A DNA stretch of 64,000 nucleotides from Chryseobacterium sp. Leaf394 (GTDB lineage: Bacteria; Bacteroidota; Bacteroidia; Flavobacteriales; Weeksellaceae): contig NZ_LMQH01000010.1 of the NCBI RefSeq assembly GCF_001424105.1, positions 213,671 through 277,670 on the forward strand, read 5' to 3'. A model generated the notes under the pieces. That model was given only the letters and a program-made list of their open reading frames with translations. It was not told the DNA's origin and made no database searches. Position 1 is the stretch's first letter. Each line of letters opens with the position of its first letter. Shown piece by piece: positions 1-64,000 of the stretch. A program made the position numbers and the translations under genes.

Positions 1-1
1 A

Positions 2-187
2 TCTAAAGCAACAGTTTCTGAGAAAGCTTCTGATGCTGAGAGACAAAAAGACAGAGTTGTAAAAGTAAGAGCGGTTTCAGATATGAATGAGTGGAACTCT
101 ATCAAGAAGAAAGACTACGAAGATGTAGTTGCTCCTGCTAAAAAAGCTCCGGCTAAGAAAAAAGCTCCGGCTAAAAAAAGAAAATAA
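2..187 (+). CDS. 3' end of an unassigned gene with a basic Lys/Ala/Pro tail
   Basis: The frame is open from the window edge to a TAA at 185-187 and gives the last 61 residues of a protein. The first ~40 residues are highly charged; the last ~20 repeat AKKAP and KKKAPAKK and end KRK. Such tails are usually disordered and bind nucleic acid. Basic tails of this kind occur on some flavobacterial gyrase/topoisomerase IV A subunits and on histone-like proteins, but nothing visible here decides between them. A strong terminator follows at once. Confidence 0.7.
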   Translation, partial: SKATVSEKASDAERQKDRVVKVRAVSDMNEWNSIKKKDYEDVVAPAKKAPAKKKAPAKKRK

Positions 188-205
188 TTAATTTTTCTAA
201 ATAAT

Positions 206-238
206 AAATACCTCCAGACATCTGGGGGTATTTTTTTT
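206..238 (+). terminator. Intrinsic terminator
   Basis: Arms AAATACCTCCAG (206-217) and CTGGGGGTATTT (222-233) pair with one G-U around a four-base loop, and the T run reaches 238. It closes the gene that enters from the left edge. Confidence 0.85.
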
Positions 239-280
239 GTGGTTGATTTTAATTATTTTTGTCAAAATATAATACATAAA

Positions 281-1021
281 ATGGGAAGAGCATTTGAATA
301 TAGAAAAGCCTCGAAAATGGCTCGTTGGGATAAAATGGCCAAAACTTTTTCTAAAATTGGTAAAGACATTGCCTTAGCAGTAAAAGCAGGAGGCAGCGAC
401 CCTGAAGCCAATCCGGCGCTGAGAAGATGCATTCAGAATGCCAAAGGTGCCAACATGCCGAAGGATAATGTAGAAAGAGCCATCAAAAAAGCCAGTGGTG
501 CAGATGCCGAAAACTATGAAGAAATCAATTACGAAGGTTACGGGCAGGGTGGTGTTGCATTTTTCGTGGAATGTACGACGAATAATACGACCAGAACTGT
601 TGCCAATGTAAGAGCAGTCTTTAATAAGTTTGACGGAAACCTTGGCAAGAACGGAGAATTGGCATTTATTTTCGACAGAAAAGGGATTTTCACCATAAAT
701 TTAGATCAAATCAAAATGGATTGGGATGATTTTGAAATGGAAATGATTGACGGTGGAGCAGAAGATGTAGAAAAAGATGATGAAGAAGTGATGATTACAA
801 CTGCTTTCGAAGATTTTGGTTCTTTATCTCATAAACTTGACGAACTGAAAATCGAGGCTAAAAGTGCAGAACTTCAGAGAATCCCAAACAATATAAAAGA
901 AGTAACTGCGGAACAGTTTAAAGCAAATATGAAAATGCTTGACCGTTTTGAAGAAGATGATGACGTGCAAAACGTTTATCACAATATGGAAATTACCGAC
1001 GAATTGTTGGAGTCTTTATAA
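281..1021 (+). CDS. yebC: YebC/TACO1 family protein
   Basis: A 246-residue protein of the YebC/PmpR/TACO1 family, cytoplasmic. Family members have been described as transcriptional regulators and as ribosome-associated factors that help translation of difficult stretches such as polyproline; which role applies here is not shown. It opens MGRAFEYRKASKMARWDKMA and carries the family signatures GGSDPEANPALR and NMPKDNVERAIKKASG near residues 40-75, then GYGQGGVAFFVE. Length is normal. The frame also allows an upstream GTG at 239, but that start would sit at the end of the preceding terminator T run and adds non-homologous residues, so the ATG at 281 is chosen. A TATTTTTG (254-261) fits a -7 box, without a well-spaced -33 element. 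Confidence 0.93.
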   Translation: MGRAFEYRKASKMARWDKMAKTFSKIGKDIALAVKAGGSDPEANPALRRCIQNAKGANMPKDNVERAIKKASGADAENYEEINYEGYGQGGVAFFVECTTNNTTRTVANVRAVFNKFDGNLGKNGELAFIFDRKGIFTINLDQIKMDWDDFEMEMIDGGAEDVEKDDEEVMITTAFEDFGSLSHKLDELKIEAKSAELQRIPNNIKEVTAEQFKANMKMLDRFEEDDDVQNVYHNMEITDELLESL

Positions 1022-1022
1022 G

Positions 1023-1148
1023 TCAGACAATTTTTGGACGGCTAAAATATTTTGCCACGAATTCACGAATTTTTTTAACATCCTTTTTAAAAGGTAAACT
1101 TGAATTATTCGTGAATTCGTGGCTATTTTATGGCTCAAATTTCAGACA
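1023..1148. mobile_element. MITE-like palindromic element with 7-bp flanking repeats
   Basis: Perfect 17-base arms GCCACGAATTCACGAAT (1054-1070) and its reverse complement (1107-1123) are separated by 36 bases. The symmetry continues outward imperfectly: AATTT...TAAAATA on the left matches the reverse complement of the right flank. The structure (about 1030-1141) is bounded by direct copies of TCAGACA at 1023-1029 and 1142-1148, as expected of a target-site duplication. No coding capacity. It lies two bases after the yebC stop and could also act as a transcription barrier. Confidence 0.55.
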
Positions 1149-1221
1149 GCAGGAAAAATAATATTGCATTCATACACAGTTCATTTTCAATTGGTTTCTT
1201 TGCATAAGAATCAATTGTGAC

Positions 1222-1264
1222 ATCGCCATCAGTGGTTAATCAAAATACTTACGGTTATGGCGAT
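1222..1264. repeat. Inverted repeat upstream of metallophosphoesterase gene
   Basis: ATCGCCAT (1222-1229) and ATGGCGAT (1257-1264) form an inverted repeat; outward bases (TGTGAc / CACA) extend it imperfectly. A second small hairpin, GAGAT-A5-ATCTC (1277-1291), sits directly before the ATG at 1297. Either could be an operator or a leader structure; no function can be read from sequence alone. Confidence 0.35.
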
Positions 1265-1296
1265 CACATTTGATCTGAGATAAAAAATCTCTGCTC

Positions 1297-2121
1297 ATGA
1301 AAAGAAACGTTGAACTGGTTGTCATTTCAGATGTGCATTTGGGAACTTATGGTTGTAAAGCCAAAGAGTTGCTCAGATATCTGAATTCTGTTCAACCTAA
1401 AACATTAGTTTTAAACGGAGATATCATCGATATCTGGCAGTTTAAAAAGTCTTATTTTCCCAAGCCACACCTAAAGGTCATCAAGAAATTTCTTTCTTTG
1501 GCCACAAAAAATACCGATGTATTCTACATCACCGGAAATCACGACGAGATGTTCCGCAAGTTTACAGATTTTGAACTCGGAAAACTGAAGGTTTGCAATA
1601 AACTTCATTTAAATCTTGACGGAAAAAAAACATGGATCTTTCACGGCGACGTTTTTGACGCTTCCGTACAGCATTCAAAATGGATTGCCAAGCTTGGTGG
1701 TAAAGGTTATGATCTGCTGATTGTCATCAATAATATGGTCAATTGGTTTCTGGAGAAAATGGGTCGTGAGAAATATTCATTTTCAAAAAAAATTAAGAAC
1801 AACGTAAAAAAAGCCGTGAAATACATTGGTGATTTTGAATTGACTGCTTCGGAATTGGCTATCGACAATGGTTATGACTACGTTCTTTGCGGTCACATTC
1901 ATCAGCCTCAGATGCGTGAGGTGGTGAACAAAAAAGGTGCGTGCCTTTACCTGAATTCCGGAGACTGGATTGAAAATCTCTCAGCACTGGAATACAATGA
2001 AGGAAAATGGTCCATATTTAATTATGACGATCATAAACATAATCTGAAAGACGACGAAACAGACGAAATTCAGGAGATGAACAGTGATCAGTTGATGCAG
2101 ATTGTAACTCAATTTAAGTGA
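1297..2121 (+). CDS. UDP-2,3-diacylglucosamine diphosphatase-like metallophosphoesterase
   Basis: A 274-residue calcineurin-like phosphoesterase with the full metal-binding set: SDVHLG (about 11-16), NGDIIDIW (about 40-47), GNHDE (about 82-86), FHGD (about 115-118) and GHIHQP (about 200-205). This family includes LpxH-type enzymes that cleave UDP-2,3-diacylglucosamine in lipid A synthesis; relatives act on other phosphate esters, so the substrate is inferred. No signal peptide. A glycosyltransferase gene follows after 91 bases on the same strand, which fits a shared role in envelope lipid or glycan metabolism. Confidence 0.8.
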   Translation: MKRNVELVVISDVHLGTYGCKAKELLRYLNSVQPKTLVLNGDIIDIWQFKKSYFPKPHLKVIKKFLSLATKNTDVFYITGNHDEMFRKFTDFELGKLKVCNKLHLNLDGKKTWIFHGDVFDASVQHSKWIAKLGGKGYDLLIVINNMVNWFLEKMGREKYSFSKKIKNNVKKAVKYIGDFELTASELAIDNGYDYVLCGHIHQPQMREVVNKKGACLYLNSGDWIENLSALEYNEGKWSIFNYDDHKHNLKDDETDEIQEMNSDQLMQIVTQFK

Positions 2122-2212
2122 TATGAAACCGCCACTATTATAATTTGTAAACAAAGACAAAAGAAGCTGTGGCGATACCATATGACCATCAAATGACATT
2201 AAAAATCAACAT

Positions 2213-3187
2213 ATGAAAATTTTGTACGCTTTTCAGGGAACAGGAAACGGTCACATGGCAAGAGCACAGGAAATTGTTCCACTGCTTAAAAAATATGGTC
2301 ATGTGGAAACATTCATCAGCGGACATCAGTCTCAGTTGAAAGCAGATTTTCAGCTTGATTTTCAGCATAAAGGTATTTCACTTTTATACAATAAATCCGG
2401 TGGAATTTCTTACTCAAAAATTCTGTTTGAAAATAATTATCTCAAGGCTTTTAATACGGTCAAATCTCTCGACCTGTCGAAATATGATTTGATTATTAAC
2501 GATTACGAACCGCTGACCGGATGGGCATGCAAAACAAAGGGTATCCGTTTTCTGGAACTGAGTCATCAGGCGTCAATGAGTTTTACGGAAACTCCAAAAC
2601 CTAAAAGAAAAGATTTTTTTGGAGAGAAGATTTTGAAATATTATGTTCCGAGCGAACACAGAATAGGTTTTCATTTTGAATCTTATCATAATCAAATCAA
2701 GACTCCGGTGATCAGAAAAAAAATCCGTGAACTTGATGCTTCAAAGAAAGGATTCTTCCTGGTTTATCTACCGAGTTTTTCAGATGAAAATATTATTAAA
2801 ATTCTAAGTCAGATTCCGGTAAAATGGAAAGTATTTTCAAAATATTCCAAACTTTATTTTAAAGAAAAAAATGTTGAGGTTTTCCCAATCGACCAAACGG
2901 AATACTTAAAAGCATTCGAAAATTGCGAAGGCATCTTATGCAACGCCGGTTTTGAAACTCCTGCAGAAGCTTTATTTTTAGATAAAAAACTTTTCGTAAT
3001 TCCTATCCATAATCAATACGAACAGGAATGCAATGCAGCCGCTTTAGATTTGTTCGGAATTCCCAATTCTAAAAATCTAAAGAAAGATGAAATTGAAAAC
3101 TGGGTCAATTCAATGCAGCATTTAAACGTAAATTACCCGGATAATATTGAAGATATTCTGGTGAACGAAGTTTTAACGTTCAAGTAA
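2213..3187 (+). CDS. GT28/UGT-like glycosyltransferase
   Basis: A 324-residue GT-B-fold glycosyltransferase. The N-terminus MKILYAFQGTGNGHMARAQE has the glycine-rich loop of the acceptor domain; the C-terminal donor-binding region reads NAGFETPAEALFLDKKLFVIP then NQYEQECNA, as in MurG/UGT-like enzymes. No membrane helix, so likely cytoplasmic or peripheral. Substrate unknown. It follows the metallophosphoesterase. Its last 15 bases overlap the 3' end of the convergent GNAT gene. Confidence 0.8.
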   Translation: MKILYAFQGTGNGHMARAQEIVPLLKKYGHVETFISGHQSQLKADFQLDFQHKGISLLYNKSGGISYSKILFENNYLKAFNTVKSLDLSKYDLIINDYEPLTGWACKTKGIRFLELSHQASMSFTETPKPKRKDFFGEKILKYYVPSEHRIGFHFESYHNQIKTPVIRKKIRELDASKKGFFLVYLPSFSDENIIKILSQIPVKWKVFSKYSKLYFKEKNVEVFPIDQTEYLKAFENCEGILCNAGFETPAEALFLDKKLFVIPIHNQYEQECNAAALDLFGIPNSKNLKKDEIENWVNSMQHLNVNYPDNIEDILVNEVLTFK

Positions 3188-3463
3188 AATATCTTCCACA
3201 TCATTCATTCTTCTCATCACCGCTCTCGCATAGGAACAGTGAGGATAAACTCTCCAGTTGTTTTCCCTCGCAAATTTTACAGCTTCTTCTACCAGGAATT
3301 TCCCCATTCCGCGACCTTCAAACTGACTGTGAACCAAAACAAATGAAATAATCAGCTTTTTATCTTCAGGAAAAATGGTGTAAGTGAGTCTTCCCACCTC
3401 GCTGATCTCATTGTTTAAGGTAATGACGCCGCCGTTTTCGCTTTTGTTATTTGTGAATGTCAT
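3173..3463 (-). CDS. Small GNAT-family N-acetyltransferase (YjdJ-like)
   Basis: A 96-residue minimal GNAT protein. It has the acetyl-CoA pyrophosphate-binding loop QFEGRGMGKFLVEEAV and the C-terminal HCSYARAVMRRM stretch, which corresponds to the C-P-Y-x-x-x motif of the short YjdJ-type acetyltransferases. The start is set at the ATG at 3463; a longer reading frame to 3523 adds 20 residues with no likeness to the family. The stop overlaps the convergent glycosyltransferase by 15 bases. Substrate unknown. Confidence 0.8.
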   Translation of the reverse strand: MTFTNNKSENGGVITLNNEISEVGRLTYTIFPEDKKLIISFVLVHSQFEGRGMGKFLVEEAVKFARENNWRVYPHCSYARAVMRRMNDVEDILLER

Positions 3464-3574
3464 ACTTTTAAATTTAACTGAGAACCAACAAAAACTGAAC
3501 CGAGAAAGTTCTGAGAAAATCAATTGTGATTGACTTAAAATTGATTATAGATTTAATTCAAGACAAAAAACTGA

Positions 3575-4324
3575 CTAACTCTCTCTTCCGGTGTAAAAAT
3601 TATAATCCTTGATCACCACGCCAATAAACTGTCTTTCCGTCATTTGCTTAGGATCGATTTCGAGTTTCAGAATGCTTTTTATTTTGTCTGAAAGTTTGGT
3701 GATCACCTGTCTGTCATCAATTTTTAAAGCTTTAAGGAAATTGTCCTTAATAATTCTCATATCGTTATCACTTAAAGCAATCACCTGTGGGAATGTCGGA
3801 ATATAGTCATCCTGAAGCTTCTCGAGAATGGTGTGGGAAATATTAATGTTATTTTTTAAGGAAATCACAGCAGTTCCGGCTGCGATATCACCCAAACGCT
3901 GATTGTTTTTGGTTGCAATAGCAGAAATGAGACCTACAATTCCCAAAAAGGTAACATCGATAATTCTAAATACCCACCGGATAAGGTAATCTCCGAAACT
4001 TGCCTGGTAACCGTCGATTTTCACGACTCTGATTTTCATCACCCGTTTTCCCGGGGTCTGCCCTTCCATCAGACTTTCCATAACCACAGGATAAACAGAT
4101 GCCGGAAACGCTACAACAAGCTGAATCGCTCTCTGAGACCATGAATCAAGCCCCATCAGGTATCTGCTGAGGTTAAAAAAATCAAACAAAAAGTAGTATA
4201 TCAGAAAAAGATATGCTAACCGGATTGCGCCATCGATAAGAAATGCCAGAAATCTTTCACCAATATTGGATATGTTAAAATTAATATTAACATTTTGTGA
4301 TGTATTTATCGCAATTTGAGACAT
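3575..4324 (-). CDS. RDD family membrane protein
   Basis: A 249-residue protein. Residues ~20-150 form an RDD domain: GERFLAFLIDGAIR at the start (R/D positions), a pair of helices, the GQTPGKRVMKIRVV signature and QRLGDIAAGT at the end. The remaining ~90 residues are soluble and charged, with a DNDMRIIKDNF segment. RDD proteins are poorly characterised; some have been linked to ion transport. Divergent from the SpoIIM gene with only 26 bases between start codons, and part of the conserved RDD/SpoIIM/MoxR/DUF58 neighbourhood. Confidence 0.88.
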   Translation of the reverse strand: MSQIAINTSQNVNINFNISNIGERFLAFLIDGAIRLAYLFLIYYFLFDFFNLSRYLMGLDSWSQRAIQLVVAFPASVYPVVMESLMEGQTPGKRVMKIRVVKIDGYQASFGDYLIRWVFRIIDVTFLGIVGLISAIATKNNQRLGDIAAGTAVISLKNNINISHTILEKLQDDYIPTFPQVIALSDNDMRIIKDNFLKALKIDDRQVITKLSDKIKSILKLEIDPKQMTERQFIGVVIKDYNFYTGRES

Positions 4325-4350
4325 ATTTTTATTATTTTAGCTTTACAATT

Positions 4351-5334
4351 ATGAGAGAAGTTTATTTCATCAAACAAAATAAAGAAAAATGGTTGGGAAT
4401 AGAGGAGGTTATTCAGGGTAAATTGAAAAAAAATCCTGATGAGCTCTCATCTCTGTACATCAATCTCATCAACGACCTGTCTTTTGCCCAGACTTATTAC
4501 CCTAAAAGCAATACGGTGGTTTATCTCAATCACCTTTCTTCGCAGATCTATCAAAAGATTTACAAGACCAAAAGGGTAGAGCAGAACAGACTTTTCTACT
4601 TTTTTTCTACTGAAGTTCCTCTGCTTGTGCACCAGTACCGAAGATATCTTGGTTATGCCTTTGCTTTTTTTCTCCTATTTACCTGTATTGGACTGATTTC
4701 CGCGGTTTATGATAAAGAATTTGTCAATGTAATTCTGGGTGAAGATTATGTAAATATGACTGTTGAAAATATTAAGAACAAAAATGCAGTGGGCGTTTAC
4801 CAGAGCGGCTCAACCTGGGGAAGCACCATAGGAATTGTGTTTAATAATATTCAGGTGGGTGCAAAACTTTATCTTTTTGGTCTTTTTGCAGGTGTAGGAA
4901 CTCTGTTTGTTTATCTTTCCAACTGCGTAATGCTGGGCTCTTTTCAGTATTTTTTCTATGATTACGGAGCCTTGGCAGACAGCGCAAAAGGAATCTGGCT
5001 TCATGGTACTTTTGAGATTTTCTCCATGATTATTGAGGCGATGTGCGGATTGATTTTAGGAGCATCCATCCTTTTTCCCAAAACACTTTCGAGGTTTAAC
5101 TCGCTTAAAAAAGGTTTCAAAGATTCATTTAAAATATTTTTGAGTACGGTGCCGTTCACCATCTGTGCCGGAATTATCGAAGGTTATGTAACCAGACACG
5201 CTTTGAATATGCCTTTGGCCTTAAATCTTCTTATCATTGTAGGTTCACTTATTTTGATTGGTGGCTACTATCTTATTTATCCCAACTATGTTGCAAAACA
5301 GCAAAACCTCTTAGCGAATGATCACATTCTATAA
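4351..5334 (+). CDS. SpoIIM/DUF95 family membrane protein
   Basis: A 327-residue integral membrane protein of the stage II sporulation protein M family; no sporulation is implied in this group. A soluble ~100-residue N-terminus (MREVYFIKQNKEKW) precedes about five helices. Diagnostic stretches are NNIQVGAKLYLFGLFAGVGT and the LHGTFEIFSMIIEAMCGL helix. The ATG at 4351 is preferred to one at 4297 because the longer form would overlap the divergent RDD gene. It is first in the operon and overlaps the next gene by 17 bases. Confidence 0.88.
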   Translation: MREVYFIKQNKEKWLGIEEVIQGKLKKNPDELSSLYINLINDLSFAQTYYPKSNTVVYLNHLSSQIYQKIYKTKRVEQNRLFYFFSTEVPLLVHQYRRYLGYAFAFFLLFTCIGLISAVYDKEFVNVILGEDYVNMTVENIKNKNAVGVYQSGSTWGSTIGIVFNNIQVGAKLYLFGLFAGVGTLFVYLSNCVMLGSFQYFFYDYGALADSAKGIWLHGTFEIFSMIIEAMCGLILGASILFPKTLSRFNSLKKGFKDSFKIFLSTVPFTICAGIIEGYVTRHALNMPLALNLLIIVGSLILIGGYYLIYPNYVAKQQNLLANDHIL

Positions 5335-6280
5335 AAAACGCGACTTCGGAACTTTTATCACCGACAGTTTTGCATTCTTCAAATCAAACGGGAAGAATTA
5401 TTTTAGAAATTTTATTCTCATCAACGGAATGGTACTCATTCTTTTGGTACTTGTGATGTATTTCGGTTTTAAAGAATTTTTAGGACAGTTTTTCAACGGA
5501 AATCTCTCAGGTCAGAGCTATTATTTTGAAAGATATTTTGAAGATAATCTTGGGTTGGTAATCATTACCGGAATTGTTATTATGATCATCTATTCTTTTC
5601 TGATGATGCTGAATCTTCTCTATCCGGTATTTTATGTAAGACGCATTGCTGGCGGGCAGAAAGAGGTGAGTGTAGAAAATATCATTTCTGATCTGAAAAC
5701 ACATTCAAAAAAGCTTATTCAATTATATTTTGGCTTGATACTTCTTGTCATTCCAGCGGCATTCGTGCTTATTGCTCTTTCGTATGCCATGGTTTTAGTT
5801 TTTATTGGAATTCCTGTATTGATTTTTGTGGTTCCTACACTTTTCAACGCAATCACATTTTTGGTTTACGATTTTGTTTATACCGACCGTGGTTTCTTTG
5901 AAAGCCTGAGTTATGCGATCAGATCTCAGTTTTCCTATTCAAACGGAAGAGAAAAAACGCCATATTGGAAATATTGGGGATCTACCATCATCCTTTTTGT
6001 TTTGTATTATGTGATCACATCCGTTTTCACAGCGATTCCGATGGTTATTCTGATGATGAGACTTGCTGTTTCAACTTCTGATAATAATTTTGAACAGAAT
6101 CCTTTTGCAGGAGGCTTTGGTGCGGTCATCATGGTTATTTATGGGATTTCAATCATTTTGTCTTCTTTATTAATGAATGTTCTCTACATAAATTCAGGTT
6201 TGCTGTACTTCGACAGCCGCAGAGATCTGCATCAGAAACTGGAAATGGAAGAAATTGATACCATTGGTCTGAATGCATAA
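5318..6280 (+). CDS. Hypothetical multi-pass membrane protein of the MoxR/DUF58 operon
   Basis: A 320-residue hydrophobic protein with about six predicted membrane segments, for example FILINGMVLILLVLVMYFGF near residue 25-45 and IYGISIILSSLLMNVLY near residue 270-290. The N-terminal KKRDFGTFITDSFAFFK and C-terminal LYFDSRRDLHQ stretches flank the membrane core. I recognise no catalytic motif. It overlaps SpoIIM by 17 bases and the DUF4129 gene by 8, so translation is probably coupled and the product probably belongs to the same envelope assembly. Confidence 0.8.
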   Translation: MITFYKKRDFGTFITDSFAFFKSNGKNYFRNFILINGMVLILLVLVMYFGFKEFLGQFFNGNLSGQSYYFERYFEDNLGLVIITGIVIMIIYSFLMMLNLLYPVFYVRRIAGGQKEVSVENIISDLKTHSKKLIQLYFGLILLVIPAAFVLIALSYAMVLVFIGIPVLIFVVPTLFNAITFLVYDFVYTDRGFFESLSYAIRSQFSYSNGREKTPYWKYWGSTIILFVLYYVITSVFTAIPMVILMMRLAVSTSDNNFEQNPFAGGFGAVIMVIYGISIILSSLLMNVLYINSGLLYFDSRRDLHQKLEMEEIDTIGLNA

Positions 6281-7067
6281 GCTCATAATATTTTTAAGCG
6301 TTTTTATTCTTATAAATCTTGCAGAAGCGCAGGATTACGATTCTGTCTACATGGAAACTGATTCTGTAGAGCAAATGATTGATGATGAAAGTCCCTTTGA
6401 TGGAATGCTGGCTTCAGACTCTTTGCTTAAAGAAAGACCACAGACAGAAAATACTGTTTACAGCAGAAAATTTAAAGAAAATATTCCGTCAAGATACACA
6501 GATGAAGACTTCAATTATGAAACTGTAAAACCCCGCGAATCTTTCTGGGACAGACTGATGCGGAAAGTGGACCGTTTCTTTAACAGTATTTTCGGAAGTA
6601 ATCTGAATTCATCTTTCAGTTTTGGTAAAATTCTTCTCCGGATATTCGCTATTATTTTAGCAGGATTTATCATCTATTTTTTAATCAGATTTCTGATTGG
6701 TAAAAACATAGGCTTTTTTGGAAAGAAAAATTCAGCTGTCGACATTAAAGAGGAAGATCTGCACGAAAATATTCATGAAATTAATTTTGCAGATACCATC
6801 GCAAAGTTTGAAAATTCTGCAGAATACCGTCTGGCGGTGCGGTATCATTTCCTTTTAATTCTGAAAAAACTCAGTGATAAAAAAATAATTTCCTGGAATC
6901 CCGAGAAAACAAATAAAGATTACAGCTACGAAATAAAAGATGAAAATCAGAAGAACCGATTCTCTGATCTGGCTTTGATTTTCGATTACATCTGGTACGG
7001 CGAGTTTGGTGTAGATCACAATTCTTACCTTAAATTTAAAGAGCAGTTTCAGTCATTCAAACCGTAA
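6273..7067 (+). CDS. DUF4129 domain-containing membrane protein
   Basis: A 264-residue protein with a signal peptide (residues 1-20, ending EAQ), an acidic extracytoplasmic stretch to ~105, one membrane helix (about 118-140, LLRIFAIILAGFIIYFLI) and a cytoplasmic DUF4129 domain with EYRLAVRYHFLLILKKLSDK and YIWYGEFGVD. DUF4129 is typically encoded with MoxR, DUF58 and transglutaminase-like or DUF4350 genes. Role inferred from context: a membrane subunit of that system. Confidence 0.88.
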   Translation: MHKLIIFLSVFILINLAEAQDYDSVYMETDSVEQMIDDESPFDGMLASDSLLKERPQTENTVYSRKFKENIPSRYTDEDFNYETVKPRESFWDRLMRKVDRFFNSIFGSNLNSSFSFGKILLRIFAIILAGFIIYFLIRFLIGKNIGFFGKKNSAVDIKEEDLHENIHEINFADTIAKFENSAEYRLAVRYHFLLILKKLSDKKIISWNPEKTNKDYSYEIKDENQKNRFSDLALIFDYIWYGEFGVDHNSYLKFKEQFQSFKP

Positions 7068-7082
7068 ATCAGAATTTAAAAG

Positions 7083-8240
7083 ATGAATAAGACATTCAAA
7101 ATATATGCTGTAATTTTCGCCATCATTCTGGCGATCATAGCGTTGCTTGAAATCAATAAAAAGGAAGTTACAGACTGGCGCAAAAATTTTGAAACCTCCA
7201 GGAAATCACCTTTTGGTCTTTATATTTTTGATAATGAGGCGAAATTTTTATTTAAAGAAAAACTCAGGAAAATTTCGGAAAATCCTTATGATTATTATGA
7301 AAATTCAGACGAAAAGCCTCATAACATTTTCGTTCTGGAGTCTGAACTTGATTATGAATCATGGAAGAAAATCATGGATGAAGTGACTAAAGGTTCTGAT
7401 GCTATGATTATCAATCAGCATATTCCAAAGGATATTTCAGACAGCATTGGTTTTTATACTTCAAACTTTTCTTATTCCGAAAGCAATGTATTGAAACTCA
7501 CAGACAAAAAATTCTCAAACAGTTTTGTTAAAATAGACAAATTTCCGGGAGGCCGTGGTTTTACATTTATTAAACCTGAAATAGAAATTTTAGGTAAAAT
7601 TATATCTGAAGGATCGGATGATCAGGCTGGTTTTATCAAAGCTAAGTTTGGCAAAGGTCATTTTTATGTACATTCAGAACCTCTTTTTCTTACCAATTAT
7701 TATCTAATGAAAAGAGAAAATGTACATTACGCACAGGATGTATTTTCTTATCTTCCGGACAGAGAAACGCTCTGGTTTTCGGATAAAAAAAGTGAAAAGT
7801 CGCAGTTTTTTATGAGGTTTATTTTCAGCAATCCGGCTCTGAAATATGCGTGGTGGCTTTTGCTTGGCGGAATGCTTTTATTCATTTTCTTTAACGCTAA
7901 AAGAAAACAGAGAATCGTTCCTGTGATAGATCCGTTAAAAAATTCTTCGGTTGATTTTGTGAAAAGCATCGGAAATCTCTACATGCAGGAAGGCGATTTC
8001 CATGAGATGATGGCCAAAAAAGCACAGTATTTTCTTCATAAAGTTCGGATGGATCTTCTGATAGATACTCAGAATCCCGATGATGAATTTGCCAAAAAAC
8101 TTCAGCTGAAAACAGGAAGAAGTGAAGATAAAATAAATGAAGCAATCATTTTAATCAGGAAAGCTCAGGATCCGTATGCGTCAGTAATGAAGGAAGATCT
8201 GGTGAGAATGAATGAATTGCTGGATGAAATATTGAAATAA
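7083..8240 (+). CDS. DUF4350 domain-containing membrane protein
   Basis: A 385-residue protein with an N-terminal anchor (about 5-22, IYAVIFAIILAIIALLE), a long extracytoplasmic domain starting with the DUF4350-type KSPFGLYIFDN segment, a second helix near 255-272 (WWLLLGGMLLFIFFNAKRK) and a soluble C-terminus of ~110 residues with helices such as FHEMMAKKAQYFLHKVRMD. DUF4350 resembles a glutamine-amidotransferase/IFT52-like fold and is not known to be enzymatic. 15 bases after the DUF4129 gene. Confidence 0.87.
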   Translation: MNKTFKIYAVIFAIILAIIALLEINKKEVTDWRKNFETSRKSPFGLYIFDNEAKFLFKEKLRKISENPYDYYENSDEKPHNIFVLESELDYESWKKIMDEVTKGSDAMIINQHIPKDISDSIGFYTSNFSYSESNVLKLTDKKFSNSFVKIDKFPGGRGFTFIKPEIEILGKIISEGSDDQAGFIKAKFGKGHFYVHSEPLFLTNYYLMKRENVHYAQDVFSYLPDRETLWFSDKKSEKSQFFMRFIFSNPALKYAWWLLLGGMLLFIFFNAKRKQRIVPVIDPLKNSSVDFVKSIGNLYMQEGDFHEMMAKKAQYFLHKVRMDLLIDTQNPDDEFAKKLQLKTGRSEDKINEAIILIRKAQDPYASVMKEDLVRMNELLDEILK

Positions 8241-8245
8241 TTACA

Positions 8246-8284
8246 AAATTAAATTACAGGATTTGAAATCCTTCGATTTAATTT
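8246..8284 (+). repeat. Two-tier hairpin inside the operon, before moxR
   Basis: AAATTAAAT (8246-8254) pairs with ATTTAATTT (8276-8284); inside it AGGATTT (8258-8264) pairs with AAATCCT (8266-8272) around a single G. A symmetric three-by-three internal loop (TAC/TCG) separates the stems. There is no T run, so this looks like an RNA processing or stabilising element rather than a terminator; it could set a different expression level for moxR and the DUF58 gene. The innermost pairs must open to form a real loop. Confidence 0.5.
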
Positions 8285-8304
8285 AAACAATAAAAAAACA
8301 AACA

Positions 8305-9333
8305 ATGGAAAACATTGAAAATCAAAATACAGAAAGCACAGGCATCAACCTGCAGAAAGAAGACAGCAGCTTTGAATTGAGAATCGATATGATCGATCTG
8401 AAAAACAGCCTGCAAAAAGTAAAATCTGAAATAGGAAAGGTGATTGTAGGTCAGGAAGATATGATCGAACATTTGCTCGCGGCACTGCTCTCCAACGGTC
8501 ATGTCCTGATTGAGGGAGTTCCGGGGGTGGCAAAAACCATAACGGCAAAATTACTGGCAAAAACCATAGATGTAGATTTCAGCAGAATTCAGTTCACACC
8601 AGATCTGATGCCTTCAGATATTTTAGGAACATCAGTTTTCAATGTTAAAAATACTGAGTTTGAATTTAAAAAAGGACCCATTTTTTCAAGTTTTGTTTTG
8701 ATTGATGAAATCAACAGATCGCCCGCAAAAACGCAGTCTGCATTGTTTGAGGTGATGGAGGAAAGACAGATCACAATGGACGGAACCCGTTATCAAATGG
8801 ATGAACCTTTCATCGTCATCGCCACCCAAAACCCGATTGAGCATGAAGGAACTTACCGTCTGCCGGAAGCTCAGCTGGACCGTTTTCTGTTTAAAATCAA
8901 TGTAGGTTATCCCAATCTTGAGCAGGAAATTACCATCATCAAAAACCAGCACGAAAGCCGTGTTGAAGACAAAACCGAAGGAATTAACAAAGTTCTTACA
9001 GCAAGTCAGCTGAAAACTTATCAGAATCTGGTAAAACAGATTGTTGTAGAATCTCAGCTGATAGAATACATTGCTAAAATTATTTCAAATACCAGAGAAA
9101 ATCAGTTTTTATATCTGGGAGCGTCCCCGAGAGCGAGTCTGGCACTGCTTACGGCTTCAAAGGCATTTGCCGCTTTGCGTGGAAGAGATTTTGTTACTCC
9201 GGAAGACATCAAAGAAGCGAGTTTTGCTGTTTTAAGACACCGTGTCATAGTTTCTCCGGAAAGGGAAATGGAAGGCCTTACTGCGGACGAAATTATCAGA
9301 CAGATATTGGAAGGAATTGAAATTCCGAGATAA
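8305..9333 (+). CDS. moxR: MoxR family AAA+ ATPase
   Basis: A 342-residue MoxR-type AAA+ ATPase. VIVGQEDMIEHLL opens the domain; Walker A is GVPGVAKT (about 73-80), the Ala before Lys being usual in this family; Walker B is VLIDEINRSPAKTQ (about 131-144), followed by ATQNPIEHEGTYRLPEAQLDRF (sensor 1 and arginine-finger region). MoxR ATPases act as chaperones for the assembly of membrane or vWA-containing complexes. The DUF58 gene follows by 6 bases, the standard pairing. The first ~25 residues are polar and poorly conserved. Confidence 0.95.
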   Translation: MENIENQNTESTGINLQKEDSSFELRIDMIDLKNSLQKVKSEIGKVIVGQEDMIEHLLAALLSNGHVLIEGVPGVAKTITAKLLAKTIDVDFSRIQFTPDLMPSDILGTSVFNVKNTEFEFKKGPIFSSFVLIDEINRSPAKTQSALFEVMEERQITMDGTRYQMDEPFIVIATQNPIEHEGTYRLPEAQLDRFLFKINVGYPNLEQEITIIKNQHESRVEDKTEGINKVLTASQLKTYQNLVKQIVVESQLIEYIAKIISNTRENQFLYLGASPRASLALLTASKAFAALRGRDFVTPEDIKEASFAVLRHRVIVSPEREMEGLTADEIIRQILEGIEIPR

Positions 9334-9339
9334 GTTTTA

Positions 9340-10662
9340 ATGAAAAATCTCTACATCCATACCCGTTTTTTTCTTGCACTCATTGTGGTAGGCATTGTGT
9401 ATATTTTTGCATTCTTCTTTCCGTGGATGATGATGGTGGCGCATGTTTTACTGCTGCTCGTTTTTCTTGCGGCTATGGTAGAATACCTTTTTTTATTCAG
9501 CAAAAAAGAAAATATTTCGGCACAGAGAATTTTACCTGAAAAACTTTCCAACGGCGATGAAAATCCCGTGAAGATCGACCTTCGAAATAGTTACATTTTT
9601 AAAGTTAATGTCAATGTTATCGATGAAATACCATTTCAGTTTCAGAAGAGAGACTTTTTAATCAGAAAACAGATTGAAAGCGGAAAAAATGCTTATTTTC
9701 AATATATTTTGGAGCCAAAGGAAAGAGGTGAGTACAGTTTTGGAGCACTCAACGTCTATGCATCTTCGCCGTTGGGATTTGTGGCCAGGAGATTTAGATT
9801 TCAGAAAGATGCGATGCTTGCGGCGTACCCTTCGTTTATTCATCTGAGAAAGTATGAGCTGATGGCTTTACAGAATGAAGTTCTGTTGGGCGGAATAAAA
9901 AAAATCAGAAAGCTGGGTCACACGATGGAATTTGAGCAGATCAAAGAATATGTCCCGGGCGATGACATCCGTACCGTAAACTGGAAAGCGACTTCCAAAA
10001 CAAACAGGCTGATGGTAAATCAGTTTCAGGATGAAAAATCGCAGCGTATTTTCATGATCATTGACAAAGGAAGGACAATGAAAATGCCTTTCAAAGGATT
10101 GAGTTTGCTCGATTATTCTATCAATGCATCAATGGCATTGTCTCATATTATTTTAAAGAAAAGTGACCGTGCGGGGATGATGACTTTCTCTAAAAAAGCA
10201 GAAAACAAAGTTGCTGCAGATAACAAATCTGGTCAGCTCAGAAAGATTTCCGAAGCTTTGTACAATGTAAAAACCGATTTTTTTGAAAGTGATTTCAACA
10301 GGCTGTATCAGGATGTGAAATTTTCATTAAACCAAAGAAGTCTTGTTTTGCTTTTTACCAATTTTGAAACTTTGGACGGTCTCAACCGCCAGATGAAATA
10401 CCTCCGCGGAATTGCAAAAAACCATCTTCTCGTGGTTGTTTTCTTTAAAAATTCTGAACTTCATCAGCTCATCAACAAAAAGCCTGAAAACACTCAGGAA
10501 GTCTACGACCAGATCATTGCCGAGAAATTCGAATTTGAAAAGAAACTTATCATTCAGGAACTCAGGAAATACGGAATTTTCTCCGTCTACACGCTTCCAG
10601 AAAATCTGAATATTGAAGTGATTAATAAATATCTTGAGATTAAAGCGAGAGGAATTCTGTAA
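9340..10662 (+). CDS. DUF58 domain-containing protein
   Basis: A 440-residue protein with two N-terminal membrane segments (about 8-55), a beta-rich region, and the DUF58 signature EYVPGDDIRTVNWKATSKT near residues 205-225 followed by a vWA-like core (IFMIIDKGRTMKM, SLVLLFTNFETLDG). DUF58 proteins are the usual partners of MoxR ATPases. It is last in the operon started by SpoIIM. The canonical Bat/vWA genes seen next to MoxR in some relatives are not in this window. Confidence 0.93.
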   Translation: MKNLYIHTRFFLALIVVGIVYIFAFFFPWMMMVAHVLLLLVFLAAMVEYLFLFSKKENISAQRILPEKLSNGDENPVKIDLRNSYIFKVNVNVIDEIPFQFQKRDFLIRKQIESGKNAYFQYILEPKERGEYSFGALNVYASSPLGFVARRFRFQKDAMLAAYPSFIHLRKYELMALQNEVLLGGIKKIRKLGHTMEFEQIKEYVPGDDIRTVNWKATSKTNRLMVNQFQDEKSQRIFMIIDKGRTMKMPFKGLSLLDYSINASMALSHIILKKSDRAGMMTFSKKAENKVAADNKSGQLRKISEALYNVKTDFFESDFNRLYQDVKFSLNQRSLVLLFTNFETLDGLNRQMKYLRGIAKNHLLVVVFFKNSELHQLINKKPENTQEVYDQIIAEKFEFEKKLIIQELRKYGIFSVYTLPENLNIEVINKYLEIKARGIL

Positions 10663-10706
10663 AATTAAAATAAAAGTAAAAAAAGCTTTTGTCAATAATT
10701 TCACCA

Positions 10707-11431
10707 ATGCTGCATCAGATTAAGTTTTCTTTTTTTACTGATTATTTAAAGTTTATTTACAGGCCTTATTTAGTAAAGTCGCAAAAGTCTGTACACAAGA
10801 AAATTTTTGAGATATTATTTATTTACTTATTTTATTTAATCTTAAGTACTTCTATTTCAATTGCTGTTTATTATTTTATTGATACACCTCAAAGAAAAGA
10901 TGATAATATTAATCTGAATTTTGGCTATATTTTTTTATCGTGCTTCTTTTTACCATTGATAGAAGAAATAGTTTTTAGACTATCCCTAATTTACTCGAGG
11001 CGTAACTTGTCTTTTACTGCTGCTGGATTATTTTTTTTAATTATTAATAATTTCCTTAAAAATCGGGACATATTTATCGGCGAAAATTATTATTTAATAA
11101 GAATTATATTCTCTATAATGATTTCAATTCTTATTGGAATCATCTTCTATTTTACTTCTAAGAAATATGAAAGAATGCTGGCTTATTTTTTTGAAAATAA
11201 TTTCAGAATTATATTTTATATTTCATCACTAATTTTTGCTTTTTTACATGTATCAAATTTTGAAATAAGTTTAGATAAATTTTTAGTTTATTGTTTGTAA
11301 TATTGCCACAACTGATTTTTGGACTTACTGCAGGTTTCATAAGAATAAAATATGGCTTTTTATACTGTTTATCTGTTCATATTTTCAATAATATGATTCC
11401 TACTTTAATCATTTATCTATACTTTGTATGA
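10707..11431 (+). pseudogene. CPBP/CAAX protease-like membrane protein, frameshifted
   Basis: Probable CPBP intramembrane protease (Abi) family. The first part carries the EExxxR motif LIEEIVFRLSL and a later FLHVSNF histidine. The frame stops at 11298-11300, but the next frame continues with LPQLIFGLTAGFIRIKYG and a final HIFNNM histidine motif up to TGA at 11429-11431, exactly the expected C-terminus. A single missing T in the T5 run at 11280-11284 would restore one protein of about 241 residues (reading ...DKFFSLLFVILPQ). Either a true phase/decay mutation or a sequencing error at the homopolymer. The start is the ATG at 10707 (a TTG lies upstream at 10689). More AT-rich than the operon before it. 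Confidence 0.75.
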
Positions 11432-11512
11432 ATTATTTTGATGATGATATATGATAACTTAAAGAGATTTTTTTGAACGTATAAAATTTCAAAATTGATT
11501 TTGTAATTTTAC

Positions 11513-11539
11513 ACTCATTACTCATTACTCATTACTCAT
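11513..11539 (+). repeat. ACTCATT heptamer tandem repeat ending in the osmC-like start codon
   Basis: ACTCATT is repeated at 11513, 11520 and 11527, with a truncated fourth copy (ACTCAT) at 11534 whose last AT forms the first two bases of the ATG at 11538. Slippage by one unit would change the leader length by seven bases. Confidence 0.8.
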
Positions 11540-11963
11540 GAAAATAACCCTCAACCGAATCAACGACGATTTTTTATTTGAATGTACCAACGCGCAGGGA
11601 AATTCAATTCTTTTAGATAACACTTCACAACCTGGAGCAAAAGGCGTTTCTCCCATGGAAAGCGTGATGATGGCTGTTGCCGGCTGCAGCGGAATTGATG
11701 TAGTTTCAATTTTAAAAAAACAAAGACAGGAAATTACAGATTTCAAAGCTGAAGTTGAAGGTGAAAGAATTCCTGTAGACGATGCAAAACCTTTTAAATC
11801 AATGGTAGTAAAATTCTTTCTGGAAGGAAATATCGATCCTAAAAAAGCCTTAAAAGCTTCGGAATTATCTTTTGAAAAATATTGTTCTGTCTCAAAAACA
11901 CTCGAACCGAATGTGGAAATCAGCTACGAAGTTTTTGTAAATGGAGAAAAGGTAGTTTTATAA
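11538..11963 (+). CDS. OsmC family protein
   Basis: A 141-residue OsmC/Ohr-type protein, in a family that reduces organic hydroperoxides through two reactive cysteines. The first is in AVAGCSGIDVVSIL (about Cys55) and the second in EKYCSVSKTL (about Cys118), spaced as in OsmC. The conserved Glu is in SPMESVMMA. Cytoplasmic, dimeric by family. Translation starts directly at the end of a heptamer repeat. It converges on the T9SS gene, with a shared terminator between. Confidence 0.9.
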   Translation: MKITLNRINDDFLFECTNAQGNSILLDNTSQPGAKGVSPMESVMMAVAGCSGIDVVSILKKQRQEITDFKAEVEGERIPVDDAKPFKSMVVKFFLEGNIDPKKALKASELSFEKYCSVSKTLEPNVEISYEVFVNGEKVVL

Positions 11964-11986
11964 AATTTAAAAAAAGTTAAGCATAA

Positions 11987-12017
11987 AAAATCCGTTCTGT
12001 TTTGCAGAACGGATTTT
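11987..12017. terminator. Bidirectional terminator
   Basis: AAAATCCGTTCTG (11987-11999) pairs perfectly with CAGAACGGATTTT (12005-12017) around TTTTG. A-rich and T-rich flanks on both sides let it serve both the osmC-like gene (+) and the T9SS gene (-). Confidence 0.88.
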
Positions 12018-12034
12018 ATCATTTGTAAGAAAAT

Positions 12035-13714
12035 CTATTTTTTAATAATTTTCATGCTCTTTGAAGAGCCATCATTCAAAATTGAAGTAAGGATATAAAC
12101 GCCAGCTTTTAAATCAGATAACTGAATTGAAGAAGATGGTTTATCAATACTTTTTACAGCAATTCCTGAGAAATCAGTGATTGTTATTTTTCTGATGTTT
12201 TCATGATTTTTAATATTCAAAACATCCTGAAAAGGGTTAGGATATGCAGAAATTTCTTTTGTCTTATTTTGAGTTTCGGCCGTTGCCAGTTGTGGAAGTG
12301 CTTCCAGGGTAACTGTCACTTTCCATGTATTATTGTCTACCTTATTATAATCTGCAGAACATCCTGATCCTCCATACGTTCTCCATGCACGTAGCTCAAA
12401 ATTAACCGTTCCTGTAAGATCATTTGCTAACGCAAGGCCTGTTCTGTTATAAGAAAATGTTCCAGTACTGCCACCACTTCCTGGGGATACAGCGCCTTCG
12501 GTATTTCCATTTGTAGAGCACACCAATATACTGCGTTGTTCACTCATCCAGCCATTGCTTGCAGTAGTCATAGTGTATGTAATATCAGTAGATTTTACTT
12601 TGAAGCCGGCAGGAATAGCAAGCGATAAGCTCCCTGGGCAACTTGTTGTACTTGCTGTACTTACTGACGTGTTATATTGTGTGTTAATGTCTCCTGCGGT
12701 ATAAGTAGCTGAAATCTGTCCTGGTGTAAACTGAGTCATAACCCAGTAACTTTGTGATGATCCTCCGCAGTTAGATCTTACCCAGAAATAATAGGTCTGT
12801 CCGATAGTAAGATTATTAAGCGTGGTAGATGTGGTTCCTGCGGCAACGCTTCCTGTTGGAGTTGTAGTGGCAGTTGGAGCTGTTGCAGCAGTGCTCATAT
12901 AATACTGGTATCCTGCAGAAGGTGCGCTTGCAGGTGCAGTCCAGCTTACCGATGCAGCATTAATTGTAGCTGTTGCTGTTAAATTAGTAGGCATAGCGCA
13001 GGAATTGTAAACTTCTGCTGAAAAAGCGAAAATATTAGGAATACCGCCAGTTCCTGTTTTCGTTACCGTAATGCTTTGAATAGTTTTAGATTGATTTCCT
13101 GCATCAATAGCTAAAGGGATTTGATAGAGTCTAGGGTCGCTGCTGCTGGACTCCAATGCATCAGTAGTTTTTTTAATTCTTCCAATTCCCTGAATCGCAA
13201 AATTGCTTCCCCCATACCAGTCAGAGATACTTATTGATGTAAATGTCTGTGTAGTATTATCAGCAAAATTTACGGTTACATCCACAGTACAGGCACCACT
13301 TCCACCTGTGGCAAGCATGTAAAGATTCGTTGCAGCTTTAGGTGTGGTGAAGGTAAATGTTCCGTTGTCTCCCGCGTTTTGTAATCTTAAGGAATTGTTT
13401 GCACTGTAGGAAGCCAATTGAAAGGTTAGTCCAGATGGTGAAGTTACCGCAGAGGTAATAGTTCCGTTAACGGGAAGTCCATAAGTAAGTGGTGTACTTG
13501 CAGATGTAAGTTGAAAATCCCGTGAAAGAAATGCGTAACTAACGCCGTCTACATCATTGTTGGTGCTTGCAGTTGAAGAACCAACACCATTGGCAATAAC
13601 ATCCGCATTGAAGCCAGCCTGAATGGGCATGGTCTGATATTGTTGTGCGTTAAACAGGTTGGTAAACATTCCGGCGAAAACAACAGCCGTGACAGATAGT
13701 AGTTTTAGTTTCAT
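12035..13714 (-). CDS. Secreted fibronectin-III protein with T9SS type A sorting domain
   Basis: A 559-residue secreted protein. A signal peptide (about 1-24, ending FNAQ) is followed by a beta-rich domain, a fibronectin type III domain (CAMPTNLTATATINAASVSW ... TYYFWVRSNCGG), a further domain with SQSYWVMTQFTPG, and a C-terminal type IX secretion sorting domain (AYPNPFQDVLNIKN ... ISDF-like core, AGVYILTS ... MKIIKK). It should be exported by T9SS and left on the surface or released. The ATG at 13714 is chosen over 13738 because it starts the signal peptide cleanly. No enzyme motif seen; adhesin or carbohydrate-binding role is possible. Confidence 0.9.
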   Translation of the reverse strand: MKLKLLSVTAVVFAGMFTNLFNAQQYQTMPIQAGFNADVIANGVGSSTASTNNDVDGVSYAFLSRDFQLTSASTPLTYGLPVNGTITSAVTSPSGLTFQLASYSANNSLRLQNAGDNGTFTFTTPKAATNLYMLATGGSGACTVDVTVNFADNTTQTFTSISISDWYGGSNFAIQGIGRIKKTTDALESSSSDPRLYQIPLAIDAGNQSKTIQSITVTKTGTGGIPNIFAFSAEVYNSCAMPTNLTATATINAASVSWTAPASAPSAGYQYYMSTAATAPTATTTPTGSVAAGTTSTTLNNLTIGQTYYFWVRSNCGGSSQSYWVMTQFTPGQISATYTAGDINTQYNTSVSTASTTSCPGSLSLAIPAGFKVKSTDITYTMTTASNGWMSEQRSILVCSTNGNTEGAVSPGSGGSTGTFSYNRTGLALANDLTGTVNFELRAWRTYGGSGCSADYNKVDNNTWKVTVTLEALPQLATAETQNKTKEISAYPNPFQDVLNIKNHENIRKITITDFSGIAVKSIDKPSSSIQLSDLKAGVYILTSILNDGSSKSMKIIKK

Positions 13715-13866
13715 AATTTTTATTGTATGATTTATCATGCTAATATAGGAAAATGTTTATATTTATTATAGTAATAATGTAAATCATATTTCATTGTATT
13801 TTATTTAAAGAATAAGCTGAACTCTCATTTTATCTCTACATAAATATTGAAAATGAAATTACTTTT

Positions 13867-13881
13867 GTTTAAAGTTTAAAC
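13867..13881. repeat. Short palindrome GTTTAAA-G-TTTAAAC
   Basis: A perfect 7-1-7 inverted repeat lies in the 238-base gap between the T9SS gene and the glucosidase gene, both on the minus strand. It is about 150 bases upstream of the T9SS start, so it could be an operator; AT-rich palindromes also arise by chance here. Confidence 0.3.
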
Positions 13882-13886
13882 ATAAA

Positions 13887-13915
13887 AAATCCTCCTTCAA
13901 AATATGAAAGAGGAT
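13887..13915 (-). terminator. Terminator of the GH63-type glucosidase gene
   Basis: ATCCTCCTTC (13889-13898) pairs with GAAAGAGGAT (13906-13915), one wobble on the minus strand, followed on that strand by a T6 run. It lies 38 bases after the glucosidase stop. Confidence 0.8.
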
Positions 13916-13952
13916 ATGCATAATACTTTTTTAAAAAATTTGAGGGATTAAA

Positions 13953-16565
13953 TTAAAAATTCAATCTCGGTTTCAAAAGCTTTGCCACGGTAGCCGTCCA
14001 TCCTGTCTGATGGGAAGCTCCCACGCCACGGCCGTTGTCGCCATGAAAATATTCAAAAAATGTAATGTAATCCTTGAAATTTTCATCAAAATTAAATTTG
14101 TCGTAATCTCCGTTGAACGCTCTTCTTCCATTTTCATCTTTAAGGAATATTGAGCAAAGTCTGTGGCTGATATCCTGTGCCACTTCGTCAAGATTTTTCT
14201 TTTCTCCGCTTCCTGTCGGGAACTCCACTTTCAGGCTGTTGCCATAGTAAAAATGAAAACGCTGAAGACTTTCCACAATTAAAAAGTTGATAGGAAACCA
14301 AATCGGTCCCCGCCAGTTGCTGTTTCCTCCAAACATTCGGCTGTCGCTTTCTGCAGGAGTATAATACACTACATTTTCGGTGCCGTGTACAGAAAAAATA
14401 AATGGATTTTCCTCATAAACTTTCGACATTGCGCGGATACCGTAATCGCTCAGAAACTCTTTCTGGTCAAGCATTCTGCTCAGCACTTTGGTCAGTCTGG
14501 TTCTTCTTACAATGCTCATTAAGTGTTTACGGCCATGGCCCTCTTCATCCCAGTGAGAAACCAGTTTTGCGAGTTCAGGTTTGTTTTTAAGAATCCATTC
14601 CATTCTTCCCTGGAAATTCGGCATTTTTTCAAGGAGATGATGATCAATAATTTCAACGGCAAATAAAGGAATTAATCCCACAATACTTCTCAGTCTCAGC
14701 GATACTGAATCGCCGTTCTGTAACTGTAAAACATCGTAGAAAAAGCCGTCTTCCTCGTTCCACAGACCTTTTGTGCCCTCACCAAGATTTTCCATAGCCT
14801 CGGCAATGTAGAGGTAATGTTCGAAGAACTTAATCGCCATATCTTCATAAACCTGATAATACTGAGCCAGTTCCATAGCCATTCTCATCATATTGAGTGC
14901 ATACATTGCCATCCAGCTTGTACCATCTGCCTGCTCAAGATGTTCGCCGTCTCTGAGTTCCATATTCCGGTCGAAAGCACCGATGTTATCAAGGCCTAAA
15001 AATCCTCCGCCAAAAATATTTTTACCGTTTTTATCCTTACGGTTCACCCACCACGTGAAATTCAGAAGCAGCTTCTGGAATACTTTTTCCAAAAACAGGA
15101 GATCGGGTTTCCCGTTGTGTTTTTCATCAATTTTAAATACTCTGAAGCAGGACCACGCGTGAACCGGTGGATTTACATCACTCAGGTTCCATTCATAGGC
15201 AGGCATCTGTCCGTTGGGATGCATGTACCATTCTTTGGTCAGTAAGAGTAATTGATTTTTTGCAAAATTAGCGTCAATAATAGCATAAGGAACGCAGTGG
15301 AATGCCAGATCCCACGTCGCATACCAGGGATATTCCCATTTGTCTGGCATGGAGATAATATCTTTGTTGTGAAGATGATCCCATTCCACATTTCTTACAT
15401 AGTCGTTAAAATTTCTTGGAGCTTCAAAATTTGGATCTCCTTTCAGCCATTTTCCAACGTTGTAGTGATAGAACTGTTTGTTCCAGAGAAGACCTGCAAA
15501 AGCCTGTCTCTGCACGTTTCTTTCATCTTCATTCAGAATTTCTTCCTGAATGTTTTTATAAAAATCATCAGCTTCACTTATTCTCTCTGCAAAAATCTGA
15601 TCAAAATTTTCAAAAGGACTGTCTGTCTCTTCCGAAGAAAGATTAAACTCAAAAACTTCAGATGCACCGGCTTTGATAATCTTATTAATTGAGATTGCAG
15701 CCTTGGAACCGCGTTTTTCAGGATTAACAGTTGCTTCTTTTTTGGTGATGTAATTGTTAATCCCGTCTTTGTAGTAGGTGTTTTCTTTCTCCGGGCAACC
15801 ATAGACTTTTGGTCTGTTGGTTTCGTTTTCGCAGAAAAGAGTCTCGCCCGAAGATTTAGTATAAAGTTTCTTAATACCAATACTGTCGTGGTAGATGTTG
15901 ATGTGATTGTTTGAGTAAGAGTTGAGCTGCCCTTTGTATTCATTATAACCCCACTTCCAGTTGTTTCTGAACCAAAGCGTAGGCAATACAGTAAGAGGTG
16001 CATCCAATGCACTTCTGTTATGTACGGTTACTCTTACTAAGATATCATTTTTCCCGGCCTTACAGTATTCAATAAAAATGTCAAAATATTCATCATTGTC
16101 AAAAATTCCTGTGTCTATAATTTCATATTCACGTTCTTTTTTGCTGCGGCTTGCGTTTTCATTCAGAATATCATCGTAAGGAAATTCATTGATGGGATAT
16201 TTGTACAGCATTTTCATGTAGCTGTGAGTCGGCGTATTGTCGAGATAATAAAAAAGCTCTTTCACATCTTCGCCATGATTCCCCTGTGGATTGCTGAGCC
16301 CAAAAAACCGCTCTTTTACCATTTTGTCTTTCCCGTTCCAGAAAGACAGGGCAAAACACAGCAGCTGTTTGTGATCGGAGATTCCCGCAATGCCTTCTTC
16401 GCCCCACCGGTAGGTATAGCTTTCAGCAATATCGTGGTTGGTGAAAGTCCATGCGTTACCGTTCGGGCTGTAGTCTTCACGCACATTTCCCCATTGTCTG
16501 TTGCTTACGTATGGCCCCCAGTTTTGCCAGTCGTGACTGTCTAATCTTTCTTTTTCTACACTCAT
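13953..16565 (-). CDS. GH63/MGH1-type glucosidase
   Basis: An 870-residue glycoside hydrolase of the mannosylglycerate hydrolase (MGH1)/GH63 type, expected to be an inverting alpha-glucosidase with an (alpha/alpha)6 barrel. It starts ERLDSHDWQNWGPYVSNRQWGNVRED, and the catalytic barrel includes WDHLHNKDIISMPDKWEYPWYATWDLAFH, ADGTSWMAMYALNMMRMA, GNSNWRGPIWFPINFL and GASHQTGWTA. No signal peptide, so cytoplasmic. Likely substrate: glucosylated compatible solutes or alpha-glucosides, not resolvable from sequence. Divergent from the SAM-riboswitch methionine operon. Confidence 0.88.
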   Translation of the reverse strand: MSVEKERLDSHDWQNWGPYVSNRQWGNVREDYSPNGNAWTFTNHDIAESYTYRWGEEGIAGISDHKQLLCFALSFWNGKDKMVKERFFGLSNPQGNHGEDVKELFYYLDNTPTHSYMKMLYKYPINEFPYDDILNENASRSKKEREYEIIDTGIFDNDEYFDIFIEYCKAGKNDILVRVTVHNRSALDAPLTVLPTLWFRNNWKWGYNEYKGQLNSYSNNHINIYHDSIGIKKLYTKSSGETLFCENETNRPKVYGCPEKENTYYKDGINNYITKKEATVNPEKRGSKAAISINKIIKAGASEVFEFNLSSEETDSPFENFDQIFAERISEADDFYKNIQEEILNEDERNVQRQAFAGLLWNKQFYHYNVGKWLKGDPNFEAPRNFNDYVRNVEWDHLHNKDIISMPDKWEYPWYATWDLAFHCVPYAIIDANFAKNQLLLLTKEWYMHPNGQMPAYEWNLSDVNPPVHAWSCFRVFKIDEKHNGKPDLLFLEKVFQKLLLNFTWWVNRKDKNGKNIFGGGFLGLDNIGAFDRNMELRDGEHLEQADGTSWMAMYALNMMRMAMELAQYYQVYEDMAIKFFEHYLYIAEAMENLGEGTKGLWNEEDGFFYDVLQLQNGDSVSLRLRSIVGLIPLFAVEIIDHHLLEKMPNFQGRMEWILKNKPELAKLVSHWDEEGHGRKHLMSIVRRTRLTKVLSRMLDQKEFLSDYGIRAMSKVYEENPFIFSVHGTENVVYYTPAESDSRMFGGNSNWRGPIWFPINFLIVESLQRFHFYYGNSLKVEFPTGSGEKKNLDEVAQDISHRLCSIFLKDENGRRAFNGDYDKFNFDENFKDYITFFEYFHGDNGRGVGASHQTGWTATVAKLLKPRLNF

Positions 16566-16715
16566 AAAGCTCCTTTTTCTTTACGAATTTAATTTTTTTG
16601 TGATAGAAAACCAATTTTTAGTATCTGAATTATTGTTAACAGAGTTTATAAATGCTTTATTAAAGGTATTTTCGAATGTTAAATTAAATTATTTTAGTAT
16701 TTAAAAATAATGATA

Positions 16716-16723
16716 TATCTTTG
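16716..16723 (+). promoter_or_regulatory. Candidate -7 promoter box of the methionine operon
   Basis: TATCTTTG matches the Bacteroidota TAnnTTTG consensus exactly and lies 30 bases before the SAM riboswitch P1 stem. Around 20 bases upstream is TTTTAG, a weak -33. Transcription would start near 16730. Confidence 0.6.
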
Positions 16724-16752
16724 CACCATTCGATCATTCACATATTGAAAAT

Positions 16753-16861
16753 GTTATCAAGAAAGGTTGAGGGACAGACCCTGTGAAACCTTAGCAACCC
16801 TTTGCACAAGCGAAGAAGGTGCTACGTTCTACCAAAAGTTTTTATTTTTTGGACAGATAAC
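16753..16861 (+). ncRNA. SAM-I (S-box) riboswitch
   Basis: P1 is formed by GTTATC (16753-16758) and GATAAC (16856-16861). Between them are the S-box hallmarks: ATCAAGAAAGGT, GAGGGA, CCCTGTGAAACCT, TAGCAACCC, and a P3/P4 region with GGTGCTACGTTCTACC. The aptamer binds S-adenosylmethionine and lowers expression of methionine genes. Downstream are two small hairpins (CTGAA/TTCAG at 16865-16880 and GCCAT/ATGGC at 16880-16894), the likely expression platform; there is no long T run, so control of translation or a weak terminator are both possible. It precedes the metX-like gene by 68 bases. Confidence 0.93.
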
Positions 16862-16929
16862 TTACTGAAGTTCTTTTCAGCCATTTCTCATGGCATTTTC
16901 AAATTGTATTATCAAAAAGTATAATAGAA

Positions 16930-17868
16930 TTGAAAACAGAACTGCAACATATTAATTTTCCGTATCAAACCAATTCCCACAAGGAATACAATATCTCATT
17001 AAGCTATCAGCTTTTTGGGCAAGACCTGTTTTCTGCACCTATCATTTTAATCAATCATGCATTAACCGGAAATTCAAACGTAGCCGGAGAAAAAGGTTGG
17101 TGGAAACAGTTGATTGGTGAAAATCAGGTAATTGATACCAATAAATATACAGTGCTCTGTTTCAATATTCCCGGAAACGGATATGATGATTTTTTAATTG
17201 ACGATTGGTCAGATTTCACGCCTTCAGATATAGCCAGTATTTTTCTAAAAGGACTTGAAATTTTACATATTAAAAACGTTTACGCTATTATCGGAGGCTC
17301 GCTGGGAGGTGGAATTGGCTGGGAAATGCTGGCTAAAAATCCAGATCTGGCAGAGCTTTTTATTCCTATTGCCTGTGATTCTAAAACCCATGATTGGTTA
17401 CACGCCCAATGTCTGGTTCAGAAATTTTTGTTAAACGGAAATGATGAGCCACTGCAGAAAGCAAGAATTCATGCGATGCTGTGCTACAGAACACCTCAAT
17501 CGTTAAACGACAGATTTCAAAATACATATAATCAGGACAAACAAAAGTTAGAATCAGAAGACTGGCTGAATTATCACGGAAAATCTCTTGCCGAAAGATT
17601 TAGTTTAAAATCTTATCAGCTGATGAACCATTTACTGATGAACATCAATGCAAACGATAAAGATTTAGGTAAAATCAAAGCACGAATGCACATGATCTCT
17701 GTAGATACCGATCTTTTTTTTCCGGCTTCTGAAATCCGAATGTGTTTTACAAAGCTGAAAGCTCAAAAAGACGATGTTTTCTATCATGAGATCAAATCAA
17801 TTCATGGGCACGACGCCTTTTTAATGGAATACGAACAGTTAAATTATATCATAAAAAATATTTTGTAG
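16930..17868 (+). CDS. metX: MetX-like homoserine O-acetyltransferase (alpha/beta hydrolase fold)
   Basis: A 312-residue alpha/beta-hydrolase protein of the homoserine acyltransferase family. LINHALTGNS (about 38-47) gives the oxyanion loop, GGSLGGGIGWEM holds the nucleophile (about Ser123), VDTDLFFP the acid (Asp ~258) and IHGHDAF the histidine (about 292). It should acylate homoserine as the first committed step to methionine. It is somewhat shorter than many MetX proteins. The start is TTG; no in-frame ATG lies between the riboswitch and the conserved N-terminus. The next gene begins directly after its TAG. Confidence 0.85.
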   Translation: MKTELQHINFPYQTNSHKEYNISLSYQLFGQDLFSAPIILINHALTGNSNVAGEKGWWKQLIGENQVIDTNKYTVLCFNIPGNGYDDFLIDDWSDFTPSDIASIFLKGLEILHIKNVYAIIGGSLGGGIGWEMLAKNPDLAELFIPIACDSKTHDWLHAQCLVQKFLLNGNDEPLQKARIHAMLCYRTPQSLNDRFQNTYNQDKQKLESEDWLNYHGKSLAERFSLKSYQLMNHLLMNINANDKDLGKIKARMHMISVDTDLFFPASEIRMCFTKLKAQKDDVFYHEIKSIHGHDAFLMEYEQLNYIIKNIL

Positions 17869-19410
17869 ATGAAAGCGAATGCAAACGAAATAAAATTTTT
17901 TAAAAACAGATCAATCATCAAATTTGAAGGAGCAGACTTCTTAGGCGAAATCGGGATTGACGGAAGGGTTTTTAAGGCGCTTACCCTGGCGCGAATCAGT
18001 GTAGGAGTGATTTCTCAGCAGGCCGTTGAGAACGGATTGTCTATTCTTGTACACGAAGACGACTCTGAAAAAGCAGTAACCTGCCTAATCGAGGAGTTTG
18101 CTCCTGAAAGAAAATCAGGAAAAGTTTCTCAGATTTACAGCATCAACAATGTGTCTGTCATTGGTTTTGTGGCAGATGATTTAAATAAAATACTTTCAGA
18201 ACTGGCGAGAAACAATGTTTTCCCGTTACTTTTGAATCAAAACTCAAGCGAGAAGCGTATCAATATTGTGGTGACTTCTTCTCAGGATGAGAAAACTAAA
18301 AACATCATTGAATCGGAAATTTTCAAGAAACCAAAAACGGTTCACCTGGCCATAATCGGTCACGGAAATGTTGGGAAAACTTTAATCGAGCAGGTCTTAC
18401 ATTCTTCCGAAGAAATTAAAAGAAGAAAAAATATCCACCTGAAAGTTGTAGCAGTAGCCAATTCCAGAAAGATTGCTTTCAATAAAAAAGGATTTGATAA
18501 AACGTGGAGCGATGAGGTTTTCGCAGCTGAAAAATCTTCAAATGTTGATGAATTAATTAATTTCTCAAAAGAAAATCAGCTTGAAAATCTGATTGTTGTC
18601 GATAATACAGCAAGTGTAGACTTCGTTAAAAACTATCAGGCTTTGGCTGAAAATGGATTTGATTTGGTCTCATCCAACAAAATTTTCAATACACTTCCGA
18701 TTGAAGAATACCGTAAACTAAGATATACGTTGAACAAAAATAACAAGCGTTATCTTTATGAAACCAATGTAGGTGCAGGTCTACCATTAATTGATACAAT
18801 CAAACTTTTACACCTTTCAGGTGAAAATATTACCAGAATTAAAGGGGTTTTCTCTGGAACATTGAGTTATGTTTTCAATAATTTTTCTTTGCGGGATGAT
18901 AAATTTTCTACCATCGTAAATGAAGCTTTAGAAAAAGGCTTCACAGAACCGGATCCGAGGGAAGATTTATCAGGAAACGACGTTGCCAGAAAACTGTTGA
19001 TTTTGGCGAGAGAATTAGATTTAATTAATGAATTCAGTGATATCAATATTCAAAACTTAGTTCCTGAAGCACTGCTTTCAGTTTCAAAACAGGAATTCCT
19101 TTCAAGACTAGAAGAACTGGATGAAGAATACGACAAAATCAAGAAAAATCAGGAGCCCAATCATGTTTTAAGATATGTTGGTGATCTGCATGGAGATTTA
19201 CAGAAAGAAAAAGGTGAGCTGGATGTGAAATTAATTTCTGTTCCTGCAACTTCTGCTTTAGGACAGTTAAAAGGTTCAGACTCAATTTTTGAAATCTATA
19301 CCGAAAGTTATGGTGAAAACCCAATCGTCATCATGGGAGCCGGAGCCGGAGCAAAAGTGACTGCCCGCGGCGTATTTGGTGATATTTTAAGATTGAGTGA
19401 AACAAAATAA
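17869..19410 (+). CDS. Homoserine dehydrogenase with N-terminal ACT region, no kinase domain
   Basis: A 513-residue protein. Residues ~1-150 match the tandem ACT/interface segment of bifunctional aspartokinase-homoserine dehydrogenase (ALTLARISVGVISQQAVENG, NNVSVIGFVADDLNKILSEL). Residues ~155-510 are a homoserine dehydrogenase: IIGHGNVGKTLIEQ dinucleotide loop, NVGAGLPLIDTIKLL, FSGTLSYVFNNF, GFTEPDPREDLSGNDVARK with the catalytic acid/lysine pair. The aspartokinase catalytic domain of ThrA/MetL is absent. It reduces aspartate semialdehyde to homoserine, the substrate of the preceding enzyme. Zero-base spacing from metX implies coupled translation. Confidence 0.9.
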   Translation: MKANANEIKFFKNRSIIKFEGADFLGEIGIDGRVFKALTLARISVGVISQQAVENGLSILVHEDDSEKAVTCLIEEFAPERKSGKVSQIYSINNVSVIGFVADDLNKILSELARNNVFPLLLNQNSSEKRINIVVTSSQDEKTKNIIESEIFKKPKTVHLAIIGHGNVGKTLIEQVLHSSEEIKRRKNIHLKVVAVANSRKIAFNKKGFDKTWSDEVFAAEKSSNVDELINFSKENQLENLIVVDNTASVDFVKNYQALAENGFDLVSSNKIFNTLPIEEYRKLRYTLNKNNKRYLYETNVGAGLPLIDTIKLLHLSGENITRIKGVFSGTLSYVFNNFSLRDDKFSTIVNEALEKGFTEPDPREDLSGNDVARKLLILARELDLINEFSDINIQNLVPEALLSVSKQEFLSRLEELDEEYDKIKKNQEPNHVLRYVGDLHGDLQKEKGELDVKLISVPATSALGQLKGSDSIFEIYTESYGENPIVIMGAGAGAKVTARGVFGDILRLSETK

Positions 19411-19445
19411 TTTATTGTATAAAGTAAAAAGTATAAATGTAAGTA

Positions 19446-19487
19446 GTCCCGAAGGGACGATTTAATAAAGCATAGGATGCAATCCTA
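19446..19487. repeat. REP-like pair of tight hairpins
   Basis: GTCCC-GAA-GGGAC (19446-19458) and TAGGAT-GCA-ATCCTA (19473-19487) are two perfect triloop hairpins 14 bases apart in the 96-base gap before metZ. Closely spaced paired hairpins of this kind are the form of REP/BIME-type repeats mobilised by Y1 (RAYT) transposases. They may also protect the upstream mRNA. Confidence 0.6.
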
Positions 19488-19506
19488 TTAGTCAAAATCA
19501 GATAAA

Positions 19507-20673
19507 ATGGAAAACGAAAATTTCGAAACCCTCGCAATAAGAACTCAAACCGAAAGAACTCAGTTTGACGAGCATTCTACGCCTTTGTATCTTACGTCAA
19601 GCTTTATTTTTGAAGATGCTGAAGATATGAGAGCGAGTTTTGCTGAGGAGAAATCAAAAAATCTGTACAGCCGATTTTCAAATCCGAACGTTACAGAATT
19701 TACAGATAAAATTGTAAAAATGGAAGGCGCAGAAGCTGGGTACGCATTTGCCACCGGCATGGCTGCGATTTACTCTACCTTTGCAACATTGTTGAATGCA
19801 GGAGATCACATCGTGAGCTGCCAATCGGTTTTTGGATCAACTCATACTTTGTTTACCAAATATTTCCCAAAATGGAATATTGAAACGACCTATTTTAAGG
19901 CTGAGGATTCTGAAAATGTAGAGCAATACATAAGACCCAATACAAAAATTCTGTATCTGGAAACACCGACCAATCCTGCAATAGAAATTTTAGACTTAGA
20001 ATATTTTGGTCAGATTGCTAAAAAACACAATCTTATTTTCATTGTAGACAACTGTTTTGCGACGCCTTACCTTCAGCAGCCAATAAAATACGGAGCTGAT
20101 CTGGTTGTTCATTCAGCAACGAAACTGATTGACGGTCAGGGTCGTGTTTTGGGTGGAGTGGCGGTCGGTAGAGAAGATTTAATCAGAGAGATTTATCTTT
20201 TTGCCAGAAATACAGGTCCAGCCATGTCGCCATTCAACGCCTGGGTCTTGTCCAAAAGCCTGGAAACACTGGCTATCCGTGTAGAAAGACATTGCGAGAA
20301 TGCATTGAAAGTCGCAGAGTTTTTAGAAAATCATCCGAATGTTGAATTGGTAAAATATCCGTTTTTAAAATCGCATCCGAGCTATGAAATTGCCAAAAAG
20401 CAAATGAAGTTGGGCGGAAACGTCGTCGCTTTCGAAATCAAAGGCGGTATTGAAGGTGGCAGAAACTTTTTAGATAAAATAAAAATGTGCTCGCTGTCTG
20501 CCAATCTGGGCGATACCCGCACCATTGTGACACATCCGGCATCCACAACGCACTCCAAGCTATCTGATGCAGAGAGAAATGAAGTGGGAATCACCGCGGG
20601 ATTGGTTCGCTGCTCGGTAGGTCTGGAAAACGTGGATGATATTATTGCCGATTTGAAGCAGGCGTTAGGATAG
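19507..20673 (+). CDS. metZ: O-succinylhomoserine/O-acetylhomoserine sulfhydrylase
   Basis: A 388-residue PLP enzyme of the Cys/Met metabolism family. The PLP lysine is in HSATKLIDGQGRVLGG (about Lys206); YSRFSNPNVTEF, GYAFATGMAAI and ETPTNPAIEI are the family stretches. The DGQGRVLGG context is that of MetZ, which makes homocysteine directly from acylhomoserine and sulfide rather than through cystathionine. The acyl donor upstream is MetX-like, so the natural substrate may be O-acetylhomoserine. Third enzyme of the riboswitch operon. Confidence 0.9.
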   Translation: MENENFETLAIRTQTERTQFDEHSTPLYLTSSFIFEDAEDMRASFAEEKSKNLYSRFSNPNVTEFTDKIVKMEGAEAGYAFATGMAAIYSTFATLLNAGDHIVSCQSVFGSTHTLFTKYFPKWNIETTYFKAEDSENVEQYIRPNTKILYLETPTNPAIEILDLEYFGQIAKKHNLIFIVDNCFATPYLQQPIKYGADLVVHSATKLIDGQGRVLGGVAVGREDLIREIYLFARNTGPAMSPFNAWVLSKSLETLAIRVERHCENALKVAEFLENHPNVELVKYPFLKSHPSYEIAKKQMKLGGNVVAFEIKGGIEGGRNFLDKIKMCSLSANLGDTRTIVTHPASTTHSKLSDAERNEVGITAGLVRCSVGLENVDDIIADLKQALG

Positions 20674-20683
20674 GATGATTTGG

Positions 20684-20763
20684 GCAGCTGTATCCGCCTT
20701 CCACTCCCGCTTTTTTGCCTCCGCTGCGCTGCGGCAAAAAGAGCTCCGTTCAAGTCGGGCTGC
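20684..20763. repeat. GC-rich nested palindromic repeat
   Basis: Outer arms GCAGC (20684-20688) and GCTGC (20759-20763) enclose a perfect stem TTTTTGCC (20712-20719) / GGCAAAAA (20733-20740), with CCGC/GCGG pairing possible in its loop. The stretch is far richer in G and C than the genes around it. It sits between metZ and the homocysteine methyltransferase gene and resembles the intergenic repeat families of flavobacteria; copy number cannot be judged here. Confidence 0.6.
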
Positions 20764-20826
20764 AAGAGATTCAGCGCAAAAATTAGAGAAATTAGAATAT
20801 AATTTGTGTAATTAGTATTAAAAAAA

Positions 20827-21837
20827 ATGAAAAATTCAGCACAACTATACAAAGCCCTTTCCGAGAGAATCCTGATTCTCGACGGAGCAATGGGAACCAT
20901 GCTTCAGCGGTACAAATTTGAAGAAGAGGATTACCGCGGCGAGCGTTTCAAAGAATGGGAACATCCCGTGAAAGGAAACAACGACCTGCTTTCTTTGACG
21001 CAGCCTCACGCAATTGAGGAAGTTCACAGAAAATACCTGGACGCCGGAGCCGATATTCTGGAAACCAACACATTTTCCGGAACAACCATCGCAATGGCAG
21101 ATTATCACATGGAAGATTTGGTGTACGAACTCAACTACGAATCTGCGAAAATCGCCAGAAAAGTTTGTGATGAGTTTACGGCTAAAAATCCTGATAAGCC
21201 AAGATTTGTGGCTGGCTCTATCGGACCGACCAACAGAACTGCAAGCTTAAGTCCGGACGTCAACGATCCGGGTTACCGTGCGATTACTTTTGAAGATTTG
21301 AGACTGGCATATAAACAACAGTCAGAAGCATTGTTGGACGGTGGTTCAGATATTCTTTTGGTAGAAACAATCTTCGACACACTGAATGCAAAAGCAGCAT
21401 TATTTGCCATCGACGAAATTCAGGAAGAAAGAGGAATTCAAATTCCAATCATGGTTTCAGGAACGATTACAGATGCCTCTGGAAGAACGTTGAGCGGACA
21501 GACAGCAGAAGCATTTTTGATCTCAGTTTCGCATTTGAATTTACTGAGTGTTGGATTCAACTGTGCGTTGGGAGCCAATCAGTTAACGCCGTATTTGGAA
21601 ACACTGGCGCACAATTCAGAATTCCACGTTTCGGCTTATCCGAATGCGGGTCTTCCGAATGCTTTTGGGCAGTACGATGAATCTCCAGATCAGATGGCTG
21701 CTCAGATTAAAGAATATGTAGAAAAAGGACTGATCAATATCATCGGTGGATGCTGTGGTACAACGCCGGAACACATTAAAGCCATTGCCGATTTGGTTGA
21801 CAAATACGAGCCGAGAAAAGTTAAAGATTTTGTATGA
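20827..21837 (+). CDS. metH: Homocysteine S-methyltransferase half of a split MetH
   Basis: A 336-residue protein equal to the N-terminal homocysteine-binding domain of cobalamin-dependent methionine synthase. It opens with [14 protein letters not shown]; the zinc cysteines are in GFNCALGAN (about Cys246) and [13 protein letters not shown] (about 308-309). [19 protein letters not shown] is typical of MetH rather than stand-alone MmuM. The folate, cobalamin and reactivation domains are encoded separately at 23210-25876. Together they would methylate homocysteine to methionine. Confidence 0.93.
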
Positions 21838-21901
21838 TTTTTGATTGTTGAAAATTTAGAACGAGTATAAAAACTTTTTTTAAATCCAAATCAACGATCT
21901 T

Positions 21902-22993
21902 ATGGAAAAGCCATTTTACCTTAAAAATTCCGATGATACCAAACTGTTTAATGAATTAAGAAAAAGAGTGAACCAGCGCGTAGAAACACTTCCCCAAAAC
22001 AGAGATGTTTACATTCAGATCAAAGCCATTATTTTGCCTTTGGTCTATTTTGGTTTGTATGTGTTTGCGCTTTTCAATGCAGATCGGCCTTGGGTTTATA
22101 TTTCGAGTTTTGTTTTGATGGGGATTTCTCTGGTTTTAATTTATTTAAATTTAATTCACGAAGCCGCGCACAACAATATCTTTAAAAATAAAAAACTCAA
22201 CAGTCTCGTTTTGCAGATTTTCGATGTTGTCGGAGCTAATTCCTACATCTGGAAGAAGCGGCACATCGCAGCGCATCACGCCTACCCGAACGTTGATGGC
22301 TGGGATACCGACATCGAGCAGAGCGGACTTTTACTGATCGTGCCATGGATTAAGGCTAAAGGAATTCAGAAATTCCAACACTTCTTTTTCTTTTTGGTGT
22401 ATCCTTTATATTTGTTCAACTGGATGTTTATCAGAGATTTCAGAGATTTTTTTGATAAAGAGAGAGTGATTTTAAAAACGCAGGGCAGAATTCCGGTTTC
22501 GGAAAAAATTAAAATGATCAGTTTCAAATTATTTTACTTTTTCTATCAGATTGCCGTTCCGGTTTTATTTTTTAAAGTTTCAATAGGTTTGGCTTTGGCT
22601 GCCTGGTTTTTACAGGTGATTGCAGCGAGTGTTTTTGCGCTTTTTGTACTGTTGCCACTGCATCCGCTACCAGACAATGCTTTTCCTAAACTGGATGAAA
22701 AAAACGGACTTCCGTTCAGCTGGATCCGTCATCAGCTGGAGGTGACGAATGATTTAAAAGAGAACAACTGGTTTGTGAGAAATGTGTTGGGAAATTTCAA
22801 CTTTCACGTTGCCCATCATCTTTTCCCGAACTACAGCTATATGTATTATAATGAAATCACAGAGGAAATTGAGCAGTTTGCCAAAGAAAATAATCTGGGC
22901 TACAAACGATTTCCAATTTTTACCGCTTTGTGCAAACATGTCGATTTGCTGAAGCAAAATGCAAACAACGCCTATTTTATTTTAGAAGAATAA
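21902..22993 (+). CDS. Membrane fatty acid desaturase
   Basis: A 363-residue membrane di-iron desaturase. Its histidine boxes are HEAAHNN (about 86-92), HIAAHHAYPN (about 121-130) and HVAHHLFPNYS (about 302-312), with membrane pairs near 40-80 and 155-255. The pattern fits front-end or acyl-lipid desaturases (linoleoyl-CoA desaturase-like). Its biological link to methionine synthesis is not evident; it separates the two halves of MetH. 64 bases after the first half and followed by a 216-base gap. Confidence 0.9.
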   Translation: MEKPFYLKNSDDTKLFNELRKRVNQRVETLPQNRDVYIQIKAIILPLVYFGLYVFALFNADRPWVYISSFVLMGISLVLIYLNLIHEAAHNNIFKNKKLNSLVLQIFDVVGANSYIWKKRHIAAHHAYPNVDGWDTDIEQSGLLLIVPWIKAKGIQKFQHFFFFLVYPLYLFNWMFIRDFRDFFDKERVILKTQGRIPVSEKIKMISFKLFYFFYQIAVPVLFFKVSIGLALAAWFLQVIAASVFALFVLLPLHPLPDNAFPKLDEKNGLPFSWIRHQLEVTNDLKENNWFVRNVLGNFNFHVAHHLFPNYSYMYYNEITEEIEQFAKENNLGYKRFPIFTALCKHVDLLKQNANNAYFILEE

Positions 22994-23209
22994 ATTTTTT
23001 AAAATATAAAAGTTGTATGTTGAGGACAGTTGATGATAATGAACTGAGTGTGCTTTTAAAAGGTTAAGGTTTTGTAAAACTCAAAACAGTAAGCATTTAA
23101 AAAAACTTAGTGTTCAAAATGATGATAAAAATTTAAATTAAAAACAAATCAATTTAGCGATTCCAAATATTGGTAAACTGAACTGATCAATTGTTAGATT
23201 AAAAAAAAC
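22994..23209. other. Intergenic gap with no recognisable element
   Basis: 216 AT-rich bases between the desaturase and the large MetH gene. No coding sequence, clear hairpin terminator or TAnnTTTG box was found. The length allows an independent promoter for the second MetH half. Confidence 0.5.
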
Positions 23210-25876
23210 ATGAAATATTTAAGATTGTCGGGGCTTGAGCCACTGATTATTACTCCGGAATCAAATTTTATCAACGTTGGTGAAAGAACCAATGTTGCCG
23301 GATCTAAAAAGTTTTTAAGATTAATAAAAGAAGAGAAATTTTCTGAAGCCTTAGATATCGCAAGAGATCAGGTAGATGGCGGTGCTCAGATTCTTGACGT
23401 GAATTTTGACGACGGTTTGATCGACGGAAAAGCTTCCATGATTAAATTCCTGAATCTTATTGGTTCCGAACCGGATATTTCCAAAATCCCAATCATGGTC
23501 GATTCTTCCAAATGGGAAATTCTGGAAGCTGGTTTACAGGTTGTTCAGGGGAAATGTGTGGTGAATTCGATCAGTTTAAAAGAAGGAAAAGAAGAGTTCG
23601 TAAAACACGCAAAAGCCATCAAAAGATATGGAGCTGCGGTGATTGTTATGGCATTCGATGAGGTCGGACAAGCTGATAATTACGAAAGAAGACTTGAAAT
23701 TACCAAACGTTCCTACGATATTTTGGTGGATGAGGTTAAATTTCCTGCTGAAAATATTATTTTCGATTTAAATATATTTCCGGTCGCAACGGGAATGGAT
23801 GAACACCGTCGCAACGCAATCGATTTCATTGAAGCAACCCGTTGGGTAAGACAAAATCTTCCTTACGCCTCGGTGAGTGGAGGTGTTTCCAACGTTTCGT
23901 TCTCGTTCCGTGGAAATGATACGGTGCGTGAAGCGATGCACTCAGTTTTCCTTTATCATGCGATTCAGGCTGGGATGAACATCGGTATCGTAAATCCAGC
24001 CATGCTTGAGGTGTATGATGAAATTAATAAGGAACTTTTAGAACTCGTTGAAGATGTAATTCTCGACAAAAGAGAAGATGCTACCGAGCGCCTTTTAGAT
24101 TATTCTGAACGGAATAAATCGGTTAAAAAAGAAAAAGTAGAAGAACTCGAATGGCGTACTCATCCTTTGCAGGACAGAATCACACATTCTTTGGTTAAAG
24201 GTATCGACCGTTTCATCGAAGAAGATGTTGAGGAAGCCAGATTACAGTCTGAAAGGCCACTCCACGTCATAGAAGTTAATCTGATGACCGGAATGGGCGT
24301 TGTCGGAGATTTATTCGGAAGCGGAAAAATGTTTCTTCCACAGGTAGTAAAGTCTGCGAGGGTAATGAAAAAAGCCGTAGCCTACCTGCAGCCATTCATT
24401 GAAGCTGAAAAAGATGTGGCTCAGAAACCTAACGGGAAAATTCTGATGGCAACCGTGAAAGGCGACGTTCACGATATCGGAAAAAATATTGTGAGTGTGG
24501 TTTTGGGTTGTAATAATTATGACATTGTCGATTTGGGCGTAATGGTTCCTGCCGAGAAAATTATTCAGGCAGCCATTGATCACAACGTGGATGTTATTGG
24601 TTTGAGTGGATTGATCACGCCAAGTTTGGATGAAATGGTCTACATCGCCTCAGAACTGGAAAGACAAAACCTAAATTTCCCTTTATTAATCGGTGGTGCA
24701 ACAACCTCGAAAGCGCACACTGCGGTAAAGATTGATTTAAAATATAAAAACGCCGTAGTTCACGTAAATGATGCTTCCAGAGCGGTAAACGTGGTGAGTT
24801 CATTATTAGGAGATCGTAATAAAGAATATGTTGATGATTTGAAAAATGACTATTCAGATTTTAGAGAAAAGTTCCTAAACAGACAGGTTGATAAAAATTA
24901 CGTTACCATCGAAGATGCCCGAAGAGATAAATTTAAAATCGATTGGGAAAACGAAGAAATTTTCACTCCTAACAATTTGGGAATTCAGGTTTTTGAAAAT
25001 CAGGATTTGGAAGAATTGATTCCGTTTATCGACTGGTCGCCGTTTTTCAGAAGCTGGGATCTGCACGGGAAATATCCGAATATTTTTGATGATAAAGTTG
25101 TGGGTGAACAGGCAAAAGAACTGTTTGCAGACGGTCAGAAAATTTTAAAGAAAATTGTTGATGAAAAACTTTTGGTTGCCAAAGCGGTCTTCGGAATTTT
25201 CAAAGCCAATTCAACCGAGACGGATGACATTTTAATTTATGATGAAAATAATCAGGAAAAAGTCAAGTTTTTAACGCTGAGACAGCAGGTTCAGAAATCA
25301 AAAGGTAAAGATTATATCGCACTGAGTGATTTTATTGCACCTAAAAGTTCAGGAAAGACTGATTACATGGGCGCTTTCTGCGTGTGTACAGGTTTCGGAA
25401 CTGATGAACTGTCTGATCAGTACGAAAAAGACAACGACGATTATAATGCTATCATGGTAAAAGCCATTGCCGACCGTTTTGCAGAGGCGTATGCAGAATT
25501 TTTACATAAAAAAGTCCGTACAGAATATTGGGGTTATGCCAATCAGGAAAATTTGAGCAACGAAGAATTAATTGCCGAAAAATACAAAGGAATTCGTCCG
25601 GCACCGGGCTATCCCGCCTGTCCGGATCATTTGGAAAAACATGCGATATGGGATTTGCTGAAGGTAGAAGAAGAAATCGGAGTTTATCTTACTGAAAGTT
25701 TAGCAATGTTCCCGACCGCAGCTGTTTCAGGATATTATTTTGGAAGCCCGCACGCCAAATATTTTGGTTTAGGAAAAATTTCAGAAGATCAGCTGAAAGA
25801 ATATTCTGTAAGGAAAGGAATTTCTCTACAGGAAGCCCGAAAATGGCTGAACCCGAATTTAGCAGATGGAATTTAA
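23210..25876 (+). CDS. metH: Methionine synthase, folate/B12/reactivation domains (split MetH)
   Basis: An 888-residue protein covering MetH domains 2-4. The pterin-binding domain begins [15 protein letters not shown] (about 20-35) and includes [14 protein letters not shown]. The cobalamin domain has [11 protein letters not shown] with the cobalt-ligating histidine (about 420) and GLSGLITPS plus [11 protein letters not shown]. The SAM-dependent reactivation domain ends with [12 protein letters not shown] (about 797-808). The homocysteine-binding domain is missing and is supplied by the gene at 20827. This is a normal arrangement in Bacteroidota. Confidence 0.95.
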
Positions 25877-25879
25877 ACT

Positions 25880-27292
25880 ATGGGAAAAGAATTAATAGAA
25901 AAGGTTTTTAAAAAATTTGAAAATCATTTAAATATTGAGAAAAATAATAGAATTGTTTTCTCTGGAAAATTTGGAATTGGAAAATCTTATTTTTTGAATG
26001 TATTTTTTAGTGACGAAAAATATGAAAAAGAGTATTTTCCAATTTTTATAAATCCGGTAAATTATTCAGTTTCAAATAATCAAGATATTTTTGAATTGAT
26101 AAAGTTTGACATACTATTTCAGATTCTAGAAAAAAATATTATTGACTTTGAAGATTTTGATTTTCCAATAGGAAATTTAGTTTATCAATATTTCTCAAAT
26201 AAATTTTTGAATGATTTTATTTCAAATATAGATTTATTAGGAGAAACGGTTATTGAAGAACAAGTACCTAAATCTTATTCAATAATCAAAAATGTTGGGA
26301 AATTACTTTCAAAAATTTCTGAAATTAACAAAGGTGATTTTGATAATTTCAAAAAAGAAATGGAATCAGATCCAGATTTAAAAATTATTAAAAATTTTTT
26401 TGATAAAGAAGAATTAAAAATTGGTTCTCTTTATGAAAATAATGCAGTTTCTCAGCTCATTTATAAATTAATAAAAGATATTGAAACGAGAACTGAAAAG
26501 AAACCTGTTTTGGTTATTGATGATTTAGATAGAATTGATCCTGAGCACATCTTTAGAATCTTAAATATCTTCTCTGCACACGATAAATTGGGTGAAAATA
26601 AATTTGGATTTGAGAAGGTCATTTTAGTTTGTGATATAAATAATATTAAACATATTTATCATCATTTTTACGGAGAGCATGTTGATTTTTTTGGATACAT
26701 AAATAAATTTTATTCTTTAGAAGTTTTTGAATATTCGAATAAAGATTATGCAAAGTGGTTTAATGAAAATTTTAAAGAAGATGCTTATAGAAATGGTAAT
26801 ATTGATTTTTTAGGCTACATACTATCAGATGCTATTTCAAAAAATTATATTTCTGCAAGACAGTTGTTTAATGACGATTTCTCAAGAAAAGGTGTGACAA
26901 ATTTTTATAATTTTAGTAATTCTCAAAATTACGATGTATTATTTAAACATAAATATATCAATATATTCTCTCTATTTAAAAGCACATATATACTACTCAA
27001 GACTATAATTCGGTATTTTGGCGATTCGAATAATTTTATAAAATATGTGCAAAACGTTGAATTTAATCAATTGTCAAAATACCAGAATGTAGTTGGAGAA
27101 CTATACCTATTTATAGATTTCAAAAAGGAAAAAAATGAGGATAACAACAATAATCTCCTTGTTACCCCATACAAGTTTAGCATAAATTTTAAGCATGGAA
27201 GATTTGAGTTTACTGGTGATTTTGTTAATGCTGATCTAAAATCTCTTTTAATAGATGCAATTGTGCAGTATAATGAAATAATAGAAATTTAA
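25880..27292 (+). CDS. KAP-like P-loop NTPase
   Basis: A 470-residue P-loop NTPase. Walker A is GKFGIGKS (about 28-35) and Walker B is VLVIDDLDRIDPEHI (about 209-223); the IDDLDR form is characteristic of KAP-family and related STAND-like NTPases. No membrane helices are evident, unlike many KAP proteins. The remainder is helical and rich in Asn, Ile, Phe and Lys. It starts three bases after metH and ends 14 before metF, so it is co-transcribed with methionine genes, yet its base composition is visibly more AT-rich than either neighbour, suggesting acquisition. KAP NTPases occur in phage-defence contexts, but no effector or partner is visible here. Confidence 0.75.
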   Translation: MGKELIEKVFKKFENHLNIEKNNRIVFSGKFGIGKSYFLNVFFSDEKYEKEYFPIFINPVNYSVSNNQDIFELIKFDILFQILEKNIIDFEDFDFPIGNLVYQYFSNKFLNDFISNIDLLGETVIEEQVPKSYSIIKNVGKLLSKISEINKGDFDNFKKEMESDPDLKIIKNFFDKEELKIGSLYENNAVSQLIYKLIKDIETRTEKKPVLVIDDLDRIDPEHIFRILNIFSAHDKLGENKFGFEKVILVCDINNIKHIYHHFYGEHVDFFGYINKFYSLEVFEYSNKDYAKWFNENFKEDAYRNGNIDFLGYILSDAISKNYISARQLFNDDFSRKGVTNFYNFSNSQNYDVLFKHKYINIFSLFKSTYILLKTIIRYFGDSNNFIKYVQNVEFNQLSKYQNVVGELYLFIDFKKEKNEDNNNNLLVTPYKFSINFKHGRFEFTGDFVNADLKSLLIDAIVQYNEIIEI

Positions 27293-27306
27293 CTAGAATA
27301 TAATAA

Positions 27307-28263
27307 ATGAAAATCACAGACCACATAAAAAACGCCAACGGCAAAACTCTTTTCTCCCTCGAAGTGGTTCCGCCTCAAAAGGGAATCGGGATTGAAGATT
27401 TATATAAAAATATCGACCCGTTAATGGAATTTAAGCCTCCATTTATCGACGTCACGACTTCAAGGGAAGAATATATTTATATTGACAAAGGAAACGGTTT
27501 GATGGAACGCCGTATCACGAGAATGCGTCCCGGTACGTTAGGAATTTGTGCGGCAATTCAGCATAAATACAATGTAGATACTGTTCCACACTTGCTTTGC
27601 GGAGGTTTTACCAAAGAAGAAACAGAATATCTTTTGGTAGACTGTATGTATTTGGGAATCGACAATATTATGGCGCTTCGTGGCGATGCGATGAAGGGTC
27701 ATCAATATTTTGAAGCCACTCCCGGCGGTCACTCAAGTGCTATGGATTTGGTGAATCAGATCAACAATTTGGGAAGAGGAAAGTATCTTCACGACGATCA
27801 GGCTTGCGATGAACACAACAAATTCTGCATCGGAGTTGCCGGTTATCCCGAAAAACATATGGAAGCTCCGTCAATGAATTACGATCTGAAATGGCTCAAG
27901 CAAAAAGTGGATGCCGGCGCAGATTATATCGTCACCCAAATGTTTTTTGACAATAAAAAGTACATCGAATTTGTTACCAAAGCCCGTGAAATGGGAATCA
28001 CGGTTCCAATCATTCCAGGAATTAAACCGATTGCTACTAAAAAGCATTTAAAATTACTGCCACAGGTTTTCAAAATTGATTTGCCTGAAGATTTGATTAA
28101 TGCCGTGGAAAGTGCGAAAAATAATGAGGCCGTAAAACAAATCGGCGTGGAATGGGCCATTAGCCAATGCAAGGAATTGCTTGATTTTGGCGTTCCCGTA
28201 CTTCATTTTTACTCGATGGGTAAAAGTGATAATATTAAAAAAGTGGCTGGAGAGCTGTTTTAA
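27307..28263 (+). CDS. metF: Methylenetetrahydrofolate reductase
   Basis: A 318-residue MetF. The TIM-barrel flavoprotein starts FSLEVVPPQKGIGIEDLY (catalytic Glu in SLEVVPP) and has HLLCGG, NIMALRGD, GVAGYPEKH and QMFFDN motifs in order. It makes 5-methyl-THF, the methyl donor for the split MetH. Last gene of the unit, closed by a strong hairpin. Confidence 0.95.
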   Translation: MKITDHIKNANGKTLFSLEVVPPQKGIGIEDLYKNIDPLMEFKPPFIDVTTSREEYIYIDKGNGLMERRITRMRPGTLGICAAIQHKYNVDTVPHLLCGGFTKEETEYLLVDCMYLGIDNIMALRGDAMKGHQYFEATPGGHSSAMDLVNQINNLGRGKYLHDDQACDEHNKFCIGVAGYPEKHMEAPSMNYDLKWLKQKVDAGADYIVTQMFFDNKKYIEFVTKAREMGITVPIIPGIKPIATKKHLKLLPQVFKIDLPEDLINAVESAKNNEAVKQIGVEWAISQCKELLDFGVPVLHFYSMGKSDNIKKVAGELF

Positions 28264-28285
28264 ATAGTTAGTAAATGTGAAAAGA

Positions 28286-28314
28286 TAAGGCTTCAGAAAT
28301 TTTCTGAAGCCTTA
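28286..28314. terminator. Bidirectional terminator after metF
   Basis: TAAGGCTTCAG (28286-28296) pairs with CTGAAGCCTTA (28304-28314) around an AT-rich loop, and TTGTTTATATT follows. The last three bases are also the stop codon of the convergent gene at 28312-28803. Confidence 0.8.
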
Positions 28315-28803
28315 TTGTTTATATTCTGTCTGATATTGAATCAATTGATCAAAAACACTTTTCGTTGTCGGTTTTGAAGAATTGGTATTAAAAATAAACA
28401 TTCCGCTGTCGATATTAAAAAAGTATTTTTTTGTATCATCACTCACCGAAAACCATTTCAACAGTCCATTCACCAGATTGATATCTTCCCATCTTATTGA
28501 CGATTCATCCAGATTAAACGTATGCGGATTCTGATTTAAAGTATCTCTGAAAATGATCTTACGGTCTTCAATATAAATCATTCCGCTTCCCTGAAACGCT
28601 TTCAGTTTAAAGAACTCATTTTGCGTATTTCCCATATTGTACCGTACAAAAGCATGATATTCCGGAGTACCAATTTCATCCAGGAGAATTTTCTGTTTTT
28701 TCTTTCTGCTTTGTGCCGCCAAGTATGCAACCAGAAAAATAATTGCAGGAATAGACAACAGAAAAATGAAAAATAAGATAACAACAAAAACTAATGGTTC
28801 CAT
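28312..28803 (-). CDS. Hypothetical single-pass membrane protein
   Basis: A 163-residue protein with one N-terminal membrane segment (about 5-30, VVILFFIFLLSIPAIIFLVAY), a basic RKKKQK stop-transfer patch and a soluble, probably cytoplasmic ~125-residue domain with beta-strand-like segments (GSGMIYIEDRKIIFRDTL). No known family recognised. It follows the GNAT-like gene by 19 bases, so the two are probably co-transcribed. Confidence 0.75.
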   Translation of the reverse strand: MEPLVFVVILFFIFLLSIPAIIFLVAYLAAQSRKKKQKILLDEIGTPEYHAFVRYNMGNTQNEFFKLKAFQGSGMIYIEDRKIIFRDTLNQNPHTFNLDESSIRWEDINLVNGLLKWFSVSDDTKKYFFNIDSGMFIFNTNSSKPTTKSVFDQLIQYQTEYKQ

Positions 28804-28822
28804 GATTTGATTTTTTTAAATT

Positions 28823-29974
28823 TTAAACTGTCGGATGCTTTTCAAACTCCTTTGTGCGGTCAAATAAATATCGGTAAGTCGCCAGTTTTCTTGTCACTTC
28901 AGTCTCCAGATGTTTTGCAAGCCCCAGCATTTTTGGGTTAAAATCCCCAATCCACTGCATTTCAAAATCCTCAAATTTTGTTGCCACACGGAAATGGTTG
29001 GCCGCCTCTACGATGAGGTAACCTTCAACCCCTTTATTTTGCCACTCCGGAAGAACTCCAAAAATTAAACCAACGAACTTGGAATTATGCTTAAAAGTTT
29101 TGTAATAAAGAAACTTCAGCTTATCTAAAAATCCAAATTTCCCATTGAGATATTTAAACCATTGATTCAGATCCGGAATATTGATCCACATCGCAATCGG
29201 ATTTCCACTTTTATAAGCGAACCACGCAATATGTTCATTCATTACAGGTTTCATCGTGTTGAAAAGTTTTTTGACGTCATTCAGAGTCATCTGCTTTCCG
29301 CCACCGTGGCTTTCCCATGATTTGTTATAAATTGTATAAAAATCTTCAGCAAACTTATCCATATTGGCCCTGGTCACACGTTTAGACGAAAAATTTTCGT
29401 TTTTAGAATGCTTGGCGTGCATAATATTGAAAATCCTTGAAGTAGGAGCGTGGGCTTTTCTGCTGAAGCAAAGTTGGTTATAATAGATTTGAAATCCGTA
29501 ATTCTCAAATAGATCTTTGTAATAAGGGAAATTGTAATTCATCCCGTACAGAGGTTCAGAAAAACCTTCAATGAGTACACCCCAAAATTTATCGCGTTCC
29601 CCGAAATTTATTGAACCATCCATCGCTTCTATACCTCTCTGCTGAAGCCAGTTTTTACAGTGGTCAAATATGAAGTTGGCAGTCTCCTGATCATTAATGC
29701 AGTCAAAAAATCCTATCCCGCCGGTGGGTTGTTTTTCGATGTATTGCTTATTGATAAAAACAGCAACTTTTCCAACTGTCTTATGATCTTTTTTAAACAG
29801 AAATCTTTTGCATTCACCAGTCGTAAAACACTTGTTTTTGCTGTTGTCAAAAACGCTTTCAATGTCTTTGTCTAAAGGCCGGATATACGCTTTGTCATCT
29901 TTATAAAGTCTCGCTGGAAACTCCAGAAATTCCTTTTTTTGTGCGCTATTCAGTACTTCTTCTGCAATGATCAT
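28823..29974 (-). CDS. GNAT-fold-like protein (YghO-like), function unknown
   Basis: A 383-residue cytoplasmic protein. The N-terminus has a GNAT-like half (FLFKKDHKTVGKVAVFINK ... IGFFDCINDQETANFIFDHC), and the C-terminal half has another (HIAWFAYKSGNPIAMWINIPD ... FGVLPEWQNKGVEGYLIVEAA) with an acetyl-CoA-loop-like QNKGVEG. This fits the two-domain acyltransferase-like family that includes E. coli YghO. Substrate unknown. It is divergent from folE across 100 bases; a TATATTAG on the minus strand (29986-29993) could be its -7 element. Confidence 0.7.
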   Translation of the reverse strand: MIIAEEVLNSAQKKEFLEFPARLYKDDKAYIRPLDKDIESVFDNSKNKCFTTGECKRFLFKKDHKTVGKVAVFINKQYIEKQPTGGIGFFDCINDQETANFIFDHCKNWLQQRGIEAMDGSINFGERDKFWGVLIEGFSEPLYGMNYNFPYYKDLFENYGFQIYYNQLCFSRKAHAPTSRIFNIMHAKHSKNENFSSKRVTRANMDKFAEDFYTIYNKSWESHGGGKQMTLNDVKKLFNTMKPVMNEHIAWFAYKSGNPIAMWINIPDLNQWFKYLNGKFGFLDKLKFLYYKTFKHNSKFVGLIFGVLPEWQNKGVEGYLIVEAANHFRVATKFEDFEMQWIGDFNPKMLGLAKHLETEVTRKLATYRYLFDRTKEFEKHPTV

Positions 29975-30049
29975 AATTTTTCAGGCTAATATAAGGTGAA
30001 AGGTAATTCAAATTTGGGGCAAATTAAAATGTAGAATTAATTTTATCCG

Positions 30050-30057
30050 TATTTTTG
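30050..30057 (+). promoter_or_regulatory. Candidate -7 promoter box of folE
   Basis: TATTTTTG matches TAnnTTTG and lies 17 bases before the folE ATG, which would give a very short leader. No good -33 motif at the usual spacing. Confidence 0.5.
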
Positions 30058-30074
30058 TTGCAAAATAAATAAAA

Positions 30075-30743
30075 ATGGTTGATTTTACCGATAACGATGA
30101 TGATATTTTCACAGGGAAAGAGCATACGCCGATTCGTGAAGATGCCTTTGAGAAATCGCCACAGGAAAAGATAGAAAAAATTACTGAACTTTTTGGAGAA
30201 ATCATGGAAACACTTGGTCTTGATATGACCGATGATTCATTAAAAGATTCTCCCAAAAGAGTTGCAAAAATGTATGTAAATGAAATTTTCGGTGGATTAC
30301 TTCCTGAAAACAAACCCGGAATTTCTACATTTTCAAACAAATACAAATACCGCCAGATGTTGGTGGAAAAAGACATCACAGTTTACTCATTCTGCGAGCA
30401 TCACTTTCTGCCAATAATCGGAAGAGCACACGTTGCGTATATTTCAAGTGGTGACGTAATCGGACTTTCAAAAATCAACAGAATTGTTGATTACTATGCG
30501 AAAAGACCACAGGTTCAGGAGAGACTGACGATGCAGATTGTTGATGCCCTAAAAGATGCTTTAGGAACTCAGAATGTTGCCTGCATTATCGATGCAAAAC
30601 ACCTGTGCGTAAACTGCAGAGGAATAAAGGATACTGCAAGTTCAACCATTACTGCAGAATTGAGCGGGATTTTCAGAACCAATCCGATTACCAGACAGGA
30701 GTTTCTGCATTATGTAGGAAGCCACGCGAAACTGGATTATTAA
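30075..30743 (+). CDS. folE: GTP cyclohydrolase I
   Basis: A 222-residue FolE. The zinc-binding YSFCEHHFLPIIGRAHVAYI (about 106-125), SKINRIVDYYAKRPQVQERL, and the second zinc cysteine with CVNCRGIKDTASSTIT (about 178-193) are all present. It converts GTP to dihydroneopterin triphosphate, first step of tetrahydrofolate synthesis, which supplies the folate used by MetF/MetH nearby. The first ~35 residues are acidic and variable. A small unknown gene follows by 5 bases. Confidence 0.95.
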   Translation: MVDFTDNDDDIFTGKEHTPIREDAFEKSPQEKIEKITELFGEIMETLGLDMTDDSLKDSPKRVAKMYVNEIFGGLLPENKPGISTFSNKYKYRQMLVEKDITVYSFCEHHFLPIIGRAHVAYISSGDVIGLSKINRIVDYYAKRPQVQERLTMQIVDALKDALGTQNVACIIDAKHLCVNCRGIKDTASSTITAELSGIFRTNPITRQEFLHYVGSHAKLDY

Positions 30744-30748
30744 ATGCG

Positions 30749-31225
30749 ATGATTAATCAGATTATAAAAAGAAATATCAGATTACTTTCCGAAAGATATG
30801 GATATGAAATATCTTATTTCAAGAATGTAGTTTTGATAAAAAATGAAAAGAATTTCATTGAAATTTTCTCCAAAGTTAAAGATTATATTGAAGTTAAATA
30901 TAATTTTGAAAAGGGAACTTTAGAGATTGAAATTCAGGATTTTGAAGTTTATGATCTGTTAATCAAAATTTTCCGAAGAAAAGAATTAGAAAAAGTGAAT
31001 TTAAATCCAATGGATCCTTTAAATCTGGCTGATCTTGAAGAAGAGTTTGGATGTTTAAGTAAATTCGAAGAAAAACTTACATCCCTTATAAATTCAGAAG
31101 TTAATTATTCTGATCTAGGGGGAAATAGAGTTTTAACAGAACTTTATCAAGATATTTTAATTTTAAGAGACGACATTGGAGCTTCAAAATCTAATGTAAT
31201 AAATATAAGCAATGATAAAATTTAG
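30749..31225 (+). CDS. Hypothetical protein downstream of folE
   Basis: A 158-residue soluble protein starting MINQIIKRNIRLLSERYGYE, set at the ATG at 30749 because the longer frame runs out of frame through folE. Mostly predicted helix/strand with many charged residues (FEKGTLEIEIQDFEVYDLL; LADLEEEFGCLSKFEEKLTSL). No known family recognised. AT-rich compared with folE and cysS. Size and composition resemble immunity-type or orphan accessory proteins, but this is only a resemblance. Confidence 0.65.
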   Translation: MINQIIKRNIRLLSERYGYEISYFKNVVLIKNEKNFIEIFSKVKDYIEVKYNFEKGTLEIEIQDFEVYDLLIKIFRRKELEKVNLNPMDPLNLADLEEEFGCLSKFEEKLTSLINSEVNYSDLGGNRVLTELYQDILILRDDIGASKSNVINISNDKI

Positions 31226-31249
31226 AAAAGTTTCAAGCCAGATTTTCAT

Positions 31250-31269
31250 CACAACCATTATTTGTTGTG
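31250..31269. repeat. Small hairpin between the folE unit and cysS
   Basis: CACAAC (31250-31255) pairs with GTTGTG (31264-31269). It may end the folE transcript, though no T run follows. The next stretch (31290-31322) is a direct repeat of TTTCAAA-type units just before the cysS start. Confidence 0.4.
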
Positions 31270-31324
31270 GCTAATTTGTAATGAATTAATTTCAAATTTC
31301 AAACCTCAAATTTCAAATCAAATA

Positions 31325-32791
31325 ATGCAATTAAAAATATACAATTCGCTCACAGCGGAAAAAGAAATATTCACACCAATCCACGAAAATAATGTCGGGA
31401 TGTACGTTTGTGGACCGACGGTTTACAGCAATGTGCACTTGGGAAATGTGCGAACTTTTCTTTCTTTCGATTTTATTTACCGAAGCTTAATGCATTTGGG
31501 ATATAAAGTTCGTTACGTAAGAAATATTACTGATGCTGGGCATTTAACTGACGATGGAGACGTCAACAACGACCGTTTCGTGAAGCAGACCCGTCTTGAA
31601 AAACTGGAACCCATGGAAATCGTGCAGAAATATACAGTCGATTTTCATAAAGTTCTGGAAATGTTCAATCTTCTGCCGCCAAATATTGAACCTACAGCAA
31701 CCGGTCACATTGTTGAACAAATCGAACTGACTCAGAAATTAATCGAAAAAGGTTTTGCTTACGAAAGCAACGGTTCAGTTTATTTTGATGTTTTAGAATA
31801 CAACAAAAGAGGTTTGAATTACGGTGAACTTTCAAAACGTAATATTGAAGAACTTTTTGCCAACACCAGAGATCTTGACGGACAGGGCGAAAAGAAAAAC
31901 CCACAGGATTTTGCCTTGTGGAAAAAAGCTTCTCCTGCTCACATCATGCGTTGGAATTCTCCCTGGGGAGAAGGTTTTCCGGGATGGCACCTTGAATGTA
32001 CTGCGATGAGCACGAAATATCTGGGCGACAAATTCGATATCCACGGAGGTGGAATGGATTTAAAATTCCCACACCATGAATGTGAAATCGCACAGGGAAA
32101 AGCCTGCAATGAAGTTGAACCGGTTAATTACTGGATGCACGCCAACATGCTGACCATGAATTCACAGCGTATGAGCAAGTCAACTGGAAATTATATTTTA
32201 CCTAAACAGTTGGTTTCAGGTGAAAACGATTTTTTCGAAAAACCTTTTCATCCTACAATCGTTCGTTTCTGCTTTCTTCAGGCGCACTACAGAAGTGTTT
32301 TGGATATTTCCAATGACGCAATGCTGGCCAGCGAAAAAGGTTTCACAAGAATGATGGAGGCGGTAAAAGTTTTAAATTCAATTACGCCAAATGATCAAAA
32401 AGAATCTGGTTTTAATCTGAAGGAATGGAAAGCCAAAGCGTATGATGCTCTGACAGACGATTTCAACTCTCCGGTTTTGATTGCACATTTATTTGAAGCT
32501 GTGAAATTTATTTTTGCTTTAAAAGAGGAAAAAGAAACAGTTTCTACCGACGATTTAGCAGATTTAAAATCAACTTTAAATGCTTTGATATTCGATGTTC
32601 TGGGTCTTCAGGCAATTGAAGAAAATAATAATGAAAAGCTGGATCAGACGTTACAGGTTTTAATCGAACTGAGAAATCAGGCAAGAAAATCTAAAAACTT
32701 TGAGCTTTCAGACCAGATCAGAGACAAACTTTTAGCTGAAGGAATTGAACTGAAAGACGGAAGAGACGGAACTTCATATGTTTTAAATTAA
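31325..32791 (+). CDS. cysS: Cysteinyl-tRNA synthetase
   Basis: A 488-residue class I synthetase. It has [13 protein letters not shown] (HIGH-type motif, zinc Cys in YVCGPTVY), the [10 protein letters not shown] zinc/cysteine-recognition segment, [18 protein letters not shown], and RMSKSTGN (KMSKS-type). The C-terminal DALR/anticodon region ends [22 protein letters not shown]. The ATG at 31325 gives the conserved [10 protein letters not shown] start; a longer frame from 31262 would translate the intergenic repeat. Full length for the family. Confidence 0.95.
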
Positions 32792-32813
32792 AAGGATTTC
32801 TCCTAAATACATC

Positions 32814-32883
32814 TCCCGCAGATTTTTTGCATGCAGCAGATTTAAAAAAGTAATTTGTTGCCTGAGCTCTAAAATCTGCGGGA
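32814..32883. repeat. Long inverted repeat (TCCCGCAGATTTT arms) after cysS
   Basis: TCCCGCAGATTTT (32814-32826) and AAAATCTGCGGGA (32871-32883) are perfect 13-base arms with a 44-base centre that itself contains GCAGATTT again. A TTTTTTG run follows. It can end the cysS transcript, but the arm structure and internal repetition look like a dispersed repeat. Confidence 0.65.
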
Positions 32884-32923
32884 TTTTTTGTGCCATTAAC
32901 AAATGAAATATTCTCAATCATGG

Positions 32924-32968
32924 CCTCAACCTCAACCTCAACCTCAACCTTAACCTTAGCCTCAACCT
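32924..32968. repeat. CCTCAA hexanucleotide tandem array
   Basis: Seven consecutive six-base units from 32924 (CCTCAA x4, CCTTAA, CCTTAG, CCTCAA) and a partial eighth, in the 253-base gap before the T9SS gene at 33045. Two units have diverged, so the array is not fully fresh. Confidence 0.85.
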
Positions 32969-33044
32969 AAAAAAAAATTCTTTCCAATTCAAAAAATGTT
33001 TAACTTAGTAAGACTAAAACAATTACAATTTAAATATTGAAAAT

Positions 33045-34211
33045 ATGAAAAAACTTTTATTCCCTATTGTTCTGTTGGTACTCGGAAATACAGTCAATGC
33101 ACAGCAAGACTTTTTTGCGCTGGCAGGTAAAGATTCTCCAAGAATTGAGTTCAACGACATCCGTGCGATGAATACGGATGGCGGTTCAGGAACACAGATT
33201 TTCACATCTGTTTCGCAATCTGAAGTGTTTTCACAAAATTCCAGAACGAAAGTTGCTGAAGATAAAGCTTCTTACGGAAATTCTCAGGCGATGAATCTGG
33301 CTGCACTCGCTACAGATTTATCACAGGAAAATCTGATTTATATGCCTATGTTTTCTTCAAATATTTACGTTTTGAATCAGAAAACAAAGCAAATTACTTT
33401 GGTTGAAAATAATGTAGCAAAGGTAACATCCTGCGACATTAATTCTCACATTACAAGAATGACTTTAGGCTACGATGGAGCTGTTTATGCACTGAATAAT
33501 GCCGGAACACAATTGCTGCAGATTTCAAAGAAAAACGGACAGTATTCTGTTTTAGATTTAGGTATTGTGAAAGATGCCGCTTCCAATGGTAAAAACTCGT
33601 TTACAGCAATGGAGACTGGTTTTGGTGGGGATATGATTTCGGATGCAGAAGGTAATTTTTATGTTTTTGCTGCTTCAGGCAACGTGTTTAAAGTGTCTCC
33701 TAAAAATCTTGAAGCCTACTTTTTAGGTAAAGTCTCTGGTCTTCCTGAAAATTATTCAGTTAATGGTGCTGCAGTAAATTCCAAAGGTAAAATCGTGGTG
33801 GCAAGTGCTAAAGGTAATGCTTTATTTGAAGTGAATTTCGAAAGTCTGGAAGCAAAACAGTTGGCTGGAGAAACCAATCTTCATATTTATGATCTGGCGA
33901 GCAAATATTTTCTGAATGACAGAAAAGCAGTTGAAACTACTCCGATAATCAATGCTGAAATCTATCCGACAAGAGTGGATGAGAATTTCATTTACGTCAA
34001 TTTAAATCAGACAAAAATCAAAGGAAATATAAAAGTTGATATTTTTGATCTTTCAGGTAAAAATGTTTTGAGCAGAAAAATCTCTGTGAAAGACGGAAAT
34101 CTTAATGAAAAAATTGAATTGTCCAATCTTTCTCAAGGTGCTTATCTCGTAAGTATTTTTGATAATTCAGGAAAAGTAATTGCTTCGAAAAAAGTTCTTA
34201 AAACTAAATAG
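33045..34211 (+). CDS. Secreted protein with T9SS type A sorting domain
   Basis: A 388-residue secreted protein: signal peptide (1-19, ending NAQ), a middle region of short beta repeats such as NLIYMPMFSSNIYVLNQ and GDMISDAEGNFYVFAASGNV that suggests a beta-propeller, and a C-terminal T9SS sorting domain (AEIYPTRVDENFIYV ... VDIFDLSGKNVLSRKIS ... GAYLVSIFDNSGKVI). Function beyond secretion unknown. A terminator follows at 34237. Confidence 0.88.
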   Translation: MKKLLFPIVLLVLGNTVNAQQDFFALAGKDSPRIEFNDIRAMNTDGGSGTQIFTSVSQSEVFSQNSRTKVAEDKASYGNSQAMNLAALATDLSQENLIYMPMFSSNIYVLNQKTKQITLVENNVAKVTSCDINSHITRMTLGYDGAVYALNNAGTQLLQISKKNGQYSVLDLGIVKDAASNGKNSFTAMETGFGGDMISDAEGNFYVFAASGNVFKVSPKNLEAYFLGKVSGLPENYSVNGAAVNSKGKIVVASAKGNALFEVNFESLEAKQLAGETNLHIYDLASKYFLNDRKAVETTPIINAEIYPTRVDENFIYVNLNQTKIKGNIKVDIFDLSGKNVLSRKISVKDGNLNEKIELSNLSQGAYLVSIFDNSGKVIASKKVLKTK

Positions 34212-34236
34212 CTTCAATTTTGCCATTTATATGTGT

Positions 34237-34267
34237 GCCTCTCAAATTTTAATTTGAGGGGCTTTTT
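34237..34267 (+). terminator. Terminator after the T9SS gene
   Basis: GCCTCTCAAATT (34237-34248) pairs with AATTTGAGGGGC (34251-34262) with one wobble, followed by TTTTT. Confidence 0.85.
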
Positions 34268-34294
34268 AATAAATAATTGATGCAGAAAATCAGT

Positions 34295-34333
34295 TGTTTT
34301 ACGTTATAAAACACTATTTTTATCCAAAAATAG
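34295..34333 (+). repeat. Two stacked hairpins in the malQ leader
   Basis: TGTTTTA/TAAAACA (34295-34313, spacer of five) is followed one base later by CTATTTTT/AAAAATAG (34314-34333, four-base loop), which ends four bases before the malQ ATG. They could hide the start region or act as a protein-binding site. Confidence 0.45.
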
Positions 34334-34337
34334 ATAG

Positions 34338-36989
34338 ATGAAATTATATTTTAGTATAAGATATATTGCAAAACAGGGAGAAAATTTATTTGTTTCAATC
34401 AATTCCGATGATCAAGGGAAGCACGATCACCAGATGCAGACAACAGAATTTGGTGTCTGGAAAACGGAAGTTGATTTTTTTTCTAAAAACATCTCATACA
34501 AATATTGCGTAAAAGATGAACAGGGCAACGTTATTTCTGAAGAGGGAGTTAATCATGAGCTATCATTTCCGCACACGTACAAAGAGTTTGTGATCTCTGA
34601 TGTCTGGAACAAAAAAAACTTTCCGGAAAATTATCTTACCAACAAGATTCTTAAAAACAAGCTGACAGGTTTTAAACCTGAAAAAAACAGCATTCTAAAA
34701 AAACATACCCATCTTTTCAAAATTGCTGCACCAGTTTATCATCCTAACTGGAAGATAGCACTTTTCGGAAGTTCAGAATCACTTGGAAATTGGGATTACA
34801 ACAGGGCAGTCGTTTTTTCTCAAACCGATTTTGGCGTTTGGGAAGTTTCGGTAGAAATTTCAGAACATTATCCTGTAGAGTATAAATACTGCATTTTTGA
34901 CAGTGAGCAGAATAAAATCATCGATGTAGAATCTGGGGCTAACAGATTGGTTTACCCGAATTCAAACAAAGAGGTTCTGCACATCGTTTCGGATCATTAT
35001 TTTAAGTTTAAATCTTATCAGATGTACCATGACGCCGGTGTTGCGGTACCGGTTTTTTCACTGAGAACTGAAGACGGTTTCGGTGTAGGTGAATTCCCGG
35101 ACTTGAAAAAACTGGCTGACTGGAACAATGAAACAGGTTTAGGCATCATTCAGATATTACCAATCAACGATACGACGGCAAATTACACGTGGACAGATTC
35201 TTATCCTTACGCAGCGGTGTCAGTTTACGCTCTGCATCCACAATATCTTTCTTTGGAAAAACTTGATTATGCTCTGCCGAAGGATTTAGTTAAAGAATAC
35301 AGTGTTCAGAAAGAAGAATTGAATTCCCTAGAACTCATCGATTACGAAAAAATGATTTCCGGGAAATGGAAATTTATAAAAGCGGTTTTTGAGGAGCAGA
35401 AAGAAAAGATTTTTAAGGACAGAAATTTTAAAAAGTTCATAAAAGATAACGAAAGCTGGCTTGTACCTTATGCATCATTTTGTGTTTTAAGAGATAAATA
35501 CAAAACCCCGAATTTCGGAGAGTGGAAAACGCATAAAAAGTATATCGCAGGTAAAATTTCTCAGCTTTTTACGGCTAAAAATAAAGATTACGAGGCGGTT
35601 ATGCTTCATTCATGGGTGCAGTTTCAGCTTCATAAGCAGTTGAAAGATGCGGTTGATTACATGCACGGTCTGGGGATTTCCATTAAAGGAGATCTGCCGA
35701 TCGGAATTTACCGTTATTCCGTGGAAGCGTGGACAGAACCTGAATTATTCGGAATGGATTTTCAGGCAGGAGCACCGCCGGATCAGTTTACAGATTTAGG
35801 TCAAAACTGGGAATTTCCGACCTACAATTGGGAAGCGATGAAAAATGACGGCTACCAATGGTGGAAAAACAGATTCAAAGCTTTGGAGCAGTATTTTGAT
35901 GCGATGAGAATTGATCATATTCTTGGATTTTTCAGAATCTGGAGAATGCCGATTTCGGCAACGCAGGGGATTTTGGGGTATTTTTATCCTGCGGTTCCTG
36001 TAACTGAGGAAGAATTCAGAAATCTTCATCTGCCGTTTGATTTTGACCGTTACTGCAAACCTTATATTAACGATCATATCCTCTGGAAATATTTTGGTGA
36101 AAACCACACCAGAGCTTTGGAATATCTGAATCATAATCCTGATGGTACGTACACTTTTAAACCTGAATTTGATACTCAGAGAAAGCTGTCAGATCATTTT
36201 AAGAAGAAACCTAATGTAGATATCGGCGAGCAGTTAATTTCTCTGGCGGCAAATGTTCTTTTTTTAACGGAAGAAAAAGATCGAGAAACGGTTTACCATC
36301 CACGATTTAATGTATATAAAACAGAATCTTACCAGTATTTATCTGATTGGGAAAAACGGACGATCTACCATCTTTATAACGACTATTTCTTCAAAAGACA
36401 GGATGGTTTATGGTACGAAAAAGCGATGGAAAAACTTCCTGTAATCCTGAATGCTACAGAAATGCTGATCTGCGGTGAAGATCTCGGTCTTGTTCCGGAC
36501 TGTGTGCCTGTGGTGATGGATGAGCTGGCAATTGTGGCTTTAAAAGTGCAGAGAATGCCTTCCGAAAATGTACCTTTTTACAATCCCAAGCGTGCGGATT
36601 ACATGAATGTTGTAACAGCTTCTTCACACGACAGTTCTACTCTGAGACAGTGGTGGAAAGAGGATTCTGAACTTACACAGAAGTACTTCAATGAGCAGCT
36701 CAACCAATACGGAAAGGCTCCCGACAGCTTAGAACCCTACTTGGCTGAAATCATTATGAAGCAGCATCTTTACAATGATTCTATGCTGGCAATATTCCCG
36801 ATTCAGGAGTTTTTGGCAACGGAAGAATCACTTTCAAATCCGAAGATTGATAATGAAAGAATTAATAATCCAGCTGTTTTCCCGCACTACTGGAGATACA
36901 GAATGCATGTGGGTATTGAAGAACTCAATAAAGAAGAAAACTTCAATTCAAAGATTAAAAACTGGATTGAAGACAGTGGAAGATTATAA
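34338..36989 (+). CDS. malQ: 4-alpha-glucanotransferase with two N-terminal CBM20 domains
   Basis: An 883-residue GH77 enzyme. Two starch-binding (CBM20) modules occupy about 1-110 and 125-240 (SLGNWDYNRAVVFSQTDFGVWE is typical of the second). The GH77 barrel follows: SLRTEDGFGVGEFPDLKKLADW, SYPYAAVSVYALHPQYLS, KGDLPIGIYRYSVEAW, the nucleophile region AMRIDHILGFFRIW, ICGEDLGLVPDCVPVVMDEL and TASSHDSSTLRQWW. It disproportionates maltodextrins. The CBM20-GH77 architecture is that of plant DPE2-like enzymes and is common in Bacteroidota. No signal peptide. Terminators follow. Confidence 0.93.
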   Translation: MKLYFSIRYIAKQGENLFVSINSDDQGKHDHQMQTTEFGVWKTEVDFFSKNISYKYCVKDEQGNVISEEGVNHELSFPHTYKEFVISDVWNKKNFPENYLTNKILKNKLTGFKPEKNSILKKHTHLFKIAAPVYHPNWKIALFGSSESLGNWDYNRAVVFSQTDFGVWEVSVEISEHYPVEYKYCIFDSEQNKIIDVESGANRLVYPNSNKEVLHIVSDHYFKFKSYQMYHDAGVAVPVFSLRTEDGFGVGEFPDLKKLADWNNETGLGIIQILPINDTTANYTWTDSYPYAAVSVYALHPQYLSLEKLDYALPKDLVKEYSVQKEELNSLELIDYEKMISGKWKFIKAVFEEQKEKIFKDRNFKKFIKDNESWLVPYASFCVLRDKYKTPNFGEWKTHKKYIAGKISQLFTAKNKDYEAVMLHSWVQFQLHKQLKDAVDYMHGLGISIKGDLPIGIYRYSVEAWTEPELFGMDFQAGAPPDQFTDLGQNWEFPTYNWEAMKNDGYQWWKNRFKALEQYFDAMRIDHILGFFRIWRMPISATQGILGYFYPAVPVTEEEFRNLHLPFDFDRYCKPYINDHILWKYFGENHTRALEYLNHNPDGTYTFKPEFDTQRKLSDHFKKKPNVDIGEQLISLAANVLFLTEEKDRETVYHPRFNVYKTESYQYLSDWEKRTIYHLYNDYFFKRQDGLWYEKAMEKLPVILNATEMLICGEDLGLVPDCVPVVMDELAIVALKVQRMPSENVPFYNPKRADYMNVVTASSHDSSTLRQWWKEDSELTQKYFNEQLNQYGKAPDSLEPYLAEIIMKQHLYNDSMLAIFPIQEFLATEESLSNPKIDNERINNPAVFPHYWRYRMHVGIEELNKEENFNSKIKNWIEDSGRL

Positions 36990-36993
36990 ATTT

Positions 36994-37064
36994 AACAACT
37001 GATTATCAGTTGTTTAAATTTAAATTAAAAGAAGTTTTATCGAAAGATTTAACTTCTTTTTTTT
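36994..37064 (+). terminator. Tandem hairpins terminating malQ
   Basis: First hairpin AACAACTGA/TCAGTTGTT (36994-37014) starts a few bases after the stop. The second, AAAAGAAGTT (37027-37036) with AACTTCTTTT (37051-37060), runs into a T9 stretch and is the intrinsic terminator. Confidence 0.8.
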
Positions 37065-37127
37065 TCCTATATCCAAAAGATAGAATTGAGAGATTCAAAA
37101 CATTATAAACAATTAATGATTATAGAA

Positions 37128-38180
37128 ATGAAAAAAATACTTTTGGGATTTGCTTTGGGATTTGCGACTTTGTCGATGGCTCAGCAATATCCAAATTACG
37201 GATACGGAGATAATGGTTACTCTGACGGATATTACAGTGATGAAGACGATCAGAATTATTTCCCTGATGATTATTACTACAATTATCCGCAGGATTACTA
37301 TCCGCAGGATTATTATCAGAGCTATTACAACGATTACAGAAACTCAGTTACCAATATCAACTGGAATGTGTTTTTCAGACAGAACAGATTAACGAGATGG
37401 CAAATCGATCAGATTTTATATCTGAACAGCCTCTACAGTAATTTTGCAACATGGAATAATTTCTACAGTTACAATCCGGACAGATGGTATTACGACAGAT
37501 TCTACGCTTTGGAAAGAATTATGGGACCGAGAGTTTTTATGGTTTTCCAGAATAACTATTACAGAGGAAATGCGCCGATTGTTTATTTCCAGAATTACAG
37601 AAGAAGTTATTATGCGCCAAGATTCAGAGTGATGCCTCGATACCGAAATGTAAATATCAATATTTATAAAGTTAACAGAACAGAATTCAGAAGAACAGCA
37701 AATCCTACACTAAATGTAGTGAGAGGTTCGGGCTTCAGAAATAATTCCGAATCAGGTTTCAGAGGAAATGCAGGAAACAGCGGGACAAGAAATCCGAACG
37801 GTGGTTTCAGAGATAATAACAACCCGGGAACAAGACCTTCAAATGGAGGTTTCAGAGACAACAGCAATTCTCAACCTCGAAGCAATGGCGGTTTTAGAAA
37901 TGAAAGCAGTAAGCCGAGATCAGAGAACAGCCAGCCGAGAGGTGGTGGATTCAGAAATGAAAGCAGTCAGCCGAGAACTGAAAGCAGCACACCGAGAAGT
38001 GGAGGATTTAGAAATGAAACCCGTGCGCCAAGAAACGAGAGCAGTGCACCTAGATCAGGTGGAGGTTTTAGAAATGGAGGAGAATCGAAGCCACAGAGAA
38101 GTGAAAGCCCTTCTGGAAGAGGAAATTCCGGTGGTGGAGAAAGAAGTGGAGGGTTCAGAACCCGTTTAGCAGGAAATTAG
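37128..38180 (+). CDS. Exported protein with Tyr-rich head and GGFRN/RGG-like repeat tail
   Basis: A 350-residue protein. A signal peptide (MKKILLGFALGFATLSMAQ) is followed by a Tyr/Asp-rich stretch (repeats of YYPQDYY), a folded-looking middle with INWNVFFRQNRLTRWQIDQIL and ERIMGPRVFMVFQNNYYRG, and from ~200 a low-complexity tail with at least nine GGFRN/GGFRD units separated by Ser/Pro/Arg spacers. The start at 37128 is used because the longer frame (37086) lacks the clean signal peptide. The family is unknown to me; the tail may bind polymers or be a surface linker. A terminator follows. Confidence 0.8.
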   Translation: MKKILLGFALGFATLSMAQQYPNYGYGDNGYSDGYYSDEDDQNYFPDDYYYNYPQDYYPQDYYQSYYNDYRNSVTNINWNVFFRQNRLTRWQIDQILYLNSLYSNFATWNNFYSYNPDRWYYDRFYALERIMGPRVFMVFQNNYYRGNAPIVYFQNYRRSYYAPRFRVMPRYRNVNINIYKVNRTEFRRTANPTLNVVRGSGFRNNSESGFRGNAGNSGTRNPNGGFRDNNNPGTRPSNGGFRDNSNSQPRSNGGFRNESSKPRSENSQPRGGGFRNESSQPRTESSTPRSGGFRNETRAPRNESSAPRSGGGFRNGGESKPQRSESPSGRGNSGGGERSGGFRTRLAGN

Positions 38181-38207
38181 TTTTCATATATTATATTTGA
38201 GTGGTGT

Positions 38208-38240
38208 AGAGAGTAGGTTTTGTTGCCTACTCTCTTTTTA
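38208..38240 (+). terminator. Intrinsic terminator
   Basis: AGAGAGTAGG (38208-38217) pairs with CCTACTCTCT (38226-38235), followed by TTTTT. Confidence 0.88.
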
Positions 38241-38361
38241 TTTGTAATTATGGGTGAATTATTAATAATTAAATTTAACATTTTTTATGAAATTAATTTT
38301 TAACTTTTAAATAAAATCTATATCAAACCAATACAAAACAATTAATTAAACCTTTAATAAA

Positions 38362-38823
38362 ATGAAAAAATTAATATTATCAATCGCATTAGTAGGATTC
38401 GGAAGTTTGGCAATGGCTCAGCAAGCACCTACACCTGAACAGAGAGAAGCTAAAAGAGCTGAAATGCAGCAGAAGATGCAACAGAGAGAAAAGGATCATT
38501 TGGATAAAATGCAGAAAGATCTGAATTTATCTAAAGATCAGGTTGCCAAAGTTCAGGCACTCCATGACAAGAAAAGAGCAGAAAGAAAGGCTGATTTCGA
38601 TAAAAATAAAGATATGAGAATGGCGAAGATGAAGGAGATGAAAGACAAAAGAGCACAAATGGATAACGAAATGAAAAGCATTCTGAATCCTGAACAGTAC
38701 AAAAAATGGGAAGCCGACAGAAACGCAAAGATGGAACAGCGAAAAATGGCAATGAAAGACAGAAAAAAAGGCGACAGACCTCACCACAAGCCAATGAGAC
38801 CGGCAGTGGAGCCTACCAAATAG
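38362..38823 (+). CDS. Small periplasmic Spy/CpxP-like charged protein
   Basis: A 153-residue exported protein: signal peptide (1-20, ending AMAQQ), then an almost entirely helical, highly charged Met/Lys/Glu-rich body with two related stretches, DLNLSKDQVAKVQALHDKK and ILNPEQYKKWEADR, that resemble the paired LTxxQ-type segments of Spy/CpxP/ZraP proteins. The C-terminus is His/Pro/Lys-rich (KKGDRPHHKPMRP), possibly metal-binding. A periplasmic chaperone or metal sensor role is inferred from this likeness only. Its own terminator follows. Confidence 0.8.
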   Translation: MKKLILSIALVGFGSLAMAQQAPTPEQREAKRAEMQQKMQQREKDHLDKMQKDLNLSKDQVAKVQALHDKKRAERKADFDKNKDMRMAKMKEMKDKRAQMDNEMKSILNPEQYKKWEADRNAKMEQRKMAMKDRKKGDRPHHKPMRPAVEPTK

Positions 38824-38857
38824 TGAGTTCATAATTTGATTTTTTAATGTGTGGTTT

Positions 38858-38889
38858 GAGCGGAAAATTTATTTTCCGCTCTTTTTTTT
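38858..38889 (+). terminator. Intrinsic terminator
   Basis: GAGCGGAAAA (38858-38867) and TTTTCCGCTC (38872-38881) with a four-base loop, followed by a T8 run. Confidence 0.92.
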
Positions 38890-38990
38890 ACTCAAATCAG
38901 AAAGTCGGATGAAGGAAAATCTGAAGCCTAGTTTTTATCTAATCTAAAATTAAATTTCTTTCATCGTTTTACCAACCGCCTTATATTCCG

Positions 38991-38998
38991 TAAATTTG
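38991..38998 (+). promoter_or_regulatory. Candidate -7 promoter box of ferritin gene
   Basis: TAAATTTG matches TAnnTTTG, 17 bases before the ATG. A GTTTTA about 20 bases upstream is a weak -33 candidate. Confidence 0.5.
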
Positions 38999-39015
38999 AT
39001 GATAAATTAAAAATT

Positions 39016-39525
39016 ATGGTAAGCGAAAAAATTGCACAACTTATAAACGAACAAATAGCACACGAGCAATATGCTGCTCAATATTATCTTTCAATGTCTG
39101 CATGGTTTTCTGCAAGAGATCTTGACGGAATTGCCAATTACTTCAGAGTTCAGAGCAAAGAAGAACTGATGCACGCAGACAAAATGTTTGACTATTTAAA
39201 TGACGTAGGCGGAGAAATCATCATCGGCGAAATTGCAAAACCTCCTCACGAGTTTCTTAATGCAACAGATATCTTCGAAAAAGCTTTGGAGCACGAAAAA
39301 AAAGTAACAAGAAGTATTTTCAATATCGTGAAAAATGCCAATGACGAAGGAGATTTTGCTACAACATCTTTCCTTCAGTGGTTCATCAACGAGCAGGTAG
39401 AAGAGGAAGCAAGTGCTTCACAATATGTAACCAAAATCAAAATGGTTTGCGACAACCCTTCAGCTTTATACCTTTTTGACCAGGAGCTGGCAACAAGAAA
39501 ATTTGTTCCGGACACAAAAGCATAA
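39016..39525 (+). CDS. ftn: Ferritin
   Basis: A 169-residue bacterial non-heme ferritin. The di-iron ferroxidase ligands are visible: Glu in INEQIAHEQYAAQYYLSMS (about 17), the Glu/His pair in SKEELMHADKMF (about 50-53), Glu in ALEHEKKVT (about 94) and Gln in WFINEQVEEE (about 127-130). It oxidises and stores iron in a 24-mer shell. Single-gene unit with its own promoter candidate and terminator. Confidence 0.95.
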   Translation: MVSEKIAQLINEQIAHEQYAAQYYLSMSAWFSARDLDGIANYFRVQSKEELMHADKMFDYLNDVGGEIIIGEIAKPPHEFLNATDIFEKALEHEKKVTRSIFNIVKNANDEGDFATTSFLQWFINEQVEEEASASQYVTKIKMVCDNPSALYLFDQELATRKFVPDTKA

Positions 39526-39546
39526 GATTTTAAAATTAAATATTCT

Positions 39547-39577
39547 AAACCCTGAAAATTCATTTTTCGGGGTTTTT
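39547..39577 (+). terminator. Terminator after ferritin
   Basis: AAACCCTGAAAA (39547-39558) pairs with TTTTTCGGGGTTT (39563-39575), one wobble, followed by TTCTTTG. Confidence 0.82.
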
Positions 39578-39607
39578 CTTTGTCTGGATTTAACTTAAAA
39601 ATGATAT

Positions 39608-39621
39608 CCGTAAAAATACGG
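39608..39621. promoter_or_regulatory. Candidate operator CCGTA-AAAA-TACGG
   Basis: A perfect 5-4-5 inverted repeat, CCGTAAAAATACGG, about 46 bases upstream of CATTTTTG (39667-39674), a near match to TAnnTTTG. Short inverted repeats at this distance suit a LuxR/NarL-type dimer; such a regulator is encoded at the end of the operon that follows. Confidence 0.45.
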
Positions 39622-39693
39622 TAGTGAAATAGGGAAAATACTGTTTTTTAGTAACTGAATTTTCTTCATTTTTGTAGAAAACTAATTAACATT

Positions 39694-40182
39694 ATGGGAC
39701 AAGAATTTGACAGAAGAGAAAGAGGCGGCGCAAACAGCCTGAGTGCAGATTTTATTAAAGCCGCAGTAGAACAGTACAGAACCAATCAGCTGCAATGTAC
39801 AGCTGATAATCTGGGAGTAAAAGATGCTCATTCGATTTGGTTTGATCTGCCTAAGCTCAAAAAATTTATAGCTGATATAGAAAATTTGGCAGGAAGTTCA
39901 GATTCATCGGTTACGGATGCAGATCTGGGAATAAGAATGTATTACGCGGCGTATCCAGAGAATTGTGAGGATGCAGATATTAAAAAAGAATATCACAAAT
40001 GCCATACCCTCATTATGATTCCGACCAAAAAAGACAGTTCATCTGGGCAGACAATTCACAGAGATTTTAATCCATTAGAAAGCACTGACGACAGAAGACT
40101 TGCTTTGGCTACAGTGAATGCAATGGCTCAAAATCACGGCAGTCTTGCGCCTCCAGATAATTGTGATGGAGAATCATATTAA
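39694..40182 (+). CDS. Hypothetical cytoplasmic protein, first gene of the NarL-type two-component operon
   Basis: A 162-residue soluble protein without signal peptide or membrane helix. It starts MGQEFDRRERGGANSLSADF; Cys residues at NCED, KCHT and DNCDGESY could bind metal. I recognise no family. It is followed after 12 bases by a membrane protein and then a kinase/regulator pair, so it may be the target or an accessory of that system. Confidence 0.75.
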   Translation: MGQEFDRRERGGANSLSADFIKAAVEQYRTNQLQCTADNLGVKDAHSIWFDLPKLKKFIADIENLAGSSDSSVTDADLGIRMYYAAYPENCEDADIKKEYHKCHTLIMIPTKKDSSSGQTIHRDFNPLESTDDRRLALATVNAMAQNHGSLAPPDNCDGESY

Positions 40183-40194
40183 AATTAACAGTAC

Positions 40195-40863
40195 ATGGAA
40201 TTTTTTCGGCATATTTTAGATTATGTTTTTTACGGAAGCGAGGGCTTGGCAGCTTTGGTGGCATTACTGTATCTTCCAAGGTTGAAAAATACGTATTGGA
40301 AATATTTTGCCATATATCTTGTCTTTATCTTCCTCAGCGAGACCTTGGCAGAGCAAGATATATTTTCAAGAGACGGTAAAGTTCAGTTTTACAATTATCT
40401 TGTGATTCCTGCACAGTTCCTGTTTTTCTATTGGCTATATGCCGCAAAATTGTTTAAAAGGCCGAAACTTTTTTATACATTTTCAGTTTTATATATTCTT
40501 TCGTATATACCACATGAAATCCTGTTCAATTCAAAGAAGATTGTGTTTTCCCTCAATTATACTTTAGGCTCGCTGTTTTTGCTTTACCTCGTTATTCTTG
40601 AATATTACCGGCAGGTAAATTCATCAAATATCCTGAATTTCAGTGATAACCGATTCTTTTATATCAACTGGGGAGTGACTGTTTTTTATATAGGAACATT
40701 GCCTTTGTTTTCTTTCTGGAGCGTGTTTGCTCAGCTTAAAGATTTATTCAGTATTTACTATATTTACTTTCAGATTTCGGGTATTGTGATGTACACTTTA
40801 TTTGCGGTTTCATTTATTTTAGGAAAAGAAAATGCTGAGGTATGGAAAAAACAGAGCTCTTAA
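40195..40863 (+). CDS. Hypothetical membrane protein preceding sensor kinase
   Basis: A 222-residue protein with about six or seven membrane segments (for example ALVALLYLP near 18-26, YWKYFAIYLVFIFLSETLA near 34-52, VMYTLFAVSFILG near 198-210). The sensor kinase gene overlaps its 3' end by 22 bases. A split sensor, with this protein as the membrane input module and the short kinase as output, is inferred from the arrangement. Confidence 0.78.
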   Translation: MEFFRHILDYVFYGSEGLAALVALLYLPRLKNTYWKYFAIYLVFIFLSETLAEQDIFSRDGKVQFYNYLVIPAQFLFFYWLYAAKLFKRPKLFYTFSVLYILSYIPHEILFNSKKIVFSLNYTLGSLFLLYLVILEYYRQVNSSNILNFSDNRFFYINWGVTVFYIGTLPLFSFWSVFAQLKDLFSIYYIYFQISGIVMYTLFAVSFILGKENAEVWKKQSS

Positions 40864-41621
40864 TTACCGTTATACTTTTTAATTTTTTCTTTTTAGGATT
40901 TATTATTGCAATAATGGTCTACATTAGAAAATACAAGCAGAGAAAGAAGGAGTATCTCGCAGAAATTCAGATTAAAAATGAAATTCATCAGAAAGAACTT
41001 CTGGCTACCCAGCTTGAAATTCAGCAGTCTACCATGAGTCAGATCGGGCGTGAGCTGCATGACAATATCGGGCAGAAACTTACCCTTGTAAGTCTTTATA
41101 CCCAACAGCTTCTGCACGAGAATAAAGTCCCTGATGTGAACGAAAGGATTGAGCAGGTTTCAGAGATTGTAAACCAGTCGATTCATGAGCTCAGGAGTCT
41201 TTCCAAATCACTTACCGATAATAAAATCAGCCGCATCAAAATTACTGATCTGATTCGGGATGAGGTCAGTGTTGCCAATGCTGTGAAAAAATGCAAAGTT
41301 TCATTTGAGCATAATTTTGAGGATTCAGATTTGAATTTTGAACATAAAAGCGTCGTATTAAGAATTATTCAGGAGTTTATCCAAAACAGTATGAAGCATT
41401 CTGAATGCAAAAATGTTTTTATCAATCTAAAATCTGATGAAGAAACAGAGTGGGAGCTTTCTATTAAAGATGACGGAAAAGGCTTCGATACCGACGAGAT
41501 TAAATCCAATGGAATTGGACTCACCAATATGAAAAACCGTGCAAAAATCATTGGTGCTGATTTTACTTTGACAAGTGAAAAAAATATTGGAACTTCGCTT
41601 AAAATTGTTTTAAACAAATAA
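40842..41621 (+). CDS. Sensor histidine kinase, NarL/HisKA_3 type
   Basis: A 259-residue kinase with one N-terminal membrane helix (about 5-27), a short coiled-coil linker and no periplasmic sensing domain. The phosphoacceptor is in IGRELHDNIGQKLTLVS (His ~71); the HATPase domain has IQEFIQNSMKHSECKNV (N box), DDGKGFD and GIGLTNMKNRAKIIGA (G boxes). It pairs with the LuxR-type regulator two bases downstream. The minimal input region supports signal entry through the preceding membrane protein. Confidence 0.93.
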   Translation: MEKTELLITVILFNFFFLGFIIAIMVYIRKYKQRKKEYLAEIQIKNEIHQKELLATQLEIQQSTMSQIGRELHDNIGQKLTLVSLYTQQLLHENKVPDVNERIEQVSEIVNQSIHELRSLSKSLTDNKISRIKITDLIRDEVSVANAVKKCKVSFEHNFEDSDLNFEHKSVVLRIIQEFIQNSMKHSECKNVFINLKSDEETEWELSIKDDGKGFDTDEIKSNGIGLTNMKNRAKIIGADFTLTSEKNIGTSLKIVLNK

Positions 41622-41623
41622 CC

Positions 41624-42268
41624 ATGAAAAAAACAATTGTTCTTGTAGACGATCATACTCTGATCGCAAAAGCGCTGGAAGGAATTATCGATAATTTCGC
41701 AGATTTTGAAGTTATTTACTGTGCAGAAAACGGTCAGGATCTCATCGATAAATTTGCTGCCAACCGGAGAATTCCCGAGATCATCCTTCTTGACATCAGT
41801 ATGCCGGTCATGGATGGCTTTGAAACCGCACTTTGGCTTACCGAAAATCATCCCGAAATAAAGGTGATGGCACTAAGTATGCAGGATGACGACCAGAGTG
41901 TCATCAGAATGATTAAGAACGGAGCCAAAGGTTATCTTCTGAAAAACTCACATCCTAAAGATCTCGAAAATGCACTTTCAGAATTAGCGAAAGAAGGATT
42001 TTATTACCCTGACTGGGCTTCGAAAATTATATTTTCAAATGCTAAAGGTCAAACGAAAAGCATCAAAGGAACAAAAATTTCAGAGCGTGAAAAGGAATTT
42101 CTGAGTTATGCCGCTACAGAATTGAGTTACAAAGAAATTGCTATCGAAATGGGCTGCAGTCCGAGAACTGTTGAGAGTTACCGCGATGCACTCTGTGAAA
42201 AATTTGATCTGAAAACCCGCGTTGGCCTCGCCATATTTGCAATAAAAAACGGTTTTGCCGAAACATAA
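41624..42268 (+). CDS. LuxR/NarL-family response regulator
   Basis: A 214-residue response regulator. Receiver residues are VDDHTL (acidic pair), LLDISMP (phospho-Asp ~56), ALSMQ and the Lys in GYLLKN. The C-terminal HTH is ISEREKEFLSYAATELSYKEIAIEMGCSPRTVESYRDAL, standard LuxR type. Should be phosphorylated by the preceding kinase. Terminator immediately after the stop. Confidence 0.94.
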   Translation: MKKTIVLVDDHTLIAKALEGIIDNFADFEVIYCAENGQDLIDKFAANRRIPEIILLDISMPVMDGFETALWLTENHPEIKVMALSMQDDDQSVIRMIKNGAKGYLLKNSHPKDLENALSELAKEGFYYPDWASKIIFSNAKGQTKSIKGTKISEREKEFLSYAATELSYKEIAIEMGCSPRTVESYRDALCEKFDLKTRVGLAIFAIKNGFAET

Positions 42269-42300
42269 AAAAAGTTGCTCAAAGAAAGCAACTTTTTTTT
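42267..42300. terminator. Bidirectional terminator
   Basis: AAAAAAAGTTGCT (42267-42279) pairs perfectly with AGCAACTTTTTTT (42287-42299). Serves the response regulator (+) and the convergent secreted phosphodiesterase-like gene (-). Confidence 0.9.
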
Positions 42301-42302
42301 AT

Positions 42303-43130
42303 TTAAAAACTCAGTTCAGACAAAACCGGAAAGTGGTCTGACGGATACAGCAGATTTTCACGTCTGTCATTGATGTGACGGTGAGATTTAATTTTAAAAC
42401 CTTTTACAAAAATATAATCAATTCTGTCTTTGGGAACTTCATTGATATTAAAACCGGTAAACGTACCCTTCGGACCGTAATGTTTCTTTTCTGAATGGTA
42501 AAAAGTATCTTTCAGATTTTGAGATAATATTTTTACAGGCTCAGTATCTTCGGTTAAATTGAAATCTCCGGTCAAAACTAAAGGAAGATTTTTAGGATTT
42601 AAATCTTTTGCCTTTTTCAAAATCAATTCTGAAGATTTTACTCTCGCCAAATTTCCTACATGATCAAAATGAATGTTCATCGCCAGAAATTTTTTTTTAG
42701 ATTTTAAATCTTTAAATATGGCGTAAGTACAGATTCTGTTGAGTGCAGCATCCCAGCCTTTTGACGGTTTCTCCGGCGTTTCAGAAAGCCAGAAAGTTCC
42801 GGATTTTACAATCTGAAGTTTTTGCGTATCAAAAAATATAGCTGAAAATTCTCCTTTTTCCTTACCGTCATCGCGACCGACTCCTACAAAATCGTAGTTT
42901 TTTAAACCTGTTTTCATATCTTTCATCTGTTCAGGTAAGGCTTCCTGAACGCCCAGAACATCTGGGTGATAATATTCTAGAAGTGCCAGCGCTTCCTCTT
43001 TTCTTTTCGGCCACGCATTGTCCTGATCAGATTCAACATTCAGTCTGATATTAAATGACATTACTTTTAAATCCTGACAAAATGCCATTGAAAAGCTCAG
43101 AACGGAGAACAGTATTATTAATTTTTTCAT
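42303..43130 (-). CDS. Secreted endonuclease/exonuclease/phosphatase family protein
   Basis: A 275-residue exported protein: signal peptide (1-18, ending FCQ), then an EEP fold with MSFNIRLN (Asn ligand), GVQEALPEQ (metal Glu), NIHFDHVGNLARVKS (catalytic His region), LTGDFNLTEDTEP and DRIDYIFV ... SDHFPVLSEL (Asp/His pair). The family covers nucleases, sphingomyelinases and inositol phosphatases; substrate unresolved. A CAAAAATA on the plus strand at 43146-43153 reads as TATTTTTG on the coding strand, a good -7 box. Confidence 0.9.
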   Translation of the reverse strand: MKKLIILFSVLSFSMAFCQDLKVMSFNIRLNVESDQDNAWPKRKEEALALLEYYHPDVLGVQEALPEQMKDMKTGLKNYDFVGVGRDDGKEKGEFSAIFFDTQKLQIVKSGTFWLSETPEKPSKGWDAALNRICTYAIFKDLKSKKKFLAMNIHFDHVGNLARVKSSELILKKAKDLNPKNLPLVLTGDFNLTEDTEPVKILSQNLKDTFYHSEKKHYGPKGTFTGFNINEVPKDRIDYIFVKGFKIKSHRHINDRRENLLYPSDHFPVLSELSF

Positions 43131-43248
43131 ATTTTAAATTTAAAACAAAAATAAAACTTAGCATCGAAATCTGACTTTTAAAATATATTATTTAAAAATT
43201 AAATCATCCTTCATCCTTTTGGATTAAAGGCCTTTTGCAATGTGTAAA

Positions 43249-43380
43249 AAACGTCCGTCCGTTTTGTTAGAAAGATACGGATGTTTTAATGAAAAGATAC
43301 GGACGTTTTGATAGAAAGATACTGACGTTTAGAAAAAAAGATTCGGTTGTTCTAATCAAAACATACTTACAACTAAGATT
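43249..43380. repeat. Six-copy degenerate 22-bp tandem repeat
   Basis: Copies start at 43249, 43271, 43293, 43315, 43337 and 43359, exactly 22 bases apart. The core AAAGATACGGACGTTTT is clearest in copies 2-4 and decays at both ends (AAACGTCC... in copy 1, AAACATAC... in copy 6). The period is close to two helical turns, placing each copy on the same face of the DNA. Confidence 0.8.
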
Positions 43381-43408
43381 TAGAAAGATTAAAATTTGTA
43401 AAAATAAA

Positions 43409-43430
43409 AACTCCGGATATTTCCGGAGTT
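43409..43430 (-). terminator. Terminator of the M1 peptidase gene
   Basis: AACTCCGG (43409-43416) pairs with CCGGAGTT (43423-43430); on the minus strand a T-rich run follows. 24 bases after the peptidase stop. Confidence 0.85.
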
Positions 43431-43454
43431 ATATATGATCATGCGAATGCGCTG

Positions 43455-45665
43455 TTACTCTTTTGTAAATTTCACATCTGTGCCGCCTTGTGCAATGTTG
43501 AAAGATTTTTTGTCTTTACTGAAAACAATTTCGATCTGAGCCATCTCAAAAGAAAACTTGTTGTCGCCCAAATATTCCAATGGAAAAGCCTGTTGACCTG
43601 TTGCCTGAGCAAAAAGCTGTCCGTCTTTTTCGGTTAGAACTATTTTAACCGGAACCTGTTTGTTGCTGAATGTACCGACAAAATCTTTAGGATTGATTTT
43701 CTCTATGGGTGCTGCCTGAGCCGAGCTCCACGTATTGTTTTTTGAGTTGACGTCAGGAATTTCACCATTAGGATCAAGTTTCACCTCGCTGATTTCCTTC
43801 GTGGAATTCACTTTGAAAGTCCATTCGTTATTTCTCTTCCATACTTCTACCGGAAGTTTTACCATATCGGTTGTGCCATCTTTAAATTTAAGCTGAACTG
43901 TTGTAGGCATCGGTAGTTGTCCTAAGTTTTCAACGGTAACCTGTGCACCGTTTTTAAAGTCTCCGTTTACATATTTAACAGTTTTAATTGCCTGATCAAC
44001 TTTCCATTTGTTGATAAACCAACCTCTCCAGAACCAGTTGAGTTCCTCGCCCGATATGTTTTCCATCGTATGGAAGAAATCCCATGGAGTAGGGTGTTTG
44101 AATGCCCATCTCTCGATATAGGTTCTAAAAGCCTTATCAAATTTTTCCGGGCCTAAGACAGATTCACGCAAAATTCCAAGCCCCATTCCCGGTTTGTAGT
44201 AAGCTAGAGTTCCGATGTTTCTTTCTTTCATGTTATCAGGACCAACCATAATCGGTTCAATATTATCACTCGTCAGAAATGCGCCCATCTGTGCAATATT
44301 TTTCTTTTGATAATATTCGCCTTTGTTGAATGCTTCCGTAGAAAGTTCGTTGATGAATGTGTTGAAACCTTCATCCATCCATGCAAATAATCTTTCATTG
44401 GAACCTACAATCATCGGGAACCAGTTGTGCCCAAACTCGTGGTCTGTAACGCCCCACAGATCTTCACCTTTAGAATCCATGTGGCAGAAAACGATTCCGG
44501 GATATTCCATTCCACCTTCATTTCCGGCAACGTTGGTAGCTGCAGGATAGGTGTATTCATACCATTTTTTAGAATAATGTTCTATGGAAGCTTTGGTGTA
44601 TTCTGTAGATCTTCCCCAGGCTTTATCACCGGCACTTTCTGCAGGGTAAGCAGAGATTGCTATCGATTTTTTACCACTTGGAAGATTGATTTTTGCCGCA
44701 TCCAAAACAAATGCTGCAGAAGATGCCCATGCGAAATCTCTCGTCTGACTGATTTTAAATTTCCAGGTCTTAGTTCCTGATGCCTGATTTTTTTTGATGT
44801 CAGATTCAGTTCTGATCATAACTGTCTTATCAGAGTTTCTTGCCTTGTCCCAACGGTCATTTTCTTCTTTAGAATAAACTTCTTTTGAGTTTAAAAGCTC
44901 TCCAGAAGCTACAACATAGTGATTTGAAGGAACGGTAATGTTGGCTGTAATGTCACCATATTCAAGATAAAATTCTGAAGCTCCGAGGTAAGGTAGGGTG
45001 TTCCAGCCCATCACGTCATCATAAACGCACATTCTCGGATACCATTGAGCGATTGTATAAATGTTTCCGTTTTTGGTTTCTTCAATTCCCATTCTGTCTG
45101 AACCGTATTTTGGAGAAACGAAAGAATATTCAACTTTAATTTTTGCTTTTCCTCCTTTAGCTGCAAGGTGCTGCGGCAGATCAATCTGCATTCTTGTGTC
45201 TGTAACTGTATATTTTACAGGTTTGCCATCGTAAGTAACAGATTTGATTTTATATCCACCCTCAAAAACTTCCCCTTTAGCACCGTTTCTGCTTCCCGAT
45301 AAAGGCACAACAGAATTTCCTCTCGAATCTTTAGCAAACAAATTCTGATCAAGCTGAAGCCAAAGAAAACTTAATTGATCCGGACTGTTATTGGTGTAGG
45401 TAATTTCTGCACTTCCGGTAAGTTCGTTTTTCTTTTCATCAAGGCTGATGTCAAGTTTGTAGTCTGCAGAGTTTTGCCAGTAGGCATGACCAGGCTGGCC
45501 GCTCGCTGACCTCGTTTCTGTTCCGGTTTGCGGATAGAAAAATGGTTTAAAAGCTTCAACGAAATCATATTTTGGAGATTCTTTTGGTGTTTCCTGAGCC
45601 GAAAACTGAGCTGAAACTGCAAAAACAGCAGCAACAAAAATTTTAGTAGGGAATTTAAAATTCAT
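43455..45665 (-). CDS. Secreted M1 family metallopeptidase
   Basis: A 736-residue exported zinc aminopeptidase-like protein. Signal peptide (about 1-23, ending SAQ), M1 N-terminal beta domain with [19 protein letters not shown], the exopeptidase-type [11 protein letters not shown], zinc motif DHEFGHNWF (HExxH, about 411-415) and the third ligand Glu in WMDEGFNTF 18-20 residues on, followed by a helical domain and a C-terminal beta domain after ~560. No T9SS sorting domain seen, so periplasmic or lipid-independent export is likely. Confidence 0.92.
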
Positions 45666-45702
45666 CTGGAAAGGTTTAATTTAAAATGATAAGTAAAAAA
45701 AA

Positions 45703-45727
45703 TCCCGGAATCGTTACAGATCCCGGA
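45703..45727 (-). terminator. Possible terminator of the SDR gene
   Basis: TCCCGGA occurs at 45703-45709 and 45721-45727; the two copies can pair with a single central mismatch, and on the minus strand a T8 run follows. Weaker than the other terminators here. Confidence 0.45.
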
Positions 45728-45747
45728 ACAAATAGCTGTAAATAGTT

Positions 45748-46629
45748 TTAGTTTGATTTTTTAGATTTAATCATGGCTTCCAGGGCATCCCACATTTCCT
45801 GAGGAATATCTTCAAGCATATTAAATTCTCCTGCGCCCTGCAGCCATTCTCCACCGTCAATGGTTACCACTTCACCATTCATGTAAGCCGAATAATCCGA
45901 AACCAGATAAGCCGCAAGATTCGCGAGTTCCTGATGCTCACCAACTCTTCTCAACGGAACTTTTTTTCTCATATCAAATTTTTCCTGTAAATCACCAGGC
46001 AGCAACCTGTCCCAAGCGCCTTTGGTAGGGAAAGGTCCCGGAGCAATAGCATTAAATCGGATTCCATACTTAGCCCATTCAACAGCTAAACTTCTGGTCA
46101 TTGCGAGAACGCCTGCTTTGGCACAGGCAGACGGTACCACGTAGGCAGAACCTGTCCAGGCATAAGTTGTTACAATATTTAAAACTGTTCCCGAAGTTTT
46201 AGAATTAATCCAGTGTTTTCCGACTGACAGCGTACAGTTTTTTGTTCCTTTTAAAACAATATCCAAAATAGAATCAAATGCGGAATGAGTGAGTCTTTCG
46301 GTGGGCGAAATAAAGTTTCCGGCTGCGTTGTTTAGAAGAATATCAATTTTACCAAATTCTTTTAATGCTGCATCTTTCATCGCTTCTACTTCGTCCCAGT
46401 TTCTTACATCGCATGCAACACAGAGAACTTTTCCGCCGGTCTGCTCTTCCAGTTCCTGTGCTGTAACCTGAAGTTTTTCTAAATTTCTTGAGGTAATCAC
46501 TACTTTGGCTCCCAATTCAAGGAAATATTTGGTCATTGCTTTACCAAGGCCGCTGCCTCCGCCGGTCACGATGGCAACTTTATCTTTCAGGGCACCTTCG
46601 CGCAGCATCGGCTGTGTATATTGATTCAT
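45748..46629 (-). CDS. SDR oxidoreductase, 2,4-dienoyl-CoA reductase-like
   Basis: A 293-residue short-chain dehydrogenase. NADP-binding VTGGGSGLGKAMTKYF (about 21-36), NNAAGNFISP (about 98-107), and CAKAGVLAMTRSLAVEWAKYG (about 168-188) followed by IRFNAIAPGPFPTKGAW. The absence of the usual YxxxK in favour of this arrangement is the pattern of mitochondrial/peroxisomal 2,4-dienoyl-CoA reductases, which remove odd-placed double bonds in unsaturated fatty acyl-CoA. Cytoplasmic; likely beta-oxidation accessory. Upstream of the M1 gene by 82 bases on the same strand. Confidence 0.88.
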   Translation of the reverse strand: MNQYTQPMLREGALKDKVAIVTGGGSGLGKAMTKYFLELGAKVVITSRNLEKLQVTAQELEEQTGGKVLCVACDVRNWDEVEAMKDAALKEFGKIDILLNNAAGNFISPTERLTHSAFDSILDIVLKGTKNCTLSVGKHWINSKTSGTVLNIVTTYAWTGSAYVVPSACAKAGVLAMTRSLAVEWAKYGIRFNAIAPGPFPTKGAWDRLLPGDLQEKFDMRKKVPLRRVGEHQELANLAAYLVSDYSAYMNGEVVTIDGGEWLQGAGEFNMLEDIPQEMWDALEAMIKSKKSN

Positions 46630-46736
46630 AAATTTATTTTTCTTAAAAATAATAAATATTGAGCGGATGAAGTTTAAAAATTTCAGATAAATAATGTGGT
46701 GAATAGCTGTTACCGGATTTCACCGGCAGATGCAAA

Positions 46737-46765
46737 GACAGCCCTGTAAAGATTACAGAGCTGTC
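46737..46765 (-). terminator. Terminator of the DUF1573 gene
   Basis: GACAGCCCTGTAA (46737-46749) pairs with TTACAGAGCTGTC (46753-46765), one mismatch (a wobble on the minus strand), and TTTG follows on the minus strand. Confidence 0.78.
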
Positions 46766-46789
46766 AACACTTTTATATATAGAACATTT

Positions 46790-47203
46790 TTATTTTGCTA
46801 CAACAGTTCCTTTGAAAGAAAGAGTTTTAGGAGTTTTGCTGTCGCTGGTTGTAACGGTTACCGTTTTAATAAAAGCTCCGGGGCTGGCTGCATTGTAATT
46901 TGCTGCTACAAATCCTTTTTTGCCTGGTGCAATTGGAGTTTTAGTATAATCGGCAGTTGTACATCCGCAAGATGGTGCAACGTTCTCAATGATGATCGGT
47001 GCTTTTGAAGTATTTGTAAATTCAAATTTGATCAGTTTTGGAGTTCCCTGAGGAATATTTCCTACGTCAATCGTTTCCGCTTTCCATTTTACAGCGTCAG
47101 CGATTGCGTTCACTATTGCATTATTTGCAACAGGCAGAACTTCAGCATAGAAAGTTGAGAATGCTAAAACTGCCAATAAAGCGGAGATTTTCAATTTTTT
47201 CAT
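46790..47203 (-). CDS. DUF1573 domain-containing exported protein
   Basis: A 137-residue protein with a signal peptide (about 1-21) and one DUF1573 (Ig-like) domain: FEFTNTSKAPIIIENVAPSCGCTTADYTKTPIAPG is the diagnostic stretch, with the C-x-C pair. Function of the family is unknown; widespread in Bacteroidota. On the coding strand a TAAATTTG (complement of 47263-47270) is a good -7 box, giving a leader of about 55 bases. Divergent from the OmpR-type two-component genes. Confidence 0.9.
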   Translation of the reverse strand: MKKLKISALLAVLAFSTFYAEVLPVANNAIVNAIADAVKWKAETIDVGNIPQGTPKLIKFEFTNTSKAPIIIENVAPSCGCTTADYTKTPIAPGKKGFVAANYNAASPGAFIKTVTVTTSDSKTPKTLSFKGTVVAK

Positions 47204-47262
47204 AAAATTATATTTATTGTTAATATTAAATTTAAGGAATGTGATTCAAACTTTTGATGTAA

Positions 47263-47270
47263 CAAATTTA
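47263..47270 (-). promoter_or_regulatory. Candidate -7 promoter box of the DUF1573 gene
   Basis: CAAATTTA on the plus strand reads TAAATTTG on the coding strand, a match to TAnnTTTG 60 bases before the start codon. Confidence 0.5.
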
Positions 47271-47346
47271 CTACACATTTTGGTAATTATTGTTAATCAC
47301 TTTCAAAGTTTTGTTAATGAGTTGTTAATGATAAATATTAAATAGA

Positions 47347-47354
47347 TATTTTTG
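47347..47354 (+). promoter_or_regulatory. Candidate -7 promoter box of the two-component operon
   Basis: TATTTTTG matches TAnnTTTG, with a TTG 22 bases upstream (47322-47324) as possible -33. The start codon is 19 bases downstream. Confidence 0.55.
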
Positions 47355-47373
47355 GATAATATTGCTTCTGTAA

Positions 47374-48624
47374 ATGGAAATAAAGAAACTAAATATCATC
47401 ATCAGCCTTGGTCTGGTTGCCATTGTAGGTATTCTGATTGCCCAACTTTTATGGACCAGGCAGGCCTACAGTCTTGAAGATAAAAAGTTTAATCAAACCG
47501 TAAATATTGCTCTTCTGGAAGTTGTAGAAAAGCTTTCAGGAGCTGAAGCGTCTTTTACCAAAAGCCCAATCCAGAATATTGCCAATGATTACTACGTGGT
47601 AAACATCAACAACGAATTTCATCCGGATGTTCTGGAATATTATCTGAAAACAGAGTTTACACGCCTTCAAATTAATACCAATTATGTTTATGCCGTCTAC
47701 AATTGTCACAGCGACAAAATGTTGTACGGAAAATACATCAGCCCTGAAACGAAATCTTCGGAACATAAGAAAATCAGTTTTCCAAAACATGACAATCTTA
47801 CCTATTATTTTTCAATCCGTTTTCCGGATAAAACAACCTATCTCATCAGCTCGCTGAGGTTTTGGTATTTACTGACTTTTGCCCTGATCATAATACTTTT
47901 GGTCTATGTTTATTCGATTTACACCATTATTCAGCAGAAGAAATTCTCAGAACTGCAGCGGGATTTCATCAACAATATGACGCACGAGTTTAAAACGCCT
48001 CTGTCTTCAATACTTCTGGCAACAGAAGCACTAAATAAGCAGCAGTCTGTAGCGGAAAATCCGAAACTTCAGACCTATACTTCGATTATTAGCAGTCAGG
48101 GTTTAAAACTGAACAGTCACGTTGAGAAAATTCTCAATATTGCCAAACATGATGCATCCGGATTTGACTTAAAGCTTTCGAAAATAAATCTTTACAGTTT
48201 TATTGAAGATATTCTGATGGTTATAAAACAGAAGAATGAGAATATAAAAACTGAGCTGAAAATTGATCATGATCTGACTGTTGAAGCCGATGAATTTCAC
48301 TTCAGTAATGTGGTGTACAATCTTCTGGACAACTCTCTGAAATACTGCGATGGAAATCCGGAGATCAAAATTTTTTCCTTAAAAGATTCAAAAGGCTTAT
48401 ATTTAAAGTTTCAGGATAACGGGATGGGAATTCCACAGAAAAATATGCCTCACATTTTTGATAAATTTTACAGGGTAAATTCCAAAAAGAGTGATGAGGT
48501 TAATGGTTTTGGTTTGGGATTGTTTTATGTAAAAAAAGTAGTGCAGCAGCATCACTGGAAGATTTCAGTTGAAAATAATCACCACAGCGGAATCACAACT
48601 ACAATATTCATCCCTTTTAATTAA
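47374..48624 (+). CDS. Sensor histidine kinase (HisKA type)
   Basis: A 416-residue membrane kinase: helix 1 (about 8-26), a ~130-residue periplasmic sensing region, helix 2 (about 166-186), then HisKA with DFINNMTHEFKTPLSSILLATEAL (His ~210) and HATPase with VVYNLLDNSLKYCDGNPEI, DNGMGIP and GFGLGLFYVKKVV. It pairs with the OmpR-type regulator eight bases downstream. The pair resembles the RprX/RprY-type systems of Bacteroidota; stimulus unknown. Confidence 0.93.
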   Translation: MEIKKLNIIISLGLVAIVGILIAQLLWTRQAYSLEDKKFNQTVNIALLEVVEKLSGAEASFTKSPIQNIANDYYVVNINNEFHPDVLEYYLKTEFTRLQINTNYVYAVYNCHSDKMLYGKYISPETKSSEHKKISFPKHDNLTYYFSIRFPDKTTYLISSLRFWYLLTFALIIILLVYVYSIYTIIQQKKFSELQRDFINNMTHEFKTPLSSILLATEALNKQQSVAENPKLQTYTSIISSQGLKLNSHVEKILNIAKHDASGFDLKLSKINLYSFIEDILMVIKQKNENIKTELKIDHDLTVEADEFHFSNVVYNLLDNSLKYCDGNPEIKIFSLKDSKGLYLKFQDNGMGIPQKNMPHIFDKFYRVNSKKSDEVNGFGLGLFYVKKVVQQHHWKISVENNHHSGITTTIFIPFN

Positions 48625-48632
48625 TTTGAGCA

Positions 48633-49313
48633 ATGGAGAAATCTAAAATTTTATACGCTGAAGATGATGAGACTATTGCTTTTCTTATTCAGGACAGCCT
48701 TGAAAATTTTTATGAAATAAAACGTTTTTCAAACGGGAAATCTGCTCTTGAAGCTTTTCATAATGAGCAGTTTGATATTTGTCTGCTGGATATCATGATG
48801 CCTGAGATGAATGGTTTTGACCTTGCCGAAAAGATACGCGAAAAAAATTCCGAGGTTCCTATCATTTTTACATCAGCGAAATCTTTAAAGGAAGACCGCA
48901 TCAAAGGTTTAAAGATTGGAGCCGATGATTATCTGGTAAAGCCCTTCAGTATTGAAGAATTAATTCTGAAAATTGAAGTTTTCCTGAAACGTTCCAAAAA
49001 AACAGAAACTCTTCCAGAGAATTTCACGGTCGGAAAATACAGTTTTGATCCTAAAAATTATACATTAAATGACGGTTCAAATACACTTACACTTACACAG
49101 CGCGAATCTGAACTTCTTTTTTTCTTCATCCGAAACAAAAATACTGTACTGAAAAGACAAGATATCCTGAAAGCAATCTGGGGCGATGATGATTATTTTA
49201 TGGGAAGAAGTCTTGATGTTTTTATATCAAGACTGCGTAAGGTTTTGGCTGATGAAGAGCATCTTACAATAGAAAATATTCACGGAATAGGTTTTCGTTT
49301 TTCTGAAAAGTAA
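48633..49313 (+). CDS. OmpR-family response regulator
   Basis: A 226-residue regulator. Receiver: YAEDDETIA acidic pair, LLDIMMPEMNG (phospho-Asp ~52), FTSAKS, and DDYLVKPFS (Lys ~103). Winged-helix effector: LTLTQRESELLFFFIRN and RSLDVFISRLRKVLADEE ... NIHGIGFRF. Cognate of the preceding kinase. The target genes cannot be read from this window. Confidence 0.94.
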   Translation: MEKSKILYAEDDETIAFLIQDSLENFYEIKRFSNGKSALEAFHNEQFDICLLDIMMPEMNGFDLAEKIREKNSEVPIIFTSAKSLKEDRIKGLKIGADDYLVKPFSIEELILKIEVFLKRSKKTETLPENFTVGKYSFDPKNYTLNDGSNTLTLTQRESELLFFFIRNKNTVLKRQDILKAIWGDDDYFMGRSLDVFISRLRKVLADEEHLTIENIHGIGFRFSEK

Positions 49314-49400
49314 TTTAATTAAAATTTGATTTTACTTAAATTTAATCCATAATATTTTACGGCTGATTTTTATTTAAATTTACGATTCTAATAAAACTTC

Positions 49401-51698
49401 ATGAGAAAGCCGACGATTCTTCTTTTTATCTTTTTTTCAGTTTTCAGTTTAAATCTGAATGCTCAAAAAACTGAAAAGTTAATTCACTACGTGAATCCAC
49501 TCATTGGAACTGTGAAAATGGGGCACACTTATCCCGGAGCAACTGCACCATTCGGAGCGGTACAGCTGAGTCCGGAAACCGATACGATTTCTTATGCTTT
49601 AAATGGAAAATATAACGGAGAAGTCTACAAATACTGCGCTGGCTACAGATATGAAGACAAAACAATTGTGGGATTCAGTTCGACCCATTTCAGCGGAACA
49701 GGACATTCTGATCTTGGAGACTTTCTGGTTATGCCTACGGTTGGAAAATTACAGCTCAATCCCGGAACTGCAGCCAATCCCGAAAATGGTTACAGAAGCA
49801 GATTTTCACATCAAAATGAAAAGGCTGAGGCTGGATATTACAAAGTAAAACTCGATGATCACAATATTTTAGCTGAACTGACGGCGACTACGAGGGTCGG
49901 CGTTCACCGGTACACTTTTCCAAAATCTGATCAGTCGCATATTATTTTAGATTTAATGGCCGGAATTTACAATTACGACGGCAAAAATGTCTGGACTTAT
50001 GTGCGGGTTGAAAACGGCAATACCATCACAGGCTACCGACAAACCAATGGTTGGGCAAGAACGCGGACTGTTTATTTTGCAATGAAATTTTCAAAGCCCT
50101 TTAAATCTTACGGTCAGAAAAATTACGATGGAAAGCAGGTTTATAATGGATTCTGGAGAAAATTTGACCAGACAAAAAACTTTCCTGAAATCGCTGGGAA
50201 AAATCTGAAAATGTATTTCGATTTTGATACCAGTGAAAATGAAGCGGTCGAATTAAAACTCGCAATTTCTCCTGTAAGTCAGAGCAATGCCTTAGAAAAT
50301 TTAGAAAAAGAAACCGGAAATTTAAACTTTGATCAAGTAAAATCTCAAACTCAGGAAATCTGGAATAAAGAATTAAATAAAATTATTGTTCAGGGGTCTG
50401 AAAAGGATAAAACGAATTTTTACACGGCAATGTATCACACCTTCATCAGCCCGACGACGTATACCGATTTCAATGGAGAATACAGAGGTTTAGACCAAAA
50501 TATTCACAAGGCAGAAGGTTTTATCAATTACACAACGTTCTCAATTTGGGATACTTACCGTGCGCTGCATCCGTTCTTCAACATCATTCAACCCAAACGG
50601 AATAATGATATGGTGAAATCGATGATGGCACATTATAATCAGTTTTCAATGAAAATGTTGCCTATCTGGTCGCATTATGCCAACGACAACTGGTGCATGA
50701 GTGGTTATCACAGCGTAAGCGTGGTTGCAGACGCGGTTATCAAAGGGAATTATGATGGCGATGCAAAAGCCGCGTTGATGGCCTGCGTGGAAACTGCCAA
50801 TAAGCGGGATTACGAAGGAATTGGTTTTTATATCGACAAAGGTTACATTCCTGCAGAAAAAAGCGGAACTTCAATATCAAACACTTTGGAGTATGCCTAT
50901 GACGACTGGGCAATTGCTCAACTGGCAAAGCATTTGGGCGAAACGGAAATTTATAACCAGTTTATCAAACGTTCTGAAAACTGGAAAAATAATTACGACA
51001 AATCTATAGGATTTATGCGTCCCCGACTGGCAGACGGAAGTTTCAAAAAAGATTTTAATGCTTTAAGCACACACGGGCAAGGCTTTATAGAAGGAAATTC
51101 GTGGAACTACAGTTTTTTCGTTCCCCAAAATCCGGATGAATTGATCAATATGATGGGCGGAAAGAAAAAATTCGCTTCAAAATTGGATCAGCTGTTCACG
51201 ATGCATTTGCCGGACGAGTTTTTCGCCGATACAGAAGATATTACGAGAGAAGGAATTATTGGAGGCTATGTTCACGGCAATGAACCTGCACATCACGTTG
51301 CTTACCTTTACAATTGGGCTGCTCAGCCATGGAAAACTCAGGCGCAGATCAGAAAGATTCTGGAAATGCAGTACAAGGCAACTCCCGATGGATTGGGCGG
51401 AAATGATGATGCAGGGCAGATGAGTGCCTGGTATATTTTGAGCTCACTTGGCTTTTATCCTGTTGCTCCGGGTTCTGAAGATTATGCAATTGGAAGTCCG
51501 GCTGTCGAAAATGCAATTCTAAATTTAGAAAACGGGAAAACTTTTGAAATAAAAGCTATCAATCAAAGTCCGAAAAATGTTTTTGTGCAGAAAATTCTTC
51601 TTGACGGAAAGGAAATTAAAAACTTTACTTTAAAACATTCAGATATTATGAATGGCGGGAAACTGACATTTTATATGAGTGGAAAAGCTAAGAAATAA
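49401..51698 (+). CDS. GH92 family glycoside hydrolase (exo-alpha-mannosidase)
   Basis: A 765-residue exported enzyme: signal peptide (about 1-21, ending NAQ), then YVNPLIGTVKMGHTYPGATAPFGAVQLSPET and SSTHFSGTGHSDLGD typical of GH92. Catalytic region: IHKAEGF, TFSIWDTYRALHPF, GNEPAHHVAYLYNWA and GGNDDAGQMSAWYIL. GH92 enzymes are calcium-dependent inverting alpha-mannosidases acting on high-mannose N-glycans. No neighbouring sus-like transporter, so it is not in a polysaccharide utilisation locus here. One base separates its stop from that of the convergent TetR gene. Confidence 0.93.
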   Translation: MRKPTILLFIFFSVFSLNLNAQKTEKLIHYVNPLIGTVKMGHTYPGATAPFGAVQLSPETDTISYALNGKYNGEVYKYCAGYRYEDKTIVGFSSTHFSGTGHSDLGDFLVMPTVGKLQLNPGTAANPENGYRSRFSHQNEKAEAGYYKVKLDDHNILAELTATTRVGVHRYTFPKSDQSHIILDLMAGIYNYDGKNVWTYVRVENGNTITGYRQTNGWARTRTVYFAMKFSKPFKSYGQKNYDGKQVYNGFWRKFDQTKNFPEIAGKNLKMYFDFDTSENEAVELKLAISPVSQSNALENLEKETGNLNFDQVKSQTQEIWNKELNKIIVQGSEKDKTNFYTAMYHTFISPTTYTDFNGEYRGLDQNIHKAEGFINYTTFSIWDTYRALHPFFNIIQPKRNNDMVKSMMAHYNQFSMKMLPIWSHYANDNWCMSGYHSVSVVADAVIKGNYDGDAKAALMACVETANKRDYEGIGFYIDKGYIPAEKSGTSISNTLEYAYDDWAIAQLAKHLGETEIYNQFIKRSENWKNNYDKSIGFMRPRLADGSFKKDFNALSTHGQGFIEGNSWNYSFFVPQNPDELINMMGGKKKFASKLDQLFTMHLPDEFFADTEDITREGIIGGYVHGNEPAHHVAYLYNWAAQPWKTQAQIRKILEMQYKATPDGLGGNDDAGQMSAWYILSSLGFYPVAPGSEDYAIGSPAVENAILNLENGKTFEIKAINQSPKNVFVQKILLDGKEIKNFTLKHSDIMNGGKLTFYMSGKAKK

Positions 51699-51699
51699 T

Positions 51700-52275
51700 T
51701 TATCTGTTTCTGCCAAGCAAGCCGTACAGCAGTTTTTCCTTGATTTCCGCGTTGATTTCGTCGGTGGATTCTATATTTCTTTTAAACCAGAAATAAGAAT
51801 TGTTCAAAGTGTGCAGAATAAATCTAGTAGTGAAAGTCGGTGATTTCAGTTCCCAGTTTTCGGCGGTATAGATTTCAGAAATCAACTGTTCAACTTCCTG
51901 CTGATAATTTTTTCTGAGAGCGACAAATTCGCTTAACCGTTCTTCCAGATGTTTCCATTCATTGGAGTAAATGTGCGTTACGTCGCGGTTTTTTAGAACA
52001 ATTGAAAGATGTTTGTCGATAAACAGATTGAGTTTTTCTTTTGGTGGAAGATTGGTGGTTTTTATAACTTGCAGTTCATCAAAGAATTCCTGAGCCACCC
52101 CGAAACAGATCCACTCCAGAATTTCTTCTTTCGAACGGATGTGGGCGTACAGAGACGCCGCCTTAATGTTCAGTTTTGTTGCTAAATCCCGTACAGAACT
52201 CGCCGGATACCCTTTTTCCTTGAAAAGTTCAATGGCTACTTCCAGTATTTTCTGTTGTTTTTCTCTCAATTCCAT
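51700..52275 (-). CDS. TetR/AcrR family transcriptional regulator
   Basis: A 191-residue TetR repressor. The HTH is ILEVAIELFKEKGYPASSVRDLATKLNIKAASLYAHIRSKEEIL (helix-turn-helix around 25-50). The C-terminal ligand domain is hydrophobic (FTTRFILHTLNNSYFWFKRNI). Targets unknown; no obvious palindrome at its own promoter. TACTTTTG on its strand (complement of 52285-52292) would give an almost leaderless transcript. Confidence 0.92.
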   Translation of the reverse strand: MELREKQQKILEVAIELFKEKGYPASSVRDLATKLNIKAASLYAHIRSKEEILEWICFGVAQEFFDELQVIKTTNLPPKEKLNLFIDKHLSIVLKNRDVTHIYSNEWKHLEERLSEFVALRKNYQQEVEQLISEIYTAENWELKSPTFTTRFILHTLNNSYFWFKRNIESTDEINAEIKEKLLYGLLGRNR

Positions 52276-52682
52276 GATTGGTTACAAAAGTAAATATTCT
52301 GAAATTAAATCTATTCTTTTTGTTAATGATTTTCAAACGGTGAGCTTTTACGTTTTCAAATAAAATTTAAAAATCGTTGACAGACTAATTTTCATAATTA
52401 AATCTATCAAATTTACTCAAAAACGGAAATTTTGTCTTCTCTACAATTGATAAAAATGTTAAATTCGGAAATTTTGACCTTATTTTTTAAAAAATCAACA
52501 ATTGAATACTTTTTGCGTTAATGGTTTCAGAATTAAATGATTGACCGAACATTAAGAATTTAAACCTCAAAAATTTAACTTCTTAATGTTTTTTAAAGAC
52601 GAATTCATTTAATTCAGTTTTAAAGTTGAACAAAATTTGATACAATTTTAAAATCAATTATTAACCATCAATTATAAATAGT
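52276..52682. other. 407-base AT-rich region between TetR gene and clpB
   Basis: No coding sequence or RNA gene recognised. It must hold promoters for both divergent genes. The only clear structure is the hairpin at 52548-52590. Two similar ACGGAAATTTTG/TTCGGAAATTTTG stretches occur near 52424 and 52465. Confidence 0.6.
52548..52596 (+). repeat. Long hairpin upstream of clpB
   Basis: AACATTAAGAA (52548-52558) and TTCTTAATGTT (52580-52590) are perfect 11-base arms with a 21-base AT-rich loop in which AATTTAAA/TTTAA can also pair; a T6 run ends at 52594. It ends about 90 bases before the clpB ATG. Form is that of a terminator, but no gene precedes it on this strand, so it may end a short leader or unannotated RNA, or bind a heat-shock regulator. 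Confidence 0.55.
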
Positions 52683-55277
52683 ATGAATATAAATCAATAT
52701 ACCGTAAAATCACAGGAAGCCATCCAGGCCGCTCAGCAAGTGGCAATGGAATTCGGCAATCAGCAGATCGAACCACAACATTTACTGGAAGGAATCTTTC
52801 AGGTAGATGAAAACATATCGCCTTTTTTACTGAAGAAGTCTGAAGCAGATGCCACTTTGTTAAGAGAGCGAAACAGAGAAAATTTAGAAAGACTTCCTAA
52901 AGTACAAGGAGGAAACATCTACCTTTCGAATTCAGCCAACAAAGTTTTGTTGGATGCACCGAATATTGCCAAAAAAATGGGCGATGAATTTGTGACCATT
53001 GAACATCTTTGGCTTTCACTTTTGGAAACCAATTCTGAAGTTTCGAAAACACTGAAAGATATGGGCGTGACCAAAAGCCTTCTGGAAGGCGGAATCAAAG
53101 AATTAAGAAAAGGTTCGAAAGCCACTTCTGCAAGTTCGGAAGAGACGTATCAATCCTTAAATAAATATGCTAAAAACTTTAATGAATTAGCAGCAGAAGG
53201 AAAACTCGACCCGGTTATCGGACGTGATGAAGAAATCAGAAGGGTTTTGCAGATTTTATCGAGAAGAACTAAAAACAATCCAATTCTAATCGGTGAGCCA
53301 GGTGTCGGTAAAACGGCGATTGCAGAAGGAATTGCACACAGAATTATCAGCGGTGATATTCCTGAAAATTTGCAGGATAAAACTTTGTACTCTTTAGATA
53401 TGGGCGCTTTGATTGCCGGTGCAAAATACAAAGGTGAGTTTGAAGAAAGGTTGAAATCTGTTGTAAATGAAGTTATTAAATCAGACGGACAAATTATTCT
53501 TTTCATTGACGAAATCCACACTTTGGTGGGAGCCGGCGGTGGAGAAGGAGCAATGGATGCTGCAAATATCCTGAAACCAGCTTTGGCAAGAGGAGAATTG
53601 AGAGCAATCGGTGCAACGACTTTGAATGAATATCAAAAATATTTTGAAAAAGATAAAGCATTGGAAAGACGTTTCCAGAAAGTGATGGTGGAAGAACCGG
53701 ATACCGAATCGGCAATTTCGATTTTGCGTGGAATTAAAGATAAATATGAAGCGCACCACAAAGTAAGAATCAAAGACGAAGCGATTATTGCGGCAGTGGA
53801 AATGTCTCAGCGATATATTTCAGACCGTTTTTTACCGGATAAGGCGATTGATTTGATTGATGAAGCTTCGGCTAAACTGAGAATGGAAATCAATTCGAAG
53901 CCTGAAGAGCTGGACGTTCTCGACAGAAAACTGATGCAGATGGAAATTGAATTGGCGGCTATTTCGAGAGAAGGCAATCAGACGAAAATCGACCATTTAA
54001 AAGAAGATATTTCGAGAATTTCAGAAGAAAGAAACGAAATCAATGCAAAATGGCTGAAAGAAAAACAAAAGTCTGAGGATTTAACCTCCATTAAAAAAGA
54101 TATTGAGTCCCTGAAACTCGAAGCAGAAAGAGCTTCCAGAGCTGGAGATTATGCGAAAGTTGCTGAAATTCAGTACGGAAAAATCAAGGAGAAAGAAGAT
54201 GCTTTGCAAAAACTCGAACTGGAGATGCAAAACCATCAGAATGAATTGATTAAGGAAGAAGTAACTGCAGACAATATTTCAGAAGTGATTGGAAAATGGA
54301 CAGGAATTCCTGTGACCAAACTTCTTCAGTCTGAAAGAGAAAAATTACTGCACCTTGAAACGGAACTTCATCACAGAGTTGTGGGTCAGGAAGAGGCGAT
54401 AGAAGCGGTTGCAGATGCCATCAGAAGAAACAGAGCGGGTTTAAGCGACGAGAAAAAACCGATTGGGAGTTTCTTATTTTTAGGAACAACAGGAGTTGGT
54501 AAAACGGAGCTGGCAAAGGCTTTAGCTGAGTTTTTATTCGATGATGAAAACAATATGACGAGAATTGATATGAGTGAATATCAGGAAAGACATTCCGTTT
54601 CTCGTTTGGTTGGTGCGCCTCCGGGATATGTGGGTTACGATGAAGGTGGACAATTGACGGAAGCGGTGAGAAGAAGACCTTACTCAGTTGTGCTTTTGGA
54701 TGAAATTGAAAAAGCGCATCCGGATGTTTTCAATACATTACTGCAGGTTTTGGATGACGGAAGATTGACCGATAACAAAGGTCGTGTCGTGAATTTCAAG
54801 AACGCAATTATCATTATGACTTCAAATCTTGGTTCGCATATTATTCAGGAGAATTTTGAAAATATTACCGAGGAAAATCAGGATGAAATTGTTGATAAAA
54901 CAAAAATTCAGGTTTTTGATTTGTTGAAACAGACGCTTCGTCCGGAATTTCTTAACAGGATTGATGAAACGGTGTTGTTCCAGCCTTTACGAAAAAAAGA
55001 AATCGGAAAAATCGTTCAGTATCAGTTGAGAGGTTTCAATGACATGCTTGCAAAGAGAAATATTATGATGACTGCAACACAGGACGCTTTGAATTATTTA
55101 ACCAACAAAGGCTACGATCCGGTTTTTGGAGCAAGACCTTTGAAAAGAGTGATTCAGCAGGAAGTTTTAAATAAATTATCAAAAGAAATCCTCGCAGGAA
55201 CCGTAAATGACGGCGACAGAATTACGCTGGATTATTTTGAAGAGACAGGTTTGGTTTTCAGACCTGCAGAAAAATAA
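52683..55277 (+). CDS. clpB: ATP-dependent disaggregase ClpB
   Basis: An 864-residue Hsp100 chaperone. Clp-N repeats (1-145; QQIEPQHLLEGIF, VTIEHLWLSLLE), AAA1 with GEPGVGKTAIAEG and IDEIHTLVGAGG, the ~110-residue coiled-coil middle domain (about 400-510) that marks ClpB rather than ClpA/C, and AAA2 with GTTGVGKTELAKA and LDEIEKAHPDVFN. No ClpP-binding IGF/L loop needed or seen. It reactivates aggregated proteins with DnaK. Confidence 0.97.
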   Translation: MNINQYTVKSQEAIQAAQQVAMEFGNQQIEPQHLLEGIFQVDENISPFLLKKSEADATLLRERNRENLERLPKVQGGNIYLSNSANKVLLDAPNIAKKMGDEFVTIEHLWLSLLETNSEVSKTLKDMGVTKSLLEGGIKELRKGSKATSASSEETYQSLNKYAKNFNELAAEGKLDPVIGRDEEIRRVLQILSRRTKNNPILIGEPGVGKTAIAEGIAHRIISGDIPENLQDKTLYSLDMGALIAGAKYKGEFEERLKSVVNEVIKSDGQIILFIDEIHTLVGAGGGEGAMDAANILKPALARGELRAIGATTLNEYQKYFEKDKALERRFQKVMVEEPDTESAISILRGIKDKYEAHHKVRIKDEAIIAAVEMSQRYISDRFLPDKAIDLIDEASAKLRMEINSKPEELDVLDRKLMQMEIELAAISREGNQTKIDHLKEDISRISEERNEINAKWLKEKQKSEDLTSIKKDIESLKLEAERASRAGDYAKVAEIQYGKIKEKEDALQKLELEMQNHQNELIKEEVTADNISEVIGKWTGIPVTKLLQSEREKLLHLETELHHRVVGQEEAIEAVADAIRRNRAGLSDEKKPIGSFLFLGTTGVGKTELAKALAEFLFDDENNMTRIDMSEYQERHSVSRLVGAPPGYVGYDEGGQLTEAVRRRPYSVVLLDEIEKAHPDVFNTLLQVLDDGRLTDNKGRVVNFKNAIIIMTSNLGSHIIQENFENITEENQDEIVDKTKIQVFDLLKQTLRPEFLNRIDETVLFQPLRKKEIGKIVQYQLRGFNDMLAKRNIMMTATQDALNYLTNKGYDPVFGARPLKRVIQQEVLNKLSKEILAGTVNDGDRITLDYFEETGLVFRPAEK

Positions 55278-55305
55278 TTTTTTTTTTCATATTTAGTTTT
55301 TTAAT

Positions 55306-55338
55306 GAATCCGTCTCATAACAATGGTGAGTCGGATTC
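55306..55338 (+). terminator. Possible clpB terminator
   Basis: GAATCCG-T-CTC (55306-55316) pairs with GAG-T-CGGATTC (55328-55338), with one mismatch position. The following T stretch is short. 29 bases after the clpB stop. Confidence 0.55.
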
Positions 55339-55392
55339 GTTTGTACTTATTGAGTAGAAGATTATGTATATTTGAGAATAATTTACAAACCG

Positions 55393-55920
55393 ATGAAATC
55401 TGTTTCACAAATCAATTTCGAGAGAAGCATTGAAAAAAAATGGTTGATTTAGAAAGAGTCATTCTTTGATAAATTTGATACCTTCATTCATATCTTAATT
55501 GCTTTAGCTTTATGTTATATGACTTATTTTATAGTGATCAGTCAACAAACGTTTAATGAAAATGAAAGACTTTTTATCTGCGTATTTATTTTTGCATCAT
55601 TATTAACTATTTTGATTGCTTTCAAAAAAGTGACTGAGAAGAGGTTGAAAATTGTTGAAACAAAAAATACAGAGCAGGAAAACAAAAACCAATTAAAGAA
55701 AATTTCTCACGAAATAGGATGGTTTGAATTTCGAAACGATCTGAACATTTCAATATTTTATGAAGATGCTGGAGATTGGAATAAATACACGAAGATTTTT
55801 CTATTTAAAGATAATAAGATTTATTATACTGTATTGACTGAAAGATTCAGACTAAACTACCCAACTTTCACACAAAATAATGCTGTGAAAAAACTTTTAA
55901 AAAATTTAACTGTAATCTGA
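55393..55920 (+). pseudogene. Small two-helix membrane protein gene with in-frame TAG
   Basis: From ATG at 55393 the frame reads MKSVSQINFERSIEKKWLI, then TAG at 55450-55452, then continues open to 55920 as KESFFDKFDTFIHILIALAL and on through two membrane segments (TM1 about 32-52, TM2 about 63-80) and a ~95-residue soluble tail. The annotatable remainder starting at the ATG at 55519 begins in the middle of TM1, which argues that the longer frame is the ancestral gene. Function unknown. Either a disrupted gene, a sequencing error, or stop readthrough. Confidence 0.6.
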
Positions 55921-56023
55921 TTGATTAGTATAAATTCTAAATTTATTTAATATTGTAGTCAGTCACAATGTTTTCTTCTTGATATGTCACTAAAACTTTA
56001 ATTCGTAGAAGAATTCAGATTCT

Positions 56024-56059
56024 ATAAAAATCAGCAGAAAAATAAATTTCCTGCTGATT
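56024..56059 (-). terminator. Terminator of the protease/prodomain-like unit
   Basis: AATCAGCAG (56029-56037) pairs with CTGCTGATT (56051-56059); on the minus strand the stem is followed by TTTTTATA. It ends the two-gene unit 25 bases after the small gene. Confidence 0.82.
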
Positions 56060-56083
56060 CAAATCATTAAATAGGCATTGAGA

Positions 56084-56287
56084 TTAAATGCTGTTGTCTC
56101 TCTCTTCTTCCACACTCAAAACTCCGTCAATATCTTTGATGTCTTTCATTTTGAGTTTTTCAGGATCGATGATGATAATTCCTATGGCATCTAAAACCTG
56201 AAGAATGGTCGCTTCTTTTTTTCTGAGGTTTTCAGACACCTTGTCCAGAGTTCCCTCTTCTACTGATATAAGCCATTTTTTTTCCAT
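56084..56287 (-). CDS. Stand-alone subtilase-prodomain-like protein (putative I9-type inhibitor)
   Basis: A 67-residue cytoplasmic protein with no signal peptide. Its order of segments fits the beta-alpha-beta-beta-alpha-beta prodomain/inhibitor I9 fold: KKWLISVEE (strand), TLDKVSENLRKKEA (helix), VLDAIGIIIIDPEK (strand), KMKDIKDI (helix), DGVLSVEEERD (strand). VLDAIGIIIIDPEK closely resembles VLDKLGIIILNEKP in the N-terminal region of the protease encoded four bases upstream. A cognate inhibitor or folding aid supplied in trans is the best inference; no direct proof in sequence. Confidence 0.72.
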   Translation of the reverse strand: MEKKWLISVEEGTLDKVSENLRKKEATILQVLDAIGIIIIDPEKLKMKDIKDIDGVLSVEEERDNSI

Positions 56288-56291
56288 GATA

Positions 56292-57710
56292 TTATTTTGC
56301 TATGGGTCCGATAGGATCAATTGGAAATCTTGGATTTACAAAAGGTGGGATTTCTTTGATCGGAAATTTAATTGGCGGATTCATAATAAGTCTTGTTTTC
56401 GTCGGTGCCTGCACAAGGCCAGCCCCTGCATCTCTGGCAGGTAACGATAGCGCTTTTGCTGTTGAAGTAAGTTTTCTCCAAAGATTAATGCCTCTCAAGC
56501 CACTGGCTTGAGCCCAAAGCGCAGCAATACCTGCTACGTGAGGGGTTGCCATACTGGTTCCGTTCCAGGTTGCATATCTTGCTGGAAGTTTTGTAGAAGA
56601 ATACACTCCCACACCTGGACCTACGATATCTACTGCACCATAAGTAGGATACAATCCTCCGTTAGAGAAATTCGCAATGTTCATATTGATGTCCACTGCA
56701 CCTACAGCCATTATTGATGGGCAGTTTGCAGGATGCATTACCTGTTTTATCAAACCTGGTCTTGAAGAGTCATTTCCTGCGGCAGCAATAATCAGTGTGC
56801 CTTGAGCCAAGGCTCTGGCTGCGGCGGTTTCGTATACTGCAGAAAATCCTGTTCCTGAATACAGTCCACGTAAAGACATGCTTACAATATCACATCTGTT
56901 GGCAATTGCCCAGTTGATTCCGGCCAAAATCCCTGCATCAGGCCCGGATCCTGAATTGCTCAGTACTTTACCTATGTATAATTGTGCGGCATAAGCAATC
57001 CCGTATCTTTCAGAAGCAGAAGGCGAACTTTGAGGGCCGCATGCTGTACCCGAACAGTGCGTACCGTGTCCCTGCAAATCCTGAGTGGCTTCCCCCGAAA
57101 TGAAACTTTGATGAATAACAGATCTTCCTGCAAAATCCGGATGATTAAAGTCTAAACCGGTATCTAAAACGGCAACTTTTATTCCTGCTCCGTTGTAAGG
57201 ATTGTATTTTAAAATCGTTGTAGGAGTTACATTGGTCGCCTTCAATCCCCATGTGGAACCAACAGATTCTGCATCTAGCTGATTTTCTTCCTCTCCACTG
57301 TATTCTTCCTCCTCATTTCCCAGAAGCATTTCAGACAGTTGGTTTACAGCATCTCGGTAGCCGGAAACATATTTTTGTGTAGATTCGTCAACCATAGAAT
57401 TGATGGCATATACCATTCTTTCGCGTTCTACGATCATATTATTTTCCGTCATCGCACTGATGGCACCGTCGAGTTTTGGTTTTTCATTCAAAATAATAAT
57501 GCCTAATTTGTCTAAAACGATTCCGTCTGTTTGATTAAGGTCATCAGAAGTAAAAAATTCACTCTCAAATTCAAGTGAGCTTTTAATATTAAGACCCCCA
57601 ATTTCATTCATTTGTGAGACAGCATTCTGATTGTTCATGCTTTCAGGTAGTACCACAAGGTATCTTCCTGTAAATTCTTCTTTTTCCTGATTTTTGTTGT
57701 TCTTTGACAT
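56292..57710 (-). CDS. S8 family subtilisin-like serine peptidase, no signal peptide
   Basis: A 472-residue subtilase. The N-terminal ~100 residues form an I9-like prodomain (GRYLVVLPESMNNQ ... VLDKLGIIILNEKP ... MIVERERMVYAI), followed by an acidic linker (EEEEYSGEEENQ). Catalytic triad: Asp in VAVLDTGLDFNHPDF (about 180), His in GHGTHCSGTA (about 218), Ser in WNGTSMATPHVAG (about 385); oxyanion Asn in AAAGNDSSRPG. The ATG at 57710 is preferred over 57782, whose extension is basic and not signal-like. No T9SS domain or signal peptide, so it appears intracellular. The small prodomain-like gene follows by four bases. Confidence 0.92.
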   Translation of the reverse strand: MSKNNKNQEKEEFTGRYLVVLPESMNNQNAVSQMNEIGGLNIKSSLEFESEFFTSDDLNQTDGIVLDKLGIIILNEKPKLDGAISAMTENNMIVERERMVYAINSMVDESTQKYVSGYRDAVNQLSEMLLGNEEEEYSGEEENQLDAESVGSTWGLKATNVTPTTILKYNPYNGAGIKVAVLDTGLDFNHPDFAGRSVIHQSFISGEATQDLQGHGTHCSGTACGPQSSPSASERYGIAYAAQLYIGKVLSNSGSGPDAGILAGINWAIANRCDIVSMSLRGLYSGTGFSAVYETAAARALAQGTLIIAAAGNDSSRPGLIKQVMHPANCPSIMAVGAVDINMNIANFSNGGLYPTYGAVDIVGPGVGVYSSTKLPARYATWNGTSMATPHVAGIAALWAQASGLRGINLWRKLTSTAKALSLPARDAGAGLVQAPTKTRLIMNPPIKFPIKEIPPFVNPRFPIDPIGPIAK

Positions 57711-58079
57711 GATAAATAGTTTTTTTAAATTTTTACTTACTCTTTTCTGGATTTTCAGTTTCCTCCTTTTTGTTGATGACAAAGTTCAGAGAATAAAAAA
57801 TCTATTACGTCAGTAAAATCACTAAAGTTTCAGAGTAAAAACACTGAACTTTTTTTCAGGTAAAAAAACGGTTTTTTTTAGGGAAAACACGGTGAAGCAT
57901 TACTCGATCCATCTGAATACGGGAGTTTAAACAGCATTTTCACTGCTCAGAAGTTTTTGGAGTTGTAAGTGCATTATGAAAATATTTAATTTCTCCATCT
58001 AAAATTTGTGGTAAACGTAAATAATTTTTAAAATTTCAGCAGGGATTTAGTATTTCCAAGCAGAAATCTTTTATAAAAA
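57711..58079. other. 369-base intergenic region, nothing definite
   Basis: Region upstream of the subtilase and downstream of the barrel-protein gene, both on the minus strand. It is AT-rich. No gene, clear hairpin or exact TAnnTTTG box on the minus strand was found, although the protease promoter should lie here. Confidence 0.5.
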
Positions 58080-58640
58080 TTATTTTCCATTAAAATAATA
58101 CGTTATTCCAATTCTGTAGACATCCCGTTTTGCTTCGTAATAGGTTAGAAGCAATTGATCAAACTGTTTTGTGAAACCCTTTGAAAAAGTTCCTTCAATA
58201 GTAAAGTGTTTTGATAGTTTGTAGTCCAAACCAATGTCGGCGCTTATTCCAAATCTGTTTCGGAAATAATAGAAATTATTGAACTGCTCGTCAGGAATAT
58301 AATTCAGTTTCGGCCCTGCGAGTAATGAGAATTTTTTGTAGAAATTATATTTATAATAAATCGGTAGTTCTACAAAAGTCACCGATTCTGTATATGAAAC
58401 TGTTGGCGTAATTTGTATGTAAGATTTTACCGAAATCTGTTTTTCAACTACAAAACCAGCATACGCTTCGTCAATAATTCCGCTTAAATAGCCGGATGGC
58501 TCTCCTAATTCATCAATAGCATCAACGTCTGAATAATTCCAGCCAGCTTTTATACCAAATTGGATAGGATAATTTTGAGAAAAAGTAAAGATTGATATAA
58601 ATGAAAAAATAAAGATTAAAAAGTGTGTTTTCTTATTCAT
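58080..58640 (-). CDS. Outer-membrane beta-barrel protein
   Basis: A 186-residue exported protein: signal peptide (about 1-21, ending FSQ), then alternating amphipathic strands such as IQFGIKAGWNYSDVD, SYIQITPTVSYTES, FSLLAGPKLNYI and VYRIGITYYFNGK with an aromatic C-terminal strand, as in small porin-like/OMP_b-brl proteins. Role unknown. A TATATTTG box on its strand (complement of 58676-58683) overlaps the end of the preceding helicase gene and is a likely -7 element. Confidence 0.85.
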   Translation of the reverse strand: MNKKTHFLIFIFSFISIFTFSQNYPIQFGIKAGWNYSDVDAIDELGEPSGYLSGIIDEAYAGFVVEKQISVKSYIQITPTVSYTESVTFVELPIYYKYNFYKKFSLLAGPKLNYIPDEQFNNFYYFRNRFGISADIGLDYKLSKHFTIEGTFSKGFTKQFDQLLLTYYEAKRDVYRIGITYYFNGK

Positions 58641-58674
58641 AAATTTTAAAAATACTTTTTAAAAATGTTTAAAA

Positions 58675-61600
58675 TCAAATATAAATCAGCTGTGTTTTCA
58701 CAACATTTCTCCCCAGATTTTCCAAAACATTTTTGTAATTTTCAATCTGCAGATCATTCTTTTCGCTTTCTTCTCCGGTCTTAAAATCTACAATAACGTA
58801 TTCGTTATTATATTTCAAAATCCGGTCAGGACGGTAAATCTTTGTAATACCGTTTTCAGTGATCATAATGTCTTTTTCGTTGATCACTTCCCATTTTTCA
58901 TCAAAAAATTCCTGATGTTTTTCTATAATCTGAAGAAGATTTTTTTCGATATCAATTTTCTCTTCCAGCGTAATTTGCCCTTCAAGAATATACTTCTCAA
59001 GCACTTTTGAAATATCTTTTTTGGTATTAATTTTCGACAGAAGTTCGTGCACAAAAAGTCCGATCCTTACTTTCTCAATTCTTGTCTGATAATTTTTTGA
59101 TGGCGTCGCAACTTTTATAGAAGTTGTTTTCTCATTAAGGTTTTTAAGTTCTGTAATATTTTTAGTTTTAAATGTCGATTTTTTATGAAAAACCTTTTTC
59201 TTCAGCATTTCAGGTTCGGCAGGATATAGATCAAATTCGTCAGCATTTTCCGTGTTTTTAGACTGAACAAATTCCAGAATCTCAAGATTATTGGATGTTT
59301 TATTCGCTTTCTGAATATAGAAAAACAACTGCTCAACAGGTCTTGTAGTTGCAACATATTGTAAACATAATCTGTCGACGAAATTTTTATAAGAATTTTC
59401 CTGATTAAAAATCCCGATTTCTTCATCATACACTTCCAGATTTTTGCTGAACTGGCTGATGTTGACTGACTGTAAAACGTCCAGATCTCCGGTATCAAAC
59501 CAATTGGTAAATTCCGCATCCCGGTTTTTATTGATCATCGGAATAAAAACAATAGGAAATTCGAGACCTTTGGCTTTGTGGATTGTCATAATCTGAATTG
59601 CATCAATATTATCAGAAGCCTGAATGGTGTGTTTCGAAGCTTCCTCATCCCAGTATTTCAGAAATTCTTTTATGCTGGCTCCGGCATTTTGAGTAAAATT
59701 AAATAACATTTCAAGGAAATTCAAAAGGAAATCGGTTTCTTTATTTTCCACAGAAAATTCATTGATGTAAAACTCAACAAAATTATAGAGATTGAATTTC
59801 GGAAAATCATCCTGATGAAGTTTGACATCATACTTTTTTTGGATTTGCTCCGCGATAAGATCATGGTCAGAAATATTGAGGATTTCCTGCATGCCCACAG
59901 TGAAATCGTCCATCACAATTCTTCCCGATTTTCTCAGAAAATACATCATCATAATCAGGCTCGTCTTGTTTTTCCTGTTGCTCTGCCATCTCAGAAATTC
60001 GATGACGGCTTTCAGCGTATTCGAAAGATCAAGAGTCAGTCCTTTATCAGAAATGGTTTTGATATTCGTCGTTTCGCCTTTGTAATTCACAGTAAGATTT
60101 CCCAGTTTCTGAGAATAACTGAAAATATCAAAGTTGCCACGGCACAGAATGGTAATATCAGAAAAAGAAAACCCGTTATCCAGACTTTCCTGAATGTCTT
60201 TCTGCATTTTTTCGGAAGTATCGCTGTAAAAATCATCATTCGTAAGATTTTCGATGAGGTTTATTTTCACGCGGCCTTCCAACGAAGATTTTGGATTCTG
60301 CTCACCATCACTTCCGAAGATATTCTGATGTTCTTCATTCAAATTTTGAGAATGAAAGCGGTACAGATCATTATTAAAATTAACGATATTTTTTGCACTC
60401 CGCCAGTTGTCTTTTAAAACCAAAAGTGATGCTTCTTTCGGTGTGATTTCTTTTTTGCTGATAATGTCGAGCATCAACTGACTTTCACCGCCGCGAAAAC
60501 GGTAAATACTTTGTTTGGGATCGCCAACCAAAGTAAAAGAAGTGTTGTCACTCGAAACTGCATGATCTCTCAACGGCAGAAAATTCTGCCACTGCAATTC
60601 AGAAGTGTCCTGAAATTCATCAAAGAAATAATGGTGAAACTGCGATCCTACTTTTTCATAAATGAATGCCGAAGGCTCACTTTTGAGATTTTCATTAATT
60701 AAAATATTAAATTTTGAAAGCAAAACAAGATCGTTTTCTTCCTCAATTTTTTTCAGCTCATCCTGAATGTCTTTATTTACTTTTAAAGGCAGAAGTGCAG
60801 AAAGAATCTTTTCTTTTTTCTGGGTTTCAATAAAGATTTTAATGAGCTGAAGACGGTTTTCTAAAAGCTGATCCAGAATTTCCAGAATATCCTGTTCTTT
60901 ATGCTTCGATTTTGCTGCAGCGCCTTTTGCGAAAGTGTTTCTGGCAGATTCTTCATTGGTTGGAAAAGGAAAATCTTTTCTGTTTTTCTGGTAATAATCT
61001 GCAACTTTTACAAAAAATCCTCCCAAACCATTTTTTCCCTGAGCAAAATCTTCAAGTTCAATTGCTCTTTCTTTGAAAAGCTGAATAGAATTTAAAGCAA
61101 GTTCAAGCGACTTCTTTTTATTGGCTGAAATTTCTTTTCGAAGCCCATTTTTAATGTCCTCATATTTTTCATTATCAAAATCTTTATTTTTCTGAAGATT
61201 CTCATAATGAATGTCTTTCACGAATTCTTTTGCAGAATCGTAGAGATTTTTGTTGAGATTAATCCTTTCATTATTTTCAAGACTGTAATCCACATAGTCC
61301 ATAAACGAATTGGAAATGACATCGTTTTCCCCGATCTGATCGAGCATTTTATCGACAGCTTCAATTAAATAAGGTTCAGGATCAATTTCAAGATTAAAAT
61401 TTTTGGCTAAACCCAATTCGTAGGAAAAACTTCTCACGAGACGCGAATTAAACCGGTCAATCGTTCCGATATTCAAGGTAGAGTAGTTGTGAAGAACGTA
61501 ATCCAAAAGCTTTTTGGAGCGGTAATGAAGTTCATGAATATCTATTTTCAAACCTTCAGCTTCAAAAGCAGTCTGAATATTTTTTAAATCTGAATTCTCT

Positions 61601-61812
61601 GCATAATTTTCTTCAGTGAATCTTCCTAACCAGGAAAGAATTCTTTCTTTCATCTCGTTGGCAGCTTTGTTGGTAAAAGTCAAAGCAAGAATGTTTCTTA
61701 TTGATTGCTGCTGATTGGGATAGCGCAGGCAGATCATCAGAAGCCTCTGCACAAGAGCATAAGTTTTCCCAGAACCTGCAGAAGCATTGATTACCGTATA
61801 TGAATTTTGCAT
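58675..61812 (-). CDS. UvrD/RecB-like helicase-nuclease (AddA-like)
   Basis: A 1045-residue superfamily 1 helicase with a C-terminal RecB-type nuclease. Helicase motif I is NASAGSGKTYALVQRLL (about 8-24); motif Ia ALTFTNKAANEMKERI; motif II YFFDEFQDTSELQW; motif III LVGDPKQSIYRFRGGE; motif V/VI region IMTIHKAKGLEFPIVFIP and CLQYVATTRPVEQLFF. The PD-(D/E)XK end has YRPDRILKYNNEYVIVDFKTG. This is the AddA-like subunit of the AddAB recombination nuclease of Bacteroidota; the AddB partner is not in this window. Divergent from the carboxypeptidase-regulatory-domain genes. Confidence 0.93.
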   Translation of the reverse strand: MQNSYTVINASAGSGKTYALVQRLLMICLRYPNQQQSIRNILALTFTNKAANEMKERILSWLGRFTEENYAENSDLKNIQTAFEAEGLKIDIHELHYRSKKLLDYVLHNYSTLNIGTIDRFNSRLVRSFSYELGLAKNFNLEIDPEPYLIEAVDKMLDQIGENDVISNSFMDYVDYSLENNERINLNKNLYDSAKEFVKDIHYENLQKNKDFDNEKYEDIKNGLRKEISANKKKSLELALNSIQLFKERAIELEDFAQGKNGLGGFFVKVADYYQKNRKDFPFPTNEESARNTFAKGAAAKSKHKEQDILEILDQLLENRLQLIKIFIETQKKEKILSALLPLKVNKDIQDELKKIEEENDLVLLSKFNILINENLKSEPSAFIYEKVGSQFHHYFFDEFQDTSELQWQNFLPLRDHAVSSDNTSFTLVGDPKQSIYRFRGGESQLMLDIISKKEITPKEASLLVLKDNWRSAKNIVNFNNDLYRFHSQNLNEEHQNIFGSDGEQNPKSSLEGRVKINLIENLTNDDFYSDTSEKMQKDIQESLDNGFSFSDITILCRGNFDIFSYSQKLGNLTVNYKGETTNIKTISDKGLTLDLSNTLKAVIEFLRWQSNRKNKTSLIMMMYFLRKSGRIVMDDFTVGMQEILNISDHDLIAEQIQKKYDVKLHQDDFPKFNLYNFVEFYINEFSVENKETDFLLNFLEMLFNFTQNAGASIKEFLKYWDEEASKHTIQASDNIDAIQIMTIHKAKGLEFPIVFIPMINKNRDAEFTNWFDTGDLDVLQSVNISQFSKNLEVYDEEIGIFNQENSYKNFVDRLCLQYVATTRPVEQLFFYIQKANKTSNNLEILEFVQSKNTENADEFDLYPAEPEMLKKKVFHKKSTFKTKNITELKNLNEKTTSIKVATPSKNYQTRIEKVRIGLFVHELLSKINTKKDISKVLEKYILEGQITLEEKIDIEKNLLQIIEKHQEFFDEKWEVINEKDIMITENGITKIYRPDRILKYNNEYVIVDFKTGEESEKNDLQIENYKNVLENLGRNVVKTQLIYI
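58676..58683 (-). promoter_or_regulatory. Candidate -7 promoter box of the barrel protein gene
   Basis: CAAATATA on the plus strand reads TATATTTG on the coding strand, 35 bases before the start codon and inside the last codons of the helicase gene. Confidence 0.5.
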
Positions 61813-61966
61813 TTTTAAAGAGAATTAAAACTGCAAGTTAATATATTTTCTGCTTGATTTTTAACAGTAGGCACTGGTATTTTAACAATTCTGAATCAAA
61901 AATTGGTAAGTTTTGATAAAACGTGTTAATGCAGGTTAAAGTTTATTTTTAAACCTAAATATATTT

Positions 61967-61974
61967 TAGATTTG
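61967..61974 (+). promoter_or_regulatory. Candidate -7 promoter box
   Basis: TAGATTTG matches TAnnTTTG, 19 bases before the GTG start at 61994. Confidence 0.5.
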
Positions 61975-61993
61975 CTGAATAAAACAATGGCCT

Positions 61994-62746
61994 GTGAAAT
62001 GTAAATTACTTTTTTTCTTTTCGTTTCTCCTTTCCCTCAGTTTCCACGCTCAGGAATATATTTTTGGGAGAACAGTTTCTGAAGAAAATGCTGAAATGCC
62101 CAACGTCACCGTAATCAACATCCGTACAGACGAAAGAGTACTGACGAATGATGACGGACACTTTATGATATCCGGAAGGCAAGGCGACAATCTTCGTTTT
62201 ATAATCCTGGGCTACGAACGTTTCCAAACCGTAATAGGTGCAGAAAATTTGAAATCTCCTTTAAATGTTACGCTCAAACGAATTCCGGTAGCCATTGAGG
62301 AAGTTGTTCTGAAAAAACGGCTGACGGGAGATCTTGCAATGGATATAAAAAATTATAATCCCCCGACAAAGGTTCAGAAATTAAAATCGGACTTAGGGAA
62401 ATACATGAGCCAAAAATCGGATCCGAGAGTTCTGGCAGCAAAACCCGGGGAATTTGTACAGCCCGTAACAAAAGGTACTTTCAGTTTTGGGAAAATCAAG
62501 GATAAATGGGATGATGTCGATTTTATGAATTATTTGATTCAGGCTCTGGGAAATGACTATTTCACTGAACTCAAGATTGAAAATTCTCAAATCCAGCATT
62601 TCATTTACTATATTTTCAACAGCGGTTTTGAGAGAAAACGTATTTTAAAGTACGGATACGCCAGTGACGCGGATCTGAACAGATTCAAAAGTGCCGTTTT
62701 GCTGAGAATTACTTCTTATAAAACTCCATTAACGACTGCCAAATGA
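61994..62746 (+). CDS. Carboxypeptidase-regulatory-like domain protein (first of tandem pair)
   Basis: A 250-residue exported protein starting at GTG: signal peptide (about 1-19, ending FHAQ), a CarboxypepD_reg-like Ig domain (about 22-100: GRTVSEENAEMPNVTVINIR ... LTNDDGHFMISG ... VTLKRIPV), and a ~150-residue helical C-terminal region with VQKLKSDLGKYMSQKSD and GNDYFTELKIEN. No TonB-receptor barrel follows, unlike SusC-type proteins. It overlaps the next, homologous gene by four bases (ATGA). No upstream in-frame ATG exists near the signal peptide, so GTG is chosen. Confidence 0.85.
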   Translation: MKCKLLFFFSFLLSLSFHAQEYIFGRTVSEENAEMPNVTVINIRTDERVLTNDDGHFMISGRQGDNLRFIILGYERFQTVIGAENLKSPLNVTLKRIPVAIEEVVLKKRLTGDLAMDIKNYNPPTKVQKLKSDLGKYMSQKSDPRVLAAKPGEFVQPVTKGTFSFGKIKDKWDDVDFMNYLIQALGNDYFTELKIENSQIQHFIYYIFNSGFERKRILKYGYASDADLNRFKSAVLLRITSYKTPLTTAK

Positions 62747-63525
62747 AAATAAAATTACTGCTGATTTTTGTCTTTATTTCTTCGTTTCTAATAGCTCAAA
62801 ATACAGTTTCAGGAACTGTTTTGGATGAAAACGGAACTTTGCAGGGGCAGGTTTTGGTTTTTAATTTTAATAAAAGCCAGTCTGTTTTTTCAGATGCAAA
62901 TGGATTTTTCTCAATCACAGCCAATCCCAACGACGAAATTCGGTTTGTGAAAGATGGGTTCTATCGGTTTGACTTCAAAGTAACTGCAGAATCTTTCTCA
63001 GAGAAAAATACCGTGATAATGAGGCACGTCGAAATTCTCATCCCCGAAGTAGAATTGAAATTCCAGCCAACTGGTAATCTTGAGAAAGATGCTCAAAATG
63101 TTGGAGTTTCCAAAAGAGTTGCTGCTTTAAATTCTAAAATGGATGAGTATATGAAATCGCCGATGACCGAAGCCATACCGGAAAATGCAACACCAAAATC
63201 GTTTCAGCCGCACGATTTTAAAGAAGGACAGGTAAATCTTATCGGAGTTGCTGATGCCATCGGAAAACTCTTCAGCAAAAAAACTACGAAGGCCAATTAT
63301 TATGAAACCAAAGATTTTCTCGCCAGACTGAAGTCGGAAATTGACCTCAGTTATTACAGGAAATTCGGGATGGGAGATGAGGGAATTGACCGCTTTCTTC
63401 TGTATGCAGAAGACATTTTTATGCTCTCAAAAAAGTATCGGAAGAAGTTTGACAAAGTAAGGATCTCCAATGATCTGATGTCAGCATTTAGCGAATATAG
63501 AAAGACTAATAATCTTGAATATTAA
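62743..63525 (+). CDS. Carboxypeptidase-regulatory-like domain protein (second of tandem pair)
   Basis: A 260-residue exported paralogue of the preceding protein: signal peptide (about 1-18, ending LIAQ), reg-like domain (VSGTVLDENGTLQGQVLVFN ... SDANGFFSITANPNDEI ... VIMRHVEILIPEVELK) and a helical C-terminus with RVAALNSKMDEYMKSP and FLARLKSEIDLSYYRKFG. Both paralogues keep the E-V-x-L-K ... LK/M-x-x-YM-x-x pattern after the Ig domain, a shared region I cannot assign. Coupled to the previous gene by an ATGA overlap; its stop overlaps the convergent GNAT gene by four bases. Confidence 0.83.
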   Translation: MKIKLLLIFVFISSFLIAQNTVSGTVLDENGTLQGQVLVFNFNKSQSVFSDANGFFSITANPNDEIRFVKDGFYRFDFKVTAESFSEKNTVIMRHVEILIPEVELKFQPTGNLEKDAQNVGVSKRVAALNSKMDEYMKSPMTEAIPENATPKSFQPHDFKEGQVNLIGVADAIGKLFSKKTTKANYYETKDFLARLKSEIDLSYYRKFGMGDEGIDRFLLYAEDIFMLSKKYRKKFDKVRISNDLMSAFSEYRKTNNLEY

Positions 63526-64000
63526 TGATAAACGACATCATGAATTTCGTTTGTTGTCTCACCTAAATCTGTAGGCTGGAAATTAGCCAAGAGCCACAGG
63601 TTAAGTTTCTTTTTTCCGTTGCCGTAGCTTGGCTGAATGTACATTTCGTCAATTAAGCTGAATCCGTTTTTCTGATAAAACGAAAATCTTCGTTTGGAAT
63701 CTTCATTCAAGTTTTCCGGCTCTATCTCCAGAATAATTCTTGGATGATTTTCTTTTAAAAGATCAATGATTTTTGAACCTGCTTTTTGATTTCTAAACTC
63801 AGCAAAGACTTCAAAATGTTCTACAAAGATAAAATCTGAAAGTTCCCAAATGATCACGTAACCGATGTTTTCACTTTCATTAAAAACTGAAAAAACCTTC
63901 ACGTTGGAGTGGGTGAAAAGCTGTACAAACTTCATCCAGTCGCGTCTTTCGTCTTCCGGAAAAGAGGAGGTGTACGAACTGTAAATCTGTTTGATTCTGT
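63522..64000 (-). CDS. GNAT family N-acetyltransferase, 5' end outside window
   Basis: The frame runs open to the right edge. Within the window it gives RIKQIYSSYTSSFPEDERRDW, then the internal ATG at 63935 (MKFVQLFTHSNVKVFSV) and YVIIWELSDFIFVEHFEVFAEFR, the acetyl-CoA loop FRNQKAGSKIIDLL, EIEPEN and FYQKNGFSLI. The FPEDERR segment is the expected N-terminal part of this GNAT subfamily, so the gene is partial here rather than starting at 63935. Substrate unknown. Confidence 0.85.
   Translation of the reverse strand, partial: RIKQIYSSYTSSFPEDERRDWMKFVQLFTHSNVKVFSVFNESENIGYVIIWELSDFIFVEHFEVFAEFRNQKAGSKIIDLLKENHPRIILEIEPENLNEDSKRRFSFYQKNGFSLIDEMYIQPSYGNGKKKLNLWLLANFQPTDLGETTNEIHDVVYH

What the first reader, a model, noticed from the sequence alone, without database searches (positions are those of the whole stretch)
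56024..57710. Leaderless subtilase with a co-encoded stand-alone prodomain-like protein
Seen: an S8 peptidase without signal peptide, then four bases later a 67-residue gene, then a terminator, so the two form a closed unit. The small protein has the strand/helix order of an I9 prodomain, and its VLDAIGIIIIDPEK segment closely resembles VLDKLGIIILNEKP in the protease's own N-terminal region. Known: subtilase prodomains inhibit and fold their enzyme in cis. Inference: a cytoplasmic protease kept silent by both a cis prodomain and a trans inhibitor, released by degradation or binding of the inhibitor, as in a regulated or toxin-antidote-like protease system.
Basis: partly seen in the sequence, partly recalled or inferred. 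Interest (0 to 1): 0.72.

Follow-up and report, generated by a model that had tools for sequence, protein, structure and literature searches.

The report
Leaderless protease with its own guard
A bacterial protein-cutting enzyme without an export signal is encoded together with a tiny partner shaped like the enzyme's own inhibitory "pro" segment, and this two-gene unit recurs in distant groups of bacteria, which suggests a little-recognised way to keep a dangerous protease silent until it is needed.

Summary
On the minus strand a signal-less S8 subtilase (56292-57710, 472 aa) is followed after 4 bases by a 67-aa gene (56084-56287) and a hairpin terminator. The small protein is predicted to have a subtilisin-prodomain fold (pLDDT 88); its family profile finds subtilisin propeptides first in the PDB and aligns in register with the protease's own N-terminal domain. 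Pairing is conserved: 49 of 49 family proteases in 148 same-genus genomes, and 39 of 41 testable relatives in six phyla. In three cyanobacterial genomes the genes are unlinked (in one, 2.5 Mb apart) yet both present; 5 of 5 cyanobacterial genomes found by the small gene alone have the protease, against 0 of 20 without it. Best reading: a dedicated trans inhibitor (perhaps also a foldase) of a leaderless protease. The closest known system is PopC/PopD of Myxococcus xanthus, a leaderless subtilisin held by a co-operonic inhibitor that is degraded on starvation; homology could not be tested because no Myxococcus sequence was reachable. Inhibition itself is untested. Ten of ten annotated plasmid records call the small gene "hypothetical protein".

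The parts
56292..57710 (-). Leaderless S8 subtilase, 472 aa, 50.3 kDa
   Evidence: ORF; Pfam PF00082 E 3.5e-43; hydropathy of the N-terminus, mass; start supported by relatives
57396..57677 (-). Cis prodomain-like N-terminal region, about residues 12-105
   Evidence: hhalign with the small-protein family, probability 95.1; in the model of relative L053 this region sits with the catalytic domain as in pro-subtilisin E, Z 38.7; no Pfam hit by itself
56505..57191 (-). S8 catalytic domain core (Pfam match, residues 174-402) with Asp183, His215, Asn313, Ser386
56288..56291 (-). 4-base gap between protease stop and small-gene start
56084..56287 (-). Stand-alone I9-prodomain-like protein, 67 aa, 7.6 kDa
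   Evidence: AlphaFold2 pLDDT 88.2, strand-helix-strand-strand-helix-strand; VIA-align best rows are subtilisin propeptides, NapD tied; family profile against PDB sequences; dN/dS
56087..56125 (-). Last strand and tail GVLSVEEERDNSI of the small protein; Glu60 and Glu62 match the helix-capping pair Glu69/Asp71 of the BPN' propeptide
   Evidence: BPN' residues as cited in PMC6993865 (passage); the matching of positions is my alignment
56029..56059 (-). Intrinsic terminator-like hairpin

Best explanation
The 67-aa protein is a stand-alone subtilisin-propeptide-type (I9-type) partner that acts in trans on the co-encoded protease. Shown by computation: I9-like fold, kinship with the protease's own prodomain, near-strict pairing, and presence in the same genome when unlinked. 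Inferred: the two are translated together; the cis prodomain guides folding and covers the active site first; the trans protein binds the same face (its two carboxylates capping two catalytic-domain helices, its tail lying along the substrate cleft) and keeps the enzyme inactive or retained in the cell until the small protein is removed, as PopD is removed from PopC in Myxococcus. It may also help folding. The substrate and the releasing signal are unknown.
For: Fold: pLDDT 88.2; VIA-align best rows are Tk-subtilisin propeptide 2z57_B (Z 9.5, 1.9 A over 64 residues) and, tied, BPN' propeptide 3cnq_P (Z 9.4, 2.3 A over 66). Sequence: the profile of 36 family members against 177,635 PDB sequences gave 35 hits at E <= 10; the first 17 are 16 chains of one protein, Tk-subtilisin, matching mostly profile positions 32-65, and one 81-residue chain of 'PAM Protease' (best E 8.3e-4); subtilisin BPN' and E propeptides follow at E 0.09-0.6. 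In 395 Bacteroidota genomes it gave 5 hits at E <= 0.001, four directly beside the protease and the fifth (E 4.2e-4) inside the prodomain region of a lipoprotein-like subtilase. The acid pair is kept in 30 and 31 of 36 trans proteins and in 31 and 31 of 31 cis domains. Pairing: 49 of 49 in the genus; 39 of 41 testable relatives (gaps up to 312 bases); other S8 genes 0 of 18, one of them with only 67 bases of sequence behind it; independent plasmid records 7 of 11 at E <= 6.1e-8. Unlinked but co-occurring: G557, G558, G586. Of cyanobacterial genomes found by the small protein alone, 5 of 5 have the protease, against 0 of 20 without it (Fisher p 1.9e-5, relatedness not corrected). PopC/PopD literature: PMC6434023, PMC4320627.
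Against: No activity data. Foldseek gave no match below E 0.007; its best four rows are RfaH and the PmtCD exporter, and the first propeptide is rank 5; NapD ties the propeptides in VIA-align. Only 4 of 36 members touch Pfam Inhibitor_I9 (best E 0.0086), as many as touch NapD (best 0.0012); the window protein hits neither, and the Inhibitor_I9 model finds nothing in the whole window genome at E <= 0.01. The trans profile does not find the cis domains in the loci at E <= 1 by HMMER, and the cis profile finds nothing in PDB sequences. In the read-through model of relative L053 the cis prodomain, not the trans domain, lies where pro-subtilisin's prodomain lies, so both cannot hold that site at once; where the trans domain lies could not be read. 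The tail is not uniform. Of 3 Deinococcus and 1 Vibrio plasmid loci read, the profile finds the partner ORF in none clearly (one at E 0.006). One second protease (G303) has no small gene behind it. One MAG (G559) has a protease at a contig end and no small gene.
Confidence: 0.7

Rival explanations
1. The small protein is mainly a trans foldase (intermolecular chaperone): it helps the protease fold and inhibits little or not at all.
For: Propeptides of mesophilic bacterial subtilases act as both chaperone and inhibitor (PMC10580911, start of abstract). Overlapping or near-touching start and stop codons in many loci would supply it at once.
Against: The protease keeps its own N-terminal prodomain in the 31 sequences aligned, and in the model that domain occupies the canonical place, so a second foldase seems unnecessary.
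Confidence: 0.13
2. A toxin-antidote module: free protease harms the cell and the small protein protects against it, with addiction or defence as its purpose.
For: The unit appears mobile: the window protease is 77% identical to a Pedobacter one, against 37-39% to a second lineage of its own genus; some copies lie on plasmids, and one Vibrio plasmid copy lies near dndB and a DNA methyltransferase gene.
Against: The PADLOC matches are a generic subtilase model and, weakly, IetS. Among the 15 largest neighbour clusters shown, none besides the protease recurs across phyla except antisense ORFs inside it; neighbours were not screened for defence genes. The pair persists when unlinked in cyanobacteria, unlike an addiction module. 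A truncated protease keeps its small gene (L114).
Confidence: 0.05
3. The small protein is an unrelated ferredoxin-like binder, such as a NapD-like chaperone for export, and its I9 look is only a common fold.
For: NapD scores Z 9.4, 4 of 36 members weakly match Pfam NapD with a better best E-value than Inhibitor_I9, and Foldseek ranks RfaH first.
Against: No NapD chain is among the 35 PDB sequence hits, headed by subtilisin propeptides; the only hit away from a family protease among the 5 in 395 genomes is in a subtilase prodomain; in-register profile match to the cis prodomain.
Confidence: 0.07
4. The small protein is the protease's substrate, for example a peptide precursor whose C-terminal tail is cut off as a signal.
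For: The tail is a distinct conserved segment in part of the family (12 of 36 with a Pro-Pro or Pro-Ser-Pro segment).
Against: 23 of 36 tails end within eight residues of the acid pair, about where a propeptide's inhibitory tail would end; the listed tails show no hypervariable core; the prolines lie about where a cut would fall in the propeptide register (inference).
Confidence: 0.04

Closest known systems
PopC/PopD of Myxococcus xanthus (popCD operon)
   Same: Leaderless subtilisin of about 50 kDa (PopC 50.8 kDa, here 50.3) whose N-terminal part has no recognisable domain; inhibitor gene in the same operon, directly downstream by the coordinates in the paper; protease-inhibitor pair (PMC6434023, passages and sections; PMC4320627, passages).
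[quoted passage not shown]
   Same: Small separate proteins with the subtilisin-propeptide fold that act on subtilases; SUB1-ProM lies beside subtilisin-like genes (PMC6993865, passages).
   Different: Eukaryotic; SUB1-ProM has a predicted secretory signal; here bacterial, signal-less by hydropathy and encoded next to a leaderless protease.
Bacillus intracellular subtilisin Isp1 with its inhibitor IPI
   Same: Intracellular subtilisin with a separate protein inhibitor (PMC3901451, abstract).
   Different: IPI has an immunoglobulin-like fold; intracellular subtilisins use a pro-peptide with a LIPY/F motif (PMC6220982, abstract), absent here.
Subtilisin BPN' / Tk-subtilisin propeptides (I9 type, Pfam PF05922)
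   Same: Fold, acid pair in the last strand, kinship by profile.
   Different: Those propeptides are parts of the protease chain; here one copy is in cis and one is a separate gene.

Membership tests
I9 (subtilisin propeptide-type) inhibitors | Fold strand-helix-strand-strand-helix-strand like subtilisin propeptides | tested here: met
   (best Z 9.5, 1.9 A over 64 residues; the common ferredoxin-like fold, NapD tied at 9.4); Foldseek weak
I9 (subtilisin propeptide-type) inhibitors | Sequence kinship with known propeptides | tested here: met
   Only at family-profile level:
I9 (subtilisin propeptide-type) inhibitors | Pfam Inhibitor_I9 match of the protein itself | tested here: inconclusive
   Window protein: no hit at E 10; 4 of 36 members at E <= 1, best 0.0086; none in the window genome at E <= 0.01
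I9 (subtilisin propeptide-type) inhibitors | Inhibits a subtilase | not testable with these tools
   Needs an assay
PopC/PopD system | Leaderless ~50 kDa subtilisin with an N-terminal region unknown to Pfam | tested here: met
   PopC description from PMC6434023 introduction passage
PopC/PopD system | Inhibitor gene directly downstream in one operon | tested here: met
   Gene order and terminator, (co-transcription itself not measured); popCD order from PMC4320627 passages
PopC/PopD system | Sequence homology to PopC and PopD | not testable with these tools
PopC/PopD system | Stringent-response-dependent degradation of the inhibitor; export through a TonB-dependent transporter | not testable with these tools
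   Needs experiments
Bacillus-type intracellular subtilisins (ISP) | LIPY/F pro-peptide motif | tested here: not met
   No LIPY or LIPF in the protease sequence
Toxin-antitoxin systems | Toxicity of one gene neutralised by the other | not testable with these tools
   Needs expression tests

The most novel reading that the evidence does not exclude
PopC/PopD is not a Myxococcus speciality but one instance of a multi-phylum class of leaderless subtilases, each held silent by a dedicated I9-type guard protein and freed by removing the guard. The class includes cyanobacteria in which guard and protease are encoded megabases apart, so the guard is a true trans regulator, and it would explain how PopD works.
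Probability: 0.4. Interest if true: 0.75.

Novelty: new variant of a known kind. Interest (0 to 1): 0.6.

Why it matters
Leaderless subtilases are potentially dangerous to the cell that makes them. A conserved, separately encoded propeptide-type partner in six phyla would be a general bacterial control device, now annotated as "hypothetical protein" in all ten annotated plasmid records read. It would turn a single developmental case (PopC/PopD) into a testable class, give PopD a mechanism, and point to Bacteroidota, where transporters with the domain architecture of the one that exports PopC dominate (PMC6434023, section read).

Tried and rejected
Single-sequence searches with the 67-aa protein found nothing convincing outside its own genome (PDB, best E 0.13; 59 genomes including its own; genome contigs). 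This first looked like an orphan gene; it was a sensitivity limit, overturned by starting from the protease.

Pfam, NCBIfam and PADLOC gave no family for the window's small protein; NCBIfam gave only scattered weak hits for its relatives. The N-terminal-domain profile found nothing in PDB sequences. Foldseek on the small model was weak and led by other folds.

MAFFT put the small proteins onto the cis prodomain when they were aligned with a read-through chain, so that alignment was not used for folding; in-frame loci were used instead. The resulting model does not show where the trans domain sits, because coordinates and inter-domain confidence were not available.

Neighbour clusters recurring across phyla, apart from the protease and antisense ORFs inside it, were not seen among the 15 largest shown. 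No Bacteroidetes-type promoter (motif recalled) was found upstream by a simple pattern. Phage records hold S8 matches at E <= 1e-20, none covering 80% of the query (10 of 23 records listed); their surroundings were not examined. The 68 further plasmid records of the looser search were not examined, nor two Vibrio records.

Ten literature searches in the held open-access library: the listings seen (some capped, for example 25 of 567 and 15 of 49) show no paper that by title or abstract start describes this bacterial pair outside Myxococcus; subscription papers, including the original PopD paper, were not seen. PopD in PMC9961632 is an unrelated Pseudomonas protein.

A first version of the co-occurrence count (8 of 8) included three genomes reached through the protease itself; it is replaced by 5 of 5.

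Full report
What is there. On the minus strand a 472-aa S8 subtilase without a hydrophobic leader (56292-57710) is followed after four bases by a 67-aa gene (56084-56287) and a strong hairpin with a T tract. The neighbours are a clpB-like gene (name recalled) and a 133-aa unknown on one side and an outer-membrane beta-barrel gene on the other.

What the small protein is. Alone it has no convincing database hit. Starting from the protease instead gave relatives in many genomes, with a small ORF of about 64-85 aa behind nearly all of the closer ones. I aligned 36 of the small proteins found (A1). The A1 profile has 35 PDB sequence hits at E <= 10, headed by 16 chains of Tk-subtilisin and one 81-residue chain of 'PAM Protease' (best E 8.3e-4; the Tk match covers mostly profile positions 32-65); BPN' and subtilisin E propeptides follow with E 0.09-0.6. 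AlphaFold2 gives a confident strand-helix-strand-strand-helix-strand model (pLDDT 88.2, pTM 0.74). Its best VIA-align rows are subtilisin propeptides (2z57_B Z 9.5, 1.9 A over 64; 3cnq_P Z 9.4), but NapD ties at 9.4 and RfaH reaches 8.5, and Foldseek ranks RfaH and PmtCD above the first propeptide, so fold alone would not decide. The profile of the protease's own N-terminal region (A2, 31 sequences) aligns with A1 in register (probability 95.1, E 3.4e-8 for one comparison), though the A1 profile does not find the cis domains at E <= 1 by HMMER. In 395 Bacteroidota genomes the A1 profile had five hits at E <= 0.001: four next to the protease, and one (E 4.2e-4) inside the prodomain region of a lipoprotein-like subtilase. 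That last hit was not sought and is independent support for the I9 relation.

Signature residues. The BPN' propeptide caps two catalytic-domain helices with Glu69 and Asp71 (PMC6993865, passage seen). The positions that I take as equivalent are acidic in 30 and 31 of 36 trans proteins and in 31 and 31 of 31 cis domains. In the window protein these are Glu60 and Glu62. Tails differ: 23 of 36 end within eight residues of the second acid, and 12 of 36 go on with a Pro-Pro or Pro-Ser-Pro segment. That the prolines would make the tail hard to cut is inference from the propeptide register.

Pairing. Same genus: 49 of 148 genomes have a family protease at E <= 1e-30, and all 49 have a small ORF behind it (for 30 loci; for the other 19); in one (L114) the protease itself is truncated. 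Named genomes: of 58 relatives, 42 are family members (L038-L079). One (L077) ends at a contig end; of the 41 testable, 39 have the small ORF on the same strand (the profile was iterated on these loci, so this count is not independent), with gaps up to 312 bases (L068). One of the 39 is L078, whose protease lacks its catalytic-serine part. By record title (phylum names recalled) these are Bacteroidota, Alphaproteobacteria, Cyanobacteria, Planctomycetes, Actinobacteria and Acidobacteria, the Planctomycetes and Acidobacteria only as MAGs, plus one Methanosarcina MAG that may be misbinned. The 16 distant S8 loci (L080-L095) and two other S8 genes of the window genome (L003, L004) have none, though L080 has only 67 bases of sequence behind its S8 gene. 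Independent check: in 11 plasmid loci read out of 13 matching records (two Vibrio records not read), the A1 profile hits the ORF behind the protease in 7 at E <= 6.1e-8 and in one at 0.006; the remaining three have an annotated ORF there that the profile does not find. All ten annotated records call it "hypothetical protein" (the eleventh has no annotation). A second protease of G303 has no small gene behind it, and the Chryseobacterium lineage typified by L008 has small proteins too divergent for the A1 profile, counted above by position, length and likeness among themselves.

Unlinked pairs. Two cyanobacterial proteases without an adjacent small gene (L061, L066) come from genomes (G557, G558) that each hold exactly one small-gene hit elsewhere, with no protease within about 1.5 kb. 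A third (G586) has protease and small gene 2.5 Mb apart on one contig. Of 19 genomes behind loci searched with the A1 profile, 18 have a hit; the miss, G559, has a protease cut by a contig end. Searching 244 cyanobacterial genomes by the small protein gave 6 with it, one of them the centre G567, which had been reached through its protease. The other five (G586, G599, G605, G617, G653) all have the protease, and 0 of 20 genomes without the small protein (20 of 238 were searched) have one at E <= 1e-50 (Fisher p 1.9e-5 without correction for relatedness). Co-occurrence without linkage argues that the small protein acts in trans on the protease.

Mobility. The window protease is 77% identical to a Pedobacter one (small protein 54%), but only 37-39% to the second lineage in its own genus (small 20-27%). 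The pair therefore follows the protease lineage rather than the species, and seems to be transferred as a unit.

How it may work. Shown: kinship of cis and trans domains; pairing. In an AlphaFold2 model of relative L053, read through its stop so that both domains were in one chain (mean pLDDT 78.2), the cis prodomain and catalytic domain align together with unprocessed pro-subtilisin E (Z 38.7, 333 residues, 3.1 A). So the cis copy takes the canonical site in that model; the trans copy's place could not be read. Inferred: the trans protein takes that site when the cis domain has moved away or been cut, or competes with it, keeping the enzyme inactive or inside the cell. Removing the trans protein would release it.

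Comparison with the known. In M. xanthus, PopC is a 50.8-kDa subtilisin without signal peptide, with an N-terminal part of no recognisable domain. PopD forms a complex with it and inhibits its secretion; the stringent response leads to PopD degradation; PopC is found in the periplasm and is secreted at full length with the help of the TonB-dependent transporter Oar (PMC6434023: introduction passages, sections 6, 15, 16 and 29 read). popD follows popC in an operon, and FtsH-D is important for PopD degradation (PMC4320627, passages). The predicted popD start lies about 1437 bases after the popC start (227 + 1210, from those passages), about the length of popC expected from 50.8 kDa, so the two nearly touch, as here. 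The window protease is 50.3 kDa. A phylogenetic survey places PopC in a subgroup of its own among subtilisins (PMC9549277, passages). I could not reach a Myxococcus sequence, so whether PopC and PopD belong to this family is open. Stand-alone I9-type inhibitors are known in eukaryotes (PMC6993865, passages). Bacillus Isp1 has an inhibitor of another fold (PMC3901451, abstract).

Verdict. A real, conserved two-gene unit; best read as a leaderless subtilase with a dedicated I9-type trans inhibitor, PopC/PopD-like in layout. The biochemical step, inhibition, is not shown.

Noticed in passing
L137 (G558:C109:127876-128088), L142 (G557:C78:54517-54735), L152 (G586:C1:162477-162686): Cyanobacterial genomes in which the small gene lies away from its protease; in G586 the two are 2.5 Mb apart on one contig.
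   Followed up: yes
L008:2772-4129 and the same place in 24 other loci: In the second Chryseobacterium lineage, two conserved upstream ORFs (no Pfam match for those of L008) precede protease and small gene in 25 of 25 loci with flanks, apparently a four-gene cluster.
   Followed up: partly
L078:3200-4480: Brocadiaceae MAG: protease gene lacks its catalytic-Ser part and runs in frame into the small ORF; a degraded copy or an assembly fault.
   Followed up: no
L114 (G033:C2:348620-350880): The protease is reduced to a fragment but the small ORF behind it is open.
   Followed up: no
L007/L011 (G303): Two family proteases in tandem with one small gene between them.
   Followed up: no
L123 (Vibrio alfacsensis plasmid pSEA2): A related S8 gene with a 75-aa partner lies near dndB and a DNA cytosine methyltransferase gene; the partner is not recognised by the profile.
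   Followed up: no
L012:3167-4409 and Pedobacter loci such as L038:2454-3759: Two divergently transcribed neighbour genes are shared by 14 Chryseobacterium and Pedobacter loci but are not beside the pair in the window, which suggests transfer of a longer block.
   Followed up: partly
window 55519-55920 (+): 133-aa ORF next to the pair, convergent with it, without Pfam match.
   Followed up: no
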